31,946 nt of DNA from a virus. The notes under the pieces were generated by a model. The model had not been told where the DNA came from. It ran no database searches and saw only the letters and a program-made list of their open reading frames with translations. The translations under genes and the position numbers were made by a program. Where the stretch lies: positions 1-31,946 of IMG/VR virus record IMGVR_UViG_3300029624_000067; one strand, written 5' to 3'. Position 1 is the first letter of the stretch, and every line of letters begins with the position of its first letter. Shown piece by piece: positions 1-31,946 of the stretch.

Positions 1-17
1 GTGTGCTCTTCCGATCT
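1..17 (+). other. Residual Illumina adapter
   Basis: The first 17 bases, GTGTGCTCTTCCGATCT, are identical to the 3' end of the standard Illumina TruSeq read-2 adapter. They are not phage sequence. Biological sequence begins at 18, so the left edge is an assembly or library end and says nothing about the phage terminus. Confidence 0.96.
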
Positions 18-1087
18 CTGGATTCAATGCGAACGAAAGTGCTTAGCAAGTTCGTATCGATGCCGGTTTCTTCCGCAGCCCCGTTCAGCGCTTCATTGAC
101 CGAGCCGGAAAATCGCGTGATCTTCTCCTCGCCAGTCCCGCCCCGCCATTTGATCTGGGCCGCGCGAAGCTCGACAGGCGCAGCCCCCGCAGCATTGCGC
201 CATTGCTCGTCAAATTCTTTCGTGCCCGGCTTTGCCGTCAGATCGAACTGCTCGCCATAATCATCGACGAATTCGGAAAGCGATCCATCATCCGACGTCA
301 GGCCCAGACTACCGTAATATTTCTCGCCGCCCGGACCGGTGGTGATGTTCCCCACCTCTTCCAGGGTTTCGCGCGTGATTGGCTGAGACCGCCCCAGAAG
401 ATCACGCCGCAATCCTTCCGGGTCATCGATCAGACGCCGTTCGATATCGTCCTTGACCGCGCCGCGAACGTAGGTCTCACGCAGTTTCTCCGCACGCTTG
501 GGCTCGACCAGCCCGGCGCGTAGGGCCAGCTCGATATTGGTCTCGATTTGCTGAAGCGCGTCAGTGCGCTCATCCTTGGTGGCCAGCGGATCAGTGAACG
601 CCGTCTTGAACCGGTCGAGCGTCGTCTCGATCTCGGCAACGCGCTCTTGATCCCGCAACTTGTCACCGCGGCTGAGAATGTGCTCACGCACCTTGAGATT
701 GTCGACCTGAGCTTTCAGCGCCCAGCGTTTTCTGGCATCCGGATTGCGGATCGCCTGCGCGGCTTGACTGGTGAAGTCGGCCGCACTTGTCTGGAAGCGC
801 TCATCGAACGTGCCGTATTCGGTGTCGTTCTCGAACTTGCGCTTGGTCTCGAACAAAGATTCCTTGTGCGCCAGATCAGCCTTCATCAGGTCAAGCGCGT
901 CCTGTTTGCGCTGATCCTCATCTGCCTTGGCTTGCAGATTGGCTCCTGCCTGCGCAATTCCTTTGCCGGCAGAGGCAATGCCCCGCCCGACAGCGGAGAA
1001 ATCGACATCCGACGCGGTAACGATCGCCCGTCCAGAGCGGAACGAGGATGGACCGCCGAGCGCGCTTTTATCAGGGAGTTTTGGCAT
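18..1087 (-). CDS. Internal virion protein with lytic transglycosylase domain, 3'-truncated
   Basis: An open frame starts at ATG 1087 and runs off the left edge, giving about 356 residues. The first 300 residues are charged and helix-rich with few hydrophobic segments, as in podophage internal (ejection) proteins. The last visible stretch, GIDTNLLSTFVRIES, matches the opening of an SLT-type lytic transglycosylase domain, whose catalytic glutamate is the E of the ES pair (E355, codon 23-25). The gene breaks right after this residue. By family knowledge such proteins cut peptidoglycan during DNA ejection (T7 gp16 type). It follows the gp13-like and gp14-like genes, which supports the role. The missing C-terminal part may be large. 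Annotation of the N-terminal part as gp15/gp16-like is inference. Confidence 0.75.
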
Positions 1088-1095
1088 TGATGCTC

Positions 1096-1542
1096 TTATC
1101 CGTATCGGCCGATTGCGCCAAAGGCGGTGCCCAGGCCTTCAAAAAGACTGCCCTTATAGGCGGCCTTACCCTTGGCCCTTGCGGCAGCGGCCTTGCCTTC
1201 CTGGCCTCTTGCCCGGCTTTCGCCGCCGTAAAGTTCGGTCTGCGCGATATATTCACCGCGCGCGCCTGTATCGCCGTAAATGTCGAGAATGGACGGCGTC
1301 ACTACGCCCGCGCCCGACGACGCAGCCAGTGCACGCTGGCGCGACTGAACCCGGCCGGCTTCATCGCGTTTCTCGATTGCCTGACGCTGGCCGGCAGCGC
1401 GTTCTTCCTTGGCTTTCGCCTCGCGCTCCTTGGCCTCGTATTCCAGGGCCGCTTGTTGCGCCTTGCCCTGCTGAATGGTGCCGATCACCTGCAGACCGGT
1501 GCCGATGATCCCGGCAATCGCAGCTAGCCCTGCCATTTCCAA
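1096..1542 (-). CDS. Internal virion protein, gp14-like
   Basis: 148 residues. The N-terminus is a hydrophobic Gly/Ala/Ile segment (AGLAAIAGIIGTGLQVIG) followed by a long Ala/Glu/Lys/Arg/Gln-rich helix, probably a coiled coil, and a Gly/Ala-rich tail. This layout is typical of the roughly 150-200 residue gp14-type internal virion protein that helps form the ejection channel across the cell envelope in T7-like phages. It overlaps the upstream gp13-like gene by 19 bp and ends 8 bp before the transglycosylase gene, as expected for an ejection-protein operon. Assignment rests on layout and gene order, not on a diagnostic motif. Confidence 0.65.
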   Translation of the reverse strand: MEMAGLAAIAGIIGTGLQVIGTIQQGKAQQAALEYEAKEREAKAKEERAAGQRQAIEKRDEAGRVQSRQRALAASSGAGVVTPSILDIYGDTGARGEYIAQTELYGGESRARGQEGKAAAARAKGKAAYKGSLFEGLGTAFGAIGRYG

Positions 1543-1934
1543 AGCCTCAATTTCTGTGAAGGATCGCGAAAATCCGCCCAGAATTCATCGGTTGGCTTAA
1601 AGCCAACGACACGCAAGAGACGCTCCGCCTGGGGGTAACGGTTGTCCTCGCATTGCACGAACACCGGTTCGGTCTGTTTCTTCAGATAGTCGGCGATGCC
1701 CTTGATGATCCAGATGCCGAAATGCTTCGGCACATCGGCCACGTTGAGAAAGGCGATCAGACGGCCCTGCTCTTCGAAGATCGACCCTTGAAACCGCGGA
1801 TCGCGCATGACGCCGCACAGGCCGATGCATCTGTCTCCGTCGAAGGCTCCGAAGATGTCCACCAGGCCGCGCGTGCGCTGCCCGTAGAAAGCTTTCACCT
1901 CTTCCGGCGTGGCGTCCCTGATCTCGATCGTCAT
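1524..1934 (-). CDS. GNAT-fold internal virion protein, gp13-like
   Basis: 136 residues from ATG 1934. This start makes an ATGA overlap with the stop of the gp12-like gene, so it is preferred over the longer open frame that begins at 2030. The sequence reads like a compact GNAT acetyltransferase fold: an N-terminal RDATPEEV segment, a strand with GDRCIGLCGVMRD, a helix after FGIWIIKGIADYL, and a C-terminal ERLLRVVGFKPTDEFW stretch. In T7-like phages a GNAT-fold protein (gp13, internal virion protein A) lies in this position. The usual acetyl-CoA signature (Q/RxxGxG/A) is not obvious, so enzymatic activity is doubtful and a structural or assembly role is more likely. Confidence 0.65.
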   Translation of the reverse strand: MTIEIRDATPEEVKAFYGQRTRGLVDIFGAFDGDRCIGLCGVMRDPRFQGSIFEEQGRLIAFLNVADVPKHFGIWIIKGIADYLKKQTEPVFVQCEDNRYPQAERLLRVVGFKPTDEFWADFRDPSQKLRLWKWQG

Positions 1935-4783
1935 GGCTTTTCTCGGGTCTCGACGCCGGTCACCAAGCCAGACAGCGTAGCCGTAAAACCGGGGCGCACC
2001 TTGATGCAGACCCGGCTGTCCGTGTTCCACTCTCCATCGAACGGGAATGTGGATTCATCGAAGGCCCGGTTGAAACTGTCAGTCGTGTCGATAATCTCGC
2101 CGGCATCATTGCGCCGGGGAAGCTCGCTCATATTGTCTTCATCAAAATCCGGACCAAAGCGCAGTGCGTCCATATGGGTATCGAGAAGCGCGATGCCGAC
2201 CTGATCGACGATCTTCGGTTGCAAGAGGGCAGAGCCTTCCTGCGCGGCGAAGGCAAGTTTCGAGGATTTGTAAAAGCCTGTGTAAGGCCGGCCGATCGCA
2301 ATGGTTCCGCTCATGACCTGTGTGAGCGTGATCTCACCGTCATCATCGACCTCATAGGTCTCGACATCGCCGTTGCTGTCGATCAGCGGACCGTAGCCAC
2401 CGCCGACAAGCTGGCCGATCACGATGACATCCGTCCCCGCCATATGGTCAAGCCCCGTGATCACCTGGTTTTCCGAGCTGTCGCCGGTTGCCGTGATATA
2501 GCTGTCGCACATACGCAGGCCGTTCGTGACGTCGATCTCGCCCGTTGCCGAATTATAGGTTTTGGTCAAGGTTTCGCTGTGCTTGCCAAGCTTTTCGATA
2601 TAGTTGAAGCCATCGGTGCCGCCTTCCAGATTGCTGGCCTGGCGCTGGATGACAAAATAGATTTCGTCCTCGTCTTGATCGGGCAGGACAACAACGGAGA
2701 TGATCCGATCATTGGGGACATCCGGGTCCGGATTGCTGATGTGACCGGAGACCATCTTGAACCAGCCGCGGACTTCCTCGGCCGGCTCGAACAGCATGAC
2801 CATGCAAACCCCGTCATCGCGCAGCGCCCAGATATAAGTCTCCGGCTGGCGCTGCACGGCAAGCTCGACAAAGCCGTCATCATAGCTGGCAGGATTGTTG
2901 GAAAACCCGGCCTCTTCATTGAGGCGCAGCAGATCGCGGGATGAATAATCGTTGATCTCGAAGCTGTAGGCCATCTCATAAAGCCGGGTCTTGCCGCGCT
3001 GCAGGAATATGCCGCGGCTGTCAATCCGGAGCGGCGTGACGTTGCTGGTGCCTTGCGTCGAAGCCGGTTTGATGGTGACGTTCGTTGGAGTGAGTGGTTC
3101 GTTGAAGGCCGATGTCTTGGCTGAAACCTCGGCCCCGGACGTGCCGAAGATCAAATGCTGCAGAGGCAAGAGCCAGTTGATCTGAGAGAAGTCTCCGCCC
3201 GTGGACAGATCGCGCTGGATGGAGCCGCTATCGCCCTCGACATCCAGCGAAAACCCGAAATAATCATCGGAGACCGATCCCCAGAAGCGATCATCGCGGG
3301 CAAAGAACAAGCGCCCATCGAAGAAGGTCAGCGCCGTCGGGTAGCCGTCCGACGAATTCCACGCTCCTTCAAGCCAGACATCCGTGGCCGTCGTATCGCT
3401 GAAATCGGACAGAACCTCGGCATTGGCGGTGGTTGAGCTGGTGATCTGGGTAATGCGACAGACGCCGGTGCCGCCATCATGGTCGTAATTAAGCTGCACC
3501 GTCACCGCACCGGAGGTCAGCGCCGTGACGATGACGCGGTAATAGACGATGGCATTGTCGTCGTCATCTTCGAGGTTCGTGGTTGTGTTGGTCGTTATGC
3601 CGCTGTCGAAATCTTCAAAGCCGGAAAATTCGCTATCGAAGGAGCGTTGGACCTGAACCGTTCCGGACCATGTCCCGCTGGTCACGACAGAAAAGTTGCG
3701 ATCATTATAGCTGGATGTGTTGAGGCCGATGACACGGATCGGATCGGTGAACTCGCCAACCGCGCCTAGCGTCGTCGTCTGCGAGGTGTTTTCATGCGTC
3801 ATCTTTATGAGCGCGCGAAGATGCTTGAGATTGGTAAAGAATGCGGACGAGGCCGTCACGGTGATGTTGCCCCGCGTCCCGCTTGGAGTCAGCGTCAGAT
3901 CGGCGGTCTTGGCCAGTTTGAACGGACCGTCATCGGTCTCGTAATAGGTCACCGACCAGCTGCGATTACCGCGGCGCTCGATCATCACCTGCTGCTGATC
4001 GTCGATCGTCATGAAGACGACATCCAGAGACTGGGCGTAGCGGATCGTGCGCAGGCTGTCATTGTCCCACGGCGCTTCCACCGTCATGTCCCCGGCGCTT
4101 TCCACGGCAATGGACTTGACAATGACATCATACGGCTCGGTTGACTTGAACCAGACCCAATAGGAGCCGGACGGCGTGAAGGCGAGCGAGTGGACGCCGC
4201 GGCGCAGGGTCGTCTCGCTGATGTAATCGTCGCCGCCATCGGTCGATCCGCAGCGGAACAAGACGCTTCCGCGCGACACGGTGATGGTCAAAGCATGCTC
4301 GGTGCTGGCCGAAGAGGTCGAAACCTCCTGCTTGACGATGACGGACGATCCCTTGTTCTCCGCATTCAGCGTCAATCCAGTCGCGCTGAATGCGGAGGTC
4401 GCCCCGCCGACAGTTGTCGTCGTCCAGCCGGTCGCCGAGGAAAAGTCTCCTGTCGTGATCGTGCTGGTCACCGCAGGACGGGTGACCACTTCATCATCAA
4501 TGATGACTCTCAGGATGCCGGTGGAAATATCGAAGCCAAGTTCAAGCAGCGCCCGTGTGCTGACGCTGCGCGTGAAGGGGATGAGCCGGGAGCCATTGCT
4601 CTCATACGTCGCGGTAAGATACTGCGTGCCCGGCCGCATGATCGCCTTGCCGATCACATACGGGAACAGGTTTTCCTGCCGCTCGGCATTGAGGCGGAAA
4701 CGCTCCTGATCGACACGGTTGAGCGCCGCGGGGCTGATCTCACCGCCGTTGAAGCTGTGAGTTAAAACATTGATTCTGGCCAT
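1931..4783 (-). CDS. Tail tubular protein B / nozzle (gp12-like, phage stabilisation protein)
   Basis: 950 residues, the largest gene in the window. The N-terminus (THSFNGGEISPAALNRVD, then a NLFPYVIGKAIMRPGTQYL segment) is the characteristic opening of the podophage tail-nozzle/stabilisation family: a GGEISP turn, then an Arg-rich helix and a basic RPGTQY strand. The rest is rich in Thr, Ser, Asp and Gly and looks beta-structured. The family closes the tail tube and binds fibres or needles in the assembled virion. The gene follows a fibre-like gene and precedes the gp13-like gene with a 4-bp overlap. The length exceeds T7 gp12 (about 800 residues) but is within the range for the family in other phages. 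Confidence 0.85.
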   Translation of the reverse strand: MARINVLTHSFNGGEISPAALNRVDQERFRLNAERQENLFPYVIGKAIMRPGTQYLTATYESNGSRLIPFTRSVSTRALLELGFDISTGILRVIIDDEVVTRPAVTSTITTGDFSSATGWTTTTVGGATSAFSATGLTLNAENKGSSVIVKQEVSTSSASTEHALTITVSRGSVLFRCGSTDGGDDYISETTLRRGVHSLAFTPSGSYWVWFKSTEPYDVIVKSIAVESAGDMTVEAPWDNDSLRTIRYAQSLDVVFMTIDDQQQVMIERRGNRSWSVTYYETDDGPFKLAKTADLTLTPSGTRGNITVTASSAFFTNLKHLRALIKMTHENTSQTTTLGAVGEFTDPIRVIGLNTSSYNDRNFSVVTSGTWSGTVQVQRSFDSEFSGFEDFDSGITTNTTTNLEDDDDNAIVYYRVIVTALTSGAVTVQLNYDHDGGTGVCRITQITSSTTANAEVLSDFSDTTATDVWLEGAWNSSDGYPTALTFFDGRLFFARDDRFWGSVSDDYFGFSLDVEGDSGSIQRDLSTGGDFSQINWLLPLQHLIFGTSGAEVSAKTSAFNEPLTPTNVTIKPASTQGTSNVTPLRIDSRGIFLQRGKTRLYEMAYSFEINDYSSRDLLRLNEEAGFSNNPASYDDGFVELAVQRQPETYIWALRDDGVCMVMLFEPAEEVRGWFKMVSGHISNPDPDVPNDRIISVVVLPDQDEDEIYFVIQRQASNLEGGTDGFNYIEKLGKHSETLTKTYNSATGEIDVTNGLRMCDSYITATGDSSENQVITGLDHMAGTDVIVIGQLVGGGYGPLIDSNGDVETYEVDDDGEITLTQVMSGTIAIGRPYTGFYKSSKLAFAAQEGSALLQPKIVDQVGIALLDTHMDALRFGPDFDEDNMSELPRRNDAGEIIDTTDSFNRAFDESTFPFDGEWNTDSRVCIKVRPGFTATLSGLVTGVETREKP

Positions 4784-4789
4784 TATTCC

Positions 4790-6547
4790 TCAGGGCGTAA
4801 GCAGCTCGACGGCAAGGCCTCTGGCGGTAATTTCAGCCGCCGCCGTGCTGGCGGAGCAGATGCCGGTGACCTTGATCGTAAGCGTGGAGGACAGGGTTTG
4901 CGAAGGTGTGCTGCTAAGCGAGAGAGTCGGGAGGACCGATGTATTGGCATGCAGGAATTGCGACGTTGCCTTTTGACCGATCGAGCTGGTGCGCGTGACG
5001 AAACTTTCCGACCGCCACTCATCATCGTTCATGACGACGTCGGTGCTGTCGGAGACGACGTCGGTGCCAAGATAAATGCGCACCCGCTTGCTGAATGTCG
5101 TGGCGGCCGTGACGCCCCATGCCAGAATGCGCAGACTATGCCCGGAACTGGCCAGTGCATTGGCATTCAGCGTGGAGGTCAGCAGATCATCCTCGCCCGT
5201 GGTCGAGGTGGCGGCATCGCTGCCATCGACCGTAAGTCGGGGCGCCGCCCGCTGAATGACTGGCACGCGCCAATTGCCGGAGCCTTCATGTTTGGCAACG
5301 ATGCTGTCGCCGGCAAAGACCTGAAGATCCTGGCCGCCGGGAAGGATCAGTGAAGATCCGTTATGGGTCAACAGCAATGAGCTTTGGAAGGTCACGAACT
5401 TGACCGCACCCGTTGGCGCTGATGAACCGAAGGCGGTAATGCCTGTAGTGCCGGTGACCGTGATCGACTGCTCGGTTAGCGAGCCGAGGTCGGCCGTTGC
5501 CGCCGAAGCAAGTGTCGTATCGCCCGTGGTGAGCGGATGAGCATTCGCTCTGGAGTATTTGATGATCCGCCAGTTCCCGGACCCCTCATGCTTTGCAATG
5601 AGACTGTCGCCGGCCGCCGTGGTAATATCCTGCCCGCCGGGAAGGATCATAGACGCCGCATTGTGCGTCAGCGTCAGCGCATCCTCGAACAGACAGAATT
5701 TGATATCCCCCGTCGGCGCGCCTGAGCCGAAAGAGGTGATCGTAACCGTGCCGGTAATGGTGATGCACTGCTCATAGACTTCGCCAAGACTACCGGAGAG
5801 GTTGGTCGTCGCGCTCGACGCAACGCTCGCCTCGCCCGCAGTGAGCGGGCGGCCATCCTTGCGGGTATAGACAATGCAGCGGACCGTATTAGAAGATGTG
5901 CCGCGAATGATGGCATAATCCCCGGCGGACGTAACAATGTCCTGCCCGAAATTGATCCCGCCGCCGCCTGGCAAAACCAGATCGGTTACGCTGTGGGTCA
6001 AGGTCAGCGATCCGGCAAAGAAGAGAATGCGGGTTTTGCCTTCACCAAGGGTAATGGCAGTGATATCGGTTGTGCCAGAGATGGTGACATAGTCGGCATC
6101 GACCGCATCAAGATCGATCGTGGCAGCGGAAGCCACCGTTGCATTCGCCGTCCAGTCATCGATCGTATAGGGGCGGAAGCTGATCGTGTTGACGCCAACA
6201 GAGGGAGGGTCGCTCGATGTTACACGAAAGATCCGGTCGGCGTTGATCGTGCCCTGCTGAACGCAAACGATCGTGTTCTCGACGAAATCCGTGTTGCCGT
6301 CGAAATCCTTGGCCCGCGCCCAATCCGACGATGAAACGGTATAGATGCCGTTCTTCGTCGTGTCAGTCTGATCCTTGACCAGCACGCGGGTATTAAGGCC
6401 GTTGGCCTCGTCCGTTGCGGCGAATGTCACACCGTCGATGGTCTGGAACCCGGACAGGGTGACATTGGCCGTCGTCGCCGCGCGGACAGGCTTCTTGACG
6501 CCGAAGGCCGCGCGCGCGCCGTCAAGCCGGTTAAGGGAATCAACCAT
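4790..6547 (-). CDS. Tail fibre-like protein with repeated beta modules
   Basis: 585 residues. Residues about 15-125 form the phage fibre module with the motifs PVRAATTANVTLSGFQTIDG, RVLVKDQTD, NGIYTVSS and WARAKDFDG, typical of fibre or spike N-terminal regions. After it come three related modules of about 75 residues marked by LTH..., LILPGG, AGD and KHEGSGNWR (the first is more diverged). A C-terminal domain of about 140 residues may be the receptor-facing or trimerisation part. It overlaps the gp11-like gene by 8 bp and lies just before the nozzle gene, which is where an adaptor-attached fibre is expected. No enzymatic spike motif is visible. Role in adsorption is inferred from composition and position. 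Confidence 0.72.
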   Translation of the reverse strand: MVDSLNRLDGARAAFGVKKPVRAATTANVTLSGFQTIDGVTFAATDEANGLNTRVLVKDQTDTTKNGIYTVSSSDWARAKDFDGNTDFVENTIVCVQQGTINADRIFRVTSSDPPSVGVNTISFRPYTIDDWTANATVASAATIDLDAVDADYVTISGTTDITAITLGEGKTRILFFAGSLTLTHSVTDLVLPGGGGINFGQDIVTSAGDYAIIRGTSSNTVRCIVYTRKDGRPLTAGEASVASSATTNLSGSLGEVYEQCITITGTVTITSFGSGAPTGDIKFCLFEDALTLTHNAASMILPGGQDITTAAGDSLIAKHEGSGNWRIIKYSRANAHPLTTGDTTLASAATADLGSLTEQSITVTGTTGITAFGSSAPTGAVKFVTFQSSLLLTHNGSSLILPGGQDLQVFAGDSIVAKHEGSGNWRVPVIQRAAPRLTVDGSDAATSTTGEDDLLTSTLNANALASSGHSLRILAWGVTAATTFSKRVRIYLGTDVVSDSTDVVMNDDEWRSESFVTRTSSIGQKATSQFLHANTSVLPTLSLSSTPSQTLSSTLTIKVTGICSASTAAAEITARGLAVELLTP

Positions 6548-7178
6548 AAGGGGTGCGTCTCATGTAGTTGGTGTGACCACGATGACCGGCTCTGGCCGTG
6601 ACGAGCTGGCCGGGTCGACGGATGACCATGGGCTGGCTGGCGGCGTCCTTGGACTTGGCCTCGGTCAGCATCCGCTTGCGTTCTTTTCGGATTTCTTCGC
6701 GATCCGTCGATGAAATGGCGGCCATTTGCGGACCGGCTCGCCAGGCGAGTTCGTATTCGAAGGCACGGGTGAAGGTCGGGCCCCATTTCCCCGGGTCCCC
6801 GCCATAGTCATAAGCGCAGGAGACATAACGCAGGTAGAGCGGATCGACGTCAGTGAAGATGAAGTCGTTCTCGATCTCGTAATATTTGAGATCCGGCTCC
6901 AGATATTCATTGTCGGAGACCCGCACGACCTTGATCAGATCATCCGGAATTTCATAGGCATGCTGATAGCCGATGACGGGGATGGCGGTGTCGGACGGCT
7001 GGAGTTCCTCGGTCCGTGAGGCGAAGTTCCAAAAGCCTTGCTCCAGCATGTAGTTGAGCGTTTCCGACCAGACGGCGTCCAGCGAACGGCGTTCGGCCCG
7101 GTTGTCTGAAAGCGTGGCGAGTCGCCGCGCCTTCAGCAAGAGAAGTGTGCTATTGTAGACGGAGAGCTTGTCGGCCAT
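6540..7178 (-). CDS. Tail tubular protein A (gp11-like tail adaptor)
   Basis: 212 residues. The N-terminal half matches the gp11/adaptor family: a short helix with YNSTLLLLKARRLATLSD, a Glu/Arg-rich segment, a helix ending EQGFWNFASRTEEL, then YEIPDDLIKVVRV and LKYYEIENDFIFTD before a YLRYVS strand. In T7-like phages this protein joins the connector to the nozzle and carries the fibres. The C-terminal tail is Arg/Thr-rich. It lies directly upstream of the fibre and nozzle genes, in the expected order. Confidence 0.85.
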   Translation of the reverse strand: MADKLSVYNSTLLLLKARRLATLSDNRAERRSLDAVWSETLNYMLEQGFWNFASRTEELQPSDTAIPVIGYQHAYEIPDDLIKVVRVSDNEYLEPDLKYYEIENDFIFTDVDPLYLRYVSCAYDYGGDPGKWGPTFTRAFEYELAWRAGPQMAAISSTDREEIRKERKRMLTEAKSKDAASQPMVIRRPGQLVTARAGHRGHTNYMRRTPYG

Positions 7179-7196
7179 GGCCTGCTCCTATCGGGT

Positions 7197-7751
7197 TCAG
7201 GCTGGCTCGCGCACGCGTTCGGCGCGCATCTGCTCGACCTCGGCCTCGGACGGCATGCGCAGGCGCATATCGTCGAGATATTTGGCCATGCACCGCTCAG
7301 CCTCTTCCTTGGTCTCGATATTCCGCTGGATCTCGCGCTTTTCCAGCCCCAGAACACGCCATTTGGTTTTCGGGAGATGTTCGACGCGCACGACCGGCTT
7401 GTTGTCACGCCAGAGCGGGACGGTCTTGATTTCGAAAGACTTGGCGATGGCGTCCTTTTCCGCCGCCAATGGATCGGTATTGGCCGGGGGGCGTCCGCCC
7501 ATATATTCGACCAGCAATCCGCTTGGCGTCTTCTTGGCGACCGTCACGAAGACATCGAAGGACCGGTCATAGGCCTGCATGCGAATGATGTCGTCAACCG
7601 CGATACCGCCCTTGTTGTGATGACGCCAGAAATTGGGGGCGAAGATGTCCTCGAACTGGATGCCAGGCTCCAGCTTCTCGAAATATTCCTTGTAGCGGAA
7701 CGAAGCTTGCGTCTGACTGCGCAGCGCTGTTGGCAGCAGAGATTTCTGCAT
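7197..7751 (-). CDS. Conserved phage protein between head and tail genes
   Basis: 184 residues from ATG 7751. The longer open frame reaching 7877 is rejected because it would run through the terminator hairpin at 7775-7803 and into the upstream gene. No motif of known function is visible. The sequence has an aromatic, charged N-terminal half (FEKLEPGIQFEDIFAPNFW), a central strand-rich part and a C-terminal charged helix (EAERCMAKYLDDMRLRM). Its position between the coat-associated gene and the gp11-like adaptor suggests a structural or assembly role. Function unknown. Confidence 0.7.
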   Translation of the reverse strand: MQKSLLPTALRSQTQASFRYKEYFEKLEPGIQFEDIFAPNFWRHHNKGGIAVDDIIRMQAYDRSFDVFVTVAKKTPSGLLVEYMGGRPPANTDPLAAEKDAIAKSFEIKTVPLWRDNKPVVRVEHLPKTKWRVLGLEKREIQRNIETKEEAERCMAKYLDDMRLRMPSEAEVEQMRAERVREPA

Positions 7752-7774
7752 TGTGTATACCCTGATTGGTTGAG

Positions 7775-7803
7775 GAAAAGGCGGGCGGCAAGAGCTGCCC
7801 GCC
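7775..7803 (-). terminator. Intrinsic terminator after head genes
   Basis: On the minus strand, a perfect 7-bp stem GGCGGGC/GCCCGCC with a 10-nt loop is followed by TTTT. It lies between the head protein gene ending at 7811 and the start at 7751. It would end or attenuate head-gene transcripts before the tail genes. Confidence 0.8.
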
Positions 7804-7810
7804 TGCGCCC

Positions 7811-8116
7811 TTACGTCGAAGAGCTGTTGATGACGCCGGCTGTCGCGCCAGCGCCTGTCGTTACTGCGCTCACACACGCCGCATGAAGGCGGGAGGGAAC
7901 GAAGGCCGTGGTATGCTCGACGATCTGGACGATGTCACCGACGCGCATGCCCAGCTTGTGTCCGTCGCTGAAGTAGGACGTGCCAGTCACTGTGTTCAGT
8001 GGATCGGTCGAGCGGTAGGCCCAGACATTGCCGCCGGAGTTGGACGAGCCAACATTGAACCCGCCAGCGACGGCTGCAACGATCTGGTAAGGACGGTTAG
8101 AGGTTGAATAAGCCAT
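7811..8116 (-). CDS. Small Gly/Ser-rich head-associated protein
   Basis: 101 residues with a strong ribosome-binding site (AGGAGG, 9 nt before ATG 8116), 12 bp after the coat gene stop. The sequence is beta-type and rich in Gly, Ser, Thr and Val, with YFSDGHKLGMRVGDIVQIVEH in the middle. A short protein with a DGxxLGMRVGD motif lies next to the coat gene in many phages of this kind and is probably a virion component, perhaps a head decoration protein. The strong ribosome site suggests high expression. The function is inferred from position and composition only. Confidence 0.75.
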   Translation of the reverse strand: MAYSTSNRPYQIVAAVAGGFNVGSSNSGGNVWAYRSTDPLNTVTGTSYFSDGHKLGMRVGDIVQIVEHTTAFVPSRLHAACVSAVTTGAGATAGVINSSST

Positions 8117-8128
8117 ATCTCAATCCTC

Positions 8129-10118
8129 CTAACTTGCCGTATATTCGGACGCATCGTGAACCATTTTCACAACACCCGAATTTTGCAGCAGCTTTGCTCC
8201 ATGGTAGAGCGTGGCGCGAGACCAGGACAGATCCTGTTTCCCATCATAATCCACCAGGACCTGCATCTCTTTCGAGTTGGCAGCGTGGCCCATGGCGCTC
8301 TGATGGAACATGAAGCAGGATTCAGACGCGGTCGCGACACCGGGGACGTTTGGATGAACCATCCAGTTAACGCCCATCCAACGACGCATTTGCTTGGCAG
8401 GGCCAGCAAACGGCTTGACTTCAACATAGTCCGAGGAAGCAAACTCGGTGACCTGCATCAGATAGCCTTCAAAGGCCGCACTGATGACAGCGAACATTTT
8501 GTCTTCTTCCCAAAGCGGGACTTCGTTGTTGCCAAGGATCGTGCGCGCCTTGATCACCATATTGAGGCTGGCGGTCACGGCGGAGCCGGTGTCGTTGGTT
8601 GCAGTGTCCAGCTCGTCGAGAATAGTCTCGTCGATATCGCGGTTCAGAACCGCGACGGACGCCATCTGCATGATGCGGCGCTGGTCACCCTGCGACGCAA
8701 AGACGTTGAAAGAAGTACGCTCATCAACCGCAAGTTATTTTTGCGGTTAGACTGTAGCACCCCCCGCAGGGGTTCGCTCGCTCAGTCGTTGCTGGTGGAG
8801 TGATGAAATGCAATCAATTGCTCTGCTTCATCCATCCTCAACCTCTTATTTGTAATAAGGGAGGAAGCCTTCCATCGGATCACATCATCATTCAATGATG
8901 CTTCTACGTTATTCAGAGCGAAATCCGCTAGTATGTTAACGGCGCGTGCTTCTCCAGAAGAGTACACGTATTCTGGTTGTTTTCAACCGTCGAATACGGA
9001 ATAAGACCATTCACACCGCGAGTAACGGCAGAAAGGCCTCCAGACCCGGAGACCAGAAAAATAGCCTGATTTCCTTTGATTACCGCTTCCTGAACACAGC
9101 AGGTGCGAAGCAGTGAGTAGTTCTGCTCGACAACGTGAGCTGTATCTCACGTCAGACTGTCGCTTCACCCGTAGGTGTCTGTCCGCTCAGTCGTTGTTGG
9201 TGATGGAACTTGATCAGTTGCTCTATCGAGTGTCGTTTTAGTCTTGAGTGGCTGACAAGCTTAGGCAGAAATCTCAACGCAAAAGACCGATCTTTCTTGC
9301 CTAGACTTCGCTCCCAAACCATGCAATTCTTTGATTTGGAATGCGGCTTCGTATAACCGCCATGCGCTTTCTGGATAAAAGCCAGGACATCCGCATCGCC
9401 GATGTGACAAGAGGCGTGAACGGCCGCTTGTCTCCGGTAGCATTGCTTGCCTTTGTAGAATCCAGTCTTGCAGATGGCGGATCTATAACTTCCGTTGCCA
9501 TCAAGGTATCCGGCTAGCCATGCCCAGGAAGGATGGTTCTTGGGCTTGAGCGGGCCGGGATCGTAGCGTGACTCCTTGCTGAATTGGCGCAGTTCGTCAC
9601 ATATAGACACTGGTAGAAGCCTACCTCGCATTTCTTTCCAGGTGTCGAACATCCGTTGAAGATGCCTTGCCTTGACCACCATGCTCTTGACAAGTCTTGG
9701 AACCAGTTTTTCAAGATCAGATCTTGAAGTCACTGTCCAGGTCGTGAACTGATGGTTTCGACCGTGCCGTGAAACTGACCCAAGCTTGGTCAGGTCCGGC
9801 AAGCTTTCAACAAAGCCATGCACGTCAATGGCTTCGGATGATGTCAACGTAACCTTCAAACTAAGCGTATAAGCGCTTTCGTCTTTGTTCGGGTTATTGA
9901 AGTTGAACCAGATAGATCCATCGGAATCTATCAGTCCTGCAAGGTATTTCACTAATTCTTCGCCCATCCTATCCCCGTATTGTTGTGGGTAAGGAAGTCT
10001 TCCAGCGGGTTGCTCTTTTATTCAAGAGTTTTCCCGTTATTCAGGACAGATTTGCGCAAGATATTTACGCTGCAACGTGTTCAGCACGGTAATGGTCCAT
10101 AAAGGCTGAGTCAGCCAT
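8129..10118 (-). CDS. Major coat protein, gene split by two group I introns
   Basis: Spliced product of 279 residues from exon 1 (10118-10067, 52 nt), exon 2 (9130-8939, 192 nt) and exon 3 (8724-8129, 596 nt); the total of 840 nt is exactly 280 codons. No single frame covers it. Joined in order, the exons give a sequence that fits a well-known phage coat family: MADSAFMDHYRAEHVAA, then FEQNYSLLR, EAVIKGNQAIFLVSGSGG, AVTRGVNGLIPY, then SFNVFASQGDQRRIMQM, and a C-terminus with GAKLLQNSGVVKM. Codons 18 (Phe) and 82 (Tyr) are each interrupted after their first base. The start has AAAGGAAA upstream. The gene follows a scaffold gene, as usual. The junctions were chosen because each 5' exon ends in T, each intron ends in G, and the protein aligns without gaps to remembered family members. 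They have not been tested experimentally. Confidence 0.88.
8725..8938 (-). ncRNA. Group I intron 2 of the coat gene (214 nt, no intact endonuclease)
   Basis: Seen on the minus strand: the 5' exon ends CCGT and pairs with GCGG at 8928-8925 (P1, with the U-G pair at the splice site). P3 is TTCGCTC (8922-8916) with GAGCGAA (8779-8773). P7 is GACTG (8787-8783) with CAGTC (8754-8750). P8 is a hairpin of ACCCC/GGGGT. P9 is CCGCAA (8746-8741) with TTGCGG (8733-8728). The last base is G. The order P3, P7, P3', P8, P7', P9 is that of group I introns. It shares TGAATAACG after P3 and a following TGGAAGnCTTCC hairpin with intron 1. It holds only a 17-codon endonuclease remnant. Confidence 0.85.
8782..8835 (-). 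pseudogene. LAGLIDADG endonuclease remnant in intron 2
   Basis: A 17-codon frame, ATG 8835 to TGA 8782. Its end, EQLIAFHH, aligns with the EQLIKFHH near the C-terminus of the intron 1 endonuclease, and its ATGG(A/G)TGAAGAA-like start sits at the same place after AGG as the intact gene's start. This looks like an internal deletion that joined the first codons to the last few. The motifs needed for catalysis are absent. Confidence 0.7.
9131..10066 (-). ncRNA. Group I intron 1 of the coat gene (936 nt, encodes endonuclease)
   Basis: The 5' exon ends GCGT and pairs with GCGC at 10057-10054 (P1, U-G at the splice site). P3 is TCTGTCC (10050-10044) with GGACAGA (9184-9178). P7 is GACTG (9192-9188) with CAGTC (9159-9155). 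P8 is a CACC/GGTG hairpin. P9 is CGTGAG (9151-9146) with CTCACG (9139-9134). The last base is G. The endonuclease gene fills the space between the 5' core and P7, and its final codons and stop overlap the 3' core, including the P7' strand. Confidence 0.88.
9152..9967 (-). CDS. LAGLIDADG homing endonuclease (intron-encoded)
   Basis: 271 residues from ATG 9967, preceded by GGGGATAGG. Two LAGLIDADG motifs place it among single-chain homing endonucleases: YLAGLIDSDGS at residues 9-18 and WLAGYLDGNGS at 150-160. Such enzymes cut an intronless allele of the host gene and let the intron copy itself in. In motif 1 the catalytic Asp is present (DSDG); in motif 2 the equivalent position is Asn (DGNG), so one of the two active-site acids is lost. 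The length is normal for a two-motif enzyme. The gene lies wholly inside intron 1 and its stop TGA overlaps the intron core. It might also act as a maturase; nothing in the sequence decides this. Confidence 0.9.
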   Translation of the reverse strand: MGEELVKYLAGLIDSDGSIWFNFNNPNKDESAYTLSLKVTLTSSEAIDVHGFVESLPDLTKLGSVSRHGRNHQFTTWTVTSRSDLEKLVPRLVKSMVVKARHLQRMFDTWKEMRGRLLPVSICDELRQFSKESRYDPGPLKPKNHPSWAWLAGYLDGNGSYRSAICKTGFYKGKQCYRRQAAVHASCHIGDADVLAFIQKAHGGYTKPHSKSKNCMVWERSLGKKDRSFALRFLPKLVSHSRLKRHSIEQLIKFHHQQRLSGQTPTGEATV

Positions 10119-10350
10119 GGGATCATTTCCTTTGAACAATTGCTGATTGAGGGTTCGAGCCTTCGGGAGAGGGTGGCCGAGCGCCTGGCATGGCCTCATG
10201 AATGCGGGGTGGCCGTCATGGACGGGGCCGCTAAAGGCGACAGGCTTCGGGGCTTTCCTTTTGGCGATAAGGTGCTGGTCTTTGAGTGCGGGGCTGCCGG
10301 AATGCAGGGTGGCCGCGAAGATCAGCGGATCACTTGAAAAGTGACTAACA
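10119..10350. other. Gene-free leader upstream of the coat gene
   Basis: No supported gene in this stretch between the scaffold terminator and the coat start. It contains a 16-nt direct repeat with one mismatch, GAATGC(A/G)GGGTGGCCG, at 10200-10215 and 10300-10315, exactly 100 bp apart. A third partial copy (GGGTGGCCG) lies at 10171-10179. A perfect small hairpin TCACTT-GAA-AAGTGA lies at 10330-10344. The coat ribosome-binding site is AAAGGAAA at the right of the start. No clear promoter was found. Confidence 0.55.
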
Positions 10351-10390
10351 GGAAAAGGGACGGGACCGCTTTGAATGCCTGTGCGGCCCC
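10351..10390 (-). terminator. Terminator after scaffold gene
   Basis: Just after the scaffold stop, the minus-strand RNA can form an 8-bp stem GGGGCCGC/GCGGTCCC (one G-U pair), with CCTTTTCC a few bases downstream. The plus-strand version would have an A-C mismatch, so the fold suits leftward transcription. The T run is short, so read-through to the coat gene is likely. Confidence 0.55.
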
Positions 10391-10398
10391 GGTCAGTT

Positions 10399-11607
10399 TC
10401 AGGCGGCGCGAGTGCGTCGCTGGGTGGTTGCTTGTTCTTTTCGTTTGAGTTCGAGAAGCTCGTCGGCGAGGCCTTCCCGGTAATAACGGTTGATGTCGTT
10501 GCTGCGGATGTCCTCGATTTCCTTGATGCGGTCCTGCGATTTGACCCGCGCATCGCCAGAGACCATGGCTCCGTCGCCATATTCGTATTTGGCGAGCGTA
10601 ATCAGCGCATTGGCGACGCCAGGATCGGAGGTGACGCGCCGCCAAGTGCCGCTGTCTGTGTCGTAATAGCGCGCGCCGATCAGCTTGGTGCCGGCTTCGT
10701 CGCTGAAGATTTCATCGTCCTTGAGCAGGCGCTCCATCAACTTCATGTGCGGCTTGAACTCGGACACGCCATATTGCGTGCGGATAGCGTCGTGGCACGC
10801 TTCCCGGTCTTCCTTGTCGACCTGAGCCAGCGTTTCTTCCATATCCTCTTCGATCTTCTGCTGCTGCTGGACCTGCCAGCGGACAAGCTCGTCGACGGTG
10901 CCCTGATCGAGATTGCGCTTATGGGCAACCTGCTTGAACTCGTCGAGCAGAGGCTGATCCTTCTCGGTCCACTCGTGGCCAGGGACTTTGGGAATATCAT
11001 AGGCGTCCGGCTTTTCAGGCAGACCGTTTTCCTTGCGCCATGCGGCGACTTCTTCCTCGCTGGCGTCTTCGGACAACTTCTGCTTGTACTGGCCGGAGCG
11101 AAGCTTGTCCTGCGCGGCGATGCCCCGGATGATAGCGTCATCAAGGCTCTTGGAGCGCTTGAGTTCGTTCATCAGCGCTTTCTCGCGCTTCTCCAGCTTG
11201 GATGCGGTCAGCTGATCCTTGAGCGGGGCGAGGATCTTCTCCACGATACGCTCGCGCCATTTGGCCTCTGACTCTTCGGCCTTGTCGTCTTCGGACTGAT
11301 CGCCGTCTTTGTCGTCGGTCTCGCCATCATCCGACTTGCTCTCTTCAGCCTTTGCCTTGTCCTTGTCCGGGTCAGGCTGGGCTTCAGCATCGTCATCGCC
11401 AAGATCGTCGAGCACGCTGACGGACTTGGCTTTCTCGGCGGCCTTTTCGTCGACGGACTTGGCCTCGCCCTTGCCGTCTTCAGACTTTGCATCAGCGCCT
11501 TTAGCGCCTTGCTCGGTTGTCTCGGCGGATGTGTCGTCGGTGCCTGGACCTGCATTCTCTTCATCTACCAGATCCAGGTCCTTCTGTGTCAATTGATCGT
11601 TGGTCAT
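10399..11607 (-). CDS. Scaffolding protein
   Basis: 402 residues. The first about 120 residues are extremely rich in Asp, Glu, Lys and Ser and look disordered. A middle helical region follows (WRERIVEKILAPLKDQL, then long charged helices). Residues about 200-240 include AWRKENGLPEKPDAYDI, a pattern often seen in phage scaffold proteins. The C-terminal region is helical and ends with a basic Arg/Thr tail, the usual coat-binding feature of scaffolds. It lies directly upstream of the coat gene and overlaps the preceding small gene by 4 bp. In the cell it would guide procapsid assembly and then leave or be degraded. Confidence 0.85.
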   Translation of the reverse strand: MTNDQLTQKDLDLVDEENAGPGTDDTSAETTEQGAKGADAKSEDGKGEAKSVDEKAAEKAKSVSVLDDLGDDDAEAQPDPDKDKAKAEESKSDDGETDDKDGDQSEDDKAEESEAKWRERIVEKILAPLKDQLTASKLEKREKALMNELKRSKSLDDAIIRGIAAQDKLRSGQYKQKLSEDASEEEVAAWRKENGLPEKPDAYDIPKVPGHEWTEKDQPLLDEFKQVAHKRNLDQGTVDELVRWQVQQQQKIEEDMEETLAQVDKEDREACHDAIRTQYGVSEFKPHMKLMERLLKDDEIFSDEAGTKLIGARYYDTDSGTWRRVTSDPGVANALITLAKYEYGDGAMVSGDARVKSQDRIKEIEDIRSNDINRYYREGLADELLELKRKEQATTQRRTRAA

Positions 11608-11786
11608 GCGGGCTTGGCCTCAATTTTCTCCAGATTGGCCATCATGGCCTTGCGTTTTTCCATTGCCGCTTTTTTGCGGGCTGGATCTTTCTTGATCTTT
11701 TCAGCCTCGACGAGCGTGCGGAGATCGGCCTCGGCCTGGTAATCCTTCTCCATCTTCTTCATCTCGGCTTTGCTCATTTCCATCAT
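11604..11786 (-). CDS. Small Lys/Met/Glu-rich phage protein
   Basis: 60 residues, almost entirely a charged amphipathic helix (KKMEKDYQAEADLRTLVEAE, then KK and RK clusters). It has a coupled start (ATGATG overlapping the upstream stop) and a 4-bp overlap with the scaffold gene. A second in-frame ATG at 11783 is equally possible as the start. No function is recognised; the setting suggests a head assembly accessory. Confidence 0.7.
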   Translation of the reverse strand: MMEMSKAEMKKMEKDYQAEADLRTLVEAEKIKKDPARKKAAMEKRKAMMANLEKIEAKPA

Positions 11787-12130
11787 GATGAGGCGGCCTT
11801 TCTACGGGTGCGGCGCGTCTGTGTCGGCGCCTGTTGCGGTTGCGGCGTGAACTCGGAGCGGAGCAGCTTGCGGATCATCAGGCCAACGAAGCGTTTGCCC
11901 TCGGCAAAGATGCCATCGCGCTCGCTGTCCGGACGGTAGGAGAGATCGTTGAACTCGTCGGACGTGCCGGTCACATACATGAGGTAGCGCCAGAACAGTT
12001 TCTGCTGGCCTTCATTGGCATTACCCTCGGCGACGGCGCGGATGGCATAAGTGACCTGCTCGTCGTGCCAGGGCGGTAGCCATGGTCTCTCGCGCGGCCG
12101 CCATGGCAGCGCGTCCTTGATCTTTTGCAT
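11783..12130 (-). CDS. Bbp19-like phage head-region protein
   Basis: 115 residues. It shows a conserved pattern known from podophages near the coat gene: an Arg/Pro/Trp-rich N-terminus (WRPRERPWLPPW), IRAVAEGNANEGQQKLFWRYL, YVTGTSDEFNDLSYRPDSE, and FAEGKRFVGLMIRKLL. The same pattern characterises Bbp19-type proteins of Bordetella phage BPP-1 relatives, as far as I recall. The basic C-terminal tail (RRTRRK) may contact nucleic acid or acidic partners. Molecular role unknown. It overlaps the next small gene by a few bases. Confidence 0.7.
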   Translation of the reverse strand: MQKIKDALPWRPRERPWLPPWHDEQVTYAIRAVAEGNANEGQQKLFWRYLMYVTGTSDEFNDLSYRPDSERDGIFAEGKRFVGLMIRKLLRSEFTPQPQQAPTQTRRTRRKAASS

Positions 12131-12145
12131 GAGATGTCCTGAATT

Positions 12146-13141
12146 TTACGCAGCCAATGCCAGGATCAGCATCAGGGCTTCTTCTTCATCATCGGCTTCG
12201 GCGATCGGATCGGGAAGCCCGGCGATAACGGCGTCGAGATCGATGGCCCCTTCTTCATCCGGCGGGGTGACCGTGACGGTGTCGGCCTCTTCCGGCCACT
12301 CGCCGACTTTGATAACGTGAGTTCGAGGTTTGCGCTTGGGCTTTTTGAGCTTGGCGATGAGCAGGTCTTCCGGCGGTTGCCAGAACCCGCCGCCGCCCGA
12401 TCCACCCTGAACCGTCGTAACCGGAATTTCCGGAATAATCGCATCGGAGACAGCTTCACTTGCCGCAAGGCCGCTTGCCAAAGCGTCGGCGTCGATGGTC
12501 GCTTCACCGACGGCTTCGACCGCGGCAATGCCGGACGCCAACGCCGCCACATCGACACTGGCATCGCCGACGGCATCATTGCTGGATGCGCCCGTCGATA
12601 ACGCATCGGCCTTGCCACTTTCGCTTTCGGCTTCGGCGCTGGCAAGGCCGGATGACAATGCATCGCTATCTGCTATCGCATCACTGACGGCTTCGTTGCT
12701 TGAGACCGCCGATGTTAGAGCATCGCTATCCGCGGTCGCCTCACCAGTGGCTTCATTTGCTGAGACGCCTGACGACAGACCGGCCATATCTGACGATGCG
12801 TCGGAGACAGCTTCATTGCTGGATGCTGCCGATGTCAGCGCATCGCTATCGACATTGGCAGCGCCAACACCCTCATTGACAGAAGAAGCCGATGCGCTGA
12901 CATCGGCTTCTGCACTAACCTCAGAGACAGCTTCGTTGAAAGATGCGCCGGATGATAACGCATCAGCCTCGGTTATCTCTCCCTCAGATTGAACATAGAG
13001 AACCTCCGCCGCCAGCTGTGCAAGCCGGGCGTCAGCATTCTCCTGAAGGAGAACTTCGACTGATGCCTGTGCAAGCCGGGCGTCAGCATCTTCCTGAAGA
13101 AGAACCTCAACTGATACCTGTGCAAGACGAGCATCGGCCAT
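12146..13141 (-). CDS. Repeat-rich virion-associated protein
   Basis: 331 residues in three parts. Residues 2-52 are three 17-residue repeats of the type ADARLAQxSVEVLLQE(D/N); an ARLxQLxxEVL pattern is common in phage structural proteins. Residues about 58-236 are nine copies of a 20-residue Ser/Ala/Asp-rich repeat (consensus like xDSDALTSAxSSNEAVSDAx). The rest has a Gly-rich linker (GGSGGGGFWQPPEDLL), a basic patch (KKPKRKPRTH) and an acidic end. It is probably an extended fibrous virion component. Repeat number could vary through slippage. No enzymatic function is visible. Confidence 0.72.
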   Translation of the reverse strand: MADARLAQVSVEVLLQEDADARLAQASVEVLLQENADARLAQLAAEVLYVQSEGEITEADALSSGASFNEAVSEVSAEADVSASASSVNEGVGAANVDSDALTSAASSNEAVSDASSDMAGLSSGVSANEATGEATADSDALTSAVSSNEAVSDAIADSDALSSGLASAEAESESGKADALSTGASSNDAVGDASVDVAALASGIAAVEAVGEATIDADALASGLAASEAVSDAIIPEIPVTTVQGGSGGGGFWQPPEDLLIAKLKKPKRKPRTHVIKVGEWPEEADTVTVTPPDEEGAIDLDAVIAGLPDPIAEADDEEEALMLILALAA

Positions 13142-13152
13142 CTAGCGGAGCC

Positions 13153-14220
13153 TCAAGTCGAGCGCTTTTCTATGCCGAACTGGGCAGAGTCTATTCCGCT
13201 TTGCGTCCATGCAGCCGTTGTCGCCGGATCAAGCGTGAAAGCTTGCTGATAAAGAGCATAGGATACGCCTTCACTGACCTTGTCCGAACCATTGGTCGTG
13301 GTCGATGAACTCTTGGCATTCAGCCTGAAGCCTTCGGCGCCTGCGCCGTCAAGGGCAACATGCCCAGAAACAACGGCTGCCTTGATAGACGAAACCGTAG
13401 CTGACATATTGCCGAAGGCATAAAGATCAGCATTGCCATCCGTGCCAGAGCCAACATAGTCGGACGTGTCACGAGCCGTTTCGTCGATCAACTGATAATT
13501 ATCAGTTGAGTCAGCATCAGAGCCAACCCATTGAGACGAATCGCCATTGCCATTTGGGCGAAGCGTCTCAATGCGGTAAACAGAGCCGAGCTCGCCGGTA
13601 AAGCTATCCCCTGCATTGTCGTCCCAGATTATGATATCATCAATGGTCATGTCGGTTTGCGGCCCAGTAAAAACAATAACATTCGTGCTGATTGTTCCGC
13701 TGACATATGTATCGACCGACGTCGAATCGACCTCCGCGACGCCATCGACTAGGATCTTCAGCGTCCCCGTGTCCGCAATAACAATATGAAATTCCAGAAA
13801 TCGCCATGTACCGTCGCAAACATTCGTTGTCGTCTCGGAGCCGGAAACATTTAAAATCGAGCCATAGGCTGTAAATTGCAAGGTTCCAGATGAAGTTACT
13901 TCACATTGAAGGTTGGAGGTACCCTCGTCAGAATCAGCCTCCCATATTGCAAACAATTGATCGTCACCTCCGGGCGCAGATGAACTTTTGAACCAGAATG
14001 CAATACGGATTTCATCTTCGCCAGTCGTGCCGGCTTCGCGGATACGCTTTACAAGATCAATGTCGTCATCCTGGCATTGCAGCGCGCCGCCGCCATCAAC
14101 GCCGCCCGTTGTTTGAACCGTCCAATTCGTTCCACCGGTTGCCGCAACAGTGTCCCAGCGATCTGTAATATCGGAGTCCGCCGAGTAGTTGTCCATCCCG
14201 TCCATAAACAGCAGAGCCAT
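13153..14220 (-). CDS. LamG/concanavalin-like structural protein
   Basis: 355 residues. The N-terminus (MALLFMDGMDNY..., then a DRWD and GGGALQC pattern) and the following strands (IRIAFWFKSSSAP, WRFLEFHIVIADTGTLKILVDG, MTIDDIIIWDD) look like a LamG/concanavalin-type jelly-roll of about 200 residues. A C-terminal beta region follows (YRIETLRPNGNGDSSQWVGS). Such domains bind sugars or form virion decorations. It lies between connector and scaffold genes, so it is probably an exposed virion protein. The Trp, Phe and Asp-rich positions fit a carbohydrate-binding surface but no site can be proved here. Confidence 0.68.
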   Translation of the reverse strand: MALLFMDGMDNYSADSDITDRWDTVAATGGTNWTVQTTGGVDGGGALQCQDDDIDLVKRIREAGTTGEDEIRIAFWFKSSSAPGGDDQLFAIWEADSDEGTSNLQCEVTSSGTLQFTAYGSILNVSGSETTTNVCDGTWRFLEFHIVIADTGTLKILVDGVAEVDSTSVDTYVSGTISTNVIVFTGPQTDMTIDDIIIWDDNAGDSFTGELGSVYRIETLRPNGNGDSSQWVGSDADSTDNYQLIDETARDTSDYVGSGTDGNADLYAFGNMSATVSSIKAAVVSGHVALDGAGAEGFRLNAKSSSTTTNGSDKVSEGVSYALYQQAFTLDPATTAAWTQSGIDSAQFGIEKRST

Positions 14221-14221
14221 C

Positions 14222-14686
14222 TCAGTCTTCCCTGATCGAGCTGCCAGTCGTCAGACGCGGCGTCACACCATTGGCAACCGAGATGTTCGGCGTAACCGTG
14301 CCGTAATAGAGGATCTGCCCACCTGTCGTTGACGAGGTCAGGCCGACCGAGAAGTGCGTGACCGTCTCGGAGCCGCCCGACGCCTGCGGGAAAGCAATCG
14401 CATCGACAGGCGCAACGGTTGCCCCATCCGTCGTCCCCGTCGTCACGGACCAGCCGCCCGTCGAGGTCGAACGCGTCGTCGCCACGCGAGCGTAATCCGT
14501 ATAGGTGGATTCGTTGGTGCCTTGCTGGCCGGTCTCATCCGGAGACGCCGTATGCAGCGCAACCCAGAGATCGGTAGCTGCCGAGGATGCGGCGTTGCTG
14601 GCGACATAAGCGCCACTTTGGCCGATATCGCCAGCGTTGAAGATCAATTGCAGCAATTGCTGCTCAGTGGTATTGGTTTTCGACAC
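14222..14686 (-). CDS. Conserved phage structural protein
   Basis: 154 residues. Recognisable pattern: an N-terminal helix (QQLLQLIFNAG), then DLWVALHTASPDETGQQGTN, a YTDYARVATTR strand, then AIAFPQASGGSETVTHFSVG and ILYYGTVTPNISVANGVTPRL. Proteins with this LWVALHTADP...YARV...YYG pattern are common minor structural proteins in phages. The gene starts 6 bp after the connector gene ends. Exact role unknown. Confidence 0.7.
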   Translation of the reverse strand: MSKTNTTEQQLLQLIFNAGDIGQSGAYVASNAASSAATDLWVALHTASPDETGQQGTNESTYTDYARVATTRSTSTGGWSVTTGTTDGATVAPVDAIAFPQASGGSETVTHFSVGLTSSTTGGQILYYGTVTPNISVANGVTPRLTTGSSIRED

Positions 14687-14691
14687 TTGAG

Positions 14692-16707
14692 TTAAGCTCC
14701 TTGCTGGTCGGTAATCTTGGGCTGATTCTGGTCTTCAGGTGCGGACACCGCCTTGGCTCCGCTCACCCGGCCGGACTTGTCACGGGTTACCGTGATTTTC
14801 TTGGGCTGATTGATGGTTTCTTTCAAATCGGCGATATCGTAGCTCATACGGCGGAAGGCGCGCATGAGCTGGTCGTATTGTTCGGGACTCATGTCTTCCT
14901 CATTCTCGACAGGTTGGAGTGCGGTCACGCCGTCCATAGCGCCCTCAAGCAGGGCCGGAAGGCCGCCGCCTTCTGCTGGCTGCCCGCCTTCGGCCGCCGG
15001 GGCCACTTCACCGCCCTGAGCGCCGCCTGAGCCGCCCTGCGGCAGCAAGCCAAGCTTCTGCCCGGCTTCGCCGACCTTGTTCGCAACTTCAGCCGCCTCG
15101 CCCGCTTCCTGCATGCCTTGCTGGACCAACGCCATCTGCGCGTTCTGCTCGGCCTCGGCCTGCTGTTCGTCCTGGGTCTTGCGCCATTCGGCCGGACCGC
15201 CGACGCCCCGGATCGCATCGCGCAGCGCTGTGTCTACATGGACAGGATTGGCGGAGGCTCCCGCCTGCTGACCAACGGCGAGCAATTGCGTAGTCTCCAT
15301 GAACTGCTCGACCATCATGCGCTGCTGAGCCTGCTGGATCGGCGTCTCGAACTGCCATGTGATGTTGGCATCGGACAGCTCCTCCGGCATGGCCGAAAAA
15401 TCGATCTTGCGCATGTTGCTCAAAAGAGCAAAGGCCCGGTCGAGAATACGGGCATTGTATTCGACCTGGATCGGCTCGAAGATCGGCAGAAGGTTGCGGA
15501 TGTGCTCTTCCCAGCGCCGGGCGACCTCGTAAGCGGTCATGTCCCGGCTGGCTGCGTCCGGCAGCATCAGCTTGTCGATGAAGAACGCCTTGGAGAGCAT
15601 CTCCCGGACATCCTTGCGCATTTCGAAGCCAACGCGCATGTCTGCCTCGATGCGCACCACGTCGAGCGCATCGGACAGTCTCATGTCGTGATCCATGTCG
15701 ACCCAGGAGATGCCGCCGGCATGGAGCGTCGGCTCGCCGATCACCATTTCCTGCTTGCCGATCATCGGCGGATCGATGGACTTCTCACCCGATTCCAAAA
15801 TGATCTGGGTCAGCATCTGCGCCATTCTGGCATCGGCGAGCGCTGGCATGGTTGCGGGCGAATAGGCATATTGCGTGCCAGTCATGCGGTGCCAGCGCGG
15901 CACCACATAATTGAAGGCGACAAGCCCGCCATCGCGAATGACCTTGCTGTTGTCGACATCGACATAGCATACCACGTAAGGCAGCTTGCGGCCCTTGCGG
16001 CCGCCCTTGTTGTCATCGGAGGTGAAGTCGTCATACTCCTCCGCTGGCAGGGTGATGACGCGGACCTCGAACTCCTTGTTCGGCTCTTTCGATGCCGCCC
16101 GCAGGATCGAGGGGTGGAGGCTGTCCTCCTTGAACTTCTTCTTCATCGCCCGCGCCGTCATCTTCTGCTTGCGGTGCAGATGATCGACCTCGCCCAGATC
16201 GTCGTCGAGCCAGGCGCAGTCCTTCAGATGAAAATTGCGGAAGAACAGATGATCGCGCGTGCCCGGGGCTTCCTCGCAGGACAGAACCGCCTGACCGAAA
16301 TTTACATAAAAGCGGTCCGCATCCTTGGTGGCCCCGATGAACTGCGTGCGACTGTCGTAAAGCGATCGACGGATCGTGTCGGTGAGGTAATCCAGATAAC
16401 GCGCAATGCCCTCATCGGCATCGATCCGGTCATCGCCCGTGGTTGTGCGGAACCATTCCTTGTCCTGCGGACGCAGCATGGAGCCGACGGAATTGGTCAG
16501 CTCCCGGCTCAGTTGCTCCGGGGCGCTGTCCATGCGGTCCGAGGCCCAGTCCTCCCCCAGCGTGATCTCGGAGGTAAACTCGGCGAGATCGGGGGCGAAC
16601 TGCCAGGCCAGCTCCTGATGTAACCCGTTCAGGGGCAGTTTTTTGGTAAAGAGGTGATTGCCAAGATCAATCAGCTCTTTGGCCCGGCTGTCCTTGTAGT
16701 TGGCCAA
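14692..16707 (-). CDS. Head-to-tail connector (portal) protein, gp8-like
   Basis: 671 residues. The N-terminal half matches the T7-type head-tail connector family: an RAKELIDLGNHLF-type start, WQFAPDLAEFTSE, then SMLRPQDKEWFRTTTGDD, FGQAVLSCEE and a PRWHRMTGTQYAYSP segment. A helix-rich wing and crown region follows (MRKDVREMLSKAFFIDKLML; YEVARRWEEHIRNLLPIFEP). The last about 130 residues are Gln/Glu/Gly-rich and probably flexible. Twelve copies would form the portal ring that joins capsid, terminase and tail. The position between the large terminase and the scaffold is usual. Confidence 0.9.
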   Translation of the reverse strand: MANYKDSRAKELIDLGNHLFTKKLPLNGLHQELAWQFAPDLAEFTSEITLGEDWASDRMDSAPEQLSRELTNSVGSMLRPQDKEWFRTTTGDDRIDADEGIARYLDYLTDTIRRSLYDSRTQFIGATKDADRFYVNFGQAVLSCEEAPGTRDHLFFRNFHLKDCAWLDDDLGEVDHLHRKQKMTARAMKKKFKEDSLHPSILRAASKEPNKEFEVRVITLPAEEYDDFTSDDNKGGRKGRKLPYVVCYVDVDNSKVIRDGGLVAFNYVVPRWHRMTGTQYAYSPATMPALADARMAQMLTQIILESGEKSIDPPMIGKQEMVIGEPTLHAGGISWVDMDHDMRLSDALDVVRIEADMRVGFEMRKDVREMLSKAFFIDKLMLPDAASRDMTAYEVARRWEEHIRNLLPIFEPIQVEYNARILDRAFALLSNMRKIDFSAMPEELSDANITWQFETPIQQAQQRMMVEQFMETTQLLAVGQQAGASANPVHVDTALRDAIRGVGGPAEWRKTQDEQQAEAEQNAQMALVQQGMQEAGEAAEVANKVGEAGQKLGLLPQGGSGGAQGGEVAPAAEGGQPAEGGGLPALLEGAMDGVTALQPVENEEDMSPEQYDQLMRAFRRMSYDIADLKETINQPKKITVTRDKSGRVSGAKAVSAPEDQNQPKITDQQGA

Positions 16708-16713
16708 GGGAGA

Positions 16714-16890
16714 TTAAGCCCCGAGCTTTGTGTTGCCGCCGTCATCGTCGGTCAGATCGGTGGCGCGACGACCGCGTGAGGCCATCAGCTCGTTCTGAGA
16801 CCGACGGCGGGCCGCCTTGGCGTTAGCGTCATCCGGCACCGGCATGCGGGCAGGCTCCGGAGGAGGTGGCATTTTTGGCTTGCCGCCCAT
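16714..16890 (-). CDS. Small Pro/Arg-rich phage protein, possibly gp7.3-like
   Basis: 58 residues, ATG 16890 with a good Shine-Dalgarno (AAAGGAG, 9 nt before). The N-terminus is MGGKPKMPPPPEPARMP, the middle is Arg/Ala-rich (AKAARRRSQNELMASRGRRATDL) and the end is Asp/Gly-rich. Podophages often have a similar small protein just before the connector gene; T7 gp7.3 (a tail assembly or host-range protein) is a possible relative, but this is a guess from length, position and composition. Confidence 0.7.
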   Translation of the reverse strand: MGGKPKMPPPPEPARMPVPDDANAKAARRRSQNELMASRGRRATDLTDDDGGNTKLGA

Positions 16891-16892
16891 GA

Positions 16893-17180
16893 TCAGGCTC
16901 CTTTAGGGTTGATGGGTTCTTCAGCGTAGGCTTCCACTTCGTAGGGATTGTCTCGATATCCGTAGCGAAGCAGCCAGAAGAGGTAACGGGCCGAGAAAGT
17001 CAGTGGGCCGTCACGCTCGATCTGTTTGATATGAACGATTTCGTGGCGCAGCAAACCGGCATCCGCCTCATGATCCGGAAGCACATGGATTGTCCGCCAT
17101 GGCATGGTGACCGCGGCCAGGCCGAATGCCTTCAGGACCCAGCGCCATGGACCCTTGGCCGTCTTGATGCGAAAGGACAC
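16893..17180 (-). CDS. Small HExxH putative zinc metallopeptidase
   Basis: 95 residues. The motif HEIVH at 46-50 fits the zinc-binding HExxH helix of metallopeptidases, and a downstream PYEVEAYA (residues 79-86) supplies acidic residues that could be the third ligand. The segment ARYLFWLLRYGYRDNP is typical of phage and bacterial minimal proteases of this type. There is no signal peptide. It lies between the large terminase and the small gene before the connector, so it may process a virion protein, though no target is evident. Confidence 0.72.
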   Translation of the reverse strand: MSFRIKTAKGPWRWVLKAFGLAAVTMPWRTIHVLPDHEADAGLLRHEIVHIKQIERDGPLTFSARYLFWLLRYGYRDNPYEVEAYAEEPINPKGA

Positions 17181-17186
17181 GAAGTC

Positions 17187-18767
17187 TCAGCCTCGCCTCG
17201 TGTGGCGACGCGTGAGAGGCCCGTCGCGCATCTTGGCGTATTGAGGCAGATCATTGCGGCGCGCCTTGTTCAGACCGCGCCGCACAGCTGCATCGCCCTC
17301 CGAGAGCGCCATGACGCAAGCGTCTCCCTTACCAGGAGAGCGCCCGAGGCGTTCACGAACTTTCCCCTTGTCCTCAAGCAGAATACCGCGCGGCCCAACC
17401 GTGTAGACGGGCGCGGCCAGGTCGGCACGCAAGACCGGATCAGGCGGCAGTGCAATAATCGAACCGCCAGACTGATCGGGATCAAGCGCTTCACGAAACT
17501 TCCACCACGCAGCGGCGCGCCGGTTTGCAAAGCGAAGATTCCCGTCGACACTGCGACCGTTTCCAGTGTTCGCTCCGTTGAACGCGACGTAGTCGATGCC
17601 ATTGTCGCGCAGGCGCAGCGTGACTTGGCCACCGTAACCGCCGCCGACATCGACAACGATTACCGCATTGTTGCGGCGACGCTTCAAGATTGATGCCGCA
17701 CAGGCCGAACCGTCGGCCGTTTCTTCGCCTTGCACACTGTCAACTTCGGAATACCAGCCGCCGTGCCGACAGATCAACTCCGCTGCATCCTTGCCACCGC
17801 CGGCCGGGTCATATCCCATAGCCGTCATCGGCGTGGCTCGATGCCCTTCCGGTGTCCATCGGCCTTGAGCCTGAATGATCCAATCCGTCGGGATCACCTG
17901 GAAATCGGCATCCTGACGGGCAGCCATGAAGTTACCATCGCGGACGGCTGAGCGCAGCGGCTCGGGCAACGCATCAAGCGTCGCCTTGTATCCCGTCTCG
18001 ACGAGATAGGGGTTGTTCTCCAGCTTGCCTGGAATAAATGTGCGCGACTTGGGCAAAAACTCCTGCCCGTCGCGCTGGACCGGCCCCGGCCCGTCAACTT
18101 CCAGATCTTGACCAGTTTCATCGGTGATGAACCAGCGCAGTTCGCCATGCTTGGCCGGCTTGTCATAGGTGATGTCGAGCCAGGGGCGAAACATCTTGAT
18201 GACCCAGTCACCTTCCGCCGACATGGGCGGGTTGGTGGCGAGTACAGCGCGGCAGCGTTGACCCGGCTCCGATGAGCGAATCCAGCCAAGATGCAAACGG
18301 ACCTGAGACTCAAGGAACTGAACCGCTTCGTCGAAGACTTTCAGATCGAACGGGATGCCCATCCAGTCTTGCTCATCACCAGCATGCTGGCACCCGGCAA
18401 ACTGAATAAGTCGCCCATCCGCCGTCTTCAGCCGAGGCGGAGGCGAGCCATTGAAACCGTCCTTACCGCCATTGATCTGCAAGGCCCGGTCGATCAATCC
18501 GGTCAGGTTAGTGTACTGGCGGCGCAGAACGAGCGATCGAGCATGCTCCATGAAGGCGAGGCCGAGGCCAAGCTCGGATTTCCCAGATCCTCCGGCTCCG
18601 CCGTACAGCAAAATATCGGCCAGACTGAAATAAGCGTCGTATTGCGGGCCAACTGTTGGGTACCATCGGCGGACCGTGGCGATATAATCATCATCCAGTT
18701 GCTTTTTGAACTCGTCCGGAAGCCCCTCGAACATCCGGACGACTTGCTTGAGATCAATATGCGTCAT
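17187..18767 (-). CDS. terL: Terminase large subunit
   Basis: 526 residues, DNA-packaging motor. The ATPase domain has Walker A GGAGGSGKSE (residues 56-65) and Walker B FDLKVFDE (140-147, with D146 and E147 as Mg2+-binding and catalytic acids). A coupling motif region follows (AVLATNPP). The nuclease domain begins with the RNase-H-like strand MGYDPAGGGKDAAE (first Asp), then IVVDVGGGYGG, and a C-terminal DACVMALSEGDA. The start overlaps the stop of the next upstream gene by 4 bp. Length and layout are normal for the family. Its small-subunit gene is 9 kb away, which is unusual. Confidence 0.93.
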   Translation of the reverse strand: MTHIDLKQVVRMFEGLPDEFKKQLDDDYIATVRRWYPTVGPQYDAYFSLADILLYGGAGGSGKSELGLGLAFMEHARSLVLRRQYTNLTGLIDRALQINGGKDGFNGSPPPRLKTADGRLIQFAGCQHAGDEQDWMGIPFDLKVFDEAVQFLESQVRLHLGWIRSSEPGQRCRAVLATNPPMSAEGDWVIKMFRPWLDITYDKPAKHGELRWFITDETGQDLEVDGPGPVQRDGQEFLPKSRTFIPGKLENNPYLVETGYKATLDALPEPLRSAVRDGNFMAARQDADFQVIPTDWIIQAQGRWTPEGHRATPMTAMGYDPAGGGKDAAELICRHGGWYSEVDSVQGEETADGSACAASILKRRRNNAVIVVDVGGGYGGQVTLRLRDNGIDYVAFNGANTGNGRSVDGNLRFANRRAAAWWKFREALDPDQSGGSIIALPPDPVLRADLAAPVYTVGPRGILLEDKGKVRERLGRSPGKGDACVMALSEGDAAVRRGLNKARRNDLPQYAKMRDGPLTRRHTRRG

Positions 18768-19582
18768 GCGCGCGCGGAAACATCCGCATTACTCAGAGAA
18801 TCGACCCGGTACTCAGTGTCGTGCCCGTTCATCATCGGTGGCGGCGGCTGCAAGTCGATCTGGCGCCCGCCTTCCGGCTGCCTGTAGGCATGCTGCACCG
18901 CATGATGATCGGAGATCCATGTCTTGGCGACATACTCTTGATCGTCGAGCGCGCCGCGGATGAAATCGGCCTCGCGCTGGCTGTTCTGTGCCCTGGCGAT
19001 CGCTTCATTGTACCGCTGGTTGAGTTCGGCCTTGCGTGCCTGGATCTTGACATGCATCGGATCGACCTCGCAGAAACCGTAGAGCGGCGGCGGACGCATC
19101 AGATCGGACTCCGGCGGGATTGTCACCGTGATGCCCATCTTCTTGGCAAGCCAGATGAAGAACTGGCATCCCTGACGCTGCCACTGCCATTCCTCTTGGG
19201 CACTCATGTCAACGCCCCACAGCCCGATTTCATCGGCACCGGCCTTGATTGCCAGAGCAAACATCCATGCCAGGGAGGAAGTGAAGAAGAACGGGCCGAA
19301 CTCATCGACCATGTCCTTCGCCGGGTAGGCAACCGATCCGGGAATATCCGGCACCGGCGTGATCATGTAAACCGGCTTGGCCATCTCCGCCATGAACTGA
19401 ACATACTCCGGCGAGAACCATGGGTCGGATCTGTTCCACCGATGCAACTCGAACCAGGCGTCGGCCCGTTTGACATGCGGGCGCGCACCCGGCGAGCATC
19501 CCCAGATTTCCCAGGAATTATCGGCATAAGGAGCCAGCGCCACAGAAGATGGCGCTGACCCGATCAGAGCAATTTTTTTCAC
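18764..19582 (-). CDS. Rossmann-type phage protein resembling GT42/Maf-type fold
   Basis: 272 residues. It opens with KKIALIGSAPSS, an N-terminal strand-loop like the GxGPS start of GT42 sialyltransferases and the Maf/MptE-like domain. Later it has TSSLAWMFALAI, then GADEIGLWGVDM, which lines up in pattern with the TSGxxMxxxAIxxGYxxIYLxGIDF stretch of Campylobacter CstII as I recall it. The C-terminal third is a helical extension with charged repeats. Proteins of this kind occur beside terL in phages without a sugar pathway, so a link with the neighbouring Pse-like genes is only a hypothesis. Glycosyltransferase activity is unproved. Confidence 0.65.
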   Translation of the reverse strand: MKKIALIGSAPSSVALAPYADNSWEIWGCSPGARPHVKRADAWFELHRWNRSDPWFSPEYVQFMAEMAKPVYMITPVPDIPGSVAYPAKDMVDEFGPFFFTSSLAWMFALAIKAGADEIGLWGVDMSAQEEWQWQRQGCQFFIWLAKKMGITVTIPPESDLMRPPPLYGFCEVDPMHVKIQARKAELNQRYNEAIARAQNSQREADFIRGALDDQEYVAKTWISDHHAVQHAYRQPEGGRQIDLQPPPPMMNGHDTEYRVDSLSNADVSARA

Positions 19583-19591
19583 GAAGCGCTC

Positions 19592-20008
19592 TTAGGTTGA
19601 GGTTGACGTTGTGAAGGCTTCCACGGTCTGGCTCAAGACGGCATAGATAGCCGTGCTTATGCCGCGCAGGACGACGTTGTCGCCTTGGCCATCGAAGATC
19701 ACATGGGTGAAGGACGAGCCTGCCGTGGTCTGGAAATTGCCGGAGGCAAGACCGACCGAGATGTTGTTGGTGCCGGTCGAGGTGACGAACAGCTCCTTGA
19801 GCACGCCGGGGACCGGAGCGGCCATGGTATAAGCATCGCCGGCTGACGAGTTCAGCGTGGTCATGCCATCAGCGGGGATGACATCGGAAGTCGAGGCCGA
19901 AGTCGCTTCGGTGACGTTGGCTTGGAAGCCGTTTTCGGCATAGGCGCAGTCTTCAAAGCTTATGCCGAAGATGCGTCCATAGAGTGAGTGCTTGAGGCGC
20001 GGGGCCAT
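19592..20008 (-). CDS. Ser/Thr-rich beta-type structural protein
   Basis: 138 residues, ATG 20008 with a GGAGA ribosome site. The first about 25 residues are aromatic and charged, then the sequence is very rich in Ser, Thr, Ala and Gly (TEATSASTSDVIPADG, GTNNISVGLASGNFQTTAG) and ends in FTTSTST. It looks like a small virion protein made of beta strands. Its high Ser/Thr content makes it a possible O-glycan acceptor for the adjacent sugar pathway, but that is inference. Its own transcription probably begins after the terminator at 20075-20098. Confidence 0.65.
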   Translation of the reverse strand: MAPRLKHSLYGRIFGISFEDCAYAENGFQANVTEATSASTSDVIPADGMTTLNSSAGDAYTMAAPVPGVLKELFVTSTGTNNISVGLASGNFQTTAGSSFTHVIFDGQGDNVVLRGISTAIYAVLSQTVEAFTTSTST

Positions 20009-20074
20009 TGAGATTTCTCCGTTTTCTGCTTACAGTGCTTGTTGCTGGGGCGGATGGCCCTTGGGGACGCAGAC

Positions 20075-20098
20075 ACAAAAAATCCCGCGCGGAGGCGG
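20075..20098 (-). terminator. Intrinsic terminator downstream of the Pse-like operon
   Basis: Read leftward: perfect stem CCCGC-CTCCGC-GCGGG followed at once by ATTTTTTG. It lies about 225 bp after the HisF-like stop and before the gene that starts at 20008, so it separates the sugar operon from the head and packaging genes. Confidence 0.8.
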
Positions 20099-20129
20099 GG
20101 TGATGAAGTGACCAGAAGGAAATCTAAAA

Positions 20130-20402
20130 ATGACGCAAACTGTTGAAGACATCCCAGAACTATCAACCGCAGAAATTGCAGAGCGTCTGGTTGCATGGCG
20201 CTTGGCTGCGCAAGCTTTCCGTAGCCGCTACTCCTACAGGCTTTCCAATGGCCAAGTCCGACACGCAAACCCATCAAAACAGGCAGAGCTGGACGGAACC
20301 GCAAAATACGGCGAACAATTGCTCAAGCAGCGAACCGCCGCCGAACCGGAACACCTTTCCTCGACAGATACTCCGCAGCCTCGGCAGGTGTCTGATCGCT
20401 GA
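20130..20402 (+). CDS. Small plus-strand ORF, unknown
   Basis: 90 residues, the only plausible plus-strand gene left of 31 kb. It has AGAAGGAAAT 5-10 nt before the ATG and a protein-like sequence (IPELSTAEIAERLVAWRLAA, then a charged AELDGTAKYGEQLLKQR). The last 80 bp overlap the convergent HisF-like gene. No clear plus-strand promoter is seen. No domain is recognised. It could be a chance frame in the gap between two operons, so it is listed with moderate confidence. Confidence 0.5.
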   Translation: MTQTVEDIPELSTAEIAERLVAWRLAAQAFRSRYSYRLSNGQVRHANPSKQAELDGTAKYGEQLLKQRTAAEPEHLSSTDTPQPRQVSDR

Positions 20403-21075
20403 AACAAAACATCGCGCTGGCTGCAACAGCATGAGCACCATGTTTGAATGCAGCCGCGAAATCATTGTAGGACCCGGCTCCACCACATGCGACAACCGGG
20501 ATGCGAACCGCATTGGAGATCTGCTCGATCAGGTCGAGATTGTAGCCGTCCATCATTCCATCGCGGTTGATGTCGTTCAGGATGATCTCGCCGGCTCCGT
20601 AGGATTCAACTTTCCTGGCCCAGAGCATCGGGTTCGGTCCGGGCTTGCCCTTGCCGCATTCGCCGATGACGCGACCGTCCTTGACGTCAATCGAGACGAC
20701 GACCGCATTGGAGCCGAACTTCGTTGACGCATCGCGGATCAGTTCCGGACATTCAAGCGCGGCCGAGCCGATCGCGACCTTGTCGGCACCATGCCTGAGT
20801 GCGAGACGGAAATGCTCCAGTGTCCTGATGCCACCGCCGATGGTGATCGGCATGAAGCATTGCTCCGTCAGGTCGGAAATCAGATCGAAGTCAGGCTCTC
20901 TGCCATCAGGCGTTGCACCGATGTCCAGGATGACAAGCTCATCGACTTCCCTGGCCTGATAGATGCGAACTGACTGGCGGACATGGCCGACTGAGCGCCA
21001 GCTATCGAACTGGCGACCCTTGACGACCTGGCTGCCTCGGTAGAGGATGACCGGGATGATGCGTCTTTTCAGCAT
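20323..21075 (-). CDS. HisF-like ammonia-channel subunit (LPS/Pse amidination type)
   Basis: 250 residues, a complete (beta/alpha)8 HisF fold: N-terminal RRIIPVILYRGSQVVKG, DELVILDIGATPDG, PITIGGGIRT, DKVAIGSAAL, VVSIDVKDGRVIG, INRDGMMDGYN and IPVVACGGAG. In histidine HisF, Asp11 (in CLDVKDG) is catalytic; here the aligned position is Leu (VILYRG), as in the HisF copies that partner WbpG in lipopolysaccharide gene clusters, where HisH-HisF supply ammonia. The second Asp (SIDVK) is kept. It follows the WbpG/PseA-like gene by two genes, which supports an amidination role. No HisH is found in the window. Confidence 0.82.
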   Translation of the reverse strand: MLKRRIIPVILYRGSQVVKGRQFDSWRSVGHVRQSVRIYQAREVDELVILDIGATPDGREPDFDLISDLTEQCFMPITIGGGIRTLEHFRLALRHGADKVAIGSAALECPELIRDASTKFGSNAVVVSIDVKDGRVIGECGKGKPGPNPMLWARKVESYGAGEIILNDINRDGMMDGYNLDLIEQISNAVRIPVVACGGAGSYNDFAAAFKHGAHAVAASAMFCFSDQTPAEAAEYLSRKGVPVRRRFAA

Positions 21076-21114
21076 GCCATGCCTCGCCCTGCCACGCCGC
21101 GCCAGCCAAGCCTG
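21073..21114 (-). repeat. Phased GGCNN repeat overlapping the HisF-like start
   Basis: On the minus strand, eight GGC triplets occur at spacings of 5,4,5,5,5,5,5 nt (GGCTT GGCTG ... GGCAT GGCATG), ending at the ATG of the HisF-like gene. Similar pentanucleotide-phased GGC runs occur in other phages; the function is unknown and could affect translation initiation or slippage. Confidence 0.6.
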
Positions 21115-21163
21115 CCGTAGTCAGCCTCGGTGTTTCAGCAGAAGCCGAAACGGATGCACAGCA

Positions 21164-21865
21164 TCAGCTCCCGTAGACCATAGCATAGCGAAACCAGCGC
21201 CCGGCGGTGTGTTCCGGGAAACCGTCGTCAAGACAGCTCATGATGTCGGTCGATCCGGCTTCAAGCATCAGCTCGGCCTCGCTTGTCCGCCTGCGGAGCG
21301 GCGACAAAAGCGGCCTTGCATAGCGAGCCTTGCCATCGTAAATTGGTTCGTATTCATCGGAATGGCGCAAATGCACTTCGATGATGGTGCCGCCGATCAT
21401 CTCGATGTTCATCTTGCCTTCGCCTATCCTCAAGGTCCTGACGACGTGGCCGGCCCGCTCTTCGATCGCAGGCGTCACGGTGTAGGCTTCCCACTTGGTG
21501 AACAGGCCGAACACCGGATGACGATCCCCTTTGACAGCTCGGATATCGGTGATCTTGCCGTCGTGAACCATGGTGTCAACCGAAACATGATCCCCCTTGG
21601 CAAGAGGCATCCACAAGAAACCGGGCGCTTCGGCAATGTCTTCGTCGTCTTGTGCGAGACTGGCGCCGAGGGACAGTCCGTGCAGATTGACGATCGGCTT
21701 CAGGACGACGGGGTACTTGCCTGGCAGATCGCCCTTCTCTCCCGTGTAAAGGCCGTATTTGACGCCGAGTGCATCGTAGAGCAGAGTCTTGTGGTAGATC
21801 CAGCGCAAAGGACGGTTGAGGCGGTAGGCCTCGCTGTCATTGGCTGCGTCAGCAAGGATATGCAT
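21164..21865 (-). CDS. ATP-grasp-like protein in sugar operon
   Basis: 233 residues. It suggests an ATP-grasp fold: PVVLKPIVNLHGLSLGA (a nucleotide-contacting Lys with a following loop), a GDHVSVDTMVHDGKITDI strand pair, then MNIEMIGGTIIEVHLRHSDE, which resembles the metal-binding (E/N)xxxR region. ATP-grasp enzymes join a carboxylate to an amine or thiol using ATP. It lies 6 bp after the WbpG/PseA-like gene and before the HisF-like gene, so it probably acts on the same sugar or on a carrier. The family assignment is by pattern and moderate; no substrate can be named. Confidence 0.55.
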   Translation of the reverse strand: MHILADAANDSEAYRLNRPLRWIYHKTLLYDALGVKYGLYTGEKGDLPGKYPVVLKPIVNLHGLSLGASLAQDDEDIAEAPGFLWMPLAKGDHVSVDTMVHDGKITDIRAVKGDRHPVFGLFTKWEAYTVTPAIEERAGHVVRTLRIGEGKMNIEMIGGTIIEVHLRHSDEYEPIYDGKARYARPLLSPLRRRTSEAELMLEAGSTDIMSCLDDGFPEHTAGRWFRYAMVYGS

Positions 21866-21871
21866 GCAAGA

Positions 21872-22996
21872 CTACGCGGCCTCGGCGTGCGCGAATTCTT
21901 TCAGGATCGGCCTGTTGTCCTCGACGCCGGAGAACAACGACCAATCGGTGAAGCTTTTGAACGGCTTCATCATCAGCCAGCCGCGCGTTACACCTATACG
22001 ATCACATATCTCACTCATCCAAACACCCATGAAACTCTCGGGAAAGCACCCGTCGCGCTCTTTGACAACAGCGTAAGCCTCGTCCCGCGAAATCAGGCCA
22101 TTGCGGATATCCACGCTGATCTGAGCGCATAGCCGGCCATAGCCGAACTTGCGATACATCAAATGATCGTGCAGTCCGGTCTGAGCGTTATCGTTGTTCT
22201 CGAATTCCCACCAGTCACCGGGATAGGACAGCATGCACTGCATCCCGTGCTCCATAGCCACGGTGGCATTGCGGTGGCTGTCCCAAGGGTAGAACTGGCC
22301 AAGGAAAAATGCCGTGACATCCTGCAGACGCTTCTCATCCGGCATCAGGTAATCCTGCATGTCGGACAAGGTGATGCCGAACATGCCAACCACATCTGCA
22401 GGGCGAAGACCGAGATGCCCTCCGAACTCGGTGATCCAGCGGCGCGTCATGACCCTGGCCTCGTCCGTTCCGATCGGGCCGCCATAGCTTTCCTGCGGGT
22501 TCTCGCCGTAGAAGATCGTCTTGATGCCAAGATCGGCGGCAATGCGGAACGGGGTGCAGAAGATCGAGACGTGTTCCGGCCAGGATATATCCCCAACCAG
22601 ATCCAGACCTATCTTGTTCAGCTTCGCCCGGACATCGCGCCGCGGCGTCACCTCGATCGTGGTGGCATGCCGTGCCAGATTGTCGATATTCTTGCGACCT
22701 ATGTCCGTCAGATGGCATGTGGTAGCCGTGACGACAAGCGGCTTGGCTCCGAGTTCGATCAGCTTGAGAACCTGCCAATGGCTGTCCTTGCCCCCGGAGC
22801 TTGGCACGATGCAGTCATAACCGCTTCCGTTCTTTGGCATCGTCTCAAGAATGCGCAAAAGTTCGGCCTCGCGCGCTGACCAGTCGACCTGGTCGCGCTT
22901 GCGATGGCTAACGCAGGCAGAGCACTCGCCGTCAATGAAGGCGGTATCCGGCCTCGTGGTCGGCATCAGACATGTGCGGCAGCGAGTGAAGCTCAT
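21872..22996 (-). CDS. pseA: N-acetyl sugar amidotransferase, WbpG/PseA-like
   Basis: 374 residues. It starts with two Cys pairs (C6-x2-C9 and C25-x2-C28) that form a putative zinc or iron ribbon, then the PP-loop ATP-binding motif SSGGKDS (66-72). These are the marks of the WbpG/PseA family, which turns a sugar N-acetyl group into an acetamidino group using ammonia. In Campylobacter PseA makes 7-acetamidino pseudaminic acid; in Pseudomonas WbpG acts in O-antigen synthesis with HisH-HisF. It overlaps the upstream methylase gene by 4 bp. The product of this phage enzyme, Pse or another sugar, is not decided by sequence. Confidence 0.85.
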   Translation of the reverse strand: MSFTRCRTCLMPTTRPDTAFIDGECSACVSHRKRDQVDWSAREAELLRILETMPKNGSGYDCIVPSSGGKDSHWQVLKLIELGAKPLVVTATTCHLTDIGRKNIDNLARHATTIEVTPRRDVRAKLNKIGLDLVGDISWPEHVSIFCTPFRIAADLGIKTIFYGENPQESYGGPIGTDEARVMTRRWITEFGGHLGLRPADVVGMFGITLSDMQDYLMPDEKRLQDVTAFFLGQFYPWDSHRNATVAMEHGMQCMLSYPGDWWEFENNDNAQTGLHDHLMYRKFGYGRLCAQISVDIRNGLISRDEAYAVVKERDGCFPESFMGVWMSEICDRIGVTRGWLMMKPFKSFTDWSLFSGVEDNRPILKEFAHAEAA

Positions 22997-23613
22997 GACC
23001 GCTTCTCCAGGAGGAATGCCGTGATGTCATCTTGCGGCGCATCCTCATCGCCGCGCCAGAAAAATTCGTAGTGGACGCAGCGCAGATCAGGATATCGTGC
23101 CATCATTTCGCGGGCAAAGTCGCGTTTCCAGAGCTTGCCGGCATGGCCGCGATACGGCACCTCGACCGGCTCCGGGCTGAAATACTCGGCAATCAGGATA
23201 TTACGTTTGCTGGCACGATAGAGGACATCGTAGGCCTCGAAGAGATCGCTCGGAGCGATGTGGATCAACAGACCTTTGCTGAGAACCAGATCGTACTGGC
23301 CCCAGTCTTCAGCCCCGTTGAGCATGTCCTGCTCAAAAACGTTGACATAGCCGAGAGAGCGGAGATGCTCAGCAGCTTCGGGGTTGACCTCAACAGCCGA
23401 TAGCGCGACATGGGGATCAATGTTGCGAAACGCCTGCAAGTTTGCTCCCCGATTGGCCCCGAACTCCAAAATATTTGGTGGCCAATCGCAGATCTCCTGA
23501 TCCAGCATGGTCCGAAAGAACACCTCATTCGCGTTGACAAGCTTCGTGCCATCATTGCGTGCCGTGTACTCTGTGCCAAACGCGCCGCGCCAGAACTCTG
23601 CCGTCTCACTCAT
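22993..23613 (-). CDS. Pseudaminic-acid-associated methyltransferase
   Basis: 206 residues. It begins ETAEFWRGAFGTEYTARND, the diagnostic opening of the methylase family found beside pseudaminic acid genes. A Rossmann SAM-binding site follows (ILEFGANRGANLQAFR, about residues 48-63, the usual motif I with acidic residue later in VALSAVEVNPEAA). Such enzymes are proposed to methylate the nonulosonic acid, probably O-methylation, but the exact atom is not known to me. It overlaps both neighbours by 4 bp within the operon. Confidence 0.82.
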   Translation of the reverse strand: MSETAEFWRGAFGTEYTARNDGTKLVNANEVFFRTMLDQEICDWPPNILEFGANRGANLQAFRNIDPHVALSAVEVNPEAAEHLRSLGYVNVFEQDMLNGAEDWGQYDLVLSKGLLIHIAPSDLFEAYDVLYRASKRNILIAEYFSPEPVEVPYRGHAGKLWKRDFAREMMARYPDLRCVHYEFFWRGDEDAPQDDITAFLLEKRS

Positions 23614-24473
23614 GCTGCCTGCACCCTCAGATCGCTGTAGACATTATCATCGTCGGCCGAACCGGATGCGCGCCAGGCAAGATTGCAGCCCAGTGTAAGA
23701 TAGCGCATTTCGTGGGGCTCGATCGAGAACTTCGCATCCAGGCCGCCATCCAACCGGGACAAAGTGAAATGCTTCTCGATGATGCATGCGCCGCGCGCAA
23801 TGGCGGCGACGGCGGCAATCGATCCGCTTGCAACGTCCGTGTGATCGGAGAAGCCGACGACATTGGCCTCACGCTTCAGTGCTGAGATCCTGTCCAGATT
23901 TGCCTTCTCGATCGGGCATGGGTATTCGGAGACACAATGCATGACGGCCAGATCAGGGCCAGCCGGCTTTGCCGCATCGATCGCGCGACCGACATCGGCC
24001 ATTGCGCCCATGCCGGTTGATATGATGAGCGGCAGGCCTGTTGACGCAGCCTTCCTGATCAGTGACAGATTGGTCAGGTCGAACGAGCTGATCTTGAGAG
24101 CCGGCATTCCAAGGCCAGCACAAAACTCGACGGCGCTCTCGTCGAAGACGGACGAGAACAGCGTGATGCCATTCTCTGCGGCATGGCGCATCAGATCCGG
24201 GAACCACTCGCGCGGCGTATGCGCTTTGGCGTAGAGTTCGCCGAGCGTCATGCCATGCCATGGGCCGGATGCCAGAATGTAATCGGCTCCGCCGCGGGCT
24301 GCAGCAATCGATGCCGGATCGAAACACTGCAGCTTGACCGCATCAGCGCCGGCATGCCTGGCAGCCATGATAATCTGGACCGCCCTGTCGAACGAGCCAT
24401 TGTGATTGCAGCTCATTTCGGCGATCACATAGGGCGGATGGTTCGGGCTGATCTCGCGGCCGGCGATGTTCAT
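23610..24473 (-). CDS. pseI: Pseudaminic acid synthase-like (PseI/NeuB family), without SAF domain
   Basis: 287 residues from ATG 24473, which forms an ATGA overlap with the upstream stop; an earlier in-frame start at 24506 is less likely. The NeuB-type TIM barrel is complete: VIAEMSCNHNGSFDRAVQI (16-34), GADAVKLQ, KISSFDLTN, IISTGMG, MHCVSEYP, VGFSDHT, EKHFTLSR (233-240) and GGLDAKFSIEPHEM. The GG(P/L)DxxFS pattern is closer to PseI than to sialic-acid NeuB. The enzyme would condense phosphoenolpyruvate with a hexosamine. The usual C-terminal SAF (antifreeze-like) domain of about 60 residues, which helps bind the substrate across the dimer, is missing; the chain ends soon after the barrel. 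Confidence 0.85.
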   Translation of the reverse strand: MNIAGREISPNHPPYVIAEMSCNHNGSFDRAVQIIMAARHAGADAVKLQCFDPASIAAARGGADYILASGPWHGMTLGELYAKAHTPREWFPDLMRHAAENGITLFSSVFDESAVEFCAGLGMPALKISSFDLTNLSLIRKAASTGLPLIISTGMGAMADVGRAIDAAKPAGPDLAVMHCVSEYPCPIEKANLDRISALKREANVVGFSDHTDVASGSIAAVAAIARGACIIEKHFTLSRLDGGLDAKFSIEPHEMRYLTLGCNLAWRASGSADDDNVYSDLRVQAA

Positions 24474-24694
24474 GCCTTGCACTTCCGCCATTCGGCTTCG
24501 CTCCACGGAAGCTGTGCGGGCGCTTCGCGCGCCTCAACCAACCTAGCGTTCGGATACGCCTTGCGCACCAATGCCAGGCGGTGTTCGATTTCATCATCAT
24601 CGAATGTCATTGGTGCCGCCACATCACCCGAAACGAAGATCGGCGTCCATCCCGTCCATTTGCCTGGACTCTCAACCCATATTCCACGTTTCAT
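24470..24694 (-). CDS. Small protein in Pse-like operon, unknown
   Basis: 74 residues, overlapping both neighbours by 4 bp, so it is translated with the operon. N-terminal half is aromatic and Pro/Gly-rich (RGIWVESPGKWTGWTPIFVSG), C-terminal half is a charged helix (DDDEIEHRLALVRKAYP). No known domain is seen; it is too short and too different to be PseG, the hydrolase missing from the pathway. Confidence 0.7.
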   Translation of the reverse strand: MKRGIWVESPGKWTGWTPIFVSGDVAAPMTFDDDEIEHRLALVRKAYPNARLVEAREAPAQLPWSEAEWRKCKA

Positions 24695-25089
24695 GACTCA
24701 AGCTCGTAGGTCTGTTGGCAGAGACGGAAACCGAGGCGCTCGAATAGCGCGATCGACTTTGCGTTCTGCGGATTGATGTTGGCAAGGTAGCGTCGCGGTC
24801 CGTGCTTTGCCATCATAGCACCGACAGCCTCTGTTCCAAACCCTCGCCCCTGGCACGACCGAAAGATGCCTATGCCGATCTCATTTTGATGTGTAAGATA
24901 AACGGCGCCAACAATGCCTTCATTGATCAGCTGCCAGTCGGCATAAGGGCGACTGCGAACGAATTTGACATGCTCGACCCAGCTTGGCATTCGCTTGTGC
25001 GAAATAGACTCGTGCGGTTTGCGCTCTTCCATGAGATTCCAAAGAATATCAAAAGCGTACGGATGCTCGTAAACGTCAGTGAGTTGCAT
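24691..25089 (-). CDS. pseH: GNAT acetyltransferase, PseH-like
   Basis: 132 residues from ATG 25089, which overlaps the upstream gene by 14 bp; a longer frame to 25146 is rejected. It has the GNAT layout: EIGIGIFRSCQGRGFGTEAV (residues 70-89) contains the RxxGxG-type acetyl-CoA loop (QGRGFG), and the C-terminal NINPQNAKSIALFERLGFR is the classic helix-strand that closes the site. PseH N-acetylates the 4-amino sugar in pseudaminic acid synthesis. The position between PseF-like and PseI-like genes supports that role. Confidence 0.8.
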   Translation of the reverse strand: MQLTDVYEHPYAFDILWNLMEERKPHESISHKRMPSWVEHVKFVRSRPYADWQLINEGIVGAVYLTHQNEIGIGIFRSCQGRGFGTEAVGAMMAKHGPRRYLANINPQNAKSIALFERLGFRLCQQTYELES

Positions 25090-25747
25090 GGATCGCCTCA
25101 ATGTACCGTCGATTGATGTCATCAGCACGGCGGCGCTCGAATTCATGCCAGATCGTCACATAATCTTCTATCGTGTCCAGGGTCAGGCGGATGTGAGCCA
25201 AATTGGCTTCTGCAGCGACGTTAGGCCCAAGACATATCGGACGGGCATACATCCACGGGGTGACATGTTCGCGTTCATGTGCACTCGCGGCGCTGGCATC
25301 GGCCTTGTGCAGCAGCGCTGCGTCGAACACTTCGCAGTCATAGCCGTGCGGCCACGTCCGCGGCCGCACATTGCTGACATAGCCGCGATGCTCCCGGTGC
25401 GCTTCGAGCACTTTCTCGCAGACTTTGGCGTCGATCAGAGGACAGTCCGCCGTGATGCGCATGACGACATCCGCATTAACGGCCTTGGCGGCGAGAGCGT
25501 AACGAGCCAAAACATCATGCTCGGGGCCGCGGACAATCGTCGCTCCAGCATTTCTGGCAAAGCTAACGATCATGTCGCTGTCATCGTCACCCGAGATGGC
25601 GGCGACGACGTGATCCACACCGTCAATCCGCCGGCAACGCTTTACGACTTCCTCAATGACCAGCCTGCCAGTCGGCAGCGGCAGCATCACCTTGCCTGGC
25701 AGCCGGGAGGATTTCAGCCGCGCCTGGATGATACAAGCGGTGATCAA
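25076..25747 (-). CDS. pseF: CMP-nonulosonic acid cytidylyltransferase, PseF/SpsF-like
   Basis: 223 residues. The opening IIQARLKSSRLPGKVM is the nucleotide-binding signature of the SpsF/CMP-KDO synthetase family, and the central RITADCPLIDAKV matches its sugar-metal site. PseF activates pseudaminic acid with CTP to make the CMP-sugar used by transferases. The neighbour genes give the PseF reading; by sequence alone it could be another SpsF-type cytidylyltransferase. It is coupled to both neighbours by short overlaps. Confidence 0.8.
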   Translation of the reverse strand: MITACIIQARLKSSRLPGKVMLPLPTGRLVIEEVVKRCRRIDGVDHVVAAISGDDDSDMIVSFARNAGATIVRGPEHDVLARYALAAKAVNADVVMRITADCPLIDAKVCEKVLEAHREHRGYVSNVRPRTWPHGYDCEVFDAALLHKADASAASAHEREHVTPWMYARPICLGPNVAAEANLAHIRLTLDTIEDYVTIWHEFERRRADDINRRYIEAIHATH

Positions 25748-26013
25748 CTGACATCCTCCCCGCCGTGAACTTTCCCTGACTGGTCCAGCAGCTCGATGGT
25801 CATGTCGCCATCGTCAAATTTGATAATCTTTATATCGCGCTCTTCCAGCTTGTCGAGCCCTAGGCACGCTAGGAATTCGCGCTCCATCTTCTTTGGGACC
25901 GCAATGCTCACAAACAGCCTTCCATTGCTTGACCGACGAACAGTGCCCTTGCGGTGAAGCTTGAAAGGCCTGTATATGCCCGTGACACGGGGTTTCGTGT
26001 CTCCATCGGTCAT
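25744..26013 (-). CDS. Small protein in Pse-like operon, unknown
   Basis: 89 residues from ATG 26013, sharing one base with the upstream stop (TAATG). It has a basic N-terminal half (FKLHRKGTVRRSSNGRLFVSI), a short helix (KKMEREFLACLGLD) and an acidic end. No recognised domain. It lies where PseC and PseF genes meet in the operon, so it may be an accessory, but its role cannot be read from the sequence. Confidence 0.65.
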   Translation of the reverse strand: MTDGDTKPRVTGIYRPFKLHRKGTVRRSSNGRLFVSIAVPKKMEREFLACLGLDKLEERDIKIIKFDDGDMTIELLDQSGKVHGGEDVS

Positions 26014-26621
26014 TACGCGAACACCGGGGACTTGCTGAGATCCGCGTAGACCGGCGTCGGCAGATCCGGATTGTCCCGGCTGAATTCGGCTGCCGTCAGC
26101 TTGCAAAGCAGCTGCGCTGCAGTGTCGGCATTCATGTAGCAATGCCAGCCGATCATATCGAAGTAATCTTCATTGGCTGGCACGCCTTCAGTTCTGCCAT
26201 CAAATCTGGCGCGGCGGAACCAGGCATCGGCCTCGTCATTGTCATGCAGGATTGCGCCGCCTTGCGAGGTGCCGAGGATCTTGCTGGCGTGGAATGACAG
26301 GCATTGCATTTGCCCAACGCGAAACATGCCGGCGCGAAATCGGCGCGCGCTGTCCCAGACAGGCAATGGCATCAGCTGATACTCGCCTTCCCAGATCAGA
26401 TATTCGAATGCAACGCGGTGGCCGGCGTGGATGATCGACTGCGGCACCGAGACATAGGTCTCAGCCGGTATCGTAACGGTTTGTGGACCGCTCTGCGTCT
26501 TGTGCCATGCGCAAGCAAGCAGCAATGCCATAGTGCAGCTGTTCGTCGTCACGGCGTATCGTGCGCCGGTATAGCTGCACAGCTCAGCCTCGAAATCACG
26601 CACGACCTGAAACTGTTTCAT
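26013..26621 (-). CDS. pseC: Compact PLP sugar aminotransferase, PseC/DegT-like
   Basis: 202 residues. It keeps the N-terminal core of DegT/DnrJ/EryC1 aminotransferases: FEAELCSYTGARYAVTTNSCTMAL (PLP phosphate-side loop), VTIPAETYVSVP, a DSARRF segment (D90, likely pyridine-nitrogen partner) and FHASKILGTSQGGAIL with the Schiff-base lysine K114. About half of the usual 380 residues, including the C-terminal domain, is absent, and the part between strand and lysine is compressed. PseC adds the 4-amino group to the PseB product. The stop is real and in frame with coupling to the next gene, so this is a naturally short version, not an assembly break. Activity is uncertain. Confidence 0.78.
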   Translation of the reverse strand: MKQFQVVRDFEAELCSYTGARYAVTTNSCTMALLLACAWHKTQSGPQTVTIPAETYVSVPQSIIHAGHRVAFEYLIWEGEYQLMPLPVWDSARRFRAGMFRVGQMQCLSFHASKILGTSQGGAILHDNDEADAWFRRARFDGRTEGVPANEDYFDMIGWHCYMNADTAAQLLCKLTAAEFSRDNPDLPTPVYADLSKSPVFA

Positions 26622-27481
26622 GCAGCTTTTGCCTCAACCATGCCAAGGGCGAGCCGGAGATCAGCGACGCTCATCCGCCTAGCGACGTCGCTGGTCTTGC
26701 CGTCGGCCATGCCCTCGTGCTTCTTTTCCCAGGCCGGAAGTCCGAGAATGCTCGGCGATGCGTCCATTGCCGTCACCAGATCGCCGACGCGGTAGGCCGG
26801 CAGGTCGGGAATGGCAAGCTCGCCGCCCTTCATCGTCGCGACCGTATCCAGAACAAGACCGACAGCTTCGTCAATCGTCATATAGAACCGCGTGCAGTCC
26901 GGGTCGGTGACAGGCACTATTCTAGATCCGCTAGCAATCATCTTTTGCCATTTCGGCACGATGCTGCCAGCGCTGGCCCACACGTTCCCATATCGAACCG
27001 ACGCGAACCGAGGGCCTGAAGCCGACACGGTGTTGTTCGCCGCCAAGATTGCCGCCTCCGCGAGTGCTTTCGACTGACCATAGGCCGAGCACGGCTGCCA
27101 TGCTTTGTCCGATGAAATGAACAGCACCTTCTTGACACCGGCATCCTGAGCAGCTTCAATCACATTGATCGTGCCGTCAACATTCGTTCGGATCATTTCG
27201 ACAGGGTTGTAAGCGCCAACCTCAATCCGCTTCAGCGCCGCGGCGTGAACGACAACATCAACCTCAGTCATCGCCCGCCGAAGCCGGCTTTGATCACGCA
27301 CGTCACCGATGAAGAAGCGGAGCCGCTCATCATCATTGAGATCAGCGCGCAAATCAGCCTGGGCGTGCTCGCTGCGACTGAGGATGCAGATCCTCTCGGA
27401 GAGCTTTGCATCCAGCAGTCGGCGCACGAAATTCCGGCCGAAGAACCCGGTGCCGCCGGTGACAAGAATGCTACCCAGCAC
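26618..27481 (-). CDS. pseB: UDP-GlcNAc 4,6-dehydratase/5-epimerase-like, PseB
   Basis: 287 residues, start GTG 27481. NAD(P)-binding GGTGFFG at residues 9-15; the family-specific AALKRIEVGAYNPVEMIRTN (81-100) is close to PseB; active-site region SSDKA (123-127) and YGQSK (134-138, Tyr-Lys pair of the SDR fold). PseB starts the pathway by removing water from UDP-GlcNAc and inverting C5. It is the first gene of the operon and couples to the aminotransferase by an ATGA overlap. A related capsule dehydratase (FlaA1/CapD type) is the only close alternative. Confidence 0.85.
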   Translation of the reverse strand: MLGSILVTGGTGFFGRNFVRRLLDAKLSERICILSRSEHAQADLRADLNDDERLRFFIGDVRDQSRLRRAMTEVDVVVHAAALKRIEVGAYNPVEMIRTNVDGTINVIEAAQDAGVKKVLFISSDKAWQPCSAYGQSKALAEAAILAANNTVSASGPRFASVRYGNVWASAGSIVPKWQKMIASGSRIVPVTDPDCTRFYMTIDEAVGLVLDTVATMKGGELAIPDLPAYRVGDLVTAMDASPSILGLPAWEKKHEGMADGKTSDVARRMSVADLRLALGMVEAKAA

Positions 27482-27539
27482 TGACTTTTACCTCGGCACG
27501 TTTCTTGCGCGCTGCAGCTATCTTGACCAACCAGCTCAT
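27471..27539 (-). CDS. 22-residue ORF at the operon boundary
   Basis: A short frame, ATG 27539 (TGATG overlap with the upstream stop) to TAG 27471, reading MSWLVKIAAARKKRAEVKV and then SAG. It ends inside the start of the PseB-like gene. The coupled start suggests real translation, either as a leader peptide of the operon or as the left-over beginning of a gene interrupted when the sugar operon entered. Too short to classify. Confidence 0.35.
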   Translation of the reverse strand: MSWLVKIAAARKKRAEVKVSAG

Positions 27540-28024
27540 CACAGATTGCCAGGCTTCGGGATCTCTTCGAACGTTACCGTGCCCTGCATGCTTACAGCGC
27601 TGTCATCGGTGCGGACGTGGAAGCGCTGACCAAGGTCAAGTACAGGCATCTCGACTTCATCCGGCCTGTAGCAAAAGGTGTTTTCGTCGAAGAAGCCGTT
27701 GTAGAGGACTTCCTGACTGGCCGTCGAAGCCAACGACGTAGACGGCCCGACGATCGAGCTTCCAGCCGTTGGCGCAGCGGACCAGCCCTTGAGATTGACA
27801 GGCGTGACGGTCGCGCCGCCGCTTGTGCTCGATGAGCCGCGGAGAAGCTGGACGCCGATGCTGCCCTGATCCGATGAAATCGCAGCCAAGTCAACGCATC
27901 TGATCCTGACACGGTTTGTCGTCGAGGCGAGAACGCCGATCAGATCATGCGCCGTGCCGGATGTCAGGCCGGTTGACTTGAACGACGCCGTGTGAACCGA
28001 ACCGGAGTAATAGGGTTGTCCCAT
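27539..28024 (-). CDS. Ser/Gly/Thr-rich beta-type structural protein
   Basis: 161 residues. It begins MGQPYYSGSVHTASFKSTG and contains long Ser/Thr/Gly stretches (LRGSSSTSGGATVTPVN, AGSSIVGPSTSLAS), with an aromatic C-terminal part (LYNGFFDENTFCYRPDEVE) and an ending FEEIPKPGNL. It looks like a small virion protein of beta structure. The gene starts right after the small terminase stop. It is one of two Ser/Thr-rich virion-type proteins that flank the sugar operon. Confidence 0.65.
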   Translation of the reverse strand: MGQPYYSGSVHTASFKSTGLTSGTAHDLIGVLASTTNRVRIRCVDLAAISSDQGSIGVQLLRGSSSTSGGATVTPVNLKGWSAAPTAGSSIVGPSTSLASTASQEVLYNGFFDENTFCYRPDEVEMPVLDLGQRFHVRTDDSAVSMQGTVTFEEIPKPGNL

Positions 28025-28534
28025 CTATTCGGCTTCCTTTTCTTGTTCTTCTATGCCCTGCGCAAGCTGGAAAGCAATCCAGCGGGCCTTATCGATGACG
28101 TTGATGTTTTCAGGTGGAATGAGAGGCGCGCCGTCTTTGCCGGTGACTTCGTTCTTGTCTTTCTGGCTTAAAAGTTGCTTGCCGAGCCATATTAGCATAG
28201 ACGCATTACCACCCTCAGCGGCTTTCACCTGCATCCGGCGCAAGTTAATCTTGCCTTGCCCTTCTCCAATTTGCCACGCCTCTTCTGCCTTTTTATGTGT
28301 GTTAAGAAATTGCCAGAAAGTCGGGCGTGATACTTCAAGAAATGCAGCGGCTTCCTCTTTCGTGGCGTGGAGGATGGCGAGCTTGCGAATTGTTCTCAGC
28401 GTCTCTTCGTCAGGCGACAGCTTTGGCTTTCTTCCCGCCTTGCTTTTTTCCTTTGGCTTCGTGCTCTTCTCTGAGCGCTTTGATCGCGACGCCGTAGCAG
28501 TCGCTTGAGTTTTTGTCCGGGTTGAAGCGGGCAT
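28025..28534 (-). CDS. terS: Terminase small subunit
   Basis: 169 residues. The N-terminal 33 residues are Lys/Ser/Thr/Arg-rich and probably disordered; then AGRKPKLSPDEETLRTIRKL, a helix-turn-helix-like ATKEEAAAFLEVSRPTFWQFL, LRRMQVKAAEGGNASMLIWLGKQLL and a Glu-rich end. This matches small terminases, which recognise the packaging site and recruit the large subunit. The first 125 bp overlap the 3' end of the methyltransferase gene in another frame; no later ATG keeps the HTH, so the long overlap is taken as real. A GTG or TTG inside the overlap cannot be excluded. Confidence 0.82.
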   Translation of the reverse strand: MPASTRTKTQATATASRSKRSEKSTKPKEKSKAGRKPKLSPDEETLRTIRKLAILHATKEEAAAFLEVSRPTFWQFLNTHKKAEEAWQIGEGQGKINLRRMQVKAAEGGNASMLIWLGKQLLSQKDKNEVTGKDGAPLIPPENINVIDKARWIAFQLAQGIEEQEKEAE

Positions 28535-29741
28535 CTTTCATCTCTTCAAAGGTTTGGCCGGTCTCCTCATGGATTGCTTGCTGGCCGGTGAAAGTCTGCC
28601 AGCGCTCAACGGCGACATCGACATATTGAGGGTAAAGCTCTATTGCGTAGATGTGACGGCCTGTTAGCTCGCCTGCCATGATCGTAGTGCCGGAGCCCGA
28701 GAACGGCTCATAGACGGCTTGGCCTGGGCTTGAGTTGTTACAGATCGGGCGGCGCATGCATTCGATGGGCTTTTGAGTGCTATGGCCGGTTTCAGACTTC
28801 TGCGGTTTGTCGATCTTCCAGAGCGTGGATTGCGTTCGGTCGCCTTGCCAGTGTCCGTTGCGCTTTTCTCGCACTGCGTACCAGCACGGCTCGTGGCCGG
28901 GATGATAATTCCCTCGCCCAATAACGAATTGGTGCTTAGCCCATGCAATCTGAGCTCTTATTTCCAAGCCCGTAGAAATCAAACTTTCTGCTACGACATG
29001 AGCCTTATTTCCTGCATGCCAAACATAAGCAACATTGCCGGAGAAAAGCGCCCAAGCTTTGGACCAGTCCGCGTTATCGTCGTTAGATACTTTGCCACGT
29101 GCGCCATTCGGCGTATTCTTCTCAGGCATAGCGTTTTCACGCCAAGAGCTGTCATACTCCACCCCATAAGGGGGATCAGTCACCATCAGATGCGGCTTGA
29201 CGCCGTTCAGGCATTTATCGACATCACTGGCAACGGTTGAGTCACCGCAAAGCAGCCGATGGTTGCCGAGTATCCAGACATCGCCAAGGGCGGAAACGGG
29301 ATTGACTGGCGGCTCTGGTGTTTCCTCGGCGCGCTCTTGCTCTTCATCGTCTTGCATGAGGCGATTCAGCTCGGGAGCGTCGAAGCCGGTCAGGTCAAGA
29401 TCGAAGTCCAGCTCCTTGAGATCGCCAAGCTCCAGCTTGAGAAGGTCGTGATCCCAATCCGTTTCCTGTGCGACACGATTGTCAGCAAGGCGATAGGCTT
29501 TGGCCTGTTCCGGTGTGAGATCGGCGACGTGGACTGGGACTTGCTTGAGGCCGAGCCGCTTTGAGGCCAGCAGGCGCGTATGACCCGCAATGATCACACC
29601 GTCCCTGTCAACGATGATCGGCTGACGGAAGCCGTACTCCTTGATGGACTTTGCGACCTTGGCAATCGCGCTATCAGGACACTTGCGCGGATTTTGCTCG
29701 TAGGGCTTGGGCTTGTCGATGGCCCAAAGTTCAATGTTCAT
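28410..29741 (-). CDS. ParB-like / DNA methyltransferase fusion (beta-class orphan)
   Basis: 443 residues from ATG 29741; a GTG two codons upstream is an alternative. Residues 1-95 form a ParB/Srx-like domain (QNPRK, IKEYGFRQPIIVD, GVIIAGHTRLLA). The methyltransferase part has DPPY at 189-192 before the SAM site FSGSGTT (near 355), the beta order, so it is an N6-adenine or N4-cytosine enzyme. No restriction partner is in the window, so it is an orphan modification enzyme, perhaps protecting phage DNA. Its last 42 codons overlap the small terminase gene, and it ends with a basic tail (KGKKQGGKKAKAVA). Confidence 0.88.
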   Translation of the reverse strand: MNIELWAIDKPKPYEQNPRKCPDSAIAKVAKSIKEYGFRQPIIVDRDGVIIAGHTRLLASKRLGLKQVPVHVADLTPEQAKAYRLADNRVAQETDWDHDLLKLELGDLKELDFDLDLTGFDAPELNRLMQDDEEQERAEETPEPPVNPVSALGDVWILGNHRLLCGDSTVASDVDKCLNGVKPHLMVTDPPYGVEYDSSWRENAMPEKNTPNGARGKVSNDDNADWSKAWALFSGNVAYVWHAGNKAHVVAESLISTGLEIRAQIAWAKHQFVIGRGNYHPGHEPCWYAVREKRNGHWQGDRTQSTLWKIDKPQKSETGHSTQKPIECMRRPICNNSSPGQAVYEPFSGSGTTIMAGELTGRHIYAIELYPQYVDVAVERWQTFTGQQAIHEETGQTFEEMKDARFNPDKNSSDCYGVAIKALREEHEAKGKKQGGKKAKAVA

Positions 29742-29798
29742 GTCCACTCGTGCAAAATCTTGCTTCCCAGAAGCGGTTTCCCTTAGGAGCTGGCATGG

Positions 29799-30140
29799 CT
29801 AGTTCGGCAGCCCCGGCAAAGCCGTTGCGGGCCACATCCCTGCGTTGGAGAGTTCAGCAAGCATTCTTGGCTCCGGTGTGCAAGTGAAGTGATAATATTT
29901 GTCTTCGCCTCTGACCTTCATCCAGAACCAGAAGACGATCTTGCCGAGGAGATGATACTCTTGGGTCAGGACGTTCACTTCGTTGAACTTGATCGGGCGA
30001 CTGGCTCCAGCTTCTATGAAATGCTCGGCCGCCTCTTCGCAAGCGACCCTGAACATCTCGCTGTCTGCCCACTTCTCGTTCGAGACAACCGTATGGGTGC
30101 CGAGTTGAGGAATGGGTTCGCCGTCGGTCTTGTTAAGCAT
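29799..30140 (-). CDS. Hypothetical phage protein
   Basis: 113 residues, ATG 30140 with AAAGGGC upstream. No known domain. It has a Glu/Ala-rich helix (MFRVACEEAAEHFIEAG) and an aromatic middle (GKIVFWFWMKVRGEDKYYHF). Lies in the leftward block before the methyltransferase. Confidence 0.6.
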   Translation of the reverse strand: MLNKTDGEPIPQLGTHTVVSNEKWADSEMFRVACEEAAEHFIEAGASRPIKFNEVNVLTQEYHLLGKIVFWFWMKVRGEDKYYHFTCTPEPRMLAELSNAGMWPATALPGLPN

Positions 30141-30155
30141 TTTTGCCCTTTGGCA

Positions 30156-30521
30156 TTAGGTGGTTCTCTCGATAGCCCCATAAATGACGGCCTCATTGTT
30201 CAGGACCGTGCATGGCGGAATGATTGCATCTGGATGCCAGAGAACGGCGACGCGCGGCCCGAGGCGAACATCATAGCGCCACCCCGGATGCTTCGCTTCA
30301 TACGCGAAGCCAAAGCCTTGAAGGCCATCACATTGCTCGGGATCAATGTCCCTTTGCTCCATTTCATTCATGAGCTTGTCGATCAGCTCGTCTTTAGTGG
30401 ACGCCGTGACTTCAACATCAAGCATGAATTTGGCAAGCACTGAATTCACCTCGCCGTCAATATGGACGTGCTCGGATTTGTCGCGTGGCTCTCGGGCGAT
30501 GTAATACTCAATGGCTGTCAT
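30156..30521 (-). CDS. Hypothetical phage protein
   Basis: 121 residues. The sequence has a strand-helix start (EYYIAREPRD), a DKLMNEMEQRDIDPEQC helix, then an aromatic YEAKHPGWRYDVRLG segment. No domain is recognised. The ribosome site is weak. Confidence 0.6.
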   Translation of the reverse strand: MTAIEYYIAREPRDKSEHVHIDGEVNSVLAKFMLDVEVTASTKDELIDKLMNEMEQRDIDPEQCDGLQGFGFAYEAKHPGWRYDVRLGPRVAVLWHPDAIIPPCTVLNNEAVIYGAIERTT

Positions 30522-30640
30522 TAGCTGTTGTCCACGACTGCGTTGCGGCGTCAGGTCCTACAACTGGCACCGTACGAGCAATTGGCAACCCGAGGAAGAA
30601 AGAAGCGAATGGCGATCATGGTGTTTCCTTTAGTTTGCCT

Positions 30641-30931
30641 TCAGCCTTTGATGCCACGCGGTTGCTCATTGCCGGCCAGCTCCTTGCGCATCTCGACCAG
30701 AAGATTAAACTTGCTGCCATCTTCGCTGAACTCGACGGTGACACTGGAATGCGGAAGATGCCATTCCAGACACAGGCCGCCAGACGACATCGGCGTTATG
30801 ATCGGGTCTCTCTGCCATTGCTCGATGAAGTCTTTTGCAAGCTTGATGGTCTTCTCACTGACTGGCTGCGCGCCGTAGCTGTCCCAGCCTTCCTTGAGAG
30901 ACGCAATTTCTTCCAGACGGGACTTACTCAC
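30641..30931 (-). CDS. Conserved small protein with GWDSYG motif
   Basis: 96 residues, start GTG 30931 overlapping the upstream stop by 8 bp (no in-frame ATG nearby). It shows a pattern seen in short bacterial and phage proteins: an N-terminal LKEGWDSYGAQPVSEKTI, then ITPMSSGGLCLEWHLP. Function is not known to me. Confidence 0.65.
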   Translation of the reverse strand: MSKSRLEEIASLKEGWDSYGAQPVSEKTIKLAKDFIEQWQRDPIITPMSSGGLCLEWHLPHSSVTVEFSEDGSKFNLLVEMRKELAGNEQPRGIKG

Positions 30932-31169
30932 CGATCAGCTCCTTCAGCTTGAGACGGAGCGCATCGTTCTCGTTTTTCAGCTCAACCAAATCGACGATCT
31001 TCTTGAGACGCTCGTTCTCTTCGTGAAGGCGGTCGAGGTCTTCATACAGACTGGTTAGATCGGCTTCTGTTTGCCGCCACATGGCCAAGCCGATCTGGCC
31101 GCGCTCATGGAGAAGGCGGAAACGCTGGATAAGCGGATAGACCTGATCCTTTGGATTCATACCTTGCAT
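30924..31169 (-). CDS. Small coiled-coil phage protein
   Basis: 81 residues, ATG 31169 with AAAGGA upstream. From residue 35 onward it is a Leu/Glu/Lys heptad helix (DLDRLHEENERLKKIVD; ELKNENDALRLKLKEL), likely a dimeric coiled coil. It is the first leftward gene after the divergent control region, so it may be produced early or with the leftward operon. No function assigned. Confidence 0.65.
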   Translation of the reverse strand: MQGMNPKDQVYPLIQRFRLLHERGQIGLAMWRQTEADLTSLYEDLDRLHEENERLKKIVDLVELKNENDALRLKLKELIGE

Positions 31170-31191
31170 GCCGAGTTCCTTTCACGCTTGT

Positions 31192-31221
31192 ACTTTAGCG
31201 GAAACCGCGCTAAATGTCCAA
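31192..31221 (-). promoter_or_regulatory. Leftward promoter with operator-like palindrome
   Basis: Minus strand: TTGGAC, 18 nt, TAAAGT, facing the gene at 31169. The spacer contains TTTAGCG-N7-CGCTAAA (31194-31214) and the shared core GCGGAA(A/G)C(C/T)GCGCTA. Strength is moderate by similarity to sigma70 consensus. The palindrome suggests repressor control. Confidence 0.6.
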
Positions 31222-31468
31222 GGCTATGAGCAGAAAACGCACAGAAAAGATCGAGTCGGCCGCAACCAGTTTCGCACGCTGGCGCGCCATGATGGGCATT
31301 ACCCAGGATCGCGCCGGCGAATTGCTCGGCAAGAAACGCCGCACCATCCAAGCTTACGAGCGGCCCGATCCGAAGACCGGCAAGCCTGCAAGGCCATCCT
31401 ATACCGACCGTGTGGTCATGGACATGCTGGCCAAAGGATATCCACTGCCCGATCCGTGGCCCGAGTGA
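31214..31468 (+). CDS. XRE-type helix-turn-helix regulator
   Basis: 84 residues from ATG 31214; a second in-frame ATG at 31226 (MSRKRTEK) is possible. The middle has an HTH of the Cro/XRE kind: MMGITQDRAGELLGKKRRTIQAYE, with a recognition helix likely at KKRRTIQAYER. It sits at the pivot between leftward and rightward genes and directly abuts the palindrome, so it probably represses or senses both directions. The stop is followed by an inverted repeat GATCAC-GAAATA-GTGATC (31467-31484). Confidence 0.8.
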   Translation: MSKAMSRKRTEKIESAATSFARWRAMMGITQDRAGELLGKKRRTIQAYERPDPKTGKPARPSYTDRVVMDMLAKGYPLPDPWPE

Positions 31469-31484
31469 TCACGAAATAGTGATC
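31467..31484 (+). promoter_or_regulatory. Inverted repeat after the XRE gene
   Basis: A perfect 6-bp inverted repeat GATCAC with a 6-nt loop overlaps the stop codon. It has no T run on either side, so it could be a second operator type rather than a terminator. Confidence 0.4.
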
Positions 31485-31513
31485 GAAAAGCGCAGAAAGC
31501 TCGCTCTGATCCG

Positions 31514-31542
31514 TTGACAAAGCGCGGAAGCTGCGCTATATT
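31514..31542 (+). promoter_or_regulatory. Rightward sigma70 promoter with operator core
   Basis: TTGACA (31514-31519), 17-nt spacer, TATATT (31537-31542). The spacer and the start of the -10 carry the same core GCGGAAGCTGCGCTA as the leftward site (31198-31212), flanked by AGCGC/GCGCT arms. It drives the genes starting at 31582. Confidence 0.85.
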
Positions 31543-31581
31543 AAACTCATACAGGGCAGACTGAAACTGGAGGAGAAGACA

Positions 31582-31782
31582 ATGACCGAACGTAATTCTG
31601 AACTGACCAGCGATGAAATGGCCGCCGAATATACGTGGCTGACCGAAATCGACCCGGAAGTCGAATATCAGAAACGTCTTGACGCTGTGCTTAAGGGCAT
31701 GGTCGAGGAAAATCTGATTTCCAGCGCCGACTGGGAAGCAACATTCGAGCGTAACAAATATCTCGTCAAGGCGAACAAATAA
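31582..31782 (+). CDS. Small acidic phage protein, early rightward
   Basis: 66 residues with a strong ribosome site (GGAGGAG 7-8 nt before the ATG), 40 bp after the -10. Acidic and helical (TSDEMAAEYTWLTEIDPEVE; LDAVLKGMVEENL), ending KYLVKANK. No domain recognised. Its promoter and ribosome site suggest early high expression, possibly a host-acting protein. Confidence 0.8.
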   Translation: MTERNSELTSDEMAAEYTWLTEIDPEVEYQKRLDAVLKGMVEENLISSADWEATFERNKYLVKANK

Positions 31783-31790
31783 AGCGAAAG

Positions 31791-31813
31791 TGCGTCGGCC
31801 AAGCGCCGGCGCA
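31791..31813 (+). other. Strong stem-loop after the 66-residue gene
   Basis: TGCGTCGGC (31791-31799) and GCCGGCGCA (31805-31813) form a 9-bp RNA stem with one G-U pair and a 5-nt loop. There is no T run after it, so it may be a processing or stabilising structure, not a classic terminator. Confidence 0.5.
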
Positions 31814-31870
31814 GTCATCGGGGCGTGGCGGCCTCGGTCTGATGAGCAGCTAACAACGGGAGAAACATCG

Positions 31871-31946
31871 ATGCAGATCAAGACACAAGACCACATCGAA
31901 CTCATGGAGTTCTTCGAACGCCGCTTCTCGCATATGCGACTCGACA
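31871..31946 (+). CDS. Start of rightward gene, truncated at window edge
   Basis: ATG 31871 with GGGAGA upstream. Only 25 codons are visible (MQIKTQDHIELMEFFERR...), helical and charged. The gene continues beyond the window. No function can be given. Confidence 0.6.
   Translation, partial: MQIKTQDHIELMEFFERRFSHMRLD

Follow-up and report, generated by a model that had tools for sequence, protein, structure and literature searches.

The window analyzed here, a virus record from IMG/VR, spans 31,946 bp, and nearly all of its genes lie on the minus strand. They form a series consisting of a ParB/methyltransferase-like gene, the terminase small subunit (TerS), a 161-aa protein, a block of eleven minus-strand ORFs (20323-27481), the genes g138 and g272, the terminase large subunit (TerL), the portal, and head and tail proteins. 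The majority of ORFs in the block overlap or abut. TerS (28025-28534, minus strand; phrog_309) and TerL (17187-18767, minus strand; phrog_979/2) flank the block, and assignment to a podovirus rests on a head-tail adaptor, tail tubular A/B-type proteins, and head proteins. The 161-aa product between TerS and PseB (27539-28024, minus strand) is Ser/Thr-rich (24%), has weak relatives at loci L039, L041, and L046, and is likely a structural protein.

A preliminary description, made from the sequence alone, had read 20323-27481 as an eleven-gene pseudaminic-acid (Pse)-like operon—enzymes like PseB, PseC, PseF, PseH, and PseI, a Pse-associated methylase, and an amidination pair of PseA/WbpG plus a HisF-like protein—set between the two terminase genes of a podovirus. 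These claims held: Profile searches confirm the families, assigning most proteins to the pathway and leaving three ORFs without a Pse assignment. Its statement that the order B-C-F-H-I matches the common bacterial one held only in part, the order being right for the window; many relatives instead show B-C-cytidylyltransferase-methylase-WbuX-HisF-H-I. A chimeric join to bacterial DNA, which it had raised as a possible refutation, is ruled out by the same block adjoining the same TerL and portal genes in dozens of other contigs. In GC content the block (0.57-0.59) does not differ from the remaining sequence, and few block proteins are recognized as phage families by PHROGs. The window TerL is ~40% identical to those of Limnohabitans phage DC33, Acidovorax phage AP1, and Bordetella phage BPP-1; in AP1 and BPP-1 both terminase genes lie side by side, without sugar genes.

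Among the enzymes of the block, all encoded on the minus strand, profile matches above cut-off were obtained for the PseI/NeuB-like nonulosonic acid synthase (23610-24506; PF03102, E 4e-69, well above cut-off), the pseudaminic-acid-associated methylase (22993-23613; TIGR03587, E 1e-62), and the WbuX/WbpG/PseA-type N-acetyl-sugar amidotransferase (21872-22996; TIGR03573, 241.6 bits vs. a cut-off of 203.2). The HisF/WbuZ-like partner of WbuX (20323-21075; TIGR03572, E 4e-77) has WbuZ as its best match, ahead of HisF (258.7 bits; cut-off 299.7). For the 287-aa PseB-like UDP-GlcNAc 4,6-dehydratase (26618-27481; PF02719), the best NCBIfam match is TIGR03589 (E 3e-85), at 285.9 bits vs. an equivalog cut-off of 407.75; among synthase equivalogs, the NeuB-like protein scores 278.8 bits with PseI (cut-off 340.25) vs. 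216.6 with NnaB. The PseF/SpsF-like CMP-sugar synthetase (25076-25747; PF02348, CTP_transf_3, E 1e-22) and the PseH-like GNAT N-acetyltransferase (24691-25146; PF13302) carry the respective domains, the GNAT domain at its expected position, without a PseF or PseH equivalog match.

Shortness or divergence explains why PseB, PseI, and PseC fall below their NCBIfam equivalog cut-offs. One of the three is a mini-PseC, a DegT-type aminotransferase (26013-26621; PF01041/TIGR03588) of 202 aa vs. the usual ~380 aa, with much of the DegT enzyme missing; PseC is its best match, confined to the N-terminal part (54 bits vs. a cut-off of 423.5). Aligned to solved DegT enzymes, the expected PLP-site residues D90, S109, and K114 are invariant in 13 phage mini-PseC proteins, and a Flavobacterium phage, a Synechococcus phage, and huge phages have comparable mini enzymes. 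The PseB motif D125-K126-x7-Y134-x3-K138 is invariant across 10 phage relatives; in NeuB, E30, K58, Q60, H222, E244, and H246 are invariant. The window NeuB lacks the C-terminal SAF-like domain that most lineage relatives keep. Gene content and conserved active-site residues are shown directly, and the identity of a nonulosonic-acid pathway is well supported, with the exact sugar inferred.

Two components expected of such pathways were not found. PseG, the UDP-sugar hydrolase, gave no match in the window or the other records searched, 17 in all, some of which may be incomplete, and HisH, the HisH2/WbuY glutaminase subunit, gave none in the 14 records or contigs tested, many of them possibly incomplete. 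Proteins labeled c15, in the PseH-NeuB interval of four relatives, were considered as PseG substitutes and rejected; they belong to no recognizable family. UDP removal without PseG remains the unexplained step, its enzyme not recognizably phage-encoded. The ORFs without Pse assignment are a 233-aa protein of unknown role (21164-21865, minus strand; phrog_3577 only, E 5e-7), which lies outside the conserved module and has no relative in other modules; a 132-aa ORF of unknown role and no family (25744-26142, minus strand), whose true start is uncertain and may be internal; and a 74-aa ORF of no family in the PseH-NeuB interval (24470-24694, minus strand). Missing PseG and HisH, the shrunken PseC, and a role for the genes at 18764-19582 and 19592-20008 had not figured in the preliminary description.

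We gathered relatives by a WbuX scan and a g272-alignment scan, which returned ~95 viral loci, not all of them on separate contigs; 22 loci, a few of them second views of one contig, carry near-complete modules. On these other IMG/VR contigs, PseB, PseC, a cytidylyltransferase, PseH, and NeuB are present in 22/22 modules, WbuX and HisF in 21/22, and the methylase in 19/22. The modules mostly adjoin the same structural genes, and two gene orders dominate. Two distinct synthetase types, PseF/SpsF-like or NeuA-type, fill the CMP-activation slot across all 22 modules, and the CMP donor therefore appears to be what is selected. Where at least 6.5 kb was available upstream of g272, at least three module genes were found at 27 of 30 loci. 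These comparisons show conservation and synteny directly: The sugar module is a conserved component of the whole phage lineage.

Recent acquisition from one bacterium is unsupported. In the WbuX tree, 34 of 37 phage proteins form their own clade (support 100/99); three bacterial proteins, 42-47% identical to that of the window, fall in a neighboring group, with all other sampled bacteria further off. Module genes also track TerL distances, most weakly for PseC. The nearest bacterial operons have full-length PseC and consecutive WbuX-HisH-HisF, and the phage module therefore looks reduced. Searches of 50,697 phage records gave no match for WbuX or for a g138 relative used as query, viral-contig scans with single NeuB and g272 proteins returned almost nothing owing to the strictness of the patterns, and no paper on nonulosonic acid pathways in phages was found in the incomplete set of literature searched.

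Between the block and TerL lies g272 (18764-19582, minus strand), a 272-aa protein whose predicted Maf/CstII fold makes it the candidate nonulosonic acid transferase. Its gene overlaps the start of TerL by 4 bp, and TerL lies downstream of g272 relatives in 76/78 loci. An AlphaFold2 model built from 69 sequences (mean pLDDT 89.6) had as its top VIA-align match the Maf glycosyltransferase 5mu5 (Z 12.2, 152 residues, rmsd 2.7), followed by thiamine pyrophosphokinase (TPK; Z 10.7), HPPK (Z 10.6), and CstII (Z 10.3); the top Foldseek match was the CstII sialyltransferase (E 5e-6). Sequence evidence is thin: There was no Pfam or NCBIfam match at thresholds, a sequence search of the PDB gave nothing useful, and hhalign against MptE-like/Maf profiles gave only a weak alignment (4.7% probability) in the expected register, pairing g272 GVDM with the G(F/I)DL segment of MptE-like/Maf proteins. 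The Maf/CstII-like fold is thus supported as a model prediction, and activity as a transferase of CMP-nonulosonic acid is inferred from it.

Extra g272 copies occur within some modules (L019, L021, L023, and L025). Conversely, L037 and L039 carry g138 and g272 without sugar genes, and three contigs of 28-51 kb that bear g272 yielded no NeuB, so the link between the g138-g272 pair and the phage pathway is not strict; such relatives might draw on a CMP sugar of the host or on some other donor. One of the 50,697 phage records, Microcystis phage Mvi-Yong1342-1, has a distant g272 and no module. A provirus search of 84,980 genomes found only three g272 relatives, all on MAG contigs. L118 and L119 contain phage structural genes, and L119 also has a divergent module. 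Specific NeuB-g272 co-evolution was considered and rejected: Their distances correlate (r 0.79), yet portal-NeuB distances correlate equally strongly, so the correlations show co-inheritance with structural genes and are no evidence of a sugar-transferase pairing.

The candidate acceptor is g138 (19592-20008, minus strand), a Ser/Thr-rich, spike-like virion protein by predicted fold, composition, and synteny, ending in ...TTSTST. A relative lies upstream of g272, mostly directly, in 58/64 g272 loci as well as in the window; of the six exceptions, four lie on contigs that end too soon to hold it, and two, in a divergent group, have another protein at that position. Ser+Thr make up 26% of the g138 family vs. 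8-19% on average in most of the other protein families that these phages encode (another virion family, g154, reaches 30%), and 51 of 59 members have at least three Ser/Thr within the last six residues. Ser/Thr richness is equal in relatives without the module. The model (pLDDT 79) has a poorly ordered arm of ~30 residues followed by a beta sandwich; its top Foldseek match is the Pa223 capsid spike (E 1e-3), and it aligns at Z 9-11 to tailspikes (attachment domains) and T4 gp9. WD-40 matches from a PDB sequence search were set aside as nothing useful, since they look like repeat or composition matches. The acceptor role is inferred from these observations, of which the fold rests on a predicted model. 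Further Ser/Thr-rich virion proteins are encoded at 14222-14686 (30%) and 27539-28024 (24%).

The preliminary description had offered three purposes—a virion coat, a change of host surface, or modification of a virion protein—and the evidence favors the last, because the Maf/CstII-like and Ser/Thr-rich spike-like genes keep their order beside TerL in nearly all relatives and no Wzx or Wzy was found on 14 module-bearing contigs. We consider virion modification overall likely. Within it, with moderate confidence and with function untested, we favor cytoplasmic O-glycosylation of the flagellin type, with g272 as putative transferase, g138 as acceptor, and a CMP-nonulosonic acid as donor. PseB, mini-PseC, and PseH would convert host UDP-GlcNAc to a UDP-2,4-diacetamido-trideoxyhexose; UDP would be removed by an enzyme not recognizably encoded by the phage; PseI/NeuB would condense the product with phosphoenolpyruvate to a pseudaminic-acid-like nonulosonic acid; WbuX with HisF would yield the acetamidino form; the methylase might add a methyl group; and PseF would form the CMP donor. 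Finally, g272 would link this sugar to Ser or Thr residues of g138, and the particles would thereby gain a sialic-acid-like coat. A matching enzyme exists for each step leading from PseB to the CMP sugar, bar UDP removal; the order of the steps is inferred, as is any benefit to the particle, whether protection, adsorption, or stability. The model draws on Maf enzymes, which O-glycosylate flagellin Ser/Thr with nonulosonic acids and whose central domain resembles Cst-II (PMC11339370).

The main alternative is that the nonulosonic acid is destined for LPS, capsule, flagellin, or pilin on the host surface, which it would alter in the course of infection so as to block superinfection, with g272 acting on a host glycan or protein. 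Bacterial surface sugars are built by such pathways, glycosyltransferase-rich islands are known in large phages, and GT42 enzymes such as CstII use lipo-oligosaccharide as substrate. Against this, the Wzx flippase (PF01943) and Wzy (PF04932) gave no match on 14 module-bearing contigs, which disfavors polymer export, and the transferase-like gene stays linked to TerL and to a gene for a virion protein in nearly all relatives. We regard this reading as unlikely.

We also doubt, to a similar degree, that the virion sugar sits on a protein other than g138, with g138 merely a neighbor. Additional Ser/Thr-rich virion proteins do exist, and the candidates would be the product of 14222-14686 (Pfam Gp80 podophage fibre family), that of 27539-28024, or the major head protein; however, g138 is the near-constant neighbor of g272 and carries the Ser/Thr tail. 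Least plausible, and in our judgment very unlikely, is that g272 is a nucleotide-binding or pyrophosphokinase-type packaging protein unrelated to the operon, with a host enzyme transferring the sugar. TPK and HPPK share its fold, it always adjoins terminase genes, and L037, L039, and the Microcystis phage have it but no sugar genes; yet the top fold matches are Maf (VIA-align) and CstII (Foldseek), and almost every locus that bears the module has g272, some modules containing additional copies.

Phage sugar genes are usually read as host-surface tools or removed from surveys; one study left out contigs with such sugar-gene islands (PMC11360552). A lineage-conserved pathway, accompanied by its own likely transferase and virion acceptor, makes virion decoration by a phage-made sialic-acid-like sugar directly testable. 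In these phages, PseC and the amidination system also occur in naturally reduced form, and the question arises of how a nonulosonic acid is synthesized without PseG. On a bolder reading, which could as readily fail as hold, reduced enzymes let a large lineage of uncultured podophages produce a sialic-acid-like sugar of their own, and a stand-alone Maf-like transferase O-glycosylates their capsid spikes. By analogy, this would be a viral protein-glycosylation system comparable to flagellin glycosylation.

Several known systems come close to the proposed one. WbuX and HisF homologs are common to the phage and the WbuX/WbuY/WbuZ (WbpG-HisH2-HisF2) acetamidino system, whereas the phage lacks the HisH glutaminase subunit on the 14 contigs tested. 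The Bacillus subtilis sps operon for legionaminic acid uses SpsM/C/D/E/F as PseB/C/H/I/F-type enzymes, SpsF being the cytidylyltransferase; unlike the window operon it has SpsG, and its product is on the spore crust (PMC7439481). In mycobacteriophages, glycans are reported on the C-terminal ends of tail tube and capsid subunits (Freeman et al. 2023, cited in PMC12619734), on phage virion proteins as proposed here; mycobacteriophage virion glycosylation is not known to involve a phage-made nonulosonic acid pathway. The predicted g272 fold is like that of Maf (5mu5) and GT42 CstII across ~150 residues, without the N- and C-terminal Maf domains or a Pfam/NCBIfam profile match. Compared with the Campylobacter/Aeromonas flagellin pathway (PseB-C-H-G-I-F plus PseA), the window has no PseG, a PseC of 202 aa, and a NeuB without the SAF-like domain; its transferase is a single Maf-like core domain, and its acceptor would be a virion spike. 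The two are nevertheless alike in enzyme families, the acetamidino step, and the expected CMP product, and the flagellin system shares with the proposed phage system a Maf-type transferase and cytoplasmic modification before surface assembly.

Ser/Thr-rich candidates for virion proteins are encoded besides g138, the spike-like putative sugar acceptor. The product of window 14222-14686 (-), with the portal gene directly upstream, matches Pfam PF23140 (Podophage GP4 fiber I protein gp80) and consists of 30% Ser+Thr; as an inference from sequence alone, it is a possible second virion acceptor of the sugar. Many relatives carry, upstream of g138, a further small Ser/Thr-rich family (L016:9807-10205, L017:11503-11856, and L084:3764-4144, among others), whose N-terminus resembles M-R-x-x-G-x-x-H-P-T and which is probably another virion protein.

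Extra copies resembling g272, the candidate nonulosonic acid transferase, were found partly within the sugar module and partly in tandem beside TerL (L019:3553, L021:2972, L023:3526, L025:5773, L106:10858, and L119:10930). In L103, PseH and NeuB (673-2050, -) lie on the strand opposite to g272 and ~8 kb away from it, and the remaining module genes are absent from the stretch read; this pair likely represents a rearranged or decaying module.

A sulfotransferase-domain protein gene adjoins the module at L014:7297-8316 and L028:4763-5782, and a protein resembling it, by eye only, is encoded in the module-less locus L037 (1522-2088). Within the window's operon, a 233-aa protein (21164-21865, -; phrog_3577) shows weak likeness to a Synechococcus phage protein and has no relatives in other sugar modules. 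Upstream of TerS, window 28410-29747 (-) encodes a single protein combining ParB-like and DNA methyltransferase domains; several other contigs also carry relatives of this protein close to the module.

Mini-DegT aminotransferases of ~200 aa, comparable to the window's mini-PseC, are also present in unrelated large phages (L003, L004, L005, and L006), set within glycosyltransferase-rich islands in L004 (Flavobacterium phage vB_FspM_immuto_2-6A) and L005.
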